A stretch of DNA of 61,186 bases from Chlorobiota bacterium (GCA_016866305.1 VGMX01000015.1:1-61186), one strand, 5' to 3'. Counted from the stretch's first letter, positions 1-61,186 are shown. The notes: generated by a model from the sequence alone, not told the origin. Numbers and translations are program-made.

Positions 1-378
1 GGAATGACCGGTGAGCGTCTGGAGGCAGATGCCGGAGTGTGCATCCCACAGCTTCAGTGTCTTATCCGCAGAACCCGAAACGATGCGCGCCCCGTCCGGG
101 CTGAATGACGCAGCTCTGACCCCGGCGGAATGACCGGTGAGCGTCTGGAGGCAGATGCCGGAGTGTGCATCCCACAGTTTCAGTGTCTTATCCGCAGAAC
201 CCGAAACGATGCGCGTCCCGTCCGGGCTGAATGACGCAGCGCTGACCCCGGCGGAATGACCGGTGAGCGTCTGGAGGCAGATGCCGGAGTGTGCATCCCG
301 CAGCTTCAGTGTCTTATCCGCAGAACCCGAAACGATGCGCGTCCCGTCCGGGCTGAATGACGCAGCGCTGACCCAGGC
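1..378 (-). repeat. Three near-identical 126-bp tandem repeats encoding WD40 blades
   Basis: Units at 1-126, 127-252 and 253-378 have an exact period of 126 bp (42 aa) and differ at only about three positions each; a fourth begins at the left edge. Each blade contains SFSPDGTRIVSGSADKTLKL and ends in LTGHS. Such identity at DNA level means recent duplication or gene conversion, as seen in high-identity WD40 arrays of fungal HET NLRs. The full array length cannot be seen. Confidence 0.95.
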
Positions 379-3300
379 GGAATGACCGTCATAGATCGAG
401 AATAGAGTTTTTATGGGAGTGGGCAAGCTGGTCAAGCCTTCGCAACGAGCAACAACAGCAAGGCTTTCATCAGGAAAATCAACCATCTCAGTTGCCATGC
501 ACTTGACAAACGTAGCAAGTCGGAGTTCTGCTGACAACCATCTGCTTTTCCGAAGATCGCAATTGCGCCAGATTCCCGCTACGGCATCGGCTTCCGTGTA
601 ATCTGCCCCGGCTGCGTTGCAGTCAAGAAACTCGGCATTGACGAGGTTAGCGTTCCTGAAGGAGGCTTTGCTGAGCACGGTGTTCCTGAAGTTCGTACCT
701 CTCAGATTTGCAGTATCGAAGAACGCTCCAGAAAGGTTCAGGTTCCCGATCACCCAACCGGCAAGATCGGCCTGTTCAAGATGTACGGTTCGCAGTGCAG
801 GAATAGGCATTCCATGCTCATGCAACTTCAGGCAAAGGGCGAAGGCCAGTTCGGAGACGCCCTTGTTACAAGCGGTTTCAAGAATCATTGTAATCGATGC
901 AGCGACTCCGGATGATTTTCGTTCATCGATCGCAACCATATCGGCCACGAAGTCGAGCGTCTCCCTCGAAGGCATGTTCATGGCAAGCTGCTTCGGCTCG
1001 AACTGCCTTGCCGAAAGCACATCGACAATGAACCCCGCAAGAAAGAACTCCTGCAGAGATGTGTGGGCGAACGAGAAGCTGCCTTCGGTTTCCCGGATGA
1101 TGAAGGTGGCCGTGCGAAGGTCTTTCTTGAGCGTTTCGCGATTCATGCCGGCATAGGCATCCCTGATGACCGGGTTCAGGTAAAGCCACTCGTCGAGCCA
1201 TTCATCAAGCTCATCCGTTGTCATCCCGTCGCCAGCCCTTTTGTGGATTTCGGCGGCAAGAGATTTCATGAGGCGTTTCTTGTGCGGAACGCTGAATTCA
1301 TGTTTGCCCTCATCCCTCGCAAGCCAGTTATCCACGGTTGCGTCATAAAGGGTCGCCGTGTTGACAGGCCGGCCTTCGGCAATGAGCCGTTCGATGTCCG
1401 GAATGAATTCGGTAATCAGGGAAAGGGTGTATGGCCTCGATGCCAGATCTTTCAGGTTATGCACCTCGTCGAAGAGGTTGGCGATCCGGTCGATCTTCTC
1501 CTTGTCGCATCCGAGCCGTTTTTCCAGGTACTCCCTGATCTGTTCACTGTCGAAGGGTAACAGTGTACACGATCGGTACTCCTCCTTGCTGCGCCCTTCG
1601 CGATCCCTGCCAAGAAAGAGGGTGTTCTGCTCGATGGTGTCCCTGAAGTAGTGGGTACGACAACTGATGAGGAGTTTTCCCTGAGGCGGCTTGTTCTCCT
1701 TTTTATCCCGCTGTTCCCGGATGCTCCAGAGCTCAGCAATGAACTGGTTGGTTTCTTCTGGAGTGAAATGCACGGTCTTTTCATCGAGACCGTCGAAGAT
1801 GATCATCGCCCGATTCGAGCGCACAAGACGGATGATATCCTCGGGCGTTACGATGCTCTTGTCGAGCGGGTCTTTGGCAAAACTGATGGCGTCCTGAAGA
1901 ATGTCAACAAGCTTTGGGACTCTCTTCTCTGTTCCGATGCGGGTTGACACCCTTCTCAGGTCGATATAGATACAGAGGGGTACCGTTTCAGGCGATTCGT
2001 CGTGCATTGCGTTGATCTCGCGGGTAAGCATCCGGCAGGTGAAGGTTTTTCCCGTGCCGAAATCGCCGAGCAATGCGAAAAAGGGTACGTCGGTTTCAAG
2101 CGCCCAGTTCATGATATAGGGCCGAGCCTTGACGGTATCCGCTGCCGATACGCTTTCTGCCTTGTGGGTGATGGTTCCTTTACTGGCGCAGTTCTCGATA
2201 TACCTTGCACATTCGTACCCAGGGCTTTTCAGGTGCCTGTCAGTGAATTTTCGTATCGGTTCGTCATCGCAGCTCAGAAGAGTATACCGTTCCCGTTCGC
2301 GGTTCTCCAGATATGCTTTTACCCTATCCTCGATCTGTTTGGCGAATTCATGAACGAATCGTGTCTGGTTAGACCCCTTTACCTCTTCGAACGACCTGTT
2401 CTGCTGATAGTGATAGATCTGCAGTTTTTCGATGCCACGCAGGTTCTGCCTGCTTATATCGATGCTTTTGAGTACCACCGGAAAGCAACGGTCAATGATG
2501 TGTGGCACCTCATGATCCTGGATGTAGGCACTTGCCAGAAAGCTGCTGGATACGAGCAATAAGCCGAAATCGCAGCTCCTGATCCGTTCCTGCAGTTCGT
2601 CATGCCATTGCGTGCCGCAAAGGAGATCGGTGTCGGCAGAAAAGGAAAACTGGTAATCTTTCGAGGTTTTAAGACGGTCCCTTACCAGATTGAAAAAACG
2701 CTCTTTCAAAACCTGGTCATCGTGGGCATAGGAAAGAAAGATGGTTATTCGAGGACGGCCATCGCCTCCTTCCGGCTCGGGCAGTGCAGCTTTGATCTCT
2801 ACGCTCTCATCCGACCTGTAGCCGGACATTTCTGAGTAACCTCTCTCCAGACTTTTTTCGACATTGTATCCAAGAAGCGTCTGGCCGAACGATAGCTGTT
2901 CCGTGTTCTCTGCTGGTGAGGTTTTTTCGGGCAACAGCTCCAGACCCTGCTCGAGAAGCCATAGGGCGAACATCGGATCAGTCAGACGGGTCACTCCCCC
3001 ATCCTCCTGGATATGATCGAGCGTCCTGAGCTTTCTGATCCCTGCCTGAATGGCGCTGAGCGAACCAAGGTGGTGTTTCCGCTGGTAGTCCACCGCATAA
3101 GGACTGTCAGCAGGTTCCTTCGCAAGCGCCCTGAGCAGCTTTTTCTGCCCTGCCGGAAGAGATCTTTCAATACTTGCGAAGTATCGTTCCTCCTGTTCGA
3201 GCATGCTCCGGATGCCTTCCTGGAACTCCTGTTCCCCAATCTCCTCTTTCCGGGCGCGGGTAAATATCTCTCCGGATACCCGCTGGACATAAAACGGATA

Positions 3301-4068
3301 GGCCTGGGTAATGCCGATGATCCGGGCAGCGATTTCCCGGAAGCACTCCTTGCCTCCTGCCTTGAATCGTTCGATGACAAAACGCACCGCATCTTCTTCA
3401 GGAAGTGGCGGTAACTGCATTTTGACAGCGCTTCGGTAGAACGGACGACTCTCCTCTTCAAACATGTCGAGAAGCATTCGCCGACGGCTTCCAAGAAAAA
3501 ACCACGAACAGTTTGTCTGATGCTGGATGTGTTTGCGCAGAAGGGCTTCGATCTGCTCGCCGTTCCTCAGTTCGACAATCTCCTGGAATTCGTCGAGCAC
3601 GATGTTGGTCTGCTGGGGATTGCCGGCAAGAAAGCGGTCGAGGCCTTCGAGCGTCTCTTCAAGGAAGGCGATACCTGTTTTCTGGCTCACCGGCTGAACC
3701 GAGATCGAAACGCTGCCGTCAGGCTGCCGGGTGAAGTTGGGACGCCAGTTATTGATGATGCTCAGTGCTTTTTTCAGCAGAGGGCCCTTCTGTTCGACAA
3801 ACCTGAAAATATCTCGGGCTATGAGGGAGGCCACATCCTCGGCGCTTGTCGATCCTGAAATATCGATAGCGAGGGTAATGAAATTCTCGCGCGAAAGCAC
3901 ATCCTGCACCCTTTTGATAAGCGATGTTTTGCCATACCTCCTCGGCGAATAGAGCACGACGTTCGTATTCGATCGCGCATGGGCGCAGAGTGCGCCAAGT
4001 TCCTCATCGCGGCCGCAAAATGGTGCATCGAGAGAGAGAACCGTATAGCAGAAAGGGTTTACCGTCAT
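1..4068 (-). CDS. Giant NLR-like protein: ATPase-TIR-NACHT-pentapeptide-WD40 (C-terminus beyond window)
   Basis: The minus-strand frame is open from ATG at 4068 to base 1 (1356 codons, no stop, C-terminus missing). Residues 1-390 form a complete archaeal-type PF01637-like ATPase: Walker A SPRRYGKTS around G46-K47-T48, Walker B VLDEF at 157-161. Residues 437-560 are a TIR domain beginning ITIFLSYAHDDQ, with FLASAYIQDHE ending at E520, the likely NADase glutamate. Residues about 655-900 are a NACHT domain: GDFGTGKT at 668-675 and FDGLDE at 758-763. Residues 1085-1155 carry pentapeptide-like A(D/N)L repeats. WD40 repeats of 42 residues start at G1228. By family knowledge this is a STAND/NLR sensor whose WD repeats sense a ligand, whose NACHT domain oligomerises, and whose TIR domain acts as effector. 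An anti-phage abortive-infection role is inferred. The complete extra N-terminal ATPase is unusual. The frame was checked line by line across the ATPase-TIR-NACHT junctions. Confidence 0.9.
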   Translation of the reverse strand, partial: MTVNPFCYTVLSLDAPFCGRDEELGALCAHARSNTNVVLYSPRRYGKTSLIKRVQDVLSRENFITLAIDISGSTSAEDVASLIARDIFRFVEQKGPLLKKALSIINNWRPNFTRQPDGSVSISVQPVSQKTGIAFLEETLEGLDRFLAGNPQQTNIVLDEFQEIVELRNGEQIEALLRKHIQHQTNCSWFFLGSRRRMLLDMFEEESRPFYRSAVKMQLPPLPEEDAVRFVIERFKAGGKECFREIAARIIGITQAYPFYVQRVSGEIFTRARKEEIGEQEFQEGIRSMLEQEERYFASIERSLPAGQKKLLRALAKEPADSPYAVDYQRKHHLGSLSAIQAGIRKLRTLDHIQEDGGVTRLTDPMFALWLLEQGLELLPEKTSPAENTEQLSFGQTLLGYNVEKSLERGYSEMSGYRSDESVEIKAALPEPEGGDGRPRITIFLSYAHDDQVLKERFFNLVRDRLKTSKDYQFSFSADTDLLCGTQWHDELQERIRSCDFGLLLVSSSFLASAYIQDHEVPHIIDRCFPVVLKSIDISRQNLRGIEKLQIYHYQQNRSFEEVKGSNQTRFVHEFAKQIEDRVKAYLENRERERYTLLSCDDEPIRKFTDRHLKSPGYECARYIENCASKGTITHKAESVSAADTVKARPYIMNWALETDVPFFALLGDFGTGKTFTCRMLTREINAMHDESPETVPLCIYIDLRRVSTRIGTEKRVPKLVDILQDAISFAKDPLDKSIVTPEDIIRLVRSNRAMIIFDGLDEKTVHFTPEETNQFIAELWSIREQRDKKENKPPQGKLLISCRTHYFRDTIEQNTLFLGRDREGRSKEEYRSCTLLPFDSEQIREYLEKRLGCDKEKIDRIANLFDEVHNLKDLASRPYTLSLITEFIPDIERLIAEGRPVNTATLYDATVDNWLARDEGKHEFSVPHKKRLMKSLAAEIHKRAGDGMTTDELDEWLDEWLYLNPVIRDAYAGMNRETLKKDLRTATFIIRETEGSFSFAHTSLQEFFLAGFIVDVLSARQFEPKQLAMNMPSRETLDFVADMVAIDERKSSGVAASITMILETACNKGVSELAFALCLKLHEHGMPIPALRTVHLEQADLAGWVIGNLNLSGAFFDTANLRGTNFRNTVLSKASFRNANLVNAEFLDCNAAGADYTEADAVAGIWRNCDLRKSRWLSAELRLATFVKCMATEMVDFPDESLAVVARCEGLTSLPTPIKTLFSIYDGHSAWVSAASFSPDGTRIVSGSADKTLKLRDAHSGICLQTLTGHSAGVSAASFSPDGTRIVSGSADKTLKLWDAHSGICLQTLTGHSAGVRAASFSPDGARIVSGSADKTLKLWDAHSGICLQTLTGHS

Positions 4069-4077
4069 TGCAACGTA

Positions 4078-4101
4078 ATTATATTTTCATAGTTACTATG
4101 A
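4078..4101 (-). promoter_or_regulatory. Putative promoter and palindromic operator of the NLR gene
   Basis: On the minus strand a perfect TATAAT (4083-4078) ends 9 nt before the ATG at 4068, which would leave a leaderless or very short leader. No Shine-Dalgarno sequence is visible. Immediately upstream is a perfect inverted repeat TCATAGT-T-ACTATGA (4087-4101), placed where a repressor could block polymerase. Assignment is by pattern only. Confidence 0.4.
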
Positions 4102-4414
4102 TATAATAATCATGAAGCTCATCTATTCAAAGAAAAATTTGCTCTTCGATAGAAATCTTCCGATCCGCTGACGAAAAGGAGTAAATAGCACCTAAAATTG
4201 TTCTGGCATTTGGAATCACTCGTCTGTTATCGCCACTATTATTTGCCATGGTCTTACCGTCTTACCAATAAAGGCTAAAGCTCAACTGCTTTTTTTTATG
4301 GGAACTCTGCGCTGCGTAGTAGGCCGAAACTTGGAGTTTCGCCATTCTACCGCCAGAGAAACAGCATAGGCTTTGCTGCGTTCGATGTTTCGGCTTCTTA
4401 TACGGCATGACCGT
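4102..4414. other. Non-coding stretch with an imperfect hairpin (4314-4353)
   Basis: No convincing gene. It is AT-rich near 4102-4260. At 4314-4353 lies an imperfect hairpin whose inner stem is CGAAAC (4325-4330) / GTTTCG (4336-4341) with loop TTGGA, extended outward by GCG-TAG-GGC pairing. It could be a mobile-cassette or REP-like structure, or a scar of the decayed gene next to it. It lacks clear attC core sites. Confidence 0.3.
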
Positions 4415-4790
4415 CTAAGGCAGGGCAAAGAAACCGCACTTCTTTCGAATCTCTGCGAGTGCAGCAAGAACCGCGAAGAGATTGATGGTCTCGTTTCGAA
4501 AGGACAAAGTTCCACTGATTGGGTTGTAGCTACGGTGGAAGAATTGTCATCGATGCCGAGAAGCTCTCGCAGTTGCTTTCCGCGAGCCATGTACTGCTTC
4601 CTAGTAGGCCAGAGAATTTTCGATACGTTAGCTACAGCGATTAAAATCGATTGAATCGAACCCAGATTTCGATTGAATCTGAGGACTTGGCAAGTTGATC
4701 AGCGGCCTTCTCTGCGAACTTCGCTTGGGTAACGATTTCGCTGATAAGAACCTGCTCAGCGAGTGCCTTTAGCTTTTTATTCCCAGTCAT
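4415..4790 (-). pseudogene. Decayed small alpha-helical protein gene (frameshifted twice)
   Basis: Starting at ATG 4790 the frame reads MTGNKKLKALAEQVL through KSSDSIE and then stops. The sense continues in a second frame (ILIAVANVSKILWPTRKQ, then ARGKQLRELLGIDDNS) and finally in a third frame (YNPISGTLSFRNETINLF, ending KKCGFFALP and a stop at 4415). Joined, the three pieces make one plausible protein of about 125 residues. The NVSKILWP...RGKQLRELL block resembles small helical hypothetical proteins that I cannot name. Two frameshifts make it a pseudogene. It lies just behind the NLR gene in an accessory region. Confidence 0.6.
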
Positions 4791-4847
4791 CGGCGTTCAT
4801 CTTAGTCAGTACTGTTCCCGTTTAGTATCTGAGTTGCAACCATCGAG

Positions 4848-5123
4848 TCACACGGAAGGTGGCATATAAGGAGGCGATCTCAATGCATTGAACAGCTCCA
4901 ATGCGCATTCCTCTGAATAGGGGGATGAAAGGCTCGCTGGCAACCTCCATGAATACCCTGGACCATCGTCCGAACTGGGCACAAAAGAATTATGCACTTC
5001 GTCAGCTAGATAGCGGAAAATGCCCCATCGTATATTATTTAGAGTACTACTCTGGTAGTTCAGAATATCATTGTGAAAACGTGCATGAAAATCCGACAAC
5101 GCCAATAATGCCTCATCCGTTAT
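4848..5123 (-). pseudogene. Orphan reading frame, probably a gene remnant
   Basis: A minus-strand frame runs from a stop near 5123 to TGA at 4848 without an ATG near its beginning; only a TTG at about 5105 could start it. It encodes about 85-90 residues including SDFHARFHNDILNYQSSTL and RWGIFRYLADEVHNSF. No family is recognised. With the neighbouring fragment at 5135-5325, also start-less, it suggests erosion of an older accessory gene. A functional small gene with a TTG start is possible. Confidence 0.3.
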
Positions 5124-5134
5124 TATTCAGAAAG

Positions 5135-5325
5135 TCATTTGGCAAGCTCACGGAGAGCATTCCGGTATTCAGACATGCCTCGACGGGCCGCCTCCATTTG
5201 CTCTGCAAATTCCGGATCGTAAGGGGTACCGTAGAGAGCATAAAAACACCTCCATTCATCTTTTCGGTCGCCTCTTATTCCTCTTGGGCAGTATGGGCCG
5301 TAACCGGTACCAGAAAAAGAAAAAC
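5135..5325 (-). pseudogene. Start-less fragment ending EAARRGMSEYRNALRELAK
   Basis: Minus frame just downstream of the M50 protease stop (5330). It has no start codon. It reads YGPYCPRGIRGDRKDEWRCF, then ALYGTPYDPEFAEQ, and ends RNALRELAK with TGA at 5135-5137. The composition is protein-like but I recognise no family. It is treated as a remnant of a small gene. Confidence 0.3.
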
Positions 5326-5329
5326 GTGT

Positions 5330-6101
5330 TCAGCTCACAAGCCGCAAGATGTCATGCCAGGTGATGACAATCGACAACCCGATAAAAAGCATGATGCCGG
5401 TAAAGTTGATAACCTGATACGCTCTCGCTCCGAGAGGACGGTTACGCAGGGCCTCGATCAGCACCATCACGAGCTGACCGCCGTCGAGTCCTGGAAACGG
5501 CAACAGGTTCATGATTCCGAGGCTGAGACTGAGAATACCTGTAAAAAAAAGCAGATCCGGCACTCCCCCGCTCGCCGCCTGGCCGGCCATCACGGCTATC
5601 CCGAGAGGACCTGAAAGGCTTTCCATGCCGCCCTGACCGGTGAAAAGTTGACCGAGCATGGAGAAGGTCCCGGCAACAACCATCCAGACAGCATTTGCGC
5701 TCGACTGCATCGCCTGCAGCAACGACCCGCCTTCTTTTACCATAAAAGCCGGAATAAGCATCAGAAAGGCGAAAACCACATTGAAACAAAGGGCCTCCGG
5801 CCATAATCGAAGCGCGTGAAAGACGCGAAGCACCGAACAGCTTGTGCGCATCTTCGTCCCCGTCAGCCGAAAAACTCACGAAACCGCCAAGCGGCAACAG
5901 GCGCAACGTGAACTCGGTTTCCTGATGGCGATACAAGGTCGCAATACAAGGACTGAACGGAAATCCTACGGAAAACTCATACACGGGAACCCCGGCCCTG
6001 CGCGCTGCGAGAAAATGACCGAACTCGTGGACAAGCACCACAAGCGACATGATGATGATAAACGCAAGTACAGAAACAAGCATGCTCTTAGCTTTCTCCA
6101 T
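5330..6101 (-). pseudogene. M50 site-2 protease (compact RseP-like), one-base frameshift
   Basis: This is an integral-membrane zinc metalloprotease of the RseP/SpoIVFB type. The first frame, from ATG 6101 (MEKAKSMLVSVLAF), contains the zinc motif VLVHEFGHFLAARRAGVPV. The second frame carries MNLLPFPGLDGGQLVMVLIE, the conserved third zinc-ligand region. They join at IMAGGPLF/NVVFAFLMLIPAF if one A is removed from the AAA run at 5784-5786. Length would be about 256 residues, without the PDZ domains of classical RseP (about 450). The intact conservation on both sides of one extra base suggests either very recent inactivation or a sequencing error. Confidence 0.8.
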
Positions 6102-6311
6102 TACTTCAAAAACAAATTTTGTATACAGTACAAACATAATACACTTCACCGTATTACCAGACACCCGGAACGAAAGTTTTTCGAATAACCTGACGGTCAG
6201 ACAACTTTTCCGATTTTCCTGACAGAACAGCGAGACTCCCCTGCCGGAATTCTCACGCAGGATGTGCAAACAGTGACGGGCAAGGAGGGTTCCGCGGGAT
6301 TGAGCGATCCG

Positions 6312-6792
6312 TCAAATAGCAATAACGCCTTTGCAGTCGGGGTAGGCGCTGCAGCCCCAGAACTGCTTGCCGGCGTTTTTTTCCGGATTGCGCCGTGCGC
6401 AGGACGGTCGGTTTTCCGCATTGCGGACAGGGCGAATCCGCCTTGAATTTCCGGGGAACCTGCCGGACGGCAAGCGCTTCGGGGCTGTCGGGCTTCCACT
6501 GCCTGTGGCGGCGGTAACGCAGATAGTCTTCGTAGTCGACCAGCAGTTCTTCGAGGCTGGAGCGCGCGACGTTAAGCAGCCGAAGCTCCGTTTGCGATGA
6601 GGTTGCCGAAGCCCTGCTGCCTTCGGCGATGTTCTGCCTGCCTGATCTGGCAGCCTGTACCATCTGATCGGTCAGACGCGAGCGGGAATCAAGAAATTTC
6701 TCGCAGAACCAGACTGTAGCATCATAAATGATCGTTGCTGTCTGAAAACTGCAGGTCTCGCGATACCCGCCGCTGGGTCTCATTTTCGACAT
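6312..6792 (-). pseudogene. Four-helix-bundle protein with C-terminal zinc ribbon, one-base frameshift
   Basis: ATG 6792 starts MSKMRPSGGYRETCSFQ, followed by the helical pattern of the 23S rRNA intervening-sequence/four-helix family: VQAARSGRQNIAEGSRA at about 45-60 and SSLEELLVDYEDYLRYR. A topoisomerase-type zinc ribbon follows: CPQCGKPTVLRTAQSGK in the first frame, then NAGKQFWGCSAYPDCKGVIAI and a stop at 6312 in the next. They join if the seven-A run (T-run on the plus strand, about 6375-6382) has six A. This architecture matches the 'four helix bundle suffix domain' family, of unknown function. Joined length is about 160 residues. Confidence 0.75.
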
Positions 6793-6907
6793 ATCCCGGT
6801 CACTCTTTTTATGTGCCTGATACAAATATACTACGCTGTTACAAATAACAGGACACCTGTGATACAGGTTTTTGAGGATAACCTGAGGGTGCTGTTTCAG
6901 GCTCCGG

Positions 6908-8587
6908 TCATGATTTCGCTGCATCAGGAAATCCGCCGGCATGGGCTATGCAGGCAAGCGTGGCCATATCCGCCCTGCAGGTTACCAGATCGTCCCGGCT
7001 GAAATCGCCGAGCTTCCGGTAGCCGCACGCACGGGCCATGACCTGCATCAGGGCCGTGGTGTTCAGCAGGTAATTGCGGAGCCTTTCGGCAGCAGTCCCT
7101 ATAACCACCCGCTCCCTGAGAACGGGATCCTGCGTGGCGATGCCCACCGGGCAGTGGTTGTTGCCGCACGCTCGCATGGAGAGGCAGCCGATTGCCTGAA
7201 TCGCGGCATTGCCGATAGCCACGGCGTCCGCACCGAGCGCGAGGGCCTTGAGGTAGTCGGTTTCCGTGCGCAGGCCGCCGGTGATGACGAGCGAAACGCC
7301 CGTAGCTCCGCACCGGTCGAGATGCGCGCGGGCTCGGGCAAGGGCTGGAATGGTGGGTACGCCGGTGTGGTATTTCACGAGATCGGGCGATGCGCCCGTG
7401 CCGCCCCCCCGTCCGTCGAGAATGATGTAGTCCACGCCGGCGTCGAGCGCGAAGTCGATATCGCGTTCGATATGCTGTGCGGACATTTTGAACCCGATCG
7501 GAATGCCGCCGGTCGCTTCGCGTATCCCTTCGGAGAAATCCCTGAAATCATCCGGGGTGGAGAGATCGGGAAAACGGGATGGCGAAACCGCTTCCTCGAA
7601 AGGGCGAAGTCCCCGCGTTTCGGCGATCTCCGGGCTCACCTTCGCACCGGGCAGAATGCCGCCGATTCCGGTTTTTGCGGCCTGGCCGGCCTTGAAATGG
7701 AATGCCTGGCAGCGTTTGACCTTATCGATGTTCCAGCCGAATTTTGCGGGCGCAAGCTCATAGAAATAACGGGAGTTTTCTCGCTGCTCATCCTCCAGCA
7801 TGCCGCCTTCGCCCGAAGCGATACCGGTTCCGGCCATCTCGGCGCCTTTTGCCAGCGCGATTTTCGCTTCGCGCGACAAGGCCCCGAAACTCATGTCGGT
7901 GACGAATATCGGCATGGAGAGCCTGAGGGGGATGCGCGCGTTCGGCCCGATAACGACCGAGGTGTCTACCGGCTCATCCTCGAAAAGAGGCGGTCTTGAG
8001 AGTTGTGCCGTGAGCATCTGGATATCGTTCCACCGCGGAAGATCGACGAGCGGCACTCCCATCGCCGAAACATTGCCATGAGCCTGAAACGCATGCGGCG
8101 GTGTGGCGGCAAGCTTGCGGATGTACCTGTTGAAGGGCTCTTCAGGAGTCTCTTTCGTGTCGGCGTAGGCGTGGCGGTTCAGGGGCTGCGGGTTCCGGTC
8201 GGCCCAGCTCGCGACTTCGTTTTCGTCCACATAGACGACGTTGTCCGTCTTGTCGATCCATGCCGCGAAGCGTTCGAGGCGTTCGTCGTTGTTGTATTCG
8301 CTTATGCCGGTATCGAACCGGTAATCCCAGCCGTGTACGCCGCAGACAAGGTTCCTTGCGTCGATATGGCCGTTTGCCATAAGGGCTCCGCGATGATGAC
8401 ACCGTCCGTAGAGCACCGAAACGCTCTCTCCGTAACGGACGACGACGAGATCGACGTTCAGCACCTGGGCGTAAACCGGCTTTTTCTCTTCGAGTGCGCT
8501 CCAGGTCGCGACTTTAACTTTTTTTGCCGGTAAGCTGTTTCCCATGAAAACCAGTAGTTTGGAACCTTTTTTCCGCCGCTTTTCCAT
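6908..8587 (-). CDS. Rieske - FMN-binding glutamate synthase-domain protein
   Basis: 559 residues. The N-terminal part (about 20-120) is a Rieske [2Fe-2S] ferredoxin domain with C63-H-H65 and C82-G-V-H85 as ligands. Residues about 200-540 are the FMN-binding TIM barrel of glutamate synthase large subunits: MSFGALSREAKIALAKGA, ASGEGGMLEDEQ, GRGGGTGASP, and the CGNNHCPVGIATQD cysteine motif that in GltB binds an Fe-S cluster. It lacks the glutaminase domain, so it is not a complete GltB. By family it is a flavin/Fe-S oxidoreductase with unknown substrate; the fused Rieske domain suggests a one-electron donor. The start could instead be ATG 8545 (MGNSLPAKK). Cytosolic. Confidence 0.85.
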   Translation of the reverse strand: MEKRRKKGSKLLVFMGNSLPAKKVKVATWSALEEKKPVYAQVLNVDLVVVRYGESVSVLYGRCHHRGALMANGHIDARNLVCGVHGWDYRFDTGISEYNNDERLERFAAWIDKTDNVVYVDENEVASWADRNPQPLNRHAYADTKETPEEPFNRYIRKLAATPPHAFQAHGNVSAMGVPLVDLPRWNDIQMLTAQLSRPPLFEDEPVDTSVVIGPNARIPLRLSMPIFVTDMSFGALSREAKIALAKGAEMAGTGIASGEGGMLEDEQRENSRYFYELAPAKFGWNIDKVKRCQAFHFKAGQAAKTGIGGILPGAKVSPEIAETRGLRPFEEAVSPSRFPDLSTPDDFRDFSEGIREATGGIPIGFKMSAQHIERDIDFALDAGVDYIILDGRGGGTGASPDLVKYHTGVPTIPALARARAHLDRCGATGVSLVITGGLRTETDYLKALALGADAVAIGNAAIQAIGCLSMRACGNNHCPVGIATQDPVLRERVVIGTAAERLRNYLLNTTALMQVMARACGYRKLGDFSRDDLVTCRADMATLACIAHAGGFPDAAKS

Positions 8588-8675
8588 TCAGATACGGCAA
8601 CCCAAACCGTTTTCTGTCCGATTATTAATAAGGAGATTCGGCATCGAAACAGGAGGGATGCCCTAAGCTGTCTGC

Positions 8676-8963
8676 CTATTGCGCCTTCGGCGCACCGGTT
8701 ATCCGCACGATAACCGGGTACTCTCCGAGCTTTTGAGGAATAAGGGCCTGGGTCTGCGGGTTGGGAGCGGCAAGACCGACCACGATGACCGGACTCCCCT
8801 CTTCGTCCTGCCCGATGCCGACCGACGCAACATCCGGCAGCGCCAGCAGCCGGGTTTCGTGGGTGCGTTTTATCTCCTGAATCGATTTCATGTGCATCTC
8901 GTTTCCGCAGCATTGCAATCCGGGAAGCGCCGGCAGGAGCGCCAACACCACCCAGGCCTTCAC
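8676..8963 (-). CDS. Small secreted or lipoprotein-like companion of the adjacent protease
   Basis: 95 residues. A hydrophobic N-terminus (MKAWVVLALLPALPG) ends in LQCC, possibly a signal peptide or atypical lipobox. The core ALPDVASVGIGQDEEGSPVI followed by VVGLAAP resembles the N-terminal segment of the upstream protease (KNVVATGIGYKVTGG), so the two may share a module. The ATGA overlap at 8960-8963 implies translational coupling. An inhibitor or folding-helper role is inference. Confidence 0.6.
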   Translation of the reverse strand: MKAWVVLALLPALPGLQCCGNEMHMKSIQEIKRTHETRLLALPDVASVGIGQDEEGSPVIVVGLAAPNPQTQALIPQKLGEYPVIVRITGAPKAQ

Positions 8964-9958
8964 AAGGTGACTCCCAGAAGGCTGAAGACGTTCTGAATCC
9001 TGTTGATGATGGTGGTCTGCTCGCTTCCGGCAAAGAGCAGACCCACCAGCCGGTTTCCGTTATCGAGCACCGCCGAACCGCTGTCGCCTCCCTGGCTCAT
9101 GGCACCCGCCATGAGCTGGTCGCTGAACTGCGCAACACGTCCGCCGCCGTAACCGACATTGACCGTGACATCAACCTGCTGGATCTCACCCATGGTGAAG
9201 CCGGTCGTGCGGCCGCTCTTTTTCACGGACATGCCAAGCAGGCCTTCAGCAATGCCGCTGATCTCGCCGATGCCGAGGATATCACGGCGAAGCTCTTCAG
9301 GCTTCAGGGGACGCGCGAGCGCGGCGTCAACAAGATTCGTGGCCGCCTGTACGGTCACGGGTTGCAGCCGGGTGTTGCTACCGGAAAGCGCGGCAAGCAG
9401 GTTGCAGGTCTCGGCAATGGAGTTCGCGACCGGGCAGGAGCTTGCTGCGCCGGTGTAGCTGATCGGCACGAATTCGGCAAGCTCGGCGATCAAATCGGCA
9501 GGATTGAGCCCGCCGTCATAAGGGGCGGGCTGCAGGATCGGGTCACCGGGTACGGCATCGTTGCTGTTGGCAAGCACATGATTGTTCGAGAGGATGAAGG
9601 TCTGGCCGTTCTTGCGCACCAGGCACCCCAGCGTGCCTGCGGTGATCTCGAAATGACCGATGCTCACGCCTCCGGGTGCGGGCCGGAACTTTCCCGTCGG
9701 GGAGTCGAATACCCGGATCCTCCCGGTGGAAACCACATCGGTTGGAATGCCGTCAACGGTTTTCGGCAGCATCTCGGAGCTTGAAAGCTTCGCGGCGGGC
9801 TCCTTGCGTTCGACCGAACACACAATGCTCAACTGTCCGGTTCTTTCACCGCCGGTCACCTTGTACCCGATACCGGTGGCCACGACGTTTTTACGCGTCA
9901 TCAGCGCCGTACGCGCGGCGCCAAGTACCGGAACGATCGAAGAAATGATGGTGTCCAA
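8960..9958 (-). CDS. Trypsin-fold (S1-like) serine protease
   Basis: 332 residues with a chymotrypsin-type catalytic pattern: H127 in ILSNNHVLA, D211 in TNLVDAALA, S293 in GGDSGSAVLDNG. An N-terminal module (about 20-100) with VVATGIGYKV precedes the protease domain. No clear signal peptide is visible at MDTIISSIVPVLG, so localisation is uncertain. Related bacterial proteins are annotated as Nal1-like or S1 family peptidases. It overlaps the small gene 8676-8963 by 4 bp and lies just downstream of the Prc gene on the same strand. Substrate unknown. Confidence 0.75.
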   Translation of the reverse strand: MDTIISSIVPVLGAARTALMTRKNVVATGIGYKVTGGERTGQLSIVCSVERKEPAAKLSSSEMLPKTVDGIPTDVVSTGRIRVFDSPTGKFRPAPGGVSIGHFEITAGTLGCLVRKNGQTFILSNNHVLANSNDAVPGDPILQPAPYDGGLNPADLIAELAEFVPISYTGAASSCPVANSIAETCNLLAALSGSNTRLQPVTVQAATNLVDAALARPLKPEELRRDILGIGEISGIAEGLLGMSVKKSGRTTGFTMGEIQQVDVTVNVGYGGGRVAQFSDQLMAGAMSQGGDSGSAVLDNGNRLVGLLFAGSEQTTIINRIQNVFSLLGVTL

Positions 9959-9996
9959 TCTTCCTCCTGTGTGGAAAGGGTTACCGGAAAATTCCG

Positions 9997-12036
9997 TTAT
10001 CGGCCGGGCTGCGAAAGCACCGGTCCGATCCTTCCGAGATCGGCTACAACCGAAGCCGCCGCATTGAGCAGCACATCGTTGCGCCGGTTCTTCGACGATT
10101 CACGACCCGGTTCCCACTGATTTTCAATCTTTTTTATGACTTCCGCTTCTTGCTTGAAGGGTATTTCCTGAAGCACGGCCCCTTTTTTCCGGCGTATCCC
10201 GTCAAGCACATCGAGATCGCGCAGGTAGGCCCTGAACTGCGCATTCTTCGCTGAGCGGTCGAGGTCTTTCTGTCGAAGCGTCAGAATCGAAGTTTGGCTT
10301 ACCTCACCGGTCGGCTGGTATCCCGAAGGCGGGATCGTGGTCCAGGGCAGACTGCTGGAATAGGTGTCCTCGCCTATGGTCGTGGAGTCGATCATCGAAG
10401 GCATGAAGATATCGGGAACTACCCCTTTGTGCTGGGTGCTGCCTCCGGATATGCGGTAAAACTTCGCGACCGTGAGTTTTATTTCTCCCAGCCCCTTGCC
10501 GTTCGGTGTTGGCATGGAGGGGGCCGGCAGATTGATGAGGGTCTGAACCGTACCCTTGCCGAAGGTCCGCTCTCCGATGATCACGCCTCTTTTGTAATCC
10601 TGAATTGCCGCAGCCACGATTTCCGATGCGGATGCGCTGTACCGGTTTACCAGTACGGCAAGCGGCCCATCATACTGCGTCCGTGGATCTTCGTCACCGA
10701 GCACCGAAATACTTCCCTGACCACCGCTGATCTGCACCACCGGTCCCTGGGGAATGAACAGACCGGCAACTTTCACGGCTTCTTCAAGCGAACCGCCGCC
10801 GTTATCGCGCAAATCGAGCACGATGCCCTCCACCCTTGCGGCTTTCAGTTCGCCGATAATACGGTTGATGTCGCGGCTGGTGCTGTTGTAGTTGTCGGCA
10901 TGCTTTTTCTGGGCATCGAAATCCAGATAAAAGGAAGGAACGGTAATGACCCCGATTTTCTTGCCGTTGATTGGCAGTATCTGCTTGTGGGCCGCCTCCT
11001 CTTCGAGATTGATCTTGTCGCGCACAAGCCGGATGATCCTGGAGGGCCCCCGTCCTCCCTGGCTTGCAGGAAGCAGTTTCAGCCGGACAACCGACCCTTT
11101 CTGTCCGCGAATGAGCCTTACGACATCATTGATTCTCCATCCGGTCACATCGACCATGGAAGGCGCATTGCCCTGACCGACGCCTATGATTTTATCCCCC
11201 TTTTTCAGCAGACGGCTCTTGAATGCGGGTCCTCCGGGAATTACCTCATTGACGACGATGTACTCGTTTTCGCTCTGCAGTTTGGCGCCGATACCTTCGA
11301 GTGAGCGGCTCAGGTCGATCTGGAAGTTTTCAAACTCTTCGGGAGAGAAATAGCCGGTATGCGGGTCGAACGAGGTTGTCAGTGCGCTCGAATAGACACG
11401 ATAGACATCCTCGGCATTCTGGCGTTTCAGCAGATTGAGCCTGCTGGTGAGGTTTTTGGAAAGCTCCTTGCCAATTGCCGGCTCACCTGAAGATTTCAGA
11501 CTGAGCCACTGGTATTTCAGCTCTTTGGTCCACAGATCGGTGAGTTGTTTTCGGTCAGAGGGCCAGGGATCTTTTTTGCGGTCGATGTCGAGGGTATCGG
11601 GTGCGGAAAAGCTGAAACGGGCCGTGTTGAGCGCAGCTTTCATATACTCCGCTTTCTCCTGTGCCCGTTTCAGAAAGAAGTTGTAGATGGCAAAACCGGC
11701 ATCAGCCTTGCCGGAAAGCAGCTCATCGTCAAACCGGTTGCCGTAGAGATGCCGCAGACTGTCAACTTCACCGGCCATGAAATAGCTTTTGCTCCCGTCA
11801 AGAATGTCGATATAGCGGTTGAAAATTTCCATCGACAGTGAATCGCCCGGCGTTACCTTCCTGAAATGATTTTTCAGCAGAAACTGACGGATATAGAGGC
11901 CGGCTTCTTCCTGGGCAGCCGTCGGGGCAAGCGGTACAAATGCCTGGGCCGGAGCTGATTTCACCGGGGTTCTGGCGGTCAAAGGAAGTGCGATTCCCAA
12001 TGCAAGCAAGATGGACAGCAAACTTTTTCTGAACAT
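9997..12036 (-). CDS. prc: Tail-specific carboxy-terminal protease Prc (S41)
   Basis: 679 residues. A signal peptide (FRKSLLSILLALGIALPLTA) targets the periplasm. Residues 40-230 form the Prc N-terminal helical domain, with the family motif SFDPHTGYFSPEE at 222-234. A PDZ domain lies at about 240-325 (GIGAKLQ, VIPGGPA, GDKIIGVG). The S41 catalytic core has NRYSASASE with catalytic S469 and FGKGT with K494. Length matches E. coli Prc (about 680). It trims or degrades periplasmic proteins with nonpolar C-termini. The 423-bp gap upstream (12037-12459) probably carries its promoter. Confidence 0.95.
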   Translation of the reverse strand: MFRKSLLSILLALGIALPLTARTPVKSAPAQAFVPLAPTAAQEEAGLYIRQFLLKNHFRKVTPGDSLSMEIFNRYIDILDGSKSYFMAGEVDSLRHLYGNRFDDELLSGKADAGFAIYNFFLKRAQEKAEYMKAALNTARFSFSAPDTLDIDRKKDPWPSDRKQLTDLWTKELKYQWLSLKSSGEPAIGKELSKNLTSRLNLLKRQNAEDVYRVYSSALTTSFDPHTGYFSPEEFENFQIDLSRSLEGIGAKLQSENEYIVVNEVIPGGPAFKSRLLKKGDKIIGVGQGNAPSMVDVTGWRINDVVRLIRGQKGSVVRLKLLPASQGGRGPSRIIRLVRDKINLEEEAAHKQILPINGKKIGVITVPSFYLDFDAQKKHADNYNSTSRDINRIIGELKAARVEGIVLDLRDNGGGSLEEAVKVAGLFIPQGPVVQISGGQGSISVLGDEDPRTQYDGPLAVLVNRYSASASEIVAAAIQDYKRGVIIGERTFGKGTVQTLINLPAPSMPTPNGKGLGEIKLTVAKFYRISGGSTQHKGVVPDIFMPSMIDSTTIGEDTYSSSLPWTTIPPSGYQPTGEVSQTSILTLRQKDLDRSAKNAQFRAYLRDLDVLDGIRRKKGAVLQEIPFKQEAEVIKKIENQWEPGRESSKNRRNDVLLNAAASVVADLGRIGPVLSQPGR

Positions 12037-12459
12037 GGCAAGAATCGGTGGTTATGAAAAAAAGTTGTCGGACATGAAGGCAACTTGCTTTTTACCGGTA
12101 ACATACGAAAAACCCGCGCAAAAGGCACCGCTCCCCTCCTGTTCCACAGGGCAAAAATATTCCCCCCTGCATGATTGCGGCAGGGCTACAGCTTATAGAC
12201 GTCTCAAAAAGAAGTATCTTGCGATTTGATTTTTTTTCTTCTGCACCGATTGAAATAAACCGGTGCCCTGAACGGATTGCTGCCTGAGCTGTACATCCCG
12301 GGGGCATACTGCGGAATCAGGACTGGAAGGAGCTGGCGAAAAAGATACCGTTCAGGTGGTTGTTGAAGATGGTTCTGCAAACCACCCCGGCCAGGGCGCC
12401 GTGAACTGAGCCGGGAAAAGGAAGGAAAACCGCTTCGACAGGGTATGATGGAGATGCCC
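12037..12459. other. Intergenic region upstream of prc
   Basis: 423 bp between the PPOX-fold gene and prc. No RNA gene, terminator or convincing reading frame was found. One minus frame downstream of 12460 (FLPFPGSVHGALAGVVC...) is protein-like but has no start of its own and overlaps the PPOX gene out of frame. Confidence 0.5.
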
Positions 12460-12984
12460 TCAAGAACCAGGCGGCGTCCATATCTGCCGCGCGGCATACC
12501 CTTCGAGCTTGAGCCCCATGGCAAGCAGCTCGATTCTCTCGGCCACCACCTCGATCATCATGCCGAACCAGTGCTCGGCCCACGCTTCGGGACGCCCGAA
12601 AAGCCGGAACGCCTCCATGAATCCCGGATCGTCCTTGCGCAGCAGCCTGCCGCGTCCCCTGATCTGCAGGCCGGTGATATCGTGTATGTTCTCGGAAAAC
12701 TCCGATTTCGGATCGAAGAGCCCGATGCTGACGTTGGGGTTCACCTTGATGTTGCCGAGTTTCTGGCCCGGCTCGCCGGCCATGAAGAGGGTGAACCCTT
12801 TTGAACGGAACGGGATGGGTGTGGATCGCGGGATATTGTTGCGGCAGGTCGAGAGTACGCACAGCCGTCGCGATGCAAGGAAGGTGAGGATACGCGCTTC
12901 AAGCTCTTCCGGCGGAAGCGGCCTCAGCCCGCGGTTCGTGAAAATTTCAGGTACCCCGGGTTGTTCGTGTTCACTCATGACCAC
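12460..12984 (-). CDS. Pyridoxamine 5'-phosphate oxidase-fold FMN protein
   Basis: 174 residues with the split-barrel PPOX pattern: TFLASRRLCVLSTCRNNIPR (about 49-68), STPIPFRSKGFTLFMAGE, LGNIKVNPNVSIGLFDP, and GRGRLLRKDDPGF. Such proteins bind FMN, F420 or haem. True PdxH residues are not evident, so a general flavin reductase or detoxification role is more likely. The start may be ATG 12978 (MSEHEQPG). It is transcribed alone, divergent from 13179. Confidence 0.75.
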   Translation of the reverse strand: MVMSEHEQPGVPEIFTNRGLRPLPPEELEARILTFLASRRLCVLSTCRNNIPRSTPIPFRSKGFTLFMAGEPGQKLGNIKVNPNVSIGLFDPKSEFSENIHDITGLQIRGRGRLLRKDDPGFMEAFRLFGRPEAWAEHWFGMMIEVVAERIELLAMGLKLEGYAARQIWTPPGS

Positions 12985-13178
12985 TCCCGTTCTTCTGGTT
13001 GACGCAATACCGTTATCACGATAATATCACCAATTTCCGCTCCTCTTCTGCATGATTTTTCCGGCAAGCCCGGGGCTTGCGCAGCGGATGCTTGAACATC
13101 CGCAGCTTTCCCGTACCTTGAAACATGAAGTTCTCTGCAATCCGCCCCACAAACGCAGAAAAACCCGGAGACGAGGCC

Positions 13179-13673
13179 ATGCAGCACAACAAGATCCCGG
13201 AGTTGACTGAAGCTGCCAGAAAGAAGTTCTCGCAATTCAGGGCGCTGAACCTTGAGCACGGAGAGGCCGTGGCATGGGAAACCATGCTCGAAGGGTTCCC
13301 CGAACTGCAGAAGCAGCGCATGGGCACGCTCCTCGCACTTCCCACCCTCTTCGAAGGGTTCAGGGCTGCCGTACCGTACTTCAGCGCGATCGGCATGGAG
13401 ATGGACGTGCTGGACATTTCCAACCGGGGGGTGGATGCCGTACTTGAAATCCAGCGATTCTGCCCCTATCTGGAAGTATGCCGGGAGTACGGATTCGAAA
13501 CCCCCTGCCACATCATCTGCGAAATGGATATGGAAGCTTCGCATCGGGCGTTTCCCGACATGAAAGGCGAGATCCTCTCCCGTCAGGCTTTCGGCAGCCC
13601 GGTCTGCATCTTCAAGTACGAGCGTCCGGCCAAACACCAGCCGGAAAAGCCTGCACGCAGGGCGGAATCCTGA
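13179..13673 (+). CDS. Possible ATC-hydrolase (PF14196)-like protein
   Basis: 164 residues from ATG 13179, chosen because a strong GGAGACGAGG ribosome site lies just before it; an in-frame ATG at 13125 would add 18 residues. The conserved C-terminal core CPYLEVCREYGFETPCHIIC contains clustered cysteines, followed by CEMDMEASHRAFPDMKGEIL. This resembles the L-2-amino-thiazoline-4-carboxylate hydrolase family, where many members have no known role. It might instead belong to a tetrapyrrole-related group; function not assigned. Confidence 0.5.
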   Translation: MQHNKIPELTEAARKKFSQFRALNLEHGEAVAWETMLEGFPELQKQRMGTLLALPTLFEGFRAAVPYFSAIGMEMDVLDISNRGVDAVLEIQRFCPYLEVCREYGFETPCHIICEMDMEASHRAFPDMKGEILSRQAFGSPVCIFKYERPAKHQPEKPARRAES

Positions 13674-13691
13674 AGGAAACAGAGGCGGCAA

Positions 13692-13937
13692 TCACCCGAA
13701 AACAAGTTTTACGGCTTTTTGCTGGATGATCGCAAACAGGTCTTTGTAGGCGATGGCGCCCGACATGAGATCCATGAAATGATACGGCATGGTTCTGGTT
13801 CTGGAAAGTGCGTTGATGAACAGGGCTTTCGTGCAGTCGGAAAACAGGAAGTTCCGCAGGAGATTGGCTCGATCCATCTCACCCTTTATTTTCGAGAAGT
13901 ACGGCTCATACTCACCGGTATCGCGAAACCGCTTCAT
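13692..13937 (-). CDS. Small protein, possibly the C-terminal remnant of a geranylgeranyl reductase-like flavoprotein
   Basis: 81 residues: FRDTGEYEPYFSKIKGEMD, then NALSRTRTMPYHFMDLMSGA and IAYKDLFAIIQQKAVKLVFG. The closing pattern (helix, L-x-G-x-x-x-Y-x-D-L) resembles the C-terminus of BchP/geranylgeranyl-reductase family oxidoreductases, but the FAD-binding parts are missing. Its ATG overlaps the TGA of the META lipoprotein gene (ATGA at 13934-13937), so it could be coupled and real, or a chance fragment. Confidence 0.4.
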   Translation of the reverse strand: MKRFRDTGEYEPYFSKIKGEMDRANLLRNFLFSDCTKALFINALSRTRTMPYHFMDLMSGAIAYKDLFAIIQQKAVKLVFG

Positions 13938-14926
13938 TTCCGCGGTTCAAGCACGATCCCCTTCTCGAAAGTCACCTCTCCGGCAAGGCACAGCTTGCCT
14001 TCAGGAGCCTTTGCAGCCGGAATTCGCTCCTTCTTGACGTACCGCCTGCCGTCGAAAGCGTGCCTTACATAGGCAGCCTTCGCTCCCCCACCGGCTTCCT
14101 TGCGCCAGATGTCGTTCCAGCCGTTACTCTTTCCGTCCGATACGATAACCGGAAGCTGTGTAATGGGAAAATCGCTCACGACGGCATATCCCCCTTCCGG
14201 AGCCTCCCCGAGAACAAGAAGGGTACACCCGCCGGTGCCGCAGAAGAACGGCCCCATGAGATACACCAGCACTTCCTCTCGGCCGTCGCCGTTCAGGTCG
14301 ACCCGTTCACTGGCATAGCGGGCTTTGGTTTCTCCAACGATTTCACGGGTGTAGTCCGGCGCGGTGCGCAGGATTGCCGACTCGATCGCGGCACCGGGCC
14401 TCATGGCGGAGGGCACAGCGGAAAGCGGCTCCCAGACGTAGATGCCGCCGTCGGCCATGAGCGACAGGTAGAGCCGACCGTCTTTGAGCACATAGGAACG
14501 GATGTAGGCTGCATCCCTGAGAATCATTTCGTCCATGCTCGGAGGCGGGCAAAGTGCCTTCGTGGACGCAAGCGGACCAAGTGTGAAGCCCCCGCTTGAA
14601 GGGCTGCCGGCCTGATCGGCCGTCCACATGCCGTTCGCGCGGTTGCAGTTCAGGCGCATGTTGACCGTGCCGTCCGCGACGAGGCGCATGGTGTAGAGCG
14701 ACGGATCCTGCGGCCGCGTGATACCCTGGGCGTCTTCCATCGACTGGAACTCCACCAGCCGCCACTCCGTTCCGGCGAGGGTTGAAGGAAGCGTTTTCGG
14801 AGCAACCGCTTTCTGCGGCGCGCTTGCCTCCCCCTCTCCGGGCTTTGCACAGGCGGAAAGAGAGAGACCGGAAAGCAGAAGCAAGGCCACCGCAATCCTG
14901 CCCGGCCTGAATCGTATGCTGTTCAT
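13934..14926 (-). CDS. META-domain lipoprotein
   Basis: 330 residues from ATG 14926 (MNSIRFRPGRIAVALLLL). The lipobox LSAC gives an outer- or inner-membrane lipoprotein. A META/HslJ-like domain follows: LAGTEWRLVEFQSM at about 50, GTVNMRLNCNRANGMW, FTLGPLASTKALCPPPSMDE. The C-terminal half (YASERVDLNGDGREEVLVYL) resembles an FG-GAP/EF-like repeat found in surface proteins. HslJ-type proteins are linked to envelope stress and antibiotic tolerance; the role here is unproven. An in-frame ATG at 14965 is less likely because it delays the signal peptide. Confidence 0.8.
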   Translation of the reverse strand: MNSIRFRPGRIAVALLLLSGLSLSACAKPGEGEASAPQKAVAPKTLPSTLAGTEWRLVEFQSMEDAQGITRPQDPSLYTMRLVADGTVNMRLNCNRANGMWTADQAGSPSSGGFTLGPLASTKALCPPPSMDEMILRDAAYIRSYVLKDGRLYLSLMADGGIYVWEPLSAVPSAMRPGAAIESAILRTAPDYTREIVGETKARYASERVDLNGDGREEVLVYLMGPFFCGTGGCTLLVLGEAPEGGYAVVSDFPITQLPVIVSDGKSNGWNDIWRKEAGGGAKAAYVRHAFDGRRYVKKERIPAAKAPEGKLCLAGEVTFEKGIVLEPRK

Positions 14927-15261
14927 TGGAGTATTTGGTTTGTTGTCGTAGCCCGTTGGCATCACTGCTCTCCCTTTATGAACATGTCAAAACCGGAAAT
15001 GTTTCAGGAGAGCCATGGTTCAGCACCCCTGAAAAACAGCCACATCTTCTTTGTACAAAACCCTTTAAGCCATTATTTCAAAGACAGGTATCCATCTTGG
15101 GCGATGCTTCCGCTCCCATACTGATACCGGGCCTGAATGGATAAAATAAAAAGTAATATACAGCTGATCGGTTCAGGATCGCAATGAAATCCTGCCCGAT
15201 TATCCTGTTTCGGCGTGTCGGAGAAAGCGAAGGTTTACAACACCGTTGATGGTGCGCAGAA

Positions 15262-15540
15262 CTACTGCCGGACCTTGAGTGCGAGCATGAAGAGCATGGA
15301 GACAAGCGAGAAGGCTGCAAGGAGAAATTCCCGACCTTTACGATCGTGGCCGCCCGCAACTCTGTCCACGGAAATTCGAAATTGATGATATCGAAAAGCA
15401 GAATATGTTCGCTCCTGACCGCAAGTTCCCTGTCGATTCCGGAGAGCATGTTCATCAGGGTAAGCGACACCTCCGTCAGGGCCATCAGCACCTTGCCCTG
15501 CAGGCCGGGCGATAGCCGCGAGAATGAAATCAGGTTATTA
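15262..15540 (-). pseudogene. Decayed small membrane protein gene
   Basis: One minus frame gives ISFSRLSPGLQGKVLMALTE, then VSLTLMNMLSGIDREL and EHILLFDIINFEFPW. The sense then seems to move to another frame with a transmembrane segment (GREFLLAAFSLVSMLFMLAL) ending KVRQ and TAG at 15262-15264. No good start lies upstream and the halves are in different frames, so it looks broken. Family unknown. Confidence 0.35.
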
Positions 15541-15599
15541 CACTCCGCTTCTCCGGAACCAGCATCCTACTCCTGAGTGCTGGTTTCCCGACGAGAAAG

Positions 15600-16583
15600 T
15601 CACGGAAACAGCATGCCGACGACGGAAAACAGGAGCGCAAAGAAAACCACCACGAAGATGAAGACGAAAACCCATGAGTTGTAAACAACCCTGTACAGCA
15701 TGCTGAAGCTGTTTATCGGTATGGAGTTGTTCCGGAAATAGGGTTCAAGTGTGCCGAGCAGCATGCGATACCCGCCCATCGCATAGGGCTTCCACTGGCT
15801 GTCGAGGGCCAGAAAACGTGCCGAAGGCATCTTTTCCGGCATTGAAACCGGCAATACCCTGTCAATCCAGGAGCGGAAGGCGTGATAATCAGCTTCTTTT
15901 TCGGGAAGAATGAACAGTATTTTTTCGGGAGATACCGCCTGCTTTATTTCCTGGATCTCCCACTGCAGACCGGGCGTCGTGCCGGGTTGAACAACAACGA
16001 GCCGTGCTTTCCGGAAAAAGCCGCCGACAACACTTTGCCACCGGTCGTCGGAAACATACATTCTGGCTGCCCCCATACCGGGAATCTTTTCGCCCGGCTT
16101 TCCTATCGCGATGAAGGGGCCGATCTCCCTGAACAACCGGTTGAACTGGAACTGCTGCATCGGACCCCAAAAGCTTGCTCCCGCCTGAAAGTACCGGTTG
16201 AAGAGTCCGGGTTCCACCAATGCCCTGCGGACAAGTCCCGCAAGCGACTGAACCCTGTAGGAGCGCTCTTCGTCACCGAAAGAGCGGATGAAAACAACAG
16301 GGTCACGTTTATCACCCTGCAACAACTGTTCAGCAGAGCCCGCCGAGATGCGTGTACCCCTGAACCATAGATAATACCCCCCAATTACCGCTGCTAAACC
16401 ACAGAGCACCAGATCCGGTGCCTCTTCATAGCGTGTGGACCCGAAAATAAAGACAAGACCCGTGAAACCGATCAATGTTCCGGCAATCTGTAAGAACCTG
16501 CCTGCCGGTCGGTTCCGGTATGGCTCCTTCACCGGATTGCCGGAATTCCGTTCGACAGGCGGCAGTTTCCTGGCGCTGTTCAT
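15600..16583 (-). CDS. Membrane protein with possible TIR-like cytosolic domain
   Basis: 327 residues from ATG 16583. Two transmembrane helices (about 29-48 and 56-74) and one at the C-terminus (about 300-323) flank a cytosolic domain. That domain reads VVFIRSFGDEE (96-106), GPFIAIGKPGEKIPGMGAAR (155-174), YVSDDRWQSVV, ARLVVVQPGTTPGLQWEI (193-210) and ILFILPEKE. This RSF...GxPGE...GAAR...WE pattern is widespread in bacterial membrane proteins of unknown function. Its strand-helix order resembles TIR/nucleotide-hydrolase folds, with E209 in the position of a catalytic glutamate (inference). No signal peptide. A longer frame extends upstream to 16838 but is low quality. Confidence 0.65.
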   Translation of the reverse strand: MNSARKLPPVERNSGNPVKEPYRNRPAGRFLQIAGTLIGFTGLVFIFGSTRYEEAPDLVLCGLAAVIGGYYLWFRGTRISAGSAEQLLQGDKRDPVVFIRSFGDEERSYRVQSLAGLVRRALVEPGLFNRYFQAGASFWGPMQQFQFNRLFREIGPFIAIGKPGEKIPGMGAARMYVSDDRWQSVVGGFFRKARLVVVQPGTTPGLQWEIQEIKQAVSPEKILFILPEKEADYHAFRSWIDRVLPVSMPEKMPSARFLALDSQWKPYAMGGYRMLLGTLEPYFRNNSIPINSFSMLYRVVYNSWVFVFIFVVVFFALLFSVVGMLFP

Positions 16584-16791
16584 GAATGTATTTTTCTGAT
16601 CTTTGCTCAGCAGCGTTTTTTGAATGGAAATACCCGGCTTCTCTTGAAAAATCTCTGGACAGGCAAGAAAAGAGGTGAAAGCCGGAGATTTTCGCGAAAA
16701 CGGCTTCAAGGGAACAAACTGGGCGTCAAATGCTTTGGAAATACAGGAGTACGTTACAGGCATATGACAACAAACCAAAAAAACAGCGATT

Positions 16792-16977
16792 ATGAACAGG
16801 AACATGGGGCAGGTTGACCGGGCGCTCAGGGCGATCATCGGAATTGTGGTGATCGTGCTCGGCGTGATATACCAGAACTGGCTTGGAGCGATTGGACTGA
16901 TACCCCTCGTGACGGCAGGCGTCGGTTTCTGCCCGCTCTACAAACTGCTCGGCATCAGGACCTGCAGCGAGTGCTGA
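16792..16977 (+). CDS. DUF2892 family small membrane protein
   Basis: 61 residues. MNRNMGQVDRALRAIIG is the typical DUF2892 N-terminus, followed by two transmembrane segments (VVIVLGVIYQNWLGAIGLIP and LVTAGVGFCPLYKLLG) and ending GIRTCSEC. These proteins, often next to rhodanese domains, have two conserved cysteines (here in FCP and CSEC) and may take part in sulfur handling. Monocistronic, divergent from 15600-16583. Confidence 0.85.
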   Translation: MNRNMGQVDRALRAIIGIVVIVLGVIYQNWLGAIGLIPLVTAGVGFCPLYKLLGIRTCSEC

Positions 16978-17029
16978 GCGGAGGCTTTTCCCTCATCAGG
17001 CAAAACCCCCGCAAGCCGGCTTTTTTTGC

Positions 17030-17434
17030 TTATTCGAACTCGATAAGCGCCTGTCCGCTCTTGACGGCCTGACCCGGCGTGATCATGATCACTTTGACGG
17101 TTCCGTCGATATGGGAGGTGATGTTGGTTTCCATCTTCATGGCTTCCAGCACCACGAGCAGGTCATTCACCTGCAGCTTCTGACCAACCTGCACGTTCAC
17201 CCGCTGCACGATGCCTGCTATCGGGCTGCGGCATACCTTTTCATCAGGCAGATTGTCCGCTGGGGACTGCTGACGAAATGCCGGCTGCGGAACCGGCTGT
17301 TGCGGAGCGAGGGGTTTCGACTGGATGGTGGAAGTCGGTTCCGGGAATGAGGCGGGCATGCGCACCTCCTCCCCTTCGATCACTTCGACGTCAACAACGT
17401 ATTTCTTTCCGTCTATGGTCAGGGTCAACTGCAC
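17030..17434 (-). CDS. Biotin carboxyl carrier protein (transcarboxylase 1.3S / decarboxylase type)
   Basis: 134 residues from GTG 17434, chosen because AAGGAG lies 8 nt upstream; the longer ATG frame would overlap the previous gene. N-terminal VQLTLTIDGKKYVVDVEV is typical of OadA/1.3S carriers, followed by a proline-rich linker (about 45-70) and the biotinyl domain CRSPIAGIVQRVNVQVGQ with EAMKMET, whose lysine is biotinylated. Last gene of the four-gene operon 20868-17030. It carries CO2 between the two carboxyltransferase subunits encoded upstream. Confidence 0.9.
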   Translation of the reverse strand: MQLTLTIDGKKYVVDVEVIEGEEVRMPASFPEPTSTIQSKPLAPQQPVPQPAFRQQSPADNLPDEKVCRSPIAGIVQRVNVQVGQKLQVNDLLVVLEAMKMETNITSHIDGTVKVIMITPGQAVKSGQALIEFE

Positions 17435-17445
17435 AATGGGGCTCC

Positions 17446-17658
17446 TTATTTGTTGATGCTGAAGGTATGGGAAGACTGGATCGACACGCGACCCTGCTGC
17501 GACCATGAGCTCGGGCCCTCAGCGCTGATAAAGCGTGCGCGGCGGATCCGCACATTCTTGCCAAGATAGGCCGAGATGGCGGCTGACATGATCATCAGGA
17601 GTTCCGGGGTGATCTCTCCGTCCTCGCTTTGCTGCACTGTTTCCGGTTCGGTCATCAT
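17446..17658 (-). CDS. Small accessory protein of the carboxylase operon
   Basis: 70 residues: ITPELLMIMSAAISAYLGKN, VRIRRARFI, WSQQGRVSIQSSH. This short protein is regularly found between carboxyltransferase and biotin-carrier genes in propionyl-CoA carboxylase and decarboxylase operons and is comparable to an epsilon or assembly subunit. No membrane segment is obvious, unlike OadG. The gap to the 17683 gene is 24 bp. Confidence 0.7.
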   Translation of the reverse strand: MMTEPETVQQSEDGEITPELLMIMSAAISAYLGKNVRIRRARFISAEGPSSWSQQGRVSIQSSHTFSINK

Positions 17659-17682
17659 GCTTCTGCAGTTTTTTTAAATTGG

Positions 17683-19236
17683 TTACAGGGGAATCAGACC
17701 ATGCTTTTTCTGGGGCCTGAACTCCCGCTTGGAATGCAGGATATCAAGCGCCATGGCCAGATAGCGACGGGTATCGGCGGGCTCGATAATGTCATCGACA
17801 TGCAGGCGTGAAGCCGATACGTAGGGCGTGGAGAAAGTATCCCGGTACTCGGCGATCAGCTCCTGGCGGCGCGAAACGGCATCTTCCGCTTTCTTGATCT
17901 CGTTTCGGAAAATCACATCCACCGCCCCTTCGGCTCCCATGACGGCAATCTCGGCCGTAGGCCATGAAATCACCCGGTCTGCATCGAGATCCTTGCAGCA
18001 CATCGCCAGATAAGCCCCGCCGTATGCCTTTCTCATCACCACGGTGATTTTCGGCACGGTGGCTGCAGAGTATGCGAAAAGCATTTTGGCGCCGTGGCGG
18101 ATAATGCCTCCATACTCCTGCTCCACGCCCGGCATGAAGCCGGGCACGTCAACAAGGGTGACGAGCGGTATGTTGAAGGCGTTGCAGAAACGGATGAACC
18201 GCGCGGCCTTGTCGGAGGCGTTGATGTCGAGCACTCCGGCCATCACGCTGGGCTGGTTGGCCACGATGCCCACGGAACGCCCCTGCAGACGTCCGAGACC
18301 GATGACGATGTTCGGCGCGAACATATCCTGCACCTCCATGAAATCGCCGCGATCGACAATGCGGGCGATCACCTCACGCACATCGTAGCTCTGTTTTGGA
18401 TCAACGGGCACGATCTCGTTGAGCCGCTTGTCCGGCAGAATCACCTCCTCGGCTTCAAGCAACGGCGGGTCTTCCATGTTGTTCGATGGAAGAAACGAAA
18501 GCAGTCGTCGGCAGATGGCGATGGCGTCGAGATCGTCCTCGGCCACAAAGTGCACCACACCGGAAATGTTCATCTGCGCTGCCGGACCACCAAGCTCTTC
18601 GGCGCTCACTTCCTCTCCCGTTACGGCCTTGATGACCGACGGACCGGTGATGAACATGCGCGCAGTCCTGGTCTGGATGATGAAGTCGGTCAATGCAGGG
18701 CTGTAGGCCGCACCTCCGGCGCAGGGTCCGCAGATCAGCGAAATCTGCGGTACCACGCCGGAGAGCATGACGTTGTTATAGAAAACCTTTCCATAGCCGG
18801 AAAGGCTGTCGATCCCCTCCTGGATGCGGGCTCCACCGGAATCGTTAATGAGAATGAAGGGTGAGCCGGTCTTCAGCGAGGTCTGCATCATCTGCACGAT
18901 TTTCTCGGAATGCACCTCTCCAACCGAACCGCCGCCCACGGTGAAGTCCTGGCTGGCAAGATGCACCAGGCGGCCGTCGATGCTGCCGGCTCCGGTCACC
19001 ACGCCGTCACCCGGCATCTTCTTTCCGGCCATGCCGAAAAGCGAACAGCGATGTCTTGCGAAAAGCCCGCTCTCCTGAAAGCTGTCCTGGTCGAGCAGCG
19101 TATTGACCCGCTCGCGCGCGGTCAGGCTGCCGGCTCCGTGCTGGCGGTCGATGCGTTCCTGTCCTCCGCCCAGGAGCAGTTCGTCCCTCTGCCGGTTAAG
19201 TTCCTGTATTTTCTGGTCGATAGTCATGTCATTCAA
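17683..19236 (-). CDS. Carboxyltransferase beta subunit (propionyl-/methylmalonyl-CoA type, MmdA/12S)
   Basis: 517 residues, typical MmdA/PccB length. Motifs: GSIDGRLVHLASQDFTVGGG, FILINDSGGARIQEGIDSLS, LICGPCAGGAAYSPALTDF, VTLVDVPGFMPGVEQEYGGI, and YGGAYLAMCCKDLDADRV. The enzyme transfers the carboxyl group between biotin and an acyl-CoA, most likely propionyl/methylmalonyl-CoA. It sits between the 5S-like gene and the carrier gene, so the operon can build a methylmalonyl-CoA:oxaloacetate transcarboxylase-like or decarboxylase-like complex. Confidence 0.9.
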   Translation of the reverse strand: MNDMTIDQKIQELNRQRDELLLGGGQERIDRQHGAGSLTARERVNTLLDQDSFQESGLFARHRCSLFGMAGKKMPGDGVVTGAGSIDGRLVHLASQDFTVGGGSVGEVHSEKIVQMMQTSLKTGSPFILINDSGGARIQEGIDSLSGYGKVFYNNVMLSGVVPQISLICGPCAGGAAYSPALTDFIIQTRTARMFITGPSVIKAVTGEEVSAEELGGPAAQMNISGVVHFVAEDDLDAIAICRRLLSFLPSNNMEDPPLLEAEEVILPDKRLNEIVPVDPKQSYDVREVIARIVDRGDFMEVQDMFAPNIVIGLGRLQGRSVGIVANQPSVMAGVLDINASDKAARFIRFCNAFNIPLVTLVDVPGFMPGVEQEYGGIIRHGAKMLFAYSAATVPKITVVMRKAYGGAYLAMCCKDLDADRVISWPTAEIAVMGAEGAVDVIFRNEIKKAEDAVSRRQELIAEYRDTFSTPYVSASRLHVDDIIEPADTRRYLAMALDILHSKREFRPQKKHGLIPL

Positions 19237-19269
19237 GCCTGTACGGACAGGCCGGCCCTTTTATGTCGT

Positions 19270-20868
19270 TTACTGATATGGCGCTACCGTCACCTTGTGC
19301 TGCCGCCCGCTGAGGGTCACAGCGTAGGTGATGGGGCCGGTGATTGCTCCCTGGTGTCCCTCTGCCGGGTGCGTTTCGGAAGCTCCGGTAAGCGGATCCC
19401 TGCCGAGGTTGCGAGGCCCTTCATGGCGTGTGGCGAAAAAGCCGGGCGCAACCTGGGGAAACAGTGCGTAGGTGAGCACATCCTCGTCCGTACCGTTGCA
19501 CCCCTCAAGGGCAAGTGCTTCAGCGCGGAGTTTAGGCCACTCGGGTTTGAGGATGTCTGCCGGTCGGCAGACGATCGGCTCCTTTCCGGTATGGCGACGT
19601 GCCAGCTCCACCACCTCCGGATTTTTTTCGCCGGCCACGGCACCATAGTATCCCAGCATGAGGTCGGCAAACTCACCGGTCAGCACCGCGTAACGGCCCA
19701 TGAGCACATTCAGCACCGCCTGGGTGCCGACGATCTGGCTGGTGGGCGTGACGAGCGGCACGTAGCCCGTGTCGCGCCGTACGAGCGGAATCTCCTCCAG
19801 AACCTCTTTCATGCGCTCCCCGGCGCCCTGCTGACGGAGCTGGCTCTCCATGTTGGAGAGCATGCCCCCGGGAATCTGGCTCTTGAATATTTCGGTATCC
19901 ACGCCGTTCACTTTCGACTGGAACTCGCCGTAGCGCTCCAGTGCATTCATGAAATGCTCCTTGACGCGCAGCACCTTTTCCATGTTGACCCTTGTGGAGT
20001 AACCGGTGCCGTCAAGCATTTCAATGAAGCTCTCGGTGGGGTTGTGGCCCGGTCCGAGGCTCAGGGAACTGACGGCGGTATCCACGCAGTCAACACCGGC
20101 CTCGACCGCTTTCATGAGGCTCACGAGGGTGACGCCGGTTGTGGCGTGCACATGCAGGTGCACCCGCATCTCCGGGCCGCACGCATCCTTGATGCCCCGT
20201 ACCAGATCGTAGGCCGCCTGGGGCTTGATGAGCGCCGCCATGTCCTTGATGCAGATCGAATCCACACCCATGTCCTGCAGCCTTTTTGCCTTGCCGACGA
20301 AAAGCCCGGTATGGTGTATGGGGCTTATGGTGTAGGAGATGGTGCCCTGGGCATGACCGCCGGCGTTTTTCACCGCGCGTACCGAGGTCTCGATGTTTCG
20401 CAGGTCGTTGAGTGCATCGAAAATGCGGAACACCCCGATGCCGTTTTCTGCGGACTTCTGGCAGAACCGTTCAACCACCTCGTCCTGATAGTGACGGTAT
20501 CCGAGCAGGTTCTGGCCGCGCAGGAGCATCTGCAGCGGGGTTTTCGGCATGAGCCTCTTGAAGGTGCGCAGCCGTTCCCAGGGGTCTTCGTTCAGGTATC
20601 GGATGCAGGCATCGTAGGTTGCTCCGCCCCAGCACTCGATTGACCAGTAACCGGCTTCGTCGAGCGTTTGGCAGGCACCGGCCATGTCGTCGATACCGAG
20701 ACGTGTGGCGATCAGGCTTTGATGCGCATCGCGCAGGGCAAGTTCCGTGATGTCTATGATTCGGTTGTTGATGGAATTCACAGTCTGTGTTGTTGTCGGG
20801 ACGCCCTGTTCGGGAGCCGGAAACCGGCGAAACACAAGGGAATCATACCTTTGCGGAGCGGGTTGCAT
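19270..20868 (-). CDS. Pyruvate/oxaloacetate carboxyltransferase (OadA/PycB/5S type)
   Basis: 533 residues if ATG 20868 is used; GTG 20781 (VNSINNRIIDITEL) is the other candidate and neither has a clear ribosome site. Motifs of the DRE-TIM carboxyltransferase: ELALRDAHQSLIATRL, YWSIECWGGATYDAC, SICIKDMAALIKPQ, HVHATTGVTLV, GGMLSNMESQLRQQ. The C-terminal PYC-OADA segment ends DEDVLTYALFPQVAPGFFATR. It lacks a biotinyl domain, which is supplied by the separate carrier. It moves CO2 between carboxybiotin and pyruvate/oxaloacetate. First gene of the operon. Confidence 0.9.
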   Translation of the reverse strand: MQPAPQRYDSLVFRRFPAPEQGVPTTTQTVNSINNRIIDITELALRDAHQSLIATRLGIDDMAGACQTLDEAGYWSIECWGGATYDACIRYLNEDPWERLRTFKRLMPKTPLQMLLRGQNLLGYRHYQDEVVERFCQKSAENGIGVFRIFDALNDLRNIETSVRAVKNAGGHAQGTISYTISPIHHTGLFVGKAKRLQDMGVDSICIKDMAALIKPQAAYDLVRGIKDACGPEMRVHLHVHATTGVTLVSLMKAVEAGVDCVDTAVSSLSLGPGHNPTESFIEMLDGTGYSTRVNMEKVLRVKEHFMNALERYGEFQSKVNGVDTEIFKSQIPGGMLSNMESQLRQQGAGERMKEVLEEIPLVRRDTGYVPLVTPTSQIVGTQAVLNVLMGRYAVLTGEFADLMLGYYGAVAGEKNPEVVELARRHTGKEPIVCRPADILKPEWPKLRAEALALEGCNGTDEDVLTYALFPQVAPGFFATRHEGPRNLGRDPLTGASETHPAEGHQGAITGPITYAVTLSGRQHKVTVAPYQ

Positions 20869-21070
20869 CGGCAGGAAAGCCGAACAGGGACAAAATTTTA
20901 CCGCTGTCAATATAGTACATTTGCCCGCAATACGCGTCAGATGATTGTTAAACAGGATGTCAAAGAGTGCAAAAACCTGAAATACAAGACGATAGCCATA
21001 CGATCCCGGCTCTTGCCGGCATTCGACGCCATAATGAAACCGCACAGGTGTCCCGACCCGAAAGGGCTTC

Positions 21071-21250
21071 TCACACCGAAACCTTGCGGTAGCGGTTCAC
21101 GGCAAGAGAGAGCATCACGCCCGCATAGGCGGAAAGGATCGCCAGTTGACGAGCCACCTCCGCGAAACCCGACCCCTTGAGCATAAGGCGGCGCATGATG
21201 TCGACAAAATGACGCACGGGGTTCAGCATGGTGAGGCTCTGGGCCCAGTG
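21071..21250 (-). pseudogene. C-terminal fragment of an ABC-2 type transporter permease
   Basis: The minus frame reads WAQSLTMLNPVRHFVDIMRR, LMLKGSGFAEVARQLAILSA, ending LSLAVNRYRKVSV with TGA at 21071-21073. The NP(L/V)R-F-x-x-I-x-R...LKG pattern is the conserved end of YhhJ/YadH permeases. The remaining part of the gene is missing, so this is a deletion scar. Confidence 0.65.
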
Positions 21251-21309
21251 CGGCCCGCAGAATGAGGAGGGACTCCGTTTCGCTGCTTGTATTCATACCG
21301 TGATGCATT

Positions 21310-21329
21310 GTTTAACTCTACGGTTAAAC
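21310..21329. promoter_or_regulatory. Perfect inverted repeat upstream of lipA
   Basis: GTTTAAC (21310-21316) and GTTAAAC (21323-21329) pair perfectly across TCTACG, about 78 bp before the lipA ATG. It may be an operator or a hairpin in the leader. No factor can be assigned. Confidence 0.3.
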
Positions 21330-21406
21330 CTTCTGGTTAGAATGAAACAATAGCCGTATTTCTTTTATATTCAAGCTTTGAAAAACCCTCTCCGATTGCG
21401 CACGGC

Positions 21407-22285
21407 ATGGAAAAAAAACCCGAATGGCTGAAAATCAGGCTCTCGGCAAGTGAACGGTTCGGCACCGTCCGTCAGCTGCTTGCCGCAAGAAACCTGCATA
21501 CCGTGTGCCGTTCGGCCATGTGCCCGAACCTGCAGGAGTGCTGGTCGAGGGGTACGGCCACCTTTCTGCTGCTTGGAACGGTGTGCACGAGAAGCTGCCG
21601 GTTCTGTGCCGTCGTCAAGGGAAACCTCCCGGCCCCTCCCGATCCGGATGAACCCGCAAACATCGCGGCAGCAGTCAATACCATGAAGCTGAGACATGCG
21701 GTACTCACCAGTGTCAACCGCGACGACCTTCAGGACGGGGGGGCAGGGCACTGGGTCGACACCGTCCGTCTGATAAGGAAGCGGAATCCGGGTGTCACCG
21801 TGGAGTGCCTCGTCCCGGATTTTCTCGGCAACGCCGAAGCGCTCGACCTGGTGCTTGCAACCGCGCCGGAGGTGATCAATCACAATATCGAAACCGTCCC
21901 GCGTCTTTACCCTTCGGTCAGACCCGAAGCGGACTACCGGGCGTCGCTTCGGGTGCTTGAGCGGGCAGCTTCGGGGTTCGGACTGACCGCGAAATCCGGG
22001 ATGATGGTTGGAATGGGCGAAACCGGGGAGGAGGTCGCGGCGGCGCTTGCCGATCTCAGGGAACACCGCTGCTCCATGGTGACCATCGGCCAGTATCTGC
22101 AGCCAACAGCAGCACATCTTCCGGTTCATCGGTATGTCACGCCCGATGAATTCCGGATGTACGAAGAGCGTGCCGTTGCCATGGGGTTCCGGCATGTGCT
22201 CTCCGGCCCATTTGTAAGAAGCTCCTACCATGCCGGAACAGCGCCGGAACCCATCACCCCTGATTCAACCATAACAACACCGTAA
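21407..22285 (+). CDS. lipA: Lipoyl synthase
   Basis: 292 residues. LipA inserts two sulfurs into protein-bound octanoate to make lipoyl groups for oxoacid dehydrogenases and the glycine cleavage system. The auxiliary-cluster cysteines are C34, C39 and C45 ([14 protein letters not shown]) and the radical-SAM cysteines are C60, C64 and C67 ([12 protein letters not shown]). Other signatures: [27 protein letters not shown]. Length is normal. Soluble. Probably cotranscribed with the membrane gene starting 14 bp downstream. Confidence 0.95.
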
Positions 22286-22299
22286 ACCCTTTTTGCATC

Positions 22300-22878
22300 A
22301 TGGAATTGACCGTACCTGCAAAAATCTTCACCTATTGGTGCATCGCCATCGTGATCGGTCTTCTTTTCTTCAGGAAGGAAACCTTCAGCTTCAACAGGAA
22401 TTTCGATCTCCGTCGCAAGGTGCTGCTTGGCGCTTCGGTCGTCATCGTCATCCTCAACGCCTTTATTTACAGCAACTCCACCTTTGACGGCGGGCGAACA
22501 ATCGATATCGCATCGGTGATTCTCTTCACCTTCGGCAACGGCATTGCCGAGACCTTCATGTTCTACCTGTTCTTTTCGATGGGTGAAAAGCTTGCCGGAA
22601 TGGCAACCAAAAACCCCTGGCTGCTCTTTGCCGCCGGCATGCTGTTCTTCATGGTCTACAGCGGCCTCATCCATGCGTTTTTCTGGCTCGACATGCTTCC
22701 CGAACACGTCAATCAGGCCAGTCCCTACAAACCGCTCTTCATGCCAACGCAGCTTTTGATCGCCGGAAGCTGGGCGTTGAGCTTCTTCTGGTACCGCGAC
22801 CTGCCTTCGGTATTTCTGCTGCATGCGCTGGTCGATCTCACCATGATTTTGAATGTGAAGTTTTCGCTGTTTGCATGA
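22300..22878 (+). CDS. CPBP-like intramembrane protein
   Basis: 192 residues with about five to six hydrophobic segments. Conserved polar positions sit inside membrane segments: GNGIAETFMFYLFF (E), VYSGLIHAFFW (H), and SVFLLHALVDLTMI (H, D). This E/H/H pattern resembles CPBP (Abi/CAAX-protease) intramembrane proteins, although the EExxxR motif is incomplete, so the enzyme assignment is uncertain. It lies 14 bp after lipA and before an SDR gene (ATG 22901), suggesting one transcript. Confidence 0.5.
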   Translation: MELTVPAKIFTYWCIAIVIGLLFFRKETFSFNRNFDLRRKVLLGASVVIVILNAFIYSNSTFDGGRTIDIASVILFTFGNGIAETFMFYLFFSMGEKLAGMATKNPWLLFAAGMLFFMVYSGLIHAFFWLDMLPEHVNQASPYKPLFMPTQLLIAGSWALSFFWYRDLPSVFLLHALVDLTMILNVKFSLFA

Positions 22879-22900
22879 ACCCCTGAACCGGAACAATGCC

Positions 22901-23659
22901 ATGACCGAACAACCCGAACAATATGCCGGAACCGTGCTCGTGGCGGGCGCCACGGGTCGCACCGGACAATGGATCGTCAAAAGCCTGCTTCAGCACGGCA
23001 TTGCTTGCCGCCTGTTCGTGCGCTCACGACAAAAAGCCGTCGAGCTTTTCGGGGCTTCCGCCGAACCGGCAATCGTCACCGGTTCAGCGGATAACCCCGA
23101 TGAAATCCGTCGGGCCCTCGAGGGCATCTCGGCGGTTATCTGCGCAATCGGCAGTGCGGTCACCGATCCCGAATCGCCTCCCCCTTCGGCGATCGACCGT
23201 GACGCCGTGCTCCGCCTGGCCGCGCTGGCAAGCGAAAGCGACGTTTCGCGCTTCATCCTCGTCAGTTCGCTCGGCGTCACCAGACCGGAACATCCGCTCA
23301 ACAGATACGGACGGGTACTCGACATGAAGCTTGAAGGAGAAGCGGGTGTGCGCCGCCTTTTCAGCACAGGGAACCGCACGTTCACCATTATCCGGCCGGG
23401 AGGACTGCTTGACGGCCCTCCGCGGCAGCACCGGCTTGTAATCAGCACCGGAGACCACATCAGCGGATCGATAGACCGCAGCGATGTTGCCGAGATAGCC
23501 GTGCTTTCGCTGTATGCCCCGGAAGCCGCAAACCGGACTTTCGAACTGATCCGTAATGAAGAGGAACCCCAGAAATCGCTGCAGCCAGTTTTCCGAATGC
23601 TCTGCGACCGATCCGCACCTCACCGTAAAAGTGAGCCGGGTGCATCGGAAAACGACTGA
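22901..23659 (+). CDS. NAD(P)-binding SDR-family protein (NAD-dependent epimerase-like)
   Basis: 252 residues from ATG 22901; an in-frame upstream ATG at 22871 overlaps the previous gene. The N-terminal Rossmann motif is VLVAGATGRTGQWIVKSLL, then VTGSADNPDEIRRALEGISA and RFILVSSLGV, ending in an atypical SDR active site (NRYGRVLDMKLEGE; Tyr-x-x-x-Lys not perfectly kept). Such a5 SDRs act as reductases, or as scaffolds in photosystem or cofactor assembly. Substrate unknown. Confidence 0.75.
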   Translation: MTEQPEQYAGTVLVAGATGRTGQWIVKSLLQHGIACRLFVRSRQKAVELFGASAEPAIVTGSADNPDEIRRALEGISAVICAIGSAVTDPESPPPSAIDRDAVLRLAALASESDVSRFILVSSLGVTRPEHPLNRYGRVLDMKLEGEAGVRRLFSTGNRTFTIIRPGGLLDGPPRQHRLVISTGDHISGSIDRSDVAEIAVLSLYAPEAANRTFELIRNEEEPQKSLQPVFRMLCDRSAPHRKSEPGASEND

Positions 23660-24268
23660 AAAGGATCGGGACAAGCAGCAGGCCGGCTTCATGCTTCTTC
23701 CGGAATTCGAAACATCCTTCCCGCAAACGAATCAGGCGGGCCGTCCGGACGGAGGCCTGCCCTGCTGCGGTTGAAACCGCGGATTGTATCTCTCTTCTCC
23801 TGTCAGGTTTCAACCGGGAGTTATTCCGCATCGCAATGAACGCGAAATACCCTGATCTCCCCCGGCACTCCGGAAACAGACATCCTGAAATCCGGCAGGA
23901 CTCATCAATCTTTTTCAGGAGAGAGGCACTCCCTGACTGACGGCAAACAAAAGGACAAAGCTCACCGATCCGCGATTCATAAATCAATTATCAGACACAA
24001 TGAACCAATATCATACAAAAGTAAACATTCATCAATGATCTATTATTATCACTTAAACAGAAGCAATCTAAAAGATACTTCCATAAAATATATCATATAT
24101 AAAAACGCTATAATAATCAGAAACACCAAATTCTTTACTTAAAAATATAATTGATCAATAATATTTATTATCTTTCATTGTAATTATTTAAATGTTCTTG
24201 CAAAAATTCTTTTTATGAAGTGAGACAGTGGATTCTGTGAACATTTAATATCAGATATATTTTTTATT
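23660..24268. other. Intergenic region, AT-rich toward 24000-24268
   Basis: 609 bp. No gene, RNA, repeat or clear terminator is seen. The base composition shifts from GC-rich to strongly AT-rich after about 23990, with T/A tracts, which suggests a promoter region for the glycosylase gene and possibly an old insertion boundary. Confidence 0.5.
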
Positions 24269-25201
24269 ATGATAAATATCATTTTCTGTAAAAATCCGGT
24301 TTCTCTGAGAGATACATTTTTTAGCGGGCAGAGTTTCAGATGGAAAAAACATTCTGATAACGACAGCGTTTTTGTGTCAGTCATGCATGATACACCTGTT
24401 GTCTTCATGCAAAGAGACAGCGGGATCCTGCGCATTGATTCACCACGGGAAACAATCGACGGCACCGGCGTTACCGAATGGGTGAAGAATTATCTGAGCC
24501 TGGATATCGACAACAGTATGCTGTTCGACCATGATTTCCGGAACCGGTATCCGGAAATCATGCAGCTTGTCGATGATTTCGAGGGACTGAAACTGCTCAG
24601 GCAGGATCCGTTCGAAACCGCTGTAACCTTCATGTGCGCCCAGGGAATCGGCATGCCGCTCATCAGGCGGCAGGTAGCGCTGCTTTGCGAACGGTTCGGC
24701 AGGCCTTTTATCGTGGAAACCGAAGGAATGCGCCATGTCCTGTACAGCTTCCCTTCTCCCGATCGGCTGGCCGGGGTCCCGGCCGAAGCGCTCCGGCTCT
24801 GCACCAACAACAACTGCCGCAGAGCCGTGAATATCAGGAGGATGGCCGGAGCGGTTGCGGACGGAAAACTTGATTTCAGGCGGCTTGCCGCCTCCGGAAT
24901 GCAGATCGAGCTGATCCGGGAGGAACTCTGCAGGTTCGACGGAATCGGGCCGAAAATCGCTGACTGCATCGCCCTCTTCGGTCTTGGCCGCTTCGATGCC
25001 TTTCCGATCGACACGCACGTCCGTCAGTATCTGGCCGGATGGTTCGGCCTGCATCGGGCGGAAATGACGCTGACGGAAAAGAACTATCTCCGACTCCAGG
25101 GTGAGGTGCGAAGCATCCTGAAACCGGAACTGGCCGGTTACGCCGGACACCTGCTTTTCCACTGCTGGCGCAGGAAGGTGAAAGGGCTGCTGACCGCTTA
25201 G
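24269..25201 (+). CDS. OGG1-like 8-oxoguanine DNA glycosylase/AP lyase
   Basis: 310 residues. An OGG1-type N-terminal domain contains SGQSFRWKK (19-27). The helix-hairpin-helix-GPD core contains FDGIGPKIADCIALFGLG, with K229 in the place of the catalytic lysine and D248 in FPIDTHV as the catalytic aspartate. It excises oxidised purines, useful in a phototroph exposed to singlet oxygen. Length is close to eukaryotic OGG1 and not typical of MutM. The 5' end is AT-rich and lies in the composition shift, suggesting possible transfer. No close operon partner; secA begins 124 bp downstream. Confidence 0.85.
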   Translation: MINIIFCKNPVSLRDTFFSGQSFRWKKHSDNDSVFVSVMHDTPVVFMQRDSGILRIDSPRETIDGTGVTEWVKNYLSLDIDNSMLFDHDFRNRYPEIMQLVDDFEGLKLLRQDPFETAVTFMCAQGIGMPLIRRQVALLCERFGRPFIVETEGMRHVLYSFPSPDRLAGVPAEALRLCTNNNCRRAVNIRRMAGAVADGKLDFRRLAASGMQIELIREELCRFDGIGPKIADCIALFGLGRFDAFPIDTHVRQYLAGWFGLHRAEMTLTEKNYLRLQGEVRSILKPELAGYAGHLLFHCWRRKVKGLLTA

Positions 25202-25324
25202 GATGCAGGGTGAATTTTCTTCGGGGACATCTTTTTTCTCAGGGGGTAATTCAATACCTTACAAAACAATTATCTATCCTGATTCATAACCTGCCGTGAA
25301 CACCGGCGGGAAGGACAAAAAAGA

Positions 25325-28300
25325 ATGCGGAAAATTTTTGAAAAAATATTCGGATCGAAACACGACAAGGACATAAAAAAAATTCAGCCGATCATCCAGC
25401 GTATCAACGAGCTGCAACAATCCTTCCAGTCGCTTTCCGATGATGAACTGAAGAAAAAGGGAACGGAACTGCGCACCAGGGTACGCACATTGCTGCAGCC
25501 GCTCAAGGACAAGCGAATGGAACGGCTTGCGGCTCTCGGCGATCCCGATATCGACCTCGACAAGGCGGACAAAATCAACGATGAACTCGACATCATCGCC
25601 AAGGAATACGAGAATAATACTGCTTCGATCCTTGAAGAGATCCTTCCGGAAACCTTTGCGCTGGTCAAGGATACCTGCCGCCGCCTCAAGGGACACACCT
25701 ACAGGGTGATGGGACGCGAAATGATCTGGGACATGGTGCCCTATGACGTGCAGCTTATCGGAGGCATGGTGCTGCATTCGGGCAAGATATCCGAAATGGC
25801 GACCGGCGAAGGAAAGACGCTTGTCTCCACCCTGCCGGTTTTTCTCAACGCCCTGACCGGACGTGGCGTGCACGTGGTTACGGTGAACGATTATCTTGCC
25901 CAGCGTGACAAGGAGTGGATGTCGCCGGTTTTCGAGTTTCACAACCTGAGCGTCGGGGTGATCCTCAACACCATGCAGCCGTTAGAGCGACGACAGCAGT
26001 ACCTGTGCGATATCACCTACGGCACGAACAACGAATTCGGCTTCGACTACCTGCGCGACAACATGGCCGGCACGGTGGATGAGATGGTGCAGAGGGATTT
26101 CTATTTCGCAATCGTTGATGAGGTGGACAGCGTGCTGATCGACGAGGCGAGAACACCGCTGATCATTTCAGGTCCGGTGCCCAATGCCGACAACGGAAAG
26201 TTCCAGGAAATCAAGCCATGGATCGAACAGATCGTACGCAATCAGCAGCAGCTTATGGCATCGTTCCTTTCAAAAGCCGAAACCAGCCTCAAGGCCAAGC
26301 CCGGCGATTTCGAGGCCGGGCTTGCGCTGCTGAGGGTCAAGCGCGGCCAGCCGAAGAACAGCCGGTTTATCAAGATACTCTCGCAGCAGGGTATGGCCAA
26401 ACTCGTCCAGGGCACGGAAAACGAGTATCTGAAGGACAACGCCAGCCGCATGCACGAAGTTGACGACGAGCTGTTCTATGCCATTGATGAAAAAGCCGGC
26501 ACCATCGACCTTACCGACAAGGGACGCGAGTTTCTCAGCAGGCTGAGCCATCAGGACAGCGATCTGTTCCTGCTCCCCGATGTTGGCTCTGAAATTGCCT
26601 CCATCGAAAGCAATGCTTCACTTTCAGCCACGGAAAAGATCAAGCGGAAAGATGCCGTCTACCGGCTGTTCGCGGACCGATCCGAACGATTGCACAACAT
26701 CAGCCAGCTGCTCAAGGCGTATTCGCTCTTCGAGCGTGACGACGAATATGTCGTACAGGATGGCAAGGTGATGATTGTCGATGAATTCACCGGCAGGATC
26801 CTGCCCGGCCGCCGCTACAGCGACGGTCTGCACCAGGCGATCGAAGCCAAGGAGAACGTCAGGATCGAAGGCGAGACGCAGACCATGGCCACCATCACCA
26901 TCCAGAATTTCTTCCGGCTTTACAAAAAGCTGGCCGGCATGACCGGCACGGCTGAAACCGAGGCTTCGGAGTTCTACGAAATCTACAAGCTCGACGTGGT
27001 GGTTATTCCCACAAACAAGCCCGTCGTGCGGCGTGATATGGATGACCTGGTCTACAAAACCCGTCGTGAAAAGTACAACGCCATCATCGGCAAAGTCGAG
27101 GAACTGCAGAAAAAGGGCCAGCCGGTGCTGGTCGGCACCACCAGCGTGGATGTGTCGGAAACCCTTTCGAGAATGCTGCGCGGCAGGCGCATCGCACACA
27201 GCGTGCTGAACGCCAAGCAGCATGATCGGGAAGCCGAAATCGTCGCCGGGGCCGGCCAGAAGGGCGCGGTAACCATCGCCACGAACATGGCGGGACGCGG
27301 CACTGACATCAAGCTGGGAGAGGGAGTGCGCGAACTCGGAGGGCTCTATATTCTCGGCTCGGAACGGCACGAATCGCGCCGTATCGACCGCCAGCTCCGC
27401 GGACGTGCCGGACGTCAGGGCGATCCCGGCGAGTCGGTTTTTTTCGTCTCGCTCGAGGATGAACTGATGCGGCTGTTCGGTTCCGAACGGGTGATTTCGG
27501 TCATGGACCGCCTCGGCCACGAAGAGGGGGACGTGATCGAGCACTCCATGATCACCAAGTCCATCGAAAGGGCGCAGAAAAAGGTCGAGGAACAGAACTT
27601 TGCCATCCGCAAACGGCTGCTCGAGTACGATGACGTGCTGAACCAGCAGCGCGACGTGATCTACACCCGGCGCAGGAACGGCCTTATGAAAGACCGCCTG
27701 ACCGGCGATATTCTCGATCTGCTCAGGGATTACTGTGACCTGGTTCTCAAGAAATATGACAAGGAGCTTGACGTCGCCGAACTCGAGGAACGCATTCTCC
27801 GCGAGCTTTCGGTCGAGTTCCGGCCCGATGCCGCCCTGTTCGAGCGTGAAGGCGCGGGATTCGTCGCCGACCGTCTCTACGAGGCCGCGGTTGCCTTTTA
27901 CAAACGCAAGGAGGAGGAGATTCCCGAAGAGATCATGGGGCAGATTGAAAAGTATGCCGTGCTCAGCGTGATCGACAAAAAATGGCGGGAGCACCTGCGG
28001 GAGATCGACTCGCTGCGGGAAGGCATCAATTTGAGGGCATACGGCCAGAAAGACCCCCTGCTTGAATACAAGCAGGAGGCATACCGGCTGTTTGTCACCC
28101 TGCTGCAGGAGATCGAGCTTGAAACCCTCTCGCTTGCCTTCAAGCTCTTTCCGGTCAATCCCGATGAAGCCCGCGAGATCGAGGCCCGTCAGAAAAGAGA
28201 GGCCTTGCGCAAGGAGAAGCTTGTCGCCCAGCACGAGGCTGCCGAAAGCGTCTATCAGCAGCCGGAAGAAGGTGCGACGGAACAGGCCGAAGGTCATCAG

Positions 28301-28396
28301 CAGCCGGTAACCGTCGAGAAGAAACCCGGACGAAACGATCTCTGCCCCTGCGGGAGCGGAAAAAAATACAAAAACTGTCACGGGCAGCAACCCTGA
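25325..28396 (+). CDS. secA: Preprotein translocase ATPase SecA
   Basis: 1023 residues, longer than E. coli SecA (901). Walker A is ATGEGKT (159-165), Walker B is [17 protein letters not shown], followed by [22 protein letters not shown] and [13 protein letters not shown]. An insertion near 290-350 ([18 protein letters not shown]) is of the Bacteroidetes/Chlorobi type. The C-terminus has the zinc-binding tail [14 protein letters not shown], which contacts SecB and lipids. It drives protein export through SecYEG. Followed 25 bp later by purL. Confidence 0.97.
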
Positions 28397-28421
28397 CACC
28401 CAGTAACGCCCACTCTGTTTT

Positions 28422-30704
28422 ATGAAACAAACCGAACCGGAAGTCACCCTCCAGCTGGCCCTGGAAAATGGCCTGAATGCCGAGGAGTATGAGAACATTC
28501 TCGCCGTTCTCAACAGAAAGCCTACCTTCACCGAACTCGGCATTTTCTCGGTGATGTGGTCCGAGCACTGCAGTTACAAGAACTCCATCGCGGTGCTGAA
28601 AACCCTGCCGAGGGAGGGGGACGCCCTGCTTACCGGGGCCGGCGAGGAAAACGCCGGACTTGTCGATATCGGCGACAACCTTGCCGTTGCCTTCAAGATC
28701 GAATCGCACAACCACCCTTCGGCCGTAGAACCATACCAGGGCGCGGCTACCGGTGTGGGTGGCATACACCGCGACATCTTCACCATGGGCGCGCGTCCCG
28801 TGGCATCCCTGAATTCGCTGCGATTCGGTTCTCCCAGGGATCCGAGAGTGCGTTATCTGGTGGACGGAGTCGTCAGGGGCATCGGTGATTACGGAAACTC
28901 GTTCGGCGTGCCTACCGTGGGCGGGGAAATCTATTTTGAGGAGTGTTATACCGGAAACCCCCTGGTCAACGCCATGTCGGTCGGTATCGTCGAGCACGAC
29001 AGGACCGTGAGCGCCACGGCGAAAGGCGAAGGCAATCCCGTGCTGATCGTGGGCTCCTCGACCGGTCGGGACGGCATTCACGGCGCGACCTTTGCATCGG
29101 AGGATCTCAGCGAGGCATCCGAGGACAAGCGGCCCAGTGTGCAGGTTGGCGATCCGTTCGCCGAGAAACTGCTGCTTGAAGCCACGCTCGAAGCCATTGC
29201 AACCGGCCACGTGGTCGGCCTGCAGGACATGGGTGCGGCAGGACTGACCAGTTCGACCTCGGAAATGAGCGCAAGAGGCATCGAAAAAACCGGGTCCGGG
29301 GGAATCGAAATCGACCTCGATCTCGTACCGGTGCGCGAAGCCGGCATGAGCGCCTACGAAATCATGCTTTCGGAATCACAGGAACGCATGCTGGTGGTTG
29401 CCGAAAAAGGGTTCGAGGAGCGCATCATCGAGGTGTACCGGAAATGGGATGTGCAGGCGGTCGTCATAGGACGAGTCACTGCGGACCACCAGCTCAGGGT
29501 ACGCCAGCACGGTCGGGTGGTTGCCGAAATACCCGCAGAATCCCTCGTGCTTGGCGGCGGCGCTCCGGTCTATATCCGTGAAGCCATCGAGAAAAAACCG
29601 GAAACCCCGGCGGCCGTTATGGTGGACGATGATCGACTCGATCTGCGGACGCTGGCCCTCTCCTTGCTGTCGAGACCAAGCATAGCCAGCAAGCAGTGGG
29701 TCTACCGCCAGTACGACTCCATGGTGCAGACCAACACTGTGACGGCAACCGGCACGTCCGATGCCGCCGTCATCCGCATCAGGGGATCGAAAAAAGGTCT
29801 GGCCATGAAAACCGACTGCAACTCCCGCTATGTTTACCTGAACCCGCTGAAGGGTGGACAGATCGCGGTTGCCGAATGTGCCCGAAACATCGCCTGTTCC
29901 GGCGCGCGTCCTCTTGCCGTTACCAACTGTCTGAACTTCGGCAATCCCTACAAACCGGAAGTATACTACCAGTTCAAGAGGTCGGTCGAAGGCATGGGTG
30001 AAGCCTGCCGCGCATTCAACACCCCGGTAACCGGCGGCAACGTGAGCTTTTACAATGAAACCTCCCTTGGAGGTGAACGCACGGCCATCTATCCTACTCC
30101 AACCATCGGCATGATCGGCCTGCTCGATGATATCGGCGGTCTTGTCGGATCCACTTTTTCGAGCCCCGGCGATGCAATTCTGCTTTTCGGAGATCCCGAG
30201 CTTACGCTCGACGGCTCGGAATATCTCGTCATGCAGTACGGCACACCCGGCCAGGATGCTCCGGACATTGATATCGGGCACGAACGGAATCTGCAGGAGC
30301 TGCTCGTCTCACTTGCTTCAAAACGCCTGCTGCACTCCGCGCACGACATTTCCGACGGCGGACTCATGACGGCACTCGCGGAAAAATCGGTCATGAATGA
30401 ACAGGGCACGCTCGGCTTCGACGTCGATATCGAGGATACCGTGAACAGTCCCTGCCGTCTGCAGCAGCAGCTCTTTTCCGAAGCGCAGGGTCGGGTGCTC
30501 GTGAGCATCGCCCCGGAGTCGGCTCGGGAGGTCATCGCAGAAGCCGTGCATCACAATGTGCCCGTGCGGGTTATCGGCAAGGTTGTCCGGCACACCGCGG
30601 CGATTGCCGTGAACGGCAAAACCGCTGTATCGTTCACGACCGGAGAACTTGCCGGAGCCTACTTTCATGCGCTTGAACGGGCCCTGCACCTCGACGAACT
30701 GTAG
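28422..30704 (+). CDS. purL: Phosphoribosylformylglycinamidine synthase subunit PurL
   Basis: 760 residues, the short bacterial form that needs separate PurQ (glutaminase) and PurS. Motifs: [11 protein letters not shown] (the conserved histidine), [51 protein letters not shown], and [10 protein letters not shown]. It uses FGAR, glutamine-derived ammonia and ATP to form FGAM in purine synthesis. It has the normal short-form length. nnr follows 41 bp later. Confidence 0.97.
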
Positions 30705-30745
30705 GAAACGCCGGCCGGCATATGCCGGCAAAAGGAGAGATCGAT

Positions 30746-32338
30746 ATGCTTCCAGTAGTCACCGCGGCCGAAATGGCCGCTGCAGACCGGGCAGCCATTG
30801 AACAGCTCCGGATCGGGGAAATCCGCCTCATGGAGCTTGCCGGAGCACGCTCGGCGGACATCATCTCCGATATCCTCGAACGGAATAATGTGGCCGGGTG
30901 CACGTTTCTGGCGGTCTGCGGCAAGGGAAACAATGGAGGCGACGGTCTCGTGCTCGCCCGCCACCTGCTCAATCAGGGGGCGTCGGTCGATGTCGTGCTG
31001 CTCTACCCTGACGAGGCGTTGTCGCCGGTGAACCGGAATGCCCTGGAAATCCTCGATATCTACCGTGACCGCCACGCGGCTCCCCTGCGCATGTTCCACG
31101 GCATATCCGAAGTGCCCCCCTTTGTCATGGAAAGCGTATACGACGCTCTCATCGACGCCGTGCTCGGCACCGGTCTGAAAATAGGCGAACCCGGTCAGGC
31201 GCTTCATGCACCGGTACGCGAAGGAATCGAACTCCTCGAACATATCCGGAGACGAAACGGCACCCCGCTCATCGCCCTCGATGTTCCCTCGGGCCTCGAT
31301 GCGACATCGGGTTTTGCTGCCGATCCGGCCGTTACCGCTGACAGTACCGTCACCATGGCTTTCCTGAAAACCGGTTTCTTTTTCAACGAAGGACCCCGGC
31401 ATTCGGGTGAGGTGCGCAGAGCCGAAATATCGATCCCCGAATTTCTCATCGCACCATCTGCCTGTCGGTTGATCGACCAGGAGTATGCCTCCGGGCGGTT
31501 TATCCTGCGTGAACCCTCCGGAGCAAAGCACCTGAACGGAAAAGTGCTCGTGATCGCCGGGTCGCTCTCGTCACACGCCTCCATGCTTGGAGCCGCAATC
31601 ATGTCGGTGAAGGCCGCCCTGAAAGCCGGTGCGGGATACGTTTGCGCCTCGGTCCCGATCGGACTTGCCGACGTCATGCATGCGCATGCCCCTGAAGCCG
31701 TCGTGATCGCTCAGGAGAAGGAACTGGTGCTTGAAAAAGCCCGGTGGGCTGATTGTGTGCTGCTGGGATGCGGTCTTGGCAGGGAGCCGGACAATATCGC
31801 CTTTATGCGGGAACTGCTGGGAATAACCGGAATCACTGCCGGGAAGCTCGTGCTCGACGCCGATGCGCTGTACGCGATTTCCGGCACGAACATCCTTGAG
31901 GAGAGCCTCGATCCGGTTCATATCCTCCTGACCCCGCACTACGGCGAATTCAGCCGTCTTTCGGGCATTGCAGTTGAAGATATCTCCGCCGATCCGCTGA
32001 GCGCTGCGGCGGCATTCGCCCGGAAGCACAGGGTCAATCTCTTGCTGAAAGGCCACCCGACCGTGCTTGCCGGCGCCGGGGGAGAACTGATGATCAACGA
32101 CAGCGGAACGGAGGCGCTTTCGACCGCAGGGTCGGGGGACGTGCTGGCAGGCATGACTGCAGCACTCGCCGCCAAAGGCGTTCCGGTGCTTGAAGCCGGT
32201 GCGGCAGCGGCATGGTTTCACGGGCGTGCCGGGGATCTCGCCAATGAGATCGCAAGCCTTGTGTGTGCCGGAGACATTCTCGATGCGATACCGGCAGCGA
32301 TCCGCGAGATTTTCGACCTCGGGGAAAAACCCGGCTGA
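30746..32338 (+). CDS. nnr: Bifunctional NAD(P)HX epimerase/dehydratase
   Basis: 530 residues from ATG 30746, preceded by GGAGAG. The N-terminal YjeF epimerase domain (about 1-215) has CGKGNNGGDGLVLARHLL and ALDVPSGLDATSG. The C-terminal carbohydrate-kinase-like dehydratase domain has NDSGTEALSTAGSGDVLAGM. Together they repair hydrated NAD(P)H. Normal length for the fused form. A GC-rich palindrome (30713-30727) lies just before it and may form a hairpin in the intercistronic RNA. Confidence 0.92.
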   Translation: MLPVVTAAEMAAADRAAIEQLRIGEIRLMELAGARSADIISDILERNNVAGCTFLAVCGKGNNGGDGLVLARHLLNQGASVDVVLLYPDEALSPVNRNALEILDIYRDRHAAPLRMFHGISEVPPFVMESVYDALIDAVLGTGLKIGEPGQALHAPVREGIELLEHIRRRNGTPLIALDVPSGLDATSGFAADPAVTADSTVTMAFLKTGFFFNEGPRHSGEVRRAEISIPEFLIAPSACRLIDQEYASGRFILREPSGAKHLNGKVLVIAGSLSSHASMLGAAIMSVKAALKAGAGYVCASVPIGLADVMHAHAPEAVVIAQEKELVLEKARWADCVLLGCGLGREPDNIAFMRELLGITGITAGKLVLDADALYAISGTNILEESLDPVHILLTPHYGEFSRLSGIAVEDISADPLSAAAAFARKHRVNLLLKGHPTVLAGAGGELMINDSGTEALSTAGSGDVLAGMTAALAAKGVPVLEAGAAAAWFHGRAGDLANEIASLVCAGDILDAIPAAIREIFDLGEKPG

Positions 32339-32363
32339 TGCTCCGGAGCGAACGCCGGGAAGC

Positions 32364-33575
32364 TCAGGATTCGCCCTGTTTCAGGAATTTTCTGATATTG
32401 CGTGCCGCCTGCCGGATACGCTCCTCGTTCTCGATCATGGCGATACGCACATACTCGTCTCCGTAAGCCCCGAACCCGATGCCGGGACTGACCGCAACCT
32501 TGCCTTCTGTCAGCAGCTTCTTGCTGAACTCAAGGCTGCCCATGCTCCTGTGCTGTTCAGGAATACGCGCCCACACGAACATGCTTGCCCTTGGTGGAAG
32601 TATCGGCCATCCGGCGTTCTCGAAGCTTCGGATCATGACGTCCCGGCGGCGGCGGTATACCTCGCAGATCTCCTGAACGCAGCTCTGGTCATCGGTGAGC
32701 GCTATGGTCGAAGCGACCTGGATGGGGGTGAAGGTGCCGTAATCGAGCCAGCTCTTGATCTTTTCAAGCGCGCCGATCAGCTTGGCGTTGCCCACCATGA
32801 AACCAACCCTCCAGCCGGCCATATTGTAGGTTTTCGAGAGCGTGTAGCTCTCGACGGCAACATCCTTGGCTCCGGAAACCTGCAGGATGGACGGGGTGAC
32901 ATAGCCGTCGAAGGTTATCTCCGCATAAGCGATATCACTGATGATGTAAAACCGCTCTTTCCTGGCAAGTTCGACCAGGCGTTCGTAAAAAGGCAATTCC
33001 ACCGTTGCCGTGGTGGGATTGTTGGGGAAATTCACCACCAGGTATTTCGGTTTGGGAGAGGATTCCCGCAGTGCGGTTTCGATGTTCTGGAAAAACGACT
33101 CCTCGTCGAGACGGTAATCCTCGTGCATCTCGAGCTTCAGGCGGTGCACATTGCCTCCGGCCAGAATGAACGCCTGGGAATGGATCGGATAGCAGGGATC
33201 GGGCACCATGGCCAGGTCGCCGGGATTGGTGATGGCCTGCACAAGATGGGCATACCCCTCTTTAGAACCCATGGTGACAACCACTTCGCGGTCAAGATCG
33301 AGATCGACGTTGTATTTGCGACGGTACCAGCCGCCGACCGCTCCCCTCAGCTTGTAGATTCCTTTCGAGACGGAATAGCCGTGGGTCCGCGGTTTGTTGA
33401 TGCTTTCCACCAGCTTGTCAACGATGTGCTGCGGCGTCGGACCGTCAGGGTTGCCCATCGAGAAATCGATGACATCCTCCCCCGCTCTCCGTTCAGCCAT
33501 TTTCAGTTCGTTGACCGCGGCAAAAACATACTTTGGAAGCCTCTTTATCTTTTCAAACTGAATTTCATCAAACAT
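32364..33575 (-). CDS. alaC: Class I/II aminotransferase (AlaC-like)
   Basis: 403 residues. PLP-dependent fold type I with ESYTLSKTYNMAGWRVGF containing the lysine, VNFPNNPTTATVELPFY and MGSKEGYAHLVQAI. Residues around FDEIQFEKIKRLPKYVFAAV and DFSMGNPDGPTPQHIV match glutamate-pyruvate aminotransferase AlaC. It interconverts pyruvate and alanine. Convergent with nnr (26 bp apart). Confidence 0.85.
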   Translation of the reverse strand: MFDEIQFEKIKRLPKYVFAAVNELKMAERRAGEDVIDFSMGNPDGPTPQHIVDKLVESINKPRTHGYSVSKGIYKLRGAVGGWYRRKYNVDLDLDREVVVTMGSKEGYAHLVQAITNPGDLAMVPDPCYPIHSQAFILAGGNVHRLKLEMHEDYRLDEESFFQNIETALRESSPKPKYLVVNFPNNPTTATVELPFYERLVELARKERFYIISDIAYAEITFDGYVTPSILQVSGAKDVAVESYTLSKTYNMAGWRVGFMVGNAKLIGALEKIKSWLDYGTFTPIQVASTIALTDDQSCVQEICEVYRRRRDVMIRSFENAGWPILPPRASMFVWARIPEQHRSMGSLEFSKKLLTEGKVAVSPGIGFGAYGDEYVRIAMIENEERIRQAARNIRKFLKQGES

Positions 33576-33668
33576 AATCGGGTTCGGTAATAATTGCTCC
33601 GGCTGCCAGACAGCCGCTTAAGCCCGTATCATAAACAAAAAGAGGCTCATATCCATGACACAACCCGC

Positions 33669-34127
33669 TTATTTTTCAAGCTGCGAAGTGCATGCCGGAC
33701 AGCGGACAGCCTGCAGGGGAATGCTGGTGCAGCAGTAGGGACACTCCCTGCTGTTTGACTCGGCGGACGGTGCTGCCGGAGCAGGTTTCGAACGCAGGGC
33801 TGTAAGCGACTTGATCAGCATGAACACTGCAAAAGCCATGATAAGAAAGCTGATAAGGGCATTGATGAAGACACCGTAGTTCACGGTGACCGCACCGGAT
33901 GCCCTGGCATCGGCAAGCGCCGCATAAGGTCCCGGAGTGCCCCCCTCCTTCAGGACAAGATAGAAATTGGAGAAATCAATGCCCCCGATGAGAAGACCCA
34001 GCGGAGGCATAAGCACATCGGCAACCAGCGTGTTGACAATGGCGCCGAAAGCCCCGCCGATAATGATGCCGACCGCCATGTCGGCAACATTGCCGCGAAG
34101 CACGAACTCCCTGAACTCTTTAATCAT
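33669..34127 (-). CDS. mscL: Large-conductance mechanosensitive channel MscL
   Basis: 152 residues from ATG 34127 ([20 protein letters not shown]). Two transmembrane segments: [20 protein letters not shown] and [20 protein letters not shown]. The tail carries four cysteines [20 protein letters not shown], a zinc-ribbon-like ending seen in some bacterial MscL proteins. It opens under osmotic downshock. The longer start at 34175 adds no conserved sequence. Confidence 0.95.
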
Positions 34128-34360
34128 ATCTCTGATTGTATATATGGTTGGAAATAACGGCACGTGTGGTGACATGCAATGGATTTACTCACCCGAAATA
34201 TAGTACACAAAAGACACGCCCGCAAACCGGAAAAAGTGCAAAACCAACCTCCGCCAAAGGGTAATCGAAACCGGAAATTGGACTTTGAATTTTTTTTCCG
34301 TACAATGTTGCGTTTGGGTCGTTTTGAATTCCGCTCCTCAACTCGCTAATCAGTAACCCG

Positions 34361-35875
34361 GTGTCAAAACACAAGCTTTCCTCAAGTATTTCAACATACA
34401 GGCAGCAGATAAGTCGGCAGACGGGGAACGACTATAACTGCTGTTACCAGTGCGGCAAATGCACGGCCGGTTGCCCGGCCGGAGGGTTTATGGATAACCC
34501 TCCAGCAAAGATCATGCGCCTTGTCCAGGCCGGCTATGTCGAAGAAGCCATGCAAAGCGATGCGCTCTGGTACTGTGTGGGCTGTCAGGCCTGTACGGCA
34601 CGGTGTCCCCAGAACATGGATATCGCCGCGACCATGGACGCACTCCGGGAGCTCGCACTGAAAACCGGTGTTGTCTGCCAGGATCGTCCGAAAAAGCTCG
34701 TAACGGCATTTCACACCTCGTTTCTCAACAATATCCGCAAGCATGGCCGTCTCCAGGAACTCTCTCTGGTGAACAGCTACAAGCTCAGGACCCGTACCTT
34801 CCTGCAGGATGCGTCATCCGGCATGAAAATGATCCGGGAAGGGAAAATCAATCCTCTCGCATCGCTCAGCGGCAAGGAGGGGGTCGAGGCAAAGGAGCAG
34901 ATTGAAAAACTGTTCGTTCTGGCCGAAAAGGAGGCCGGTCACGACCCGGCTCCGGTGCGGAAACCGAAAAAGAACAGCTTTTCCCCCCAGCAGCCTCCAG
35001 CCATCAAACCCGGTATGACCATCGGATACTACCCGGGGTGTTCGCTCGGTGGAACCGCCAGGGAGTATGACATATCCGTCCGGAAAATGTGCGAACTGCT
35101 TGACATCCGGCTTCAGGAGATCCCCGACTGGAACTGCTGCGGAGCCACATCCGCCCACGCCACCAGCCACAAACTTGCCCTTCTTCTCCCGGCAAGGAAT
35201 CAGGCCCTTGCCGATGCGGCGGGCATGGATTACGTGCTTGCGCCCTGTGCCGCCTGCCAGAACCGCCAGGTAACAACCCGCAAAGCCGTGCTCGAATCGG
35301 CGGAGCTGCGCTCTGAGGTGAAAAGCGCAACCGGTATCGAGCCTACCGGCAAAGCCGAGTTCATCGGAGTCACCCAGTTGCTTGAAGGGTACAGCGGAGA
35401 GGAACTTGCCAAACGCGTCAAACGTCCCCTGAAGGATCTCAGCCTGGCCTGCTATTACGGTTGTCTGCTTGTCCGTCCAATGGATACCATGAGTTTTGAC
35501 GATCCGGAAAATCCGCTCAGGATGGAGCAGATCGTCACGGTTCTGGGAGGAAAACCGGTCGACTGGGCATTCAAGATCGAGTGCTGCGGTGCAGGTCTGA
35601 CGCTTGCCCAGCAGGAGATGGTTGAAGACCTCACGCACAGCATCGCCAGAAATGCGGCCGGAAACGGAGCAAAGGCATTTGTTGTGGCCTGTCCACTCTG
35701 CCATGCCAATCTTGACATGCGGCAGGAGGGAATGCGAAAACGGTATGACGACATCCAGCCCATGCCGGTCTACTACATTTCCGAGCTTGTCGCCATAGCA
35801 TGTGGCGCCGATCCGGCGGAAGTCGCTGTCGGGAAACATTTTGTTCCCGCACTTGAACTTCTCGCCAACCGGTAA
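34361..35875 (+). CDS. Heterodisulfide reductase HdrC-HdrB fusion
   Basis: 504 residues. The N-terminal HdrC-type ferredoxin domain has two [4Fe-4S] motifs, CCYQCGKCTAGCPAG (about 25-39) and CVGCQACTARCPQ (about 71-83). The C-terminal HdrB part (about 225-500) carries two CCG domains: YYPGCSLGG...NCCGA and ACYYGC...ECCGAG, which hold the noncubane clusters that cleave a disulfide. In methanogens the two are separate proteins. It forms the disulfide-reducing end of the Hdr-Flx complex and is the first gene of the cluster ending at 41419. Confidence 0.92.
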   Translation: MSKHKLSSSISTYRQQISRQTGNDYNCCYQCGKCTAGCPAGGFMDNPPAKIMRLVQAGYVEEAMQSDALWYCVGCQACTARCPQNMDIAATMDALRELALKTGVVCQDRPKKLVTAFHTSFLNNIRKHGRLQELSLVNSYKLRTRTFLQDASSGMKMIREGKINPLASLSGKEGVEAKEQIEKLFVLAEKEAGHDPAPVRKPKKNSFSPQQPPAIKPGMTIGYYPGCSLGGTAREYDISVRKMCELLDIRLQEIPDWNCCGATSAHATSHKLALLLPARNQALADAAGMDYVLAPCAACQNRQVTTRKAVLESAELRSEVKSATGIEPTGKAEFIGVTQLLEGYSGEELAKRVKRPLKDLSLACYYGCLLVRPMDTMSFDDPENPLRMEQIVTVLGGKPVDWAFKIECCGAGLTLAQQEMVEDLTHSIARNAAGNGAKAFVVACPLCHANLDMRQEGMRKRYDDIQPMPVYYISELVAIACGADPAEVAVGKHFVPALELLANR

Positions 35876-36196
35876 CCGGAGAACCCGATGCAGGATCATT
35901 CCGCCCTGACGGAACCGCATGCCCGTCCGGATCAGCCCGGACACAATTGAGACCATATTCCCGACCTGTTTCGGAGGCCGGCTTCGGACATGACGAATAA
36001 ACCATATCTCACATGCATCCCCGTCTCTGTGTCGGGAGTCGGAAAAAAAGATTTTTTGCGGCAGAAACCCTGCAGTACCGAAACCGGAAGCCGGAAAAAA
36101 CCGTTGAGAGTTTTCATTGGCACGCAGATGCCTCGTAGCGAACCGTAAAGCAGTGCAATCCTGCAGTGTGCTGTTTCCGTAACCATCAATGAAAGA
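35876..36196. other. 321-bp gap inside the hdr-flx cluster with a hairpin
   Basis: No convincing gene. GTCCGG (35925-35930) and CCGGAC (35937-35942) form a perfect 6-bp hairpin without a following T-run. Downstream are A-rich tracts. It may hold a second promoter for hdrA-flx or an RNA processing/attenuation site. Confidence 0.4.
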
Positions 36197-38170
36197 ATGG
36201 CAAAAATAGGAGTTTTCGTCTGTCACTGCGGCGAGAATATCGCCTCGAATGTCGATACGGCCAATCTGGTCAGGAAGGTATCGGAACATCCCGGTGTTGA
36301 AGTGTGCGCCGAGTACAAATATTTCTGCTCCGATCCGGGACAGGAAACCGTCAAACGAGCAATCAGGGAAAACGGCCTGACCGGTGTCGTGGTGGCGGCC
36401 TGTTCCCCGCGGATGCACGAAACAACCTTCCGCAAGGCCTGTGCAGAAGCCGGTCTCAATCCCTACATGCTTGAAATGGCCAACATCAGGGAGCATTGCT
36501 CCTGGGTTCACTCCGACAAGGAAAAGGCCACCGAAAAGGCGATCGAGATTACCCGCTCTCTGGTCGAAAAGGTCAAACGCAACAATAATCTGAAACCGAT
36601 TTCGGTGCCGGTCACGCGGCGGGCGCTGGTTATCGGCGGCGGCATCGCGGGCATCCAGGCCGCGCTCGACATTGCCGGAGCGGGGCGAGAAGTCATTCTG
36701 GTCGAACGCGAGCCTTCGATTGGCGGCCACATGTCGCAGCTCTCCGAAACCTTCCCGACGCTCGACTGCTCGCAGTGCATCCTGACACCACGGATGGTGG
36801 AAGCCATCCAGCATCCGAACATCAAGGTACTGACATACTCCGAAGTCGAAGAGGTTGACGGTTATATCGGCAACTTCAAGGCGAAGATCCGCAAGAAGTC
36901 GCGCTACGTCGATATCGACAAATGCACCGGCTGTGGAGACTGTATCCAGAAATGCCCGGTCAAGAAAGTTCCCAGCGAATTCGAATGCGGGCTCGGCAAC
37001 CGGACAGCGATCTACACCCCCTTTGCCCAGGCTGTGCCGAACGTGCCGGTCATCGACACGACCCGCTGCACCTACTTCAAGAACGGCAAGTGCAAAATCT
37101 GCCAGAAAACCTGCCAGATCGAGAACTGCATCGATTTCGGTATGCAGGATACCTTCGAGGAATATGAAGTCGGCGCCATTGTCGTGGCCACCGGCTTTCA
37201 GATCCAGGACACCACCCTCTACGGCGAATACGGCTACGGCAGGTACAAGGACGTGATTACCGGCCTGAGCTTCGAGCGTCTTGCTTCGGCCAGCGGGCCG
37301 ACCAGCGGTGTCATCAAACGTCCTTCGGACGGAAAAGAGCCTGAGACCATCGTGTTCATCCAGTGCGCCGGGTCACGCGACCCCTCCAAGGGCGTCAGGT
37401 ACTGCTCGAAAATCTGCTGTATGTACACGGCAAAACACGCCATGCTTTACGCCCACAAGAATCACGATGGCAGGAGCCGGATCTTCTACATGGACATCCG
37501 TGCGGCCGGCAAGGGGTATGACGAGTTCACCCGACGCGCCATCGAGGAGGATGGAGCCGAATACCTGCGCGGACGGGTCAGCAAGCTGTATGAAGAGAAT
37601 GGCAAACTGATCGTGCGCGGAGTCGATTCGCTGCTCGGCAAACCGGTAGAAATCGCCGCCGATATGGTGGTACTGGCCACGGCAATCGTGCCACAGCCTG
37701 ACGCCAGGGAGTTCGCCAAACGGATCGGCATCGGTTATGACGAATATGGCTTCTACAATGAAGCGCACATGAAGCTCCGACCGGTCGAGACGGCTACGGC
37801 CGGCATCTACCTCTGCGGCGCTTGCCAGTCGCCGAAGGACATTCCGGACTCGGTCGCCCAGGCTTCTGCTGCGGCAGCCAAGGTGCTCGGACTCTTCAGC
37901 CGCGAACAGCTCGAGCGCGAACCGGTGGTGGCCTCGGTCAGCGATGCCACCTGCGCCGGATGCTTTGGCTGCGTCATGGCCTGCCCGTACAACGCGATCG
38001 ACGTGCGCGACATCAACGACCGGAACGGCAACCTCATCAAACAGGTGGCCGACGTCAATCCCGGACTCTGTCAGGGATGCGGCACCTGCGTGACCTTCTG
38101 CCGCTCAAACAGCATTGATCTGGCCGGGTTCACCGAAAACCAGATCTTTGCCGAAATCATGGCCCTTTGA
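36197..38170 (+). CDS. hdrA: Electron-bifurcating heterodisulfide reductase subunit HdrA
   Basis: 657 residues. The N-terminal region has IGVFVCHCGEN and a cysteine block typical of HdrA; the FAD-binding site is IGGGIAGIQAALDIAGAG (about 140-157), with LDCSQCILTPRMVE. [4Fe-4S] motifs include CTGCGDCIQKCPV, CAGCFGCVMACPYNAI and CQGCGTCVTFCRSNSI. HdrA holds the bifurcating FAD that splits electrons between ferredoxin and the disulfide. It is flanked by HdrCB and a MvhD/FlxD-like gene. Length agrees with long methanogen HdrA. Confidence 0.95.
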   Translation: MAKIGVFVCHCGENIASNVDTANLVRKVSEHPGVEVCAEYKYFCSDPGQETVKRAIRENGLTGVVVAACSPRMHETTFRKACAEAGLNPYMLEMANIREHCSWVHSDKEKATEKAIEITRSLVEKVKRNNNLKPISVPVTRRALVIGGGIAGIQAALDIAGAGREVILVEREPSIGGHMSQLSETFPTLDCSQCILTPRMVEAIQHPNIKVLTYSEVEEVDGYIGNFKAKIRKKSRYVDIDKCTGCGDCIQKCPVKKVPSEFECGLGNRTAIYTPFAQAVPNVPVIDTTRCTYFKNGKCKICQKTCQIENCIDFGMQDTFEEYEVGAIVVATGFQIQDTTLYGEYGYGRYKDVITGLSFERLASASGPTSGVIKRPSDGKEPETIVFIQCAGSRDPSKGVRYCSKICCMYTAKHAMLYAHKNHDGRSRIFYMDIRAAGKGYDEFTRRAIEEDGAEYLRGRVSKLYEENGKLIVRGVDSLLGKPVEIAADMVVLATAIVPQPDAREFAKRIGIGYDEYGFYNEAHMKLRPVETATAGIYLCGACQSPKDIPDSVAQASAAAAKVLGLFSREQLEREPVVASVSDATCAGCFGCVMACPYNAIDVRDINDRNGNLIKQVADVNPGLCQGCGTCVTFCRSNSIDLAGFTENQIFAEIMAL

Positions 38171-38237
38171 GGGGCTGAAACTCCGTTGAAGCACGGAAAA
38201 GCAAACCGAACCAAAACCAAGCGACCGAATTCAGCCG

Positions 38238-38687
38238 ATGAGTGAATCATTCGAACCGAAAATAGTGGCTTTTGTCTGCACCTACTGCACCTATGCCGGT
38301 GCCGACCTTGCAGGCACCAGCCGTCTGAAATACGCCCCGAACGTCAGGATCGTGCGTCTTCCCTGCACCGGACGCATCAGCCCGATGTTCATCCTCAAGG
38401 CGCTGCAGAAAGGGGCCGACTCCGTGCTGGTCAGCGGCTGTCATCCGGGTGACTGCCACTTCGCGGCAGGAAACTATCATGCCAGGCGTCGCTGGACGGT
38501 TTTCCGCGCTCTGCTTGCCTTCACGGGCATTCCTGAAGAGCGCATCCGATTCTCGTGGGTCAGCGCCGCCGAAGGAGCCAAGTTTGCCGATCTGATCAAC
38601 GAAATCACCGAGGAGACCAAAAAGCTCGGCCCGTTCACGCAGTACCAGGAACTGCAGAAAGCCATTGAAACCCAGTCTTCGTATTAA
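38238..38687 (+). CDS. flxD: MvhD/FlxD-like [2Fe-2S] protein linking Hdr to its electron donor
   Basis: 149 residues, the length of MvhD. Conserved cysteines: FVCTYCTYAGAD, RLPCTGRIS, VSGCHPGDCHFAAGNY. In methanogens MvhD transfers electrons from the hydrogenase to HdrA; in sulfate reducers FlxD does so from the NADH-oxidising FlxA-C proteins. Placed between hdrA and flxC. The next gene's start (38698) lies 10 bp downstream, suggesting translational coupling. Confidence 0.88.
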   Translation: MSESFEPKIVAFVCTYCTYAGADLAGTSRLKYAPNVRIVRLPCTGRISPMFILKALQKGADSVLVSGCHPGDCHFAAGNYHARRRWTVFRALLAFTGIPEERIRFSWVSAAEGAKFADLINEITEETKKLGPFTQYQELQKAIETQSSY

Positions 38688-38697
38688 GAAACCATTC

Positions 38698-39528
38698 ATG
38701 GGAATACAGGAACAATACAGAAGTGAAGCGGCGGAGCTGCTCTCATCGGGCGAAGTGAAGCTGGTTATCGGCTTCGGAGCCGGCTCGACCGCCGACCGCC
38801 GCCGTCCGCTGTTCGCACGCACACCCGAAGAGAGCGAAAAGCTGGTGCTCGACCAGAATTGCATCGCCAACCTCACGACCTACCTGGTCGCCGGAGGCCT
38901 GCTCACGGACGGCAAGAAGGTTGCCGTCTTCCTGAAGCCGGACGGCATCAGGAGCCTGAACATCCTCATCGCCGAGTCACAGGTCAAGGCCGAGCAGGTG
39001 GTGATCTTCGGCTTCGCGATCGAAAACAACGAAGTAACGCCTCTGGAAGGACGTTCGATCAGTGATTTCGCAAAGCTTGGTGAAAAGCTTCGTACTGCCA
39101 CCCCGCCGCCATCCGTGCAGGAGGAGGCCGAGAGGCTCGAAGCGATGGGCTCTTCCGGGCGTTTCGAGTACTGGAAAGAGCAGTTCTCCAAATGCATCAA
39201 GTGCTACGCCTGCCGACAGGCCTGCCCGATGTGCTACTGCCGCCGGTGCATTGTTGACGTCAACCAGCCGCAGTGGGTCAGCACCTCGTCGCATACCCTC
39301 GGCAACTTTGAATGGAACCTCGTCAGGGCATTCCACCTTGCCGGACGGTGCGCTGCCTGCGGTGCCTGCGACCGGGCCTGCCCGGTGAACATCCCGCTCC
39401 GGCTCATCAACTACCGCATGGGCAAAGAGGTCAAAGAGGCCTTTGATTATTTCGCCGGTGAAAGCAGCGACCAGAATCCCGTCCTCGCCAGCTTCCGCCA
39501 GGACGATCCCGAGACCTTCATTCTTTAA
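38698..39528 (+). CDS. flxC: FlxC-like ferredoxin-type subunit
   Basis: 276 residues from ATG 38698; an upstream TTG (38665) would overlap flxD. C-terminal [4Fe-4S] motifs: CIKCYACRQACPMCYC (about 164-179) and CAACGACDRACPVN. The N-terminal half (VKLVIGFGAGSTADRRRPLF, VLDQNCIANLTTYLV) matches coenzyme-F420-hydrogenase/FlxC-type subunits. It is thought to pass electrons from FlxA to FlxD. Confidence 0.8.
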   Translation: MGIQEQYRSEAAELLSSGEVKLVIGFGAGSTADRRRPLFARTPEESEKLVLDQNCIANLTTYLVAGGLLTDGKKVAVFLKPDGIRSLNILIAESQVKAEQVVIFGFAIENNEVTPLEGRSISDFAKLGEKLRTATPPPSVQEEAERLEAMGSSGRFEYWKEQFSKCIKCYACRQACPMCYCRRCIVDVNQPQWVSTSSHTLGNFEWNLVRAFHLAGRCAACGACDRACPVNIPLRLINYRMGKEVKEAFDYFAGESSDQNPVLASFRQDDPETFIL

Positions 39529-39542
39529 GCATCCTGAAAAGC

Positions 39543-40556
39543 ATGACCAGAATACTTCCCAAGAATAAACTCGACGACTGTATTGCCGCCTGGCAGAAAG
39601 CCGGTTTCAGCGTGCTCGCACCGGTTCAGCGTCACGGCATGAGCAGCTTCGGCGAGGTGCAGAAGGCTTCAGAAATGGCCCTCGACCTCATCCTGACGGA
39701 ACGCACCATCAAGGACCACTTCTTCCCGCAGACCGAACCGCTGATCAAGTACAAGATCAGCAAGCACGACATCGACTCCGAAACCATGACTCCGCCCGAG
39801 AGGAAACGCATCTTCTTCGGCGTCCGTCCGTGCGATGCTTCGGGTCTGGAAATCGACGATCCGCTCTTCGGCTGGGACTACAAGGACGACTACTGGTTCA
39901 GGCGCCGCGAGAACTCGGTGATCGTCTCCATCGCCTGCAGCGAGGCGGACGATTTCTGCATGTGCACCTCGGTGAAGCTCTCACCGGACAGCACCAGGGG
40001 GGCGGACGTGATGCTCCGTCCGCTCTCGGGCGGCAACGGCTGGCAGGTCGAAGCCATCAGCGAACGCGGCACGGCGCTCTGCGACACCGTCTCCTCTTTG
40101 TTGCAGGAGGAGACGGCGCAAGCCGCACCGCTGCCCCGGGTTGACGGGAAATTTGACGTCGAAAAGGTGATGGAGTGGCTCGCCGACAAGGAGAACTTCG
40201 AAAGCCGGTTCTGGAAGGATATCTCCATGCGCTGCATCGGCTGCGGCAGCTGCACCTTCCTCTGCCCCACCTGCCACTGCTTCGACATCCAGGACGAAGG
40301 CGACACCTACCAGGGCATCCGCCGAAAGAACTGGGACAGCTGCTCCTTCGCGCTCTTCACCATGCACACCTCAGGCCACAACCCGAGAAACGCGCAATCG
40401 ACCAGGTGGCGCCAGCGCATCATGCACAAGTTCAATTACTATCAGGGCAAGTTCGGCGTCAACAGTTGCAGCGGCTGCGGCCGGTGCACCCGCCAGTGCC
40501 CGGTGGACATGGGTATTACCGAAACTCTGCAAGCGATTACAAATTTACCGAGGTGA
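39543..40556 (+). CDS. flxB: FlxB-like iron-sulfur subunit
   Basis: 337 residues. Two C-terminal [4Fe-4S] motifs, CIGCGSCTFLCPTCHC and CSGCGRCTRQCPVDMGITE. The N-terminal region has GVRPCDASGLEIDDPLFGWD, typical of sulfhydrogenase-beta/FlxB proteins. It overlaps the flxA start by GTGA (40553-40556). Part of the NADH-oxidising module. Confidence 0.85.
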   Translation: MTRILPKNKLDDCIAAWQKAGFSVLAPVQRHGMSSFGEVQKASEMALDLILTERTIKDHFFPQTEPLIKYKISKHDIDSETMTPPERKRIFFGVRPCDASGLEIDDPLFGWDYKDDYWFRRRENSVIVSIACSEADDFCMCTSVKLSPDSTRGADVMLRPLSGGNGWQVEAISERGTALCDTVSSLLQEETAQAAPLPRVDGKFDVEKVMEWLADKENFESRFWKDISMRCIGCGSCTFLCPTCHCFDIQDEGDTYQGIRRKNWDSCSFALFTMHTSGHNPRNAQSTRWRQRIMHKFNYYQGKFGVNSCSGCGRCTRQCPVDMGITETLQAITNLPR

Positions 40557-41419
40557 CACAAGACCGATACCACACCAACGACATGATCTACACCCCGTTC
40601 CCGATGCGGGTTGTATCGAAGCGTGAAGAGGCCCCCGGCGTCAGGACGCTCAAACTTGAATTCGTTCGCCAGGAGGATCACGAGTTCTTCAAGGCAAACT
40701 ACCGGACCGGCATGTTCGGCCTTTACGGGCTCTTCGGCGAAGGAGAAAGCACTTTCTGCGTGGCCAGTCCGGAAACCCGCAAAGACGCTATCGAATGCAC
40801 CTTCCGGCAGTCGGGCCGGGTGACTTCGATGCTCTCCGGTGTCGATGCCGGTGACCTCGTGACCTTCCGGGGCCCGTATGGCAACTGCTTCCCCATTGAG
40901 CAGTTCTACGGAAAAAACCTGCTCTTCATTGCAGGAGGCATCGCCCTGCCTCCGACACGGAGCGTGATCTGGTCGTGCCTCGACCGGCGCGAGAAGTTCG
41001 GCAGGGTAACCATCGTGTACGGAGCGAGAACCGTTGCCGATCTGGTCTACAAGCATGAGCTGGACGACTGGAAAAAGCGCGACGACGTCAATCTCGTGCT
41101 TACCGTCGATCCGGGAGGCGAAACCCCGGACTGGACCGATCACGTCGGCTTCGTCCCCACCGTACTCGAACAGGCCGCCCCGTCACCGGACAACACCATC
41201 GCCGTGCTGTGCGGGCCTCCGATCATGATCAAGTTCACCCTGATCTCTCTGCAGAAGCTGGGCTTCGATCAGGAGAACGTGTACACCACACTTGAAAACC
41301 GCATGAAATGCGGCGTCGGCAAATGCGGCCGGTGCAACGTGGGATCGGTCTACATCTGCAAGGAGGGACCTGTCTTTACCGCCGCTGAAGTATCGAGGAT
41401 GCCGGAAGGCGATCTGTAG
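40553..41419 (+). CDS. flxA: FlxA-like FAD/NAD(P)H oxidoreductase subunit
   Basis: 288 residues from GTG 40553; ATG 40583 (MIYTPFPMRV) is the other option. Sulfhydrogenase-gamma/ferredoxin-reductase-like fold: FAD-binding segment FGLYGLFGEGES, NAD-binding GKNLLFIAGGIALPPTRS, and a C-terminal [2Fe-2S] motif CGVGKCGRCNVGSVYICKEG. It oxidises NADH and feeds electrons into Hdr. Last gene of the hdrCB-hdrA-flxDCBA cluster. Confidence 0.88.
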   Translation: MTQDRYHTNDMIYTPFPMRVVSKREEAPGVRTLKLEFVRQEDHEFFKANYRTGMFGLYGLFGEGESTFCVASPETRKDAIECTFRQSGRVTSMLSGVDAGDLVTFRGPYGNCFPIEQFYGKNLLFIAGGIALPPTRSVIWSCLDRREKFGRVTIVYGARTVADLVYKHELDDWKKRDDVNLVLTVDPGGETPDWTDHVGFVPTVLEQAAPSPDNTIAVLCGPPIMIKFTLISLQKLGFDQENVYTTLENRMKCGVGKCGRCNVGSVYICKEGPVFTAAEVSRMPEGDL

Positions 41420-41444
41420 GCAACAGGAGACCGAACAAGCTGTT

Positions 41445-41879
41445 TCAGAAACGGATTCGCAACCCCCCGGTCTCTGTTCCGGGTCCGAGATACTCGATTG
41501 AGCGGAGACGGATCATTTCGACCGGCAGATTGTTGTGCCGATCTCCGGTGAGCTCGGTTCTTCCCTTGATTCTGTATTTCGCTCCGGGTTCGAGCCTAAC
41601 GGTGCCCGGCTCGGCGGGTACCGGCACGGCGATCCCCTTCCGGTCGTCCGGAAAATCAACAAACCGGGTCTCTTCAAGGAACACCAGTTCATAGGCGACT
41701 CCCTGCCAGATGATAAAATTCCGGTTTTCGATATCAAGGCCCCGTTCAAGAGAAAATCCACGAAGCGCAACCTCCATATCGAGCCTTCCCTCAACGGTTT
41801 TACCGTAAAACAGTTCACATCCGGCAAGCTGCAACAGCAGCAGAACCGGCATGAAAAAAGGGAAAAAACGCTTCGGCAT
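41445..41879 (-). CDS. Predicted lipoprotein of unknown function
   Basis: 144 residues. MPKRFFPFFMPVLLLLQLAG is followed by the lipobox LAGC. The mature part contains mixed strands (VEGRLDMEVALRGFSLERG, IIWQGVAYELVFLEETRFV, IAVPVPAEPGTVRLEPGAK). I recognise no family. Convergent with flxA, 25 bp apart. Confidence 0.6.
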   Translation of the reverse strand: MPKRFFPFFMPVLLLLQLAGCELFYGKTVEGRLDMEVALRGFSLERGLDIENRNFIIWQGVAYELVFLEETRFVDFPDDRKGIAVPVPAEPGTVRLEPGAKYRIKGRTELTGDRHNNLPVEMIRLRSIEYLGPGTETGGLRIRF

Positions 41880-41971
41880 GGGCTGGCAACTGAAAGGTGA
41901 CGTGAAGGAATTACAACAGATAATGTACGAAATACGGGAAGTTCCTCATGATCACGCCCGGTTGAGGCACG

Positions 41972-43606
41972 CTATCCGAGCATGATCCGGAAAAAACGGC
42001 CCGGCTGATGAAAATCGGGTTGTTCATCTGCCGCGCACCACCAGGGAAACAGGCCGTAACGACCATCGCCAAGGCTTGCGGCACATTGCAGGGAAAGCAC
42101 GTTCCGGTCGAGAAAAGGGTAAAGCAAGGCGTACGAGAAGGTCATGCCGAAACCCTCCTTTTCATGCATGAATCGCCCCACATGCCCTTCCCAGCCCGAA
42201 GCGCAGGGATCGTCATGATGCGGTTCGCGTTTACGGGGAGCTGTGAAACGCAAGGCTACCCAGTCTCCGGACGGCTGCATTTCAAATTCAAGATAGCTGC
42301 AAGCCTTGCCTCCATGCCCGATAAACAGCTCGGATACCGGCTGCTTCCACAACCCGTCAACAAAATCCCCCTCGGAGGAAACCCTTTCCGAATCAGATGG
42401 AACCGGAAAAATACCGGCAGGCGCAACAGTACTCCATTTCAGGAAAGGGTGCATGGGATTCAGGACAGCCTGTTCAACCGGAATCAACTGCTCTATACGG
42501 ACCTCGACTCCCTCAGGAAATGCGAGGCGCCGCCCCGAATATCCGGTAAGGTACCCCCGTAAAAGCGTTTCGGGATATACCCTTTCGGCACCCGCGGCGG
42601 AAATGTCCTTGTCGGGAGGCCAGAGCAGGCCAGCCCATGCCCTGCCGGGCACGGTTTCGGACGGGATCGAAGGCACACCACACGCCGAAAGCTCTGCATT
42701 GCTGAAAAGGCCGGTACACTCGACCTCGAGATCCAGCTCGACCCCCTTTCTGCTCCGGGCCTCATTCCTCATTCTTGCTGCAAGCGCGAGCACATCCGAA
42801 GAGGATGCTTCCGCGGTATTGAAAATGAAATTCGCATGATAAGCGCTTATTTCGGCACCACCTCGACGCATTCCCTTGAAGCCGAGATCCTCGAATATCC
42901 GGCCGCTCGGCTCGCCGGCCCCGTAATTGTTTTTGAAGGTTGAACCGCAGCTTGGATAATCGAAGTGGTGTTTTTCAAGCCGTTCGGCCTCATGGCGCTC
43001 CATCTCCTCCCGAATGGCTGAAGCGGGTTTCGGACAGGGAAAACGCAGCACTGCGGCAACGACGATTTCCGGTCGCCGCATCAGTGCGGTTTGCTTGTAA
43101 CCGAGAAACACCTCTTCACCCGCAATCCACCGGATCCGCCCCTCAAGATCCATAACCACAACCGAAGAGGTCACTGCGGATATCTCTTTGCCGAAACATC
43201 GGGCATTCATGCGGATGGTGCTGCCGATCATACCCGGAAGCCGGTGCAGCCACTCCCCTCCTCCCCGCCCCGCTCCGAGCAGTTCGGCGGCAAGCGCCGT
43301 ATTTTCCACTCCCGCCTCGCAAAACAGCTCCTCAGGCGAGATCCATGTCATCCGCTTCATCCGCTCCATGGAAACCACGATTCCGGGAAATGGGTCATCG
43401 GAAAACAGCATGTTGCTGCCACGGCCCATAACGGCAAGAGGAAGCCGCCGTTCACGGTTCCAGAGCAGAAGATCCCCCAGATGCCGAAGCGTCTCGGGCA
43501 TGGCATACAGTTCCGATCTGCCGCCGATCCGGTAATAGCTTTTTTCCCGGAGAGAGACATCCGGCTCGAAAGGACAGGGAATCTGTAAATCCTGCATCTG
43601 GTTCAC
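41972..43606 (-). CDS. murB: UDP-N-acetylenolpyruvoylglucosamine reductase (MurB) fused to a DOMON-like domain
   Basis: 544 residues. Residues 1-301 are MurB: YRIGGRSEL, VMGRGSNMLFSD, the catalytic serine S222 in SCGSTFKNN, and E295 in LEVECTGLF. It reduces UDP-GlcNAc-enolpyruvate with NADPH and FAD in peptidoglycan synthesis. Residues about 325-544 are extra: VALRFTAPRKREP, MTFSYALLYPFLDRNVLSLQ, WWCAADEQPDFHQPGRF. The PDFH motif and strand pattern match family-9 CBM/DOMON-like domains that bind sugars or haem. Ordinary MurB proteins are 300-340 residues, so the fusion is notable. Cytosolic: no signal peptide. Confidence 0.88.
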   Translation of the reverse strand: MNQMQDLQIPCPFEPDVSLREKSYYRIGGRSELYAMPETLRHLGDLLLWNRERRLPLAVMGRGSNMLFSDDPFPGIVVSMERMKRMTWISPEELFCEAGVENTALAAELLGAGRGGGEWLHRLPGMIGSTIRMNARCFGKEISAVTSSVVVMDLEGRIRWIAGEEVFLGYKQTALMRRPEIVVAAVLRFPCPKPASAIREEMERHEAERLEKHHFDYPSCGSTFKNNYGAGEPSGRIFEDLGFKGMRRGGAEISAYHANFIFNTAEASSSDVLALAARMRNEARSRKGVELDLEVECTGLFSNAELSACGVPSIPSETVPGRAWAGLLWPPDKDISAAGAERVYPETLLRGYLTGYSGRRLAFPEGVEVRIEQLIPVEQAVLNPMHPFLKWSTVAPAGIFPVPSDSERVSSEGDFVDGLWKQPVSELFIGHGGKACSYLEFEMQPSGDWVALRFTAPRKREPHHDDPCASGWEGHVGRFMHEKEGFGMTFSYALLYPFLDRNVLSLQCAASLGDGRYGLFPWWCAADEQPDFHQPGRFFRIMLG

Positions 43607-43810
43607 GACATCAAAGAATTGTTCCGGGATTTTCTGACCGTAACATAACCATCCCGGAAACGTTTCCCAACCACCGCCCGGTTCATTTCACATCGATTGT
43701 CGAAAACCGGACAAGCGCGAACTCCGGCGCTTTTGTATTTCACCCTGCGATACCTGCATTTCTTCACATCCATCCCATCCGTTCCGACGGTAAAACAAGC
43801 TCTGATTGCC

Positions 43811-44551
43811 ATGACAAAAAAGCGTTATGTGCAGGAATAAACCGTTTCCGTCACTATCCCTCCGCGACGCTCAACGGCTGCGTCAATGATGCGAAAGAGA
43901 TGCAAAAGCCACCAAAGAGGCCATCATGGCAAAACTGCCGGCAATGGTCGATGGCGCCGTTGCCGGAAAGCACGATTACCTTGTTTTCAGCTTTTCCAGT
44001 CACGGTACACAGGTCCCCGATGCCGGAGGCGATGAACCGGACAATGCCGATGAGGCTTTCTGCCCTTACGACCTCCAACAGAACGGGGATCACTGGCATC
44101 CCGACCATATCATCACGGACGATGAGCTGAACACCCTTTTCGCTGCCATTTCGGAACAGGTCACCCTTGAAGTGTTTCCGGATACGTGCCACAGCGGAAC
44201 CGGACTGCGGGCTATCGACCTGCTGCTCGATCGCAAACCCCGGTATCTTCCCCACCCCCGTCCCTGGAAGCGTTTCTGCAGCTGCAGCCCCTCAGACCAA
44301 GGGGACTTGCCGATCTGCGCTTGCGCGAGGAACCGCCGGGACACATCCTCTGGGCGGGCTGCAAGGCTGAAGAGACCGGCGCGGATGCGCTCACCTGCTT
44401 TCTCTGCAGGGAAATGCGGGCCTCACGGAGTCACCTGTCAAGGGAAGCACTGCTGAAACAGGTTCTCACGGGACTGAAATCCCGCAGATACCCTCAGACT
44501 CCCCAACTGGAGTGCAATGCCGCAAAAAAAAGTGCCCCGGTCGGTTCCTGA
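43811..44551 (+). pseudogene. Broken metacaspase-like (C14) gene
   Basis: The first frame from ATG 43811 stops after 9 codons (MTKKRYVQE). Shifted frames then give KKALCAGINRFRHYPSATLN and NGCVNDAKEM (caspase N-terminus), then the catalytic part DYLVFSFSSHGTQVPDAGGD (histidine) and LEVFPDTCHSGTGLRAID (cysteine), and finally HILWAGCKAEETGADA through QTPQLECNAAKKS with TGA at 44549-44551. About 30 residues between KEM and TKEAIMAKL appear deleted. Two or more frameshifts plus a deletion make it a pseudogene. The catalytic His and Cys are still visible, so loss is fairly recent. Confidence 0.8.
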
Positions 44552-44560
44552 CCGGGGTTT
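44535..44560 (+). terminator. Rho-independent terminator overlapping the metacaspase remnant's stop
   Basis: CCCCGGTC (44535-44542) and GACCGGGG (44550-44557) form an 8-bp stem with loop GGTTCCT, followed by TTTATT. The stop codon lies inside it. It has an A-rich upstream flank, so it could also act in reverse. Confidence 0.75.
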
Positions 44561-44648
44561 ATTGAAAAATTCTCTATCTTGGTGTCGTCGTACCGGAAAA
44601 CCCGGCAGCCGGCGAAACGTGTTTTCTTAACCTTTGCCTGAACCATCC

Positions 44649-45107
44649 ATGCCAGAGAACCAGCAGAACAAGGTAAATTACGCCCTTGTCCGAATCACCA
44701 CCGAACAGATCAGCCTCTCTCCGGAAAACATCGAGCAGGACAAGCCCGTCAAAATCAATGCCGGCCTGAATTTCGGAATAGATCCCGCCAAGAAGCTGAT
44801 CAAGGTGCTCTTCAAGAACGATTTCGAACAGGAAAACCGTCCGTTCATTACCATAGAGATGAGTTGCATTTTCGCGCTTGACCCTGCATCCTGGGATCTG
44901 TTCATCAACGACCAGCAGGAACTCTTCGTGCTTCCGAAAGGGTTCGCCGGCCATCTGGCCTCCATTGCTGCCGGCACCGCAAGAGGCATTTTACACCATG
45001 CCACGGAAAACACCCCGCTCAACCGGTTCTTCATTCCGGCAAACAACGTGGAAGCGATGATCGGAGAGCATGTGGCCCTGCCCCTGAATCCTGAAGGAAG
45101 AAATTAG
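44649..45107 (+). CDS. SecB-like/DUF protein of unknown role
   Basis: 152 residues from ATG 44649 (MPENQQNKVNYALVRITTEQ). Strand-rich N-terminal half, then GTARGILHHATENTPLNRFF followed by IPANNVEAM. The ARGILH...ENTP-x-N pattern is found in SecB-like proteins of Bacteroidetes/Chlorobi; true SecB is about 150 residues. A chaperone role is possible but not shown. Followed by a strong terminator. Confidence 0.5.
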   Translation: MPENQQNKVNYALVRITTEQISLSPENIEQDKPVKINAGLNFGIDPAKKLIKVLFKNDFEQENRPFITIEMSCIFALDPASWDLFINDQQELFVLPKGFAGHLASIAAGTARGILHHATENTPLNRFFIPANNVEAMIGEHVALPLNPEGRN

Positions 45108-45168
45108 GAAACAGGACGGAGGCACAAAATACGCATGGTATCGCGCCCTCCTCACAGGCCGGAATGAG

Positions 45169-45197
45169 AAGTCCCGGAATAACCGGGACTTTTTTTA
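45169..45197 (+). terminator. Strong intrinsic terminator
   Basis: AAGTCCCGG (45169-45177) and CCGGGACTT (45183-45191) form a 9-bp stem with loop AATAA, followed by a run of T. It ends the plus-strand gene 44649-45107. Confidence 0.9.
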
Positions 45198-45224
45198 TCG
45201 CATCAGTCCGAATCCCCTCTTGTA

Positions 45225-45262
45225 CAAAAAAAGCCGCTTCCTCAAGGATGCGGCTTTTTTTT
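45225..45262. terminator. Bidirectional terminator between the SecB-like gene and tRNA-fMet
   Basis: A run of seven A, then AAGCCGC (45231-45237) and GCGGCTT (45250-45256), then a T-run. On the minus strand it follows the tRNA 3' end by about 5 nt and would end its transcript. Confidence 0.85.
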
Positions 45263-45266
45263 CTTG

Positions 45267-45339
<73 letters not shown>

Positions 45340-45353
45340 GTGTTTGTAATCTT

Positions 45354-45381
45354 AATGTAAGCAATAAATCGTATTCCGCAA
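45354..45381 (-). promoter_or_regulatory. Possible own promoter of tRNA-fMet
   Basis: Minus strand TTGCGG (45381-45376), 16-bp spacer, TACATT (45359-45354), 14 nt before the tRNA 5' end. It would allow the tRNA to be made apart from metG readthrough. Weak match. Confidence 0.35.
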
Positions 45382-45393
45382 AGAATTTTTCAA

Positions 45394-47505
45394 TTATTGT
45401 ACCTGGCCGCCATTGATCAGCTCACCCGATGGCTCAAGCACCAGCAAACGGCCATCCATGTCCTCCACGGCAAGGATCATCCCCTGCGAAACCTCTCCCC
45501 GAAGCGTGCGTTCAGCAAGGTTGGCGACCAGCACAACCTGTCTGCCCAGCAACGCTTCAGGCTGGTAGTGCTCTGCGATGCCGGCAAGCACCTGCCTGGT
45601 TTCCGTCCCTACCCCGAGCTGCAGTTTCAGAAGCCTGGACGCCTTTTTAACGGGTTCAGCGCTGATGACGGTTGCGACCCGCAGATCGACTTTCTGGAAA
45701 TCGTCGAAACTGATGACCGGTTTGAACACCGTACGTTCCGCAGCGGCCCCGGCTTCCCGTTTTTCAGCTTCGGCAAGCAACTGTTCGATCTTTTTCAGCT
45801 CCGGCTCTATTGCGGCATCCTCGATCTTGGTGAAGAGAATTCCGGAGTTTGCCGCGAGTCGATGCCCTTTGTGCAGCATGGGGTGCAGAAGATTCCTGAA
45901 CAGCGATACCCCGGGCCTCACACCCGCCTCGATGGGCTCCCCGAATCCAAGCATGGTGCATATCCTGGCGGCTGTATCCGGAAGCACCGGATAGAGGGCA
46001 AGGGCAAGCGCATGACAGAGATTGAGGGAAAGCGCCATGGTTCTGGCTGCTGCCTCGCGGTCGGTCCTGAAGATTTTCCAGGGCTCGGACTCCGTAAGAA
46101 AACGGTTTGCCGCCCGTGCGATATCCATGCCGAGCGATGCAGCTTCCCTGAAATGGAACTGCTCGAAAGCCTGGTCGAGCTTTTCAACGGTTTCGGGCCA
46201 GTTCACCCCGAGACCGTTCCACTCATCGTCCGTACAGGCATGCGGCACAACCCCATCGAAACGCGAATTGGTGAAATCGATCGAGCGCTTGATGAAATTG
46301 CCGAGCGTATCGGCAAGTTCGCCGTTGGTCCGGTTCTGGAAGTCCGTCCAGCTGAAATCGGTATCCTTGTTTTCCGGATAGTTCATGGCGATGCTGTAAC
46401 GCAGGGTATCGGCAGGAAATTTTTCAAGGAACTCGCCGAGATAAACCGCATAATTTCTTGATTTCGAGAACTTCCGACCCTCGAAGTTCATGAATTCCGA
46501 TGCAGGAACATTATCGGCCAGGCCGTAGATGCCGTTTTGCCGGTTCTCGTTCCATGCCATGAGAATGGCGGGAAACATCAGGGTATGGAAAACGACGTTG
46601 TCCTTGCCGATGAAATGCACGATCCGCGACTCCGGATCCTGCCAGTACGACCTCCAGAGTTCGCCATCACCCCGCTGGGCAGCCCACTGACGGGTAAAGG
46701 AGATGTAACCGAGCACGGCATCAAACCATACGTAGAGCACCTTACCCCTGGCTTCCGGATCGGATAGCGGCAGTTCGATGCCCCAGTCGAGGTCGCGTGT
46801 AATGGCCCGGTCGGTCAGTCCCTGGTTAAGCCAGGTGCGGGTGTAGTTCACCACATTCGGGCGCCAGTCATCCCGGTGCGCCTCCACATACGCCTCAAGC
46901 GCTTTCTGGAACCGTCCGAGCGGAAAATACCAGTGCATGGTTTCGCGCAACTCCGGAATGGCATCGGAAAGCTTGCTTTTCGGGTTCAGCAGCTCCATCG
47001 GGCTCAGATGGGTGCCGCACTGTTCACACTGGTCGCCGTTCGCCTCCGGATTGCCGCATATCGGGCAGGTTCCGGTAACGTACCGGTCGGAAAGAAACCG
47101 TCCGGCGGTCGCGTCAAAAAACTGCTTTTCAGTCTTTCTCCTGAAAATCCCCTTCCGTTCGATCTCAAGGAAAAACTCCTTTGCGGTTTCATGATGAACC
47201 GGTGAGGAGGTGCGCCCGTAATAGTCGAACGAGATGCCGCATTTGCGGAACGCATCGAGGTTCATCCGGTGATAGCGGTCAACGACATCCTGCGGTGATA
47301 TCCCCTCTTTTTCGGCGGTAATGGTTATCGGGACTCCGTGTTCATCCGAACCGCCTATGTGGATGACATCTTCCCCCTTGAGGCGCTTGTACCGGACATA
47401 GATATCCGCCGGAAGGTAGACGCCGGCAAGATGTCCGAGATGGACGGGGCCGTTTGCGTAAGGTAATGCGGTGGTGACAAGGGTTCTTTTACTCTGCTGC
47501 ATCAT
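45394..47505 (-). CDS. metG: Methionyl-tRNA synthetase
   Basis: 703 residues. Class I motifs: ALPYANGPVHLGHLAGVYLP (HIGH-like) near the start and the KFSKSRN signature (KMSKS equivalent). A knuckle with CPICGNPEANGDQCEQCGTH binds zinc. The C-terminal dimerising/tRNA-binding domain begins at FQKVDLRVATVISAEPVKKA. It charges tRNA-Met, including the initiator encoded just downstream. It follows the ricT gene by 85 bp on the same strand, so ricT-metG-tRNA may be one transcription unit. Confidence 0.95.
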   Translation of the reverse strand: MMQQSKRTLVTTALPYANGPVHLGHLAGVYLPADIYVRYKRLKGEDVIHIGGSDEHGVPITITAEKEGISPQDVVDRYHRMNLDAFRKCGISFDYYGRTSSPVHHETAKEFFLEIERKGIFRRKTEKQFFDATAGRFLSDRYVTGTCPICGNPEANGDQCEQCGTHLSPMELLNPKSKLSDAIPELRETMHWYFPLGRFQKALEAYVEAHRDDWRPNVVNYTRTWLNQGLTDRAITRDLDWGIELPLSDPEARGKVLYVWFDAVLGYISFTRQWAAQRGDGELWRSYWQDPESRIVHFIGKDNVVFHTLMFPAILMAWNENRQNGIYGLADNVPASEFMNFEGRKFSKSRNYAVYLGEFLEKFPADTLRYSIAMNYPENKDTDFSWTDFQNRTNGELADTLGNFIKRSIDFTNSRFDGVVPHACTDDEWNGLGVNWPETVEKLDQAFEQFHFREAASLGMDIARAANRFLTESEPWKIFRTDREAAARTMALSLNLCHALALALYPVLPDTAARICTMLGFGEPIEAGVRPGVSLFRNLLHPMLHKGHRLAANSGILFTKIEDAAIEPELKKIEQLLAEAEKREAGAAAERTVFKPVISFDDFQKVDLRVATVISAEPVKKASRLLKLQLGVGTETRQVLAGIAEHYQPEALLGRQVVLVANLAERTLRGEVSQGMILAVEDMDGRLLVLEPSGELINGGQVQ

Positions 47506-47590
47506 GGATAACGGAAAAAGACAAAAAAACGGAATGAAATCGGGGCGATCCGCACAGAAGCACGGTACCGTCCGGATTCAACGGTTAGGG

Positions 47591-48571
47591 TTATTTCCTG
47601 ACCAGGAGGGTTCGGCACCTGTCGAAAGGAATTGTTCGTTTCTGGTCGTTCCTGATATAACGGATCAGCACCAGTTTTTTCTGCTGGTCGATCTCCTCGA
47701 CCACGGCTTCTCCGGAAGGGGTGGAAACCCGGGTTCCGGCAGGGGGTACCGATGGCGGAACAGCGGGACATGCCGCCGTCGCCTTGTCGTGCTTCGAGAA
47801 GCCCAGACAGCATTTCGGCCGGTTGCAGATACCGGTAATATTGAAAGCGTGGGTATCATTGCCGTTGCTGTCGGAATGCAGGGACTTGTCGGCAAAAGGG
47901 TTTGCATGGATTTTCGGCAGCCAGCCCGAACAGCACAGAAGACAGCCGCACGGGCCGAAAGCATTGGCTCTTCTGGCTTCTTCCCTTGTAGTGATCTGCA
48001 CCATCTGGATCCTTGCCTTGAACTCGCCGGCCAGATCGCGCACCAGGGAGCGGAAATCGACACGGTGAGCCGACGTATAGTATACCGAAAGCTTCTGCTG
48101 GTCCAGGCGAAGCTCGACATCGACCAGCTTCAGGTCGAGATCGTGTTTCTTCACTTTTCCAAGGCATATCTCGCGAATTTCGCTTTTCCGATGCTTGAGA
48201 TCGCGTATGAGCTGCATGTCCTGCTCATCGGCAAGACGCAGGATATCAAGCCTTTCGGCCCCCGGCTTGTCAAGCCCCTTGAGTTTGAGTTTCTTGAGCG
48301 CGATGATCCCGGTGGAATATACCACACCGTAATCGTGCCCCCCGTCGGTCGCAACAATGACCTGCTGACCGAGCGAGAGCGGAAGTTCATGCGGATTGTT
48401 GAAAAAGTCCCGACGGCATCCCTGCAACTCGACCTCACAGACAGGGGCATTTCCGGAATCAAGGGCATCTTCACCGTATATCTCCCCGACTTCGCTGTGC
48501 AGCAGCTGCGAAAGGCGCAGCCTGACTTTTGCGTTGTCGCCGAGAAGGCAACTGCAGATAACATTACTCAT
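47591..48571 (-). CDS. ricT: PSP1-domain protein (RicT/YaaT family)
   Basis: 326 residues. The PSP1 core contains VYYTSAHRVDFRSLVRDLAG, RIQMVQITTREEARRANAFG, and a cysteine-rich block CGCLLCCSGWLPKIH and NRPKCCLGF, which in RicT binds Fe-S clusters. The family acts in RNA maturation and biofilm/sporulation control in Firmicutes; the role in Chlorobi is not known. Upstream of metG on the same strand. Confidence 0.85.
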   Translation of the reverse strand: MSNVICSCLLGDNAKVRLRLSQLLHSEVGEIYGEDALDSGNAPVCEVELQGCRRDFFNNPHELPLSLGQQVIVATDGGHDYGVVYSTGIIALKKLKLKGLDKPGAERLDILRLADEQDMQLIRDLKHRKSEIREICLGKVKKHDLDLKLVDVELRLDQQKLSVYYTSAHRVDFRSLVRDLAGEFKARIQMVQITTREEARRANAFGPCGCLLCCSGWLPKIHANPFADKSLHSDSNGNDTHAFNITGICNRPKCCLGFSKHDKATAACPAVPPSVPPAGTRVSTPSGEAVVEEIDQQKKLVLIRYIRNDQKRTIPFDRCRTLLVRK

Positions 48572-48619
48572 AACTACAGATGAATTAAATTCAAAATACA
48601 GGCGCCACCCGGTGCGTGT

Positions 48620-49399
48620 TCAGCGGCCGTTCGGCATCTTCCGCCCGAAGCCCGACACATTCCTGAACCGGTCCACTCTCCGGTTGATCGACTCACCGCC
48701 GCGGATCAGAATCCTTGCCGCCTCCAGCGTACGGTTCATGGCCATGGTTTTCAGCCAGTCCAGATGGGCTTCCGTTGCCTGCTGCATCTGGAGCGTCAGA
48801 TCGGCAGCAAACGGGCACGCTCCGGCCCTCAGAAGTCGAGGAGGCCGGAAGGACAGAAGCAGTTCAGGCTTCTGTTCATCAAGATATTCAATCCTGCTGA
48901 CAACTGAAACAAGGTAAACGCCGCTTTGCCTTTCAAGAACACGCGAAACGATACCGGCCGTTCCTTTGAAGAAAAAAAGCGGCCGATGGTCGACATGCTC
49001 GATGCGGCCCTGAGGAAATATCCAGAGGGCGTTCTGGCGGATCGAGGGTGTCGTCAGGAGCTCTGCGGCGTAATCGAGGGAACGGATCGCGCTTCTCGGG
49101 TTGGTGCGGTCGAGGGAAAAAGCGCCGAGTCGGGTAAAAAAGCGGTACCGGTCAAGCTGGGCATATTCGATGATGATATGGAGGTTCTGGCGGAAGAACT
49201 CCTCGGTGCAGAGTTGCGACCAGAACCCGTCCCACCAGTACGCATGGTTGCAGTAGAAAACAACCGGAATGCCGGGATCCATCTCCGGCACTCCGGGGTC
49301 CAGAAACACACGGAGCGTGTTGAAATATCGTCTGAACTGACGGCGTGAATACCATCCGAACCACAAGGCATAAAGCCTGCTGCGACGGACTTTCAGCAT
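48620..49399 (-). CDS. Lysophospholipid acyltransferase (PlsC-like, possibly CruD)
   Basis: 259 residues. The HX4D acyltransferase motif is NHAYWWD (about 51-57), followed by WIFPQGRIEHVD and FFKGTAGIVSRVLERQSGVY. No clear signal peptide; membrane association is likely through the N-terminal region. In green sulfur bacteria a related enzyme, CruD, adds lauroyl to chlorobactene glucoside; this gene is a candidate but a general lysophosphatidate acyltransferase is equally possible. Preceding gene on the strand: ricT-metG unit is separate. Confidence 0.75.
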   Translation of the reverse strand: MLKVRRSRLYALWFGWYSRRQFRRYFNTLRVFLDPGVPEMDPGIPVVFYCNHAYWWDGFWSQLCTEEFFRQNLHIIIEYAQLDRYRFFTRLGAFSLDRTNPRSAIRSLDYAAELLTTPSIRQNALWIFPQGRIEHVDHRPLFFFKGTAGIVSRVLERQSGVYLVSVVSRIEYLDEQKPELLLSFRPPRLLRAGACPFAADLTLQMQQATEAHLDWLKTMAMNRTLEAARILIRGGESINRRVDRFRNVSGFGRKMPNGR

Positions 49400-49409
49400 C
49401 CGCAGAACG

Positions 49410-50618
49410 TTACTGAAAGGCTTTTCTGATGCGATTCACCGCCTTTTCGAGCGAGGCGATCGATGCCGCATAGGAAAGCCGAAGGTTTTCCGGAGCGCCG
49501 AATGCGTCGCCGGGCACCGTGGCCACATAATGATCCCTGAGCAGGTATTCGGCGACATCCGCGGAATCGTTCAGAACCTTCCCGCTGAAGGTCCTGCCGA
49601 GCAGGCCGCTGATTGAAGGGAAAATATAGAATGCCCCTTCAGGCAAGGCCGTGCGGAATCCGGGGATACCGTTCAGCGCCGTATACATATAGTCACGCCG
49701 CCTCTCGAATTCGAGACGCCGCTCCTCGACAATGGACTGATCGCCGGTGAGCGCCGCAACCGCGGCTTTCTGGGCGATGGCATTGGGATTGGAGGTTGTC
49801 TGGGACTGAATCTTGTCACAGGCATCGATCAGCCATTTCGGCCCGGCAAGATAACCGATCCTCCATCCGGTCATGGAATAGGTTTTCGAAACGCCGTTGC
49901 TGACGATCACCCACTCCCTCATCTCCGGAATCCGTGCCGGCGAAAAAGGACGCACGCCGCCGTAGACAATCATGTCGTACATCTCATCGGAAACCACGAA
50001 AACGTTGCGTCCCTGAAGCACCTGCATGAGCGCCCGGACTTCCGGCTCGGTGTAGACCGCACCCGTGGGATTGGAAGGAGAGTTCAGTACCAGTATTTTC
50101 GTTTTCGGCGTTATGGCCGCATCGAGCTGGGCCGGAGTGATCTTGTACCCGGTTTCGATCGTCGTATTGACAATGACCGGTTCCGCACCGGCCAGACGGA
50201 CCATCTCCGGAAAACTCACCCAGTAGGGAGCGGGCACGATAACCTCGTCGCCTTCCTGGCACAGCGAAAGAAAGGTATTGGCAAGGGTCTGCTTGCCGCC
50301 GTTGCTGACAATGATCTGGTTTTCCTGGAATTCAAGCCCGTTGTCGCGGCGGAATTTTTCCAGAATGGCTTTTTTCAGCTCGGGGATCCCCGAGTTGGCC
50401 GTATAGCGGGTGAAGCCGGCCATGATGGCGTCGACACCCGCCTGGTTCACGTTATCCGGAGTCGGAAAGTCCGGCTCCCCTGCCGAAAGACTGACGATAT
50501 CCTTCCCTTCGGCTTTCATGGTATTGGCCAGACCGGTAATGCGCATGGTCTGGGATTCCTGCATACTGAGCACCCGGCGGGTAAGGAACTGTTCTCCCGG
50601 AACGGTTGAAGGTGACAT
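49410..50618 (-). CDS. aspC: Aspartate aminotransferase (class I)
   Basis: 402 residues. Typical bacterial AspAT Ib: [55 protein letters not shown], and the PLP lysine in [17 protein letters not shown]. It ends with [19 protein letters not shown]. It makes aspartate from oxaloacetate, matching the oxaloacetate-forming capacity of the carboxylase operon. coaD begins 14 bp upstream on the same strand. Confidence 0.92.
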
Positions 50619-50632
50619 GGCAAATAATTGAT

Positions 50633-51136
50633 TTATTTTTTTTTCTGTTGTGATTCATCAAGTTTTCTGTGAAGCATCTCGAGAACAGAGGGATGCACGA
50701 ACTTGCTCACGTCTCCCCCAAGCATTGCAACTTCCCTGATAATCGAGGAAGCCACATAGGTATACTTGACGTTCGGCATCAGAAACACCGTCGTCACCTC
50801 AGGGTAAAGGTGCCGGTTCAGAAGCGACATCTGGAATTCGTATTCGAAATCCTTTACCTGCCGCACACCGCGTACGATCGCGCGCGCACCCTGCTGTCGT
50901 GCGTAATCGGCCAGCAATCCGTCGTGCAGCACCTCGACGCCGACGCCCTGAAAGTCCCGGACAACCTCGCGGATCATCCCTTCCCGTTCATCGACGCTGA
51001 AAAGCGTGTTTTTCTGGCTGTTTTCGGCAATGACAACAACAACCTCCTCAAAAATGTTCAGCGCCCGTTCAAGCACATCGAGATGCCCGTTGGTGAACGG
51101 ATCGAACGTTCCCGGATAAATGGCTTTCTGTGTCAT
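50633..51136 (-). CDS. coaD: Phosphopantetheine adenylyltransferase
   Basis: 167 residues. [20 protein letters not shown] contains the TxGH nucleotidyltransferase motif; later [20 protein letters not shown] and [18 protein letters not shown]. It makes dephospho-CoA, the fourth step of CoA synthesis. Four bp overlap with rsmD (51133-51136). Confidence 0.95.
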
Positions 51137-51684
51137 TGGCCCCCTTGAATGTGCTGAAAAAAAGTGACTTTCGTCATGCCATACTCCTTGTGCATCAGAT
51201 AATACGGAGAGTCCCGGAAATCCCGGTCCGCCTGGTGTTCGACAAGCAGCAGGCCATCAACGGAAAGCAGTCCCGATCCCGCAATCCCTTCGACAAGACT
51301 GTCGTAATCATGCCAGGTGTAGGGGGGATCGCAGAACACCAGATCGAAACGGTCCCGGCAACGCCGCAGAAAAGTCTGCGCATCGGTTTTGAGGATGCTG
51401 ACCTCTCCGGAAACGCCAAGCCTTGTGGCGGTATCCTGCAGGGCTCTGACGGACCCGGCATGCAGATCGACGAAGTACACGAAACCGGCCCCCCTGCTCA
51501 AGGCTTCGAAGCCGAGATTACCGAATCCCGCAAAGAGATCGAGCACGACAAGAGTGTCAAAGTCCAGACGGGCGGCAAGCGTATCGAACAGCGATTTTTT
51601 TACCCGGCTGCTGCAGGGGCGGATATCGCGTGACGAAGTGCTGGTTATTTTCTGCCCTCTGTATGTGCCGGCAAGGATCTGCAC
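51133..51684 (-). CDS. rsmD: 16S rRNA (guanine966-N2)-methyltransferase RsmD
   Basis: 183 residues. [15 protein letters not shown] start, [34 protein letters not shown] for SAM binding, and [13 protein letters not shown] with the catalytic NPPY-like DPPY. The coaD-rsmD pairing is common in bacteria. Confidence 0.92.
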
Positions 51685-51693
51685 AAGAACCGG

Positions 51694-52611
51694 TTACGCC
51701 CTGAAATCACCGAACGGGGTTTCTCCGAGCACGGCGAGAGCTTTTTCGGCGTCTTCCTTCGAAGGAGGTTTTCCATGCCAGTTCGATCCGTCGGCCATTG
51801 TGCCTTCAAAAAACGGAACACCCTTGCCCATAAGGGTTGCGGCAAGCACAACCGAAGGCTTCCTGCGGTCGGGTCGGGCAAGAACGGCTTCGAGGGTCTC
51901 CACAATATCCTCGATACTGTTGCCGTCGCAATGGCAGACATCCCAGCCGAACGCCCTCCACTTGTCGGCAAACGGTTCGATGTTCATGATTTTGTCAACC
52001 TCGCCGTCAATCTGCTGGTTGTTGTAGTCGACAATACCGATAAGATTGCCGAGGCCGTAATGAGCGGCACTCATGGCGCCTTCCCAGATCTGACCCTCCT
52101 GGCACTCCCCGTCTCCCATGAGACAGAACACCCTGTTCCGGCGCCCGTCGATTCGGTGGCCAAGTGCAGCGCCCACGGCTGCCGAAAGACCCTGTCCGAG
52201 CGATCCCGAGGCAATCCTGATGCCCGGCAGTTTCGCTTCCGAAGTGGGATGGCCCTGCAGATAGGAATTGAGCTGACGCAGCGAACCGAGTTCTTCGAGC
52301 GGAAAATATCCGGAACGGGCAAGCACGCTGTACCAGACCGGGGCGATGTGTCCGTTCGAGAGAAAAACCATATCCTCGTCATCGTGCTCCCAGAATCCAT
52401 GGGGATTGTGACGCAGCACCCTGAAATACAGCGCGGTGAACATGTCGGCCATACCGAGCGATCCACCCGTATGGCCGGAGTTGGCTTTTGCAAGCATTCT
52501 GATAATGTCCCGGCGAACCTGCCTGGCCATGGTTTTAAGATCATCGATGGAAGCAAGTTCGAGAAGCTCGCCTTTCCGCTGAGCGGGATAGAGTGCTAAA
52601 TCTTTTGCCAT
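51694..52611 (-). CDS. Transketolase N-terminal subunit
   Basis: 305 residues covering only the thiamine-diphosphate half: ANSGHTGGSLGMADMFTALY, SLGQGLSAAVGAALG, and the ThDP motif MGDGECQEGQIWE...YNN. It ends near the usual domain border (EGTMADGSNWHG) with no C-terminal pyrimidine-binding half, which must be encoded elsewhere (not in this window). The split two-gene form is common in archaea and some bacteria. It serves the Calvin-like/pentose exchange of ketol groups. Ends 9 bp before rsmD. Confidence 0.9.
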   Translation of the reverse strand: MAKDLALYPAQRKGELLELASIDDLKTMARQVRRDIIRMLAKANSGHTGGSLGMADMFTALYFRVLRHNPHGFWEHDDEDMVFLSNGHIAPVWYSVLARSGYFPLEELGSLRQLNSYLQGHPTSEAKLPGIRIASGSLGQGLSAAVGAALGHRIDGRRNRVFCLMGDGECQEGQIWEGAMSAAHYGLGNLIGIVDYNNQQIDGEVDKIMNIEPFADKWRAFGWDVCHCDGNSIEDIVETLEAVLARPDRRKPSVVLAATLMGKGVPFFEGTMADGSNWHGKPPSKEDAEKALAVLGETPFGDFRA

Positions 52612-52694
52612 TGTATTTTCAGAACAACATTCTTGATAATTAATGAGCCCGAACCGGAAGTTAAAGGGCGCGGGGTATAAATAATAAAAAAAAC

Positions 52695-53339
52695 TTACTC
52701 ATGTCCCCGTTTTCTTTCCCCCAGAAACCTCCACAGGGAGAAAAAAAGAAAACCCACAAAAAGAATCGTCACGGGGACACTGTACATGGCCACATATCGG
52801 CCGATATCCTGCCAGTTCCGGCCAAGCAGGAGACCCCCGGAAAGCAGCAGAACATTCCAGGCAGTCGCGCTGATTGCCACCGCAATGAAAACAAGCGGGA
52901 TTTTCAGGTGCATGAGTCCGGCCATGACCGATATGACCGCCCTCGAACCGAAAAGAAACCGGTTGAAAAGGACAGCAAGGTAGCCGTGGGAAGAAAATTT
53001 TCGGCGGAGCAGTTCCATTTCCGAAGGAGGGAAAAGCCGGTGCATGCCTTGCCGGAGCCGGTGCTGCATGCCGGAACCCGTTTCGGCATAAAGCTTCATG
53101 CCGAAATGGCGGCTCAGAAGGTACACCAGCATGAAACCCGCCGTTGAACCCAGAGAAGACCAGAAAAGGGCGGCCGCAAATGAAAGGCCGGTGTAATGAA
53201 TCAGGTAGCCGATGAAAGCCACCGGTACATCACCGGGTATCGGCGGCACGACGTTTTCAAGAAAGGCGATGAAAAAAAGAAAAACACAGACCGCAACGGG
53301 ATCCGCTTGCTGCAGCCAGGCAATCACTGAATCAAGCAT
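52695..53339 (-). CDS. DedA/SNARE-associated family membrane protein
   Basis: 214 residues with about five hydrophobic segments. VVPPIPGDVPVAFIGYLIHY, GLSFAAALFWSSLGSTAGFM and RFLFGSRAVISVMAGLMHLK match the DedA signature. The family is believed to act as undecaprenyl-phosphate or lipid flippases. Located between purC and the transketolase half on the same strand. Confidence 0.88.
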   Translation of the reverse strand: MLDSVIAWLQQADPVAVCVFLFFIAFLENVVPPIPGDVPVAFIGYLIHYTGLSFAAALFWSSLGSTAGFMLVYLLSRHFGMKLYAETGSGMQHRLRQGMHRLFPPSEMELLRRKFSSHGYLAVLFNRFLFGSRAVISVMAGLMHLKIPLVFIAVAISATAWNVLLLSGGLLLGRNWQDIGRYVAMYSVPVTILFVGFLFFSLWRFLGERKRGHE

Positions 53340-53370
53340 GAATAAGCGGACTCCTTTTCAGTGTGTTCGG

Positions 53371-54075
53371 TCAATCAAGCACTCTCCTCTGCACTTCGCT
53401 GTAGGCATCCTCAACGCCACCGAGGTCGAACCGGAAACGGTCCTTGTCCATTTTTTCGTTGGTTTCGAGATCCCAGAACCGGCAGGTATCGGGGCTAATC
53501 TCGTCGCCGAGAAGAATCTCACCGTGATGCCGGCCGAATTCGAGCTTGAAATCCACGAGTTTGAGCTTCCGCTGGGCAAAAAACTCCCTCAGCACAATGT
53601 TGATGGCCTCCGCACGCTCCTTCAGGACGGCAAGTTCCTCATAGGATGCAACACCAAGGGCAACCGCATGCGATTCGTTCATGAGCGGATCATCGAGATC
53701 GTCGTTTTTCAGATAAAATTCGACGATGGGGTTTTCAAGCACGGTGCCTTCCGTAAAGCCGTACCGTTTCACAAGCGATCCGGCAGCGATATTGCGCACG
53801 ACAACCTCGACCTTGATGATATCGAGCCTGCGGCAGAGCATATCACGCCCGGAGAGTTTTTCAACGAGATGGGTCTTCACCCCGTGTGCTTCGAGCAGGC
53901 CAAAAAGCTTGCATGAAACCGCATTGTTGACGACACCCTTGTCGGCAATGGTGCCCTTTTTCTTGTTATTGAATGCCGTGGCATCGTCCTTGAACTCCTG
54001 TATGACAAGATCGTTGTCTTCAGTCAGATAAACCTTTTTCGCCTTGCCCTCGTGGAGCAGTGTTCTCTTTTTCAT
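53371..54075 (-). CDS. purC: SAICAR synthetase
   Basis: 234 residues from ATG 54075 (MKKRTLLHEGKAKKVYLTED). Motifs: FKDDATAFNNKKKGTIADKG, RLDIIKVEVVVRNIAAGSLV, FKLEFGRHHGEILLGDEISP, and WDLETNEKMDKDRFRFDLG. It joins CAIR with aspartate in purine synthesis. A longer frame to 54147 has no conserved sequence. Confidence 0.95.
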   Translation of the reverse strand: MKKRTLLHEGKAKKVYLTEDNDLVIQEFKDDATAFNNKKKGTIADKGVVNNAVSCKLFGLLEAHGVKTHLVEKLSGRDMLCRRLDIIKVEVVVRNIAAGSLVKRYGFTEGTVLENPIVEFYLKNDDLDDPLMNESHAVALGVASYEELAVLKERAEAINIVLREFFAQRKLKLVDFKLEFGRHHGEILLGDEISPDTCRFWDLETNEKMDKDRFRFDLGGVEDAYSEVQRRVLD

Positions 54076-54133
54076 ACGTTTTGATCGAATGGATAAAATA
54101 ATTTGTATTTCAAGTCCTGCCGCCCCAGCACGC

Positions 54134-54556
54134 CTACCGGGTTCCATTCCCGCTTTCCGGACCGGAAAAGCCGGAAGCCGCCTGCTGAATCGCTCCGGTC
54201 AGCACAATGGTAATCTGTTCGTCGGTCAGCCCCTTGTCCTTGAGAAAACTCATGAACCGGAAAACCCCCAGATCGGAGAGCATGGCCCGCGGCAGATCGC
54301 TTCCGCTCAGCCCCCTTGTCCGGCCGTACTCCAGAGAGGTCATGATCCAGTCCTCGATAAACTCTTCGGATTTCCCCTTTTCCAGAAAGAACCCCGTCAC
54401 AATCCGCTCGACGTCACTGCGGTCCGGCTCGGGATGAGCCTGGAAAAGCAACTGCATCTCTTCGGAAATCCTTGCCAGGACAATCACGGCTTCCCTGTCA
54501 AGCGTCTCCTCGAGAATATCCTTGGCCTGTTTCTTGACATCAGAGTTATGAGACAT
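54134..54556 (-). CDS. Hypothetical helical protein upstream of purC
   Basis: 140 residues, rich in helix-forming residues: DVKKQAKDILEETLDREA, VIVLARISEEMQLLFQAH, then FRFMSFLKDKGLTDEQITIV. No domain recognised and no signal peptide or membrane segment. It ends 58 bp upstream of the purC ATG; both may share a promoter. Confidence 0.55.
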   Translation of the reverse strand: MSHNSDVKKQAKDILEETLDREAVIVLARISEEMQLLFQAHPEPDRSDVERIVTGFFLEKGKSEEFIEDWIMTSLEYGRTRGLSGSDLPRAMLSDLGVFRFMSFLKDKGLTDEQITIVLTGAIQQAASGFSGPESGNGTR

Positions 54557-54666
54557 ACTGTTCTCTGGATCGATGAATAAGAAAACCCGAATGCTACTGC
54601 TGAAAAATCCGGAATAACCCTACATTCTACAATAGTAAAGAAAATATTTTTCAAAGATAAGCGAAT

Positions 54667-55707
54667 ATGAAGAAATCCGTTTGTGCTATCTGCCTGTTCC
54701 TCGGGCTTCTTCAGCCGTCTGCAGGGCACCCGGAAGCATCCGGAACGGCCAATGCATCCACACTTCTGTTCATGTGGTGGAATGTGGAAAACCTGTTCGA
54801 CAGCACAAACGACCCGGCAACCGAAGACGACGATTTCACTCCCGAAGGGAGCAGACACTGGACGAAAAAAAAGCTCCTGCTCAAGCAGGTGCGCATTCAG
54901 CAGGTGCTCGAAAGCATCCGGAACTCGCCTGATTACCTCCGTTACCCCGATATCATCGCGTTTGCAGAAACGGAAAACCGGACGGTGTTCGCCGAATCCC
55001 TGAGAAAAAAAGGCATCCCATCATACAGCACACGGTACCATGAGTCGCCTGATCCGAGAGGTATCGACATCGGACTGGCCTACAATCCACGGAACGTGCA
55101 GTTACTCACGTCAAAAGCCTACCATGTGCCTATCGTGAACGACAAGCCTACCCGAAAGATCATTGTGGCCGGATTTTCCGCCGGAGGCCATCCGTTCCAC
55201 GTGGTACTGAACCACTGGCCGTCGCGAGCGTTAGACCGGGAATGGAGCGAACAAAAACGAATCGCTGCGGCCGCAATCGCCCGTCATATCACCGACAGTC
55301 TGCGAAACGCCGACATGAACGCGGACATCGTTATCATGGGCGATTGCAACGACCAGCCTGAAGACCGGTCGCTGAAGGAAGTGCTGGGCTCTTCGGACAA
55401 TATCGCAAAAGTACGGAAAAACTGCCGGGCGCTGCTCTATAACTGCTGGAGCGGCTATCGGGGCATCGGCAGCTATGCGTATGGCAACCGCTGGGAGCAA
55501 ATCGACCACATCCTGCTCTCCTGCGGCATGCTGGACCGGAAAGGGGTGTCATCCGATCCGCAACGCGACTTCCGCTGTTTCTCCACACCGGACATGCTTA
55601 CCCGAAACTCCGGCAGACCTTACCAGACCTACTATCGCGGTCAGTACCGGGGCGGTTATTCCGATCACCTGCCTCTGCTGCTGAAAGCCCGCTTCGAAAA
55701 CCGGTAA
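54667..55707 (+). CDS. Secreted endonuclease/exonuclease/phosphatase family protein
   Basis: 346 residues with signal peptide KKSVCAICLFLGLLQPSAGH. EEP motifs: WWNVENLFDS (N), YPDIIAFAETENRTV (E), NHWPSRA, IVIMGDCNDQPEDRSLKEV (D, N), and GYSDHLPLLL (D, H). Periplasmic or extracellular nuclease or phosphatase; the substrate is unknown. Divergent from the purC side. Confidence 0.85.
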   Translation: MKKSVCAICLFLGLLQPSAGHPEASGTANASTLLFMWWNVENLFDSTNDPATEDDDFTPEGSRHWTKKKLLLKQVRIQQVLESIRNSPDYLRYPDIIAFAETENRTVFAESLRKKGIPSYSTRYHESPDPRGIDIGLAYNPRNVQLLTSKAYHVPIVNDKPTRKIIVAGFSAGGHPFHVVLNHWPSRALDREWSEQKRIAAAAIARHITDSLRNADMNADIVIMGDCNDQPEDRSLKEVLGSSDNIAKVRKNCRALLYNCWSGYRGIGSYAYGNRWEQIDHILLSCGMLDRKGVSSDPQRDFRCFSTPDMLTRNSGRPYQTYYRGQYRGGYSDHLPLLLKARFENR

Positions 55708-55728
55708 GGCGTGCAGGAAACGGACGAT

Positions 55729-56637
55729 TCATCCCTTCGTGCGATTCACCTCGACGGTAAGGTGCGCAAGCTCCCCATGAACACCGAGAATCTTCCGGAA
55801 GTATTCCGGCTCGACATCCCCGTCAACGACCAGAGAAAGAATACAGGCGTATTTCCCGTTGCCGACCCGCCAGACATGCAGATCGACGATCCTGGCTCCG
55901 GAACCGTCGGCATTGATAACTTCCCGTACCTCTTCGACAACCGGAGCATCCATTTCGGCATCGAGCAATACCCGCCCGCTGTCGCGCAACAGACCCCATG
56001 CCCAGACGGCCACCACGACCGAACCGGCAATGCCCATAACCGGATCGAGCTGTCCCAACTGCCAGAACTTCCCGCCGAACAGGGCGACCAGAGCCAGCAG
56101 CGATGTAGCCGCGTCGGTCAGTACATGCAGATAGGCCGAACGCAGGTTCAGGTCGTGATGGTGCATCCGTCCGCTCCCAGAAAGATGGCCATGGTGACGG
56201 GTTTGCTGACCCTCCTTCAGCAGCCAGGCGCACAGCAGGTTGACGGCAAGACCGGAAAAAGCCACAACAAGTGCCTGGTCATACTCCACCGGAACCGGCA
56301 CAATCAGGCGCCTGAACGATTCGTAGAACATCAGGGCGGCGATGAAAACAAGAAAGATCGCGCTGGTATAGCCGCTGAGCACCTCGATTTTCCAGGTACC
56401 GAACGCGAAGCGCACATCACGGACGAAATATCTCGAAGCCTTGTAGGCAACCGCCGACATGCCGAGAGCCAGAACATGGGAGCTCATGTGCCAGCCGTCG
56501 GCAAGCAGGGCCATGGAATTGAACACAACGCCGCCGGCTATTTCGGCCACCATCGCTGCAAGCGTCAGGAGAATGGTCAGGCGGGTATTCTTCTCTGCTG
56601 CGGGATTTGCTTCATGGAACAGGTGGTCGTGAGGCAT
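55729..56637 (-). CDS. Cation diffusion facilitator (CDF) transporter
   Basis: 302 residues. Multiple membrane helices with ALLADGWHMSSHVLALGMSA, LNLRSAYLHVLTDAATSLLA and SVVVAVWAWGLLRDSGRVLL; the loop at about 148-158 is His-rich (TRHHGHLSGSGRMHHHD), likely metal-binding. The C-terminal cytoplasmic domain has IVDLHVWRVGNGKYACILSL. Predicted to export Zn, Cd, Ni or Co (DmeF-like). Ends 21 bp before the EEP gene stop (convergent). Confidence 0.9.
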   Translation of the reverse strand: MPHDHLFHEANPAAEKNTRLTILLTLAAMVAEIAGGVVFNSMALLADGWHMSSHVLALGMSAVAYKASRYFVRDVRFAFGTWKIEVLSGYTSAIFLVFIAALMFYESFRRLIVPVPVEYDQALVVAFSGLAVNLLCAWLLKEGQQTRHHGHLSGSGRMHHHDLNLRSAYLHVLTDAATSLLALVALFGGKFWQLGQLDPVMGIAGSVVVAVWAWGLLRDSGRVLLDAEMDAPVVEEVREVINADGSGARIVDLHVWRVGNGKYACILSLVVDGDVEPEYFRKILGVHGELAHLTVEVNRTKG

Positions 56638-56887
56638 GGCGCTGGACAGGGTGGTTTTTGCAGAACCGGACTTTCAGTGAACTGTGCTGTTCCCTGATTA
56701 TAAAACATCCGGGGAAAGAACGCAATGCGGATTCGGACGGAGGATGCTGCGCCCGTGGTACAGCTCTTTCGTGAAAAGGGCTGACCGGATACGCAAAGAA
56801 TCGAAAAAAGCCGCTCCACAGCAGGAAGAGGCAAGGAGACGGGCACTGCCGCACCGGTCCCATGGGGGGGGGAACGGCGCAAAAATT

Positions 56888-57100
56888 TCACGGCAACAAC
56901 TCCTGCTGAAATTCGATGGTGCCATCGGGGGCAAGCACCGTCAAATCTCCCCCGCCGTCGCTCATCAGATGGCCCCTTGCCGTAGCAACAGCCTCGTCAC
57001 GGGTCAGGTGCAACGTCGAGGTCCAGGGCGGGCCGTTCAGCTGGTTTACCCATTTGCCGTCTTCACGAAAGTATACGGTTCTGTCCTGCTTGTGCTCCAT
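56888..57100 (-). CDS. DUF2188-like small protein
   Basis: 70 residues: FREDGKWVNQLNGPPWTS, LTRDEAVATARGHLMSDG, LTVLAPDGTIEFQQELLP. The DGkW...T-x-x-EA-x-x-A...dG-I pattern is that of DUF2188, a small soluble family of unknown function found near Ku/DNA-repair genes in some bacteria. No partner of that type is adjacent here. Confidence 0.65.
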   Translation of the reverse strand: MEHKQDRTVYFREDGKWVNQLNGPPWTSTLHLTRDEAVATARGHLMSDGGGDLTVLAPDGTIEFQQELLP

Positions 57101-57263
57101 GTCGGATTATCCTTTCCAGATGTGTTCAACTTGCACTCCATGCTTTATAACTTTCATTCCATGCTTTATGTTACGTAATAATCACAAGACGGTGAATAAA
57201 AATAACGTAAAAATAATCACACCTGCCGGTACGAAAATCCTGCGCCCGCCGGGAAACCCGCCC

Positions 57264-58223
57264 TCAATCCGGAGAGGAACCGGAATGAAAGAGATCGGGG
57301 TACGCACGGTTTTTGCCGAAGCAGGCACCCGTGGCGTCATTGCCGCACCGGTTGTCGTGAGAACACGGAAGAACGGGAATCGTGCCGGTAACGGCCCGTG
57401 AAACAGCGAGATCATGGTCCGATACCGCGTAACAGTAGAGACAACCGTGCATACAGGTATCGTATACGCCGATATCGCGGCTCTCTATGCAGCCGCACGC
57501 CTTTCTCTGGCCCCGGTCTTTCCGGGTGTTGCGAAGCGGTGAAGTGCTGATGCGCCCGATCAGGTCGGGATCGATACAGCGGGCGGGCATGATCGCCGAG
57601 GAGGAAAGATCGGTATCGCAACAGCATGCATATACGCCGATGCCGGACTCCCTGGCGGTTCGGGCAAAACCGCCGGCGAGATCGCAGATGACCTCCCGTC
57701 CGGGAACCACATGCCGCACATCGCACATCCGTCTGCGTATCTTGCGGTAATCCGTGAGAAAACTGATCACGCAACGGCTTGTCGAAGCCGAAAGGGCATC
57801 GGCAAGCCGCCGGAAAGCCGCAGCATGCCAGGCGGCATCCATATCTCCGGCCAGAAGAACCGGATCATAACGCCATACCAGCCGATCCCTTCCGACAAGA
57901 GAGGAAAGTTTTCTGAAGGTGGCGATACGCTCAGCCACTCCCGGCACTCCGGGCTCAAGCATCTGATCGTAGGGGTTGAGCGTGAAATGGAAGAGAGAGG
58001 GGTATCCCATGGCATCGATATCCGGAAGCAGCCGGAGAAAAGGCCCGGGATTCTTGGTCCAGAAAACCAGAGCATCGACATCCTGCAGCGCAAGGGATAC
58101 CCTCCTGACCTGTTTCGGCTGCACGGGATTGCATACCAGCACTTCGCCGGCCTGCAGGCACCGGAGCAGCCACTCCCCGTAGAAAGCCGGGATATCGGTT
58201 CTCCGGCTTGCACTGATGATCAT
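57264..58223 (-). CDS. DUF1848 family protein
   Basis: 319 residues. MIISASRRTDIPAFYGEWLL is the hallmark DUF1848 start, followed by LVFWTKNPGPFLRLLPDID and WRYDPVLLAG. The C-terminal cysteine block CIESRDIGVYDTCMHGC and LYCYA resembles an Fe-S or zinc site of radical-SAM-like proteins. Reaction unknown. It overlaps the HhH gene (58220-58549) by 4 bp, so they are probably translated together. Confidence 0.88.
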   Translation of the reverse strand: MIISASRRTDIPAFYGEWLLRCLQAGEVLVCNPVQPKQVRRVSLALQDVDALVFWTKNPGPFLRLLPDIDAMGYPSLFHFTLNPYDQMLEPGVPGVAERIATFRKLSSLVGRDRLVWRYDPVLLAGDMDAAWHAAAFRRLADALSASTSRCVISFLTDYRKIRRRMCDVRHVVPGREVICDLAGGFARTARESGIGVYACCCDTDLSSSAIMPARCIDPDLIGRISTSPLRNTRKDRGQRKACGCIESRDIGVYDTCMHGCLYCYAVSDHDLAVSRAVTGTIPVLPCSHDNRCGNDATGACFGKNRAYPDLFHSGSSPD

Positions 58224-58549
58224 GGCCGCATGGCTCCCGTTCGTCCATCCTCATGAAGAGGGGCCGTACCGAGCAACCGTTTGCGCTCGGCGGTAAAATG
58301 CCACCAGGGCTCCGCCTCGTTGCCGGCAACGAAGCTGGCAACCGACATGAAAACATCGATAACGCAGGGATCATGCCTCCTGCCGGTTTTCAGGCAGAGA
58401 TCGCGGTACATCCCAAGCGGGCATCGACCCTCGATCTGGTGCGGTTCGACAATACCGAGAAGCCGGAGATCGCAGGCCATGGCCTTGCCGATGTTGGGCA
58501 GGTCGGTCAGCTTGCTGGTCCCCTCGCGGATAACGTTTGCAGGATTCAT
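58220..58549 (-). CDS. Helix-hairpin-helix protein (PF11731 pathogenicity locus-like)
   Basis: 109 residues. TSKLTDLPNIGKAMACDLRL is a helix-hairpin-helix, then LGMYRDLCLKTGRRHDPCVI and FVAGNEAEPWWHFTAERKRL. This matches small Cdd1/PF11731-type proteins annotated as mitomycin-resistance or pathogenicity-locus proteins. The cysteine and histidine pattern suggests a DNA- or nucleotide-linked role. Coupled to the DUF1848 gene by ATGA. Confidence 0.8.
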   Translation of the reverse strand: MNPANVIREGTSKLTDLPNIGKAMACDLRLLGIVEPHQIEGRCPLGMYRDLCLKTGRRHDPCVIDVFMSVASFVAGNEAEPWWHFTAERKRLLGTAPLHEDGRTGAMRP

Positions 58550-58661
58550 GGCAACATGACTCCGGTGGGCAGGTTGTTTGTGTTTGCGCTGTCATGATCC
58601 TGAACAGCTTCGGGCGCTTTTCCGTTGCGCCACGCGCCGCAAACCGATCCGATCTGCACAT

Positions 58662-58692
58662 AAAAAAAGGAGCTGCACCACGGCAGCTCCTT
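58662..58692 (-). terminator. Intrinsic terminator of hppA
   Basis: On the minus strand GGAGCTGC (58690-58683) pairs with GCAGCTCC (58676-58669) across a 6-nt loop, followed by seven T. It lies about 60 bp after the hppA stop. Confidence 0.85.
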
Positions 58693-58751
58693 CAGGGCAG
58701 GTTCCCTTCACTCCTCCATTGTCCGCAACATGAGCGGACAACGCCTGGAGA

Positions 58752-61004
<2,253 letters not shown>

Positions 61005-61123
61005 AAGGGCATCTCTATTTATTCGAAAGCGACATATCTTTCATAAATAAAATAACTTGGCGTTCATAAAAAGGCCGGAAATTTGTATATTTCAGCAGAT
61101 TTCTTCATTCATCCTCTGCTATC

Positions 61124-61186
61124 ATGAAAAACATCAATCCTCCTGGCCTTTTCGACGAATATTTTCTGCTGGAACGGCTCACCAAG
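61124..61186 (+). mobile_element. 5' end of a putative transposase gene (cut by the window)
   Basis: The first 21 codons from ATG 61124 read MKNINPPGLFDEYFLLERL and TK, matching my memory of the N-terminus of IS5/IS1182-like transposases common in Chlorobi (PPGLFDE...LERL). The rest lies outside the window, so family and integrity are unknown. The 100 bp upstream (61021-61120) may contain the left inverted repeat. Confidence 0.5.

Follow-up and report, generated by a model that had tools for sequence, protein, structure and literature searches.

A FlxABCD-HdrABC gene cluster of the Chlorobiaceae: distribution relative to DsrC and NuoF, and a probable cross-genus chimera

We describe a FlxABCD-HdrABC (Flx-Hdr) gene cluster in a green sulfur bacterium and propose that it is a core-set module of the Chlorobiaceae, independent of the Dsr sulfur pathway. 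The reading that we moderately favor as a whole is that of a canonical cytoplasmic Flx-Hdr complex serving as an NADH-to-ferredoxin entry, acting on a disulfide other than DsrC and encoded here by a natural chimera. What distinguishes the cluster is its DsrC-independent conservation across the family, a contrast with NuoF, and the chimera; it is otherwise an unremarkable representative of an already known family. A complex predicted to bifurcate among NADH, ferredoxin, and a disulfide belongs to the core genes of a phototroph family whose photosystem already yields reduced ferredoxin. We found no paper in the searchable literature on Flx-Hdr in green sulfur bacteria, whether on biochemistry, expression, or mutants.

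Results and Discussion

Gene content and closest relatives

The gene set lies at 34361-41419 on the + strand of a 61,186-nucleotide stretch (GCA_016866305.1, VGMX01000015.1:1-61186; hereafter the window), and open reading frames (ORFs) give the order HdrCB, HdrA, FlxD, FlxC, FlxB, FlxA. The original prediction, that all parts are present in order, that HdrC and HdrB are fused, and that the host is a green sulfur bacterium, holds in each respect: six ORFs are present, HdrCB is a single frame containing both domains, and the host genome (a 2.24-Mb draft in 47 contigs, 99.99% complete) carries ATP-citrate lyase, DsrC, and DsrA. The features are as follows.

34361-35875, + strand: HdrCB fusion, 504 aa; HdrC with two [4Fe-4S] sites and HdrB with two five-cysteine CCG sites
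35876-36196, + strand: non-coding gap, 321 bp, containing the left end of the putative swapped segment
36197-38170, + strand: HdrA, full-length, 657 aa (5odc_A, E=1.7e-207; also 8rvu_a and 7bkb_A)
38238-38687, + strand: FlxD, an MvhD/FlpD-like [2Fe-2S] adaptor, 149 aa (PF02662, E=4e-51)
38698-39528, + strand: FlxC, 276 aa from the ATG at 38698; C-terminal half FdhB-like
39543-40556, + strand: FlxB, a sulfhydrogenase-beta/AsrA-like iron-sulfur subunit, 337 aa (9nez_B, E=7e-38; PF17179)
40583-41419, + strand: FlxA, FAD/NAD-binding subunit with a C-terminal [2Fe-2S], 278 aa (9nez_C, E=1.9e-52; PF00175, PF10418)
36194-41391, + strand: putative swapped Chlorobaculum-type segment, its right end within FlxA at ~40.75-41.39 kb

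Each subunit has a counterpart in solved complexes, with matches far beyond chance. In HdrCB, the HdrC dicluster domain (Pfam Fer4) spans residues 26-87 and matches 7bkb_C (E=2.9e-14), and the two HdrB CCG domains at 222-500 match 8rvu_b (E=1.8e-32). The ten cluster cysteines of HdrB are all retained (C227, C259, C260, C296, C299 and C368, C408, C409, C444, C447, in alignment numbering) and align with those of solved HdrB as two complete CCG motifs for noncubane clusters; the HdrCB ligand cysteines are invariant across eight Chlorobiaceae. An AlphaFold model of HdrCB, built from eight sequences, is poor (mean pLDDT 63). HdrA contains an N-terminal Cys domain, an FAD domain, an inserted ferredoxin domain, and a C-terminal dicluster ferredoxin; residues 3-656 can be aligned with five solved HdrA proteins, all four ferredoxin-type [4Fe-4S] motifs are intact in the alignment, and the HdrA2 model scores 774.6 bits. 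The C-terminal half of FlxC has two [4Fe-4S] motifs and resembles the FdhB subunit found in HdrABC-FdhAB complexes, 7bkb among them (9t1s_M, E=9e-20; 7bkb_E, E=1.4e-19). An alternative FlxA start, a GTG at 40553, overlaps the flxB stop codon.

Judged by sequence, the cluster belongs to the known FlxABCD-HdrABC family and is no new system; both its gene content and its assignment to that family are secure. It shares the same seven functional parts with the Desulfovibrio vulgaris complex, for which NADH:ferredoxin/disulfide bifurcation was proposed and which was described there and in other anaerobes by Ramos et al. 2015 (as cited in PMC5296606, PMC6315080, and PMC12125255), and the hdrCB-hdrA-flxDCBA order is that of related FlxABCD-HdrABC loci, being conserved in many other phyla. 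HdrA, HdrB, HdrC, MvhD, and the FdhB-like adaptor are also homologous to parts of the methanogen HdrABC-MvhAGD and HdrABC-FdhAB complexes (5odc, 7bkb, 8rvu), although electrons would enter here from NADH through FlxA/FlxB rather than from H2 or formate. CoM-S-S-CoB, the substrate in that methanogen comparison, is not expected in green sulfur bacteria. FlxB and FlxA match the beta and gamma subunits of Sulfhydrogenase 1 (9nez), its NAD(P)H-handling half, but the cluster lacks the hydrogenase alpha and delta subunits; no hydrogenase or formate dehydrogenase catalytic subunit was found among the cluster ORFs and immediate neighbors.

The neighbors are purL, nnrD, an aminotransferase, mscL, and a murB-like gene, with the cluster standing alone between mscL on one side and the murB-like gene on the other, and the genes from 41445 onward, downstream of FlxA, lie on the opposite strand. 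The 321-bp gap between HdrCB and HdrA has no terminator-like site on the + strand, and its predicted RNA fold is no better than that of shuffled sequences (z -0.30).

Distribution in Chlorobiales

We examined 98 Chlorobiales genomes, comprising 86 Chlorobiaceae (family f1) and 12 from three other families. HdrA is present in 84 of the 86 Chlorobiaceae, in 80 near full length and in the remaining four in pieces, on contigs that are short or broken; the genomes lacking it are 66% and 87% complete. It was found in none of the 12 other Chlorobiales, where weak matches are to partial homologs, and HdrCB follows the same pattern. Six-gene order is kept in all 20 Chlorobiaceae loci examined, mostly with the same neighbors.

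DsrC as a possible partner

DsrC is the postulated acceptor of Flx-Hdr in D. vulgaris (PMC5296606, PMC12125255), and the original prediction named it as a possible partner here. The complex would then reduce DsrC trisulfide or disulfide or, in reverse, oxidize reduced DsrC, thereby coupling the oxidation of sulfur to NADH and ferredoxin, as in the Desulfovibrio proposal. The host genome does encode both dsrC and dsrA, but the cluster is not close to dsr genes, and the distribution across the family weakens the idea. DsrC was undetected in 24 Chlorobiaceae genomes, 16 of which are at least 90% complete. A DsrA fragment in one of these (G017) reduces the set to 15 with neither DsrC nor an above-cut-off DsrA match; since a sub-cut-off match of 99.6 bits in another (G010) may represent DsrB, a fair count is 14-15. 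All ~15 encode full-length HdrA and HdrCB, and full six-gene sets are present in eight of them and in the named Chlorobium ferrooxidans record. This photoferrotroph, which corresponds to genome G024 (HdrA starts at contig position 27289 in both), has a complete cluster with DsrC and DsrA absent, and grows on neither sulfide nor thiosulfate (PMC8302410). Dysgonomonas, scored here for the gene set alone, carries it as well.

Because HdrA and HdrCB are kept where DsrC is missing, DsrC cannot be the partner everywhere and, unlike in the D. vulgaris proposal, is not required for retention of the cluster in Chlorobiaceae. We therefore reject a DsrC partnership as the core role on gene distribution across the family and regard DsrC as quite unlikely to be the main partner, although it may be one partner where present. 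The partner in Chlorobiaceae cannot generally be DsrC. For bacterial Flx-Hdr, this narrows the choice of physiological disulfide to molecules common to sulfide- and iron-oxidizing green sulfur bacteria, and the question can be tested in cultured strains.

CO2 fixation and fumarate reductase

A link to CO2 fixation had also been suggested, and a specific form of it is that the complex feeds the reverse TCA (rTCA) cycle, with ferredoxin supplying 2-oxoglutarate and pyruvate synthases and HdrB electrons passing to fumarate reductase. Tubeworm symbionts, likewise rTCA-cycle autotrophs, have the same complex, with flx-hdr genes lying among korABCD, tfrAB, and pntAB and expressed together with the rTCA cluster (PMC6315080, PMC11636981); ours stands alone, and with no kor, tfr, or acl gene among the locus neighbors, linkage to rTCA genes was rejected. 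ATP-citrate lyase is present in nearly all Chlorobiaceae tested, but also in Chlorobiales families without the cluster (both genomes of f2 and three of f4), and the suggested link is thus not borne out. By ORF reading, the host genome encodes an SdhA-SdhB-SdhE set of its own, including a separate CCG subunit, together with DsrK and a large GlcD/GlcF-like CCG protein, and HdrCB is therefore not a missing fumarate reductase subunit. We consider an rTCA-feeding role rather improbable.

NuoF and other routes between NADH and ferredoxin

NuoF, scored by its C-terminal domain (PF10589) alone, is reciprocal to HdrA: the domain is present in 10 of the 12 non-Chlorobiaceae Chlorobiales and absent from the Chlorobiaceae, save for one genome (G012) whose 27-bit match contains two stop codons. 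Flx-Hdr may thus be the NADH entry point that the Chlorobiaceae complex I, without NuoF, lacks, the pattern being a single evolutionary contrast between clades. A stronger version, in which soluble Flx-Hdr replaced the missing complex I NADH module (NuoEFG), reducing N-methyl-bacillithiol disulfide as its high-potential acceptor and passing reduced ferredoxin to a ferredoxin-driven complex I, is in our judgment decidedly doubtful. Rnf is above cut-off in 11 of the 86 Chlorobiaceae, sporadically but including the host genome, which also has an above-cut-off Nfn/Sud-like flavoprotein; Flx-Hdr is therefore not the only possible NADH/ferredoxin link in the host.

Predicted electron flow, direction, and acceptor

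The proposal of an NADH:ferredoxin/disulfide bifurcating complex is supported in its general reading, as a predicted activity; bifurcation, electron flow, and direction are all predicted from homology with solved or known complexes. NADH would give up its electrons at FlxA (FAD, [2Fe-2S]); these would reach the HdrA FAD by way of the iron-sulfur clusters in FlxB and FlxC and then FlxD. At this FAD they would be split, one branch running via the HdrA ferredoxin domains to ferredoxin and the second passing by HdrC to the clusters of HdrB for disulfide reduction. The role is most likely NADH-to-ferredoxin entry in cells without NuoF, chiefly in darkness or when electrons are out of balance.

The green sulfur bacterial photosystem also reduces ferredoxin, and the reverse, NAD+-reducing direction is therefore possible. 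In such confurcation, light-reduced ferredoxin and a dithiol would yield NADH for biosynthesis, with the disulfide returned to other redox pathways. The D. vulgaris complex is reported to run both ways according to growth mode (PMC12125255), but a ferredoxin-NAD(P)+ reductase is already available in Chlorobaculum, according to work cited in PMC6282198; we think confurcation unlikely and retain NADH-to-ferredoxin entry as the preferred direction.

As for the acceptor, our guess is that it is probably not DsrC but a general disulfide, either that of N-methyl-bacillithiol or a protein disulfide of the thioredoxin type. N-methyl-bacillithiol, the principal thiol in Chlorobiaceae (PMC6282198), offers a plausible candidate substrate in its disulfide, but this choice is not specifically supported because the biosynthetic genes also occur in relatives beyond the Chlorobiaceae (PMC6282198). 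An all-against-all comparison of the flanking ORFs of 30 loci revealed no redox or acceptor gene recurring beside the cluster across phyla; the flanking ORFs that are shared are unrelated neighbors, mostly within one group of similar loci.

A probable chimera of two genera

Two genera are relevant here, for which the names Chlorobium and Chlorobaculum were inferred from named loci (Chlorobium ferrooxidans and Chlorobium sp. N1 among the former, Chlorobaculum parvum among the latter). The host appears to belong to Chlorobium, its methionyl-tRNA synthetase having its best relatives in that genus. HdrCB agrees, being 83-88% identical to sister Chlorobium proteins (G049, G041, G027, G048, G047) and at most 72% to Chlorobaculum, and it groups with the Chlorobium sisters in the HdrCB tree. 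The other five proteins are closer to Chlorobaculum (G015 or G002), with best identities of 95% for HdrA, 99% for FlxD, 89% for FlxC, 92% for FlxB, and 90% for FlxA, versus 80, 83, 66, 67, and 82%, respectively, for the best Chlorobium match; HdrA is ~79% identical to the sister Chlorobium. In the HdrA tree the window protein lies within Chlorobaculum (SH-aLRT 100), and a Chlorobium grouping is rejected (AU p=4e-9).

The nucleotide profile tells the same story. Positions 36194-41391 are 87.9% identical to Chlorobaculum G015 versus mostly 60-84% to sister G049, and the flanks show the reverse; Chlorobaculum-type identity starts at 36194, 3 bp upstream of the HdrA start codon, and declines within FlxA, and the genes neighboring the cluster are of native type. 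The simplest reading is that five of the six genes (HdrA-FlxDCBA) were swapped in place from a Chlorobaculum-type donor, presumably by homologous recombination. An assembly artefact would have to be considered in a draft of 47 contigs, but the swapped piece sits at a conserved position between native neighbors on one long contig, breaks at or near gene edges, and diverges by 5-12% from the nearest Chlorobaculum sequences compared, and estimated contamination is 0.05%; we regard an artefact as highly improbable, and this bears on the chimera alone. With HdrA-FlxDCBA swapped and HdrCB native, the contact between HdrA and HdrC apparently tolerates cross-genus mixing, and the natural swap is a ready-made test of Hdr interface specificity.

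The HdrC-HdrB fusion

Unlike the Chlorobiaceae cluster, in which HdrC and HdrB form one polypeptide, FlxABCD-HdrABC loci of other phyla (ten compared) have the two adjacent in one frame, separated by one or two stop codons. There is no such stop in C. ferrooxidans or in a Phycisphaerae MAG (L103), which is next to the Chlorobiaceae in the HdrA tree. As read from these loci, the fusion is typical of Chlorobiaceae and is seen elsewhere in this one planctomycete MAG, so the fused form is common to at least one lineage besides the Chlorobiaceae. Upstream of the cluster in the MAG are ClpC- and LOG-like genes, by ORF reading.

The operon in the window is a chimera across genera, in which HdrA-FlxDCBA (36194-41391) is of the Chlorobaculum type and HdrCB (34361-35875) is of the Chlorobium type. 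A fused HdrCB together with HdrA-FlxDCBA was also found in a Phycisphaerae MAG (L103:7750-14457), the proteins of which share 62-79% identity with those of the window, except for FlxC and FlxB (52-54%); transfer of the Flx-Hdr cluster between planctomycetes and Chlorobiaceae is possible. Six Bacillota-type loci (L106, L120, L129, L141, L146, and L150) each have a single in-frame TGA in HdrA and another in FlxD, aligning exactly with the window cysteines in DCSQC and SGCHPG, respectively, which suggests that both proteins are selenocysteine versions in these loci.

Among other Chlorobiaceae, the HdrCB gene of a Chlorobaculum-group genome (G016:C1:766083-767554) looks to be split or frameshifted, because its match consists of two overlapping pieces (12-114 and 110-503) in different frames. 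A Chlorobium-group genome, G064, has two full-length HdrA genes, on G064:C99 and G064:C10, reflecting either a duplication or a mixed bin.

Elsewhere in the window's own genome, HdrA-related genes at G000:C1:43289-45781, with counterparts in the HdrA search mostly from Chlorobaculum genomes, are probably QmoA/B, and perhaps another import. An RnfC match over the cut-off lies at G000:C5:12263-13561; Rnf is sparse in Chlorobiaceae, being present in only 11 of 86 genomes. Within the window, downstream of the cluster, the ORF at 43926-44456 shows weak similarity to a caspase domain (Peptidase_C14, E=1.6e-4).
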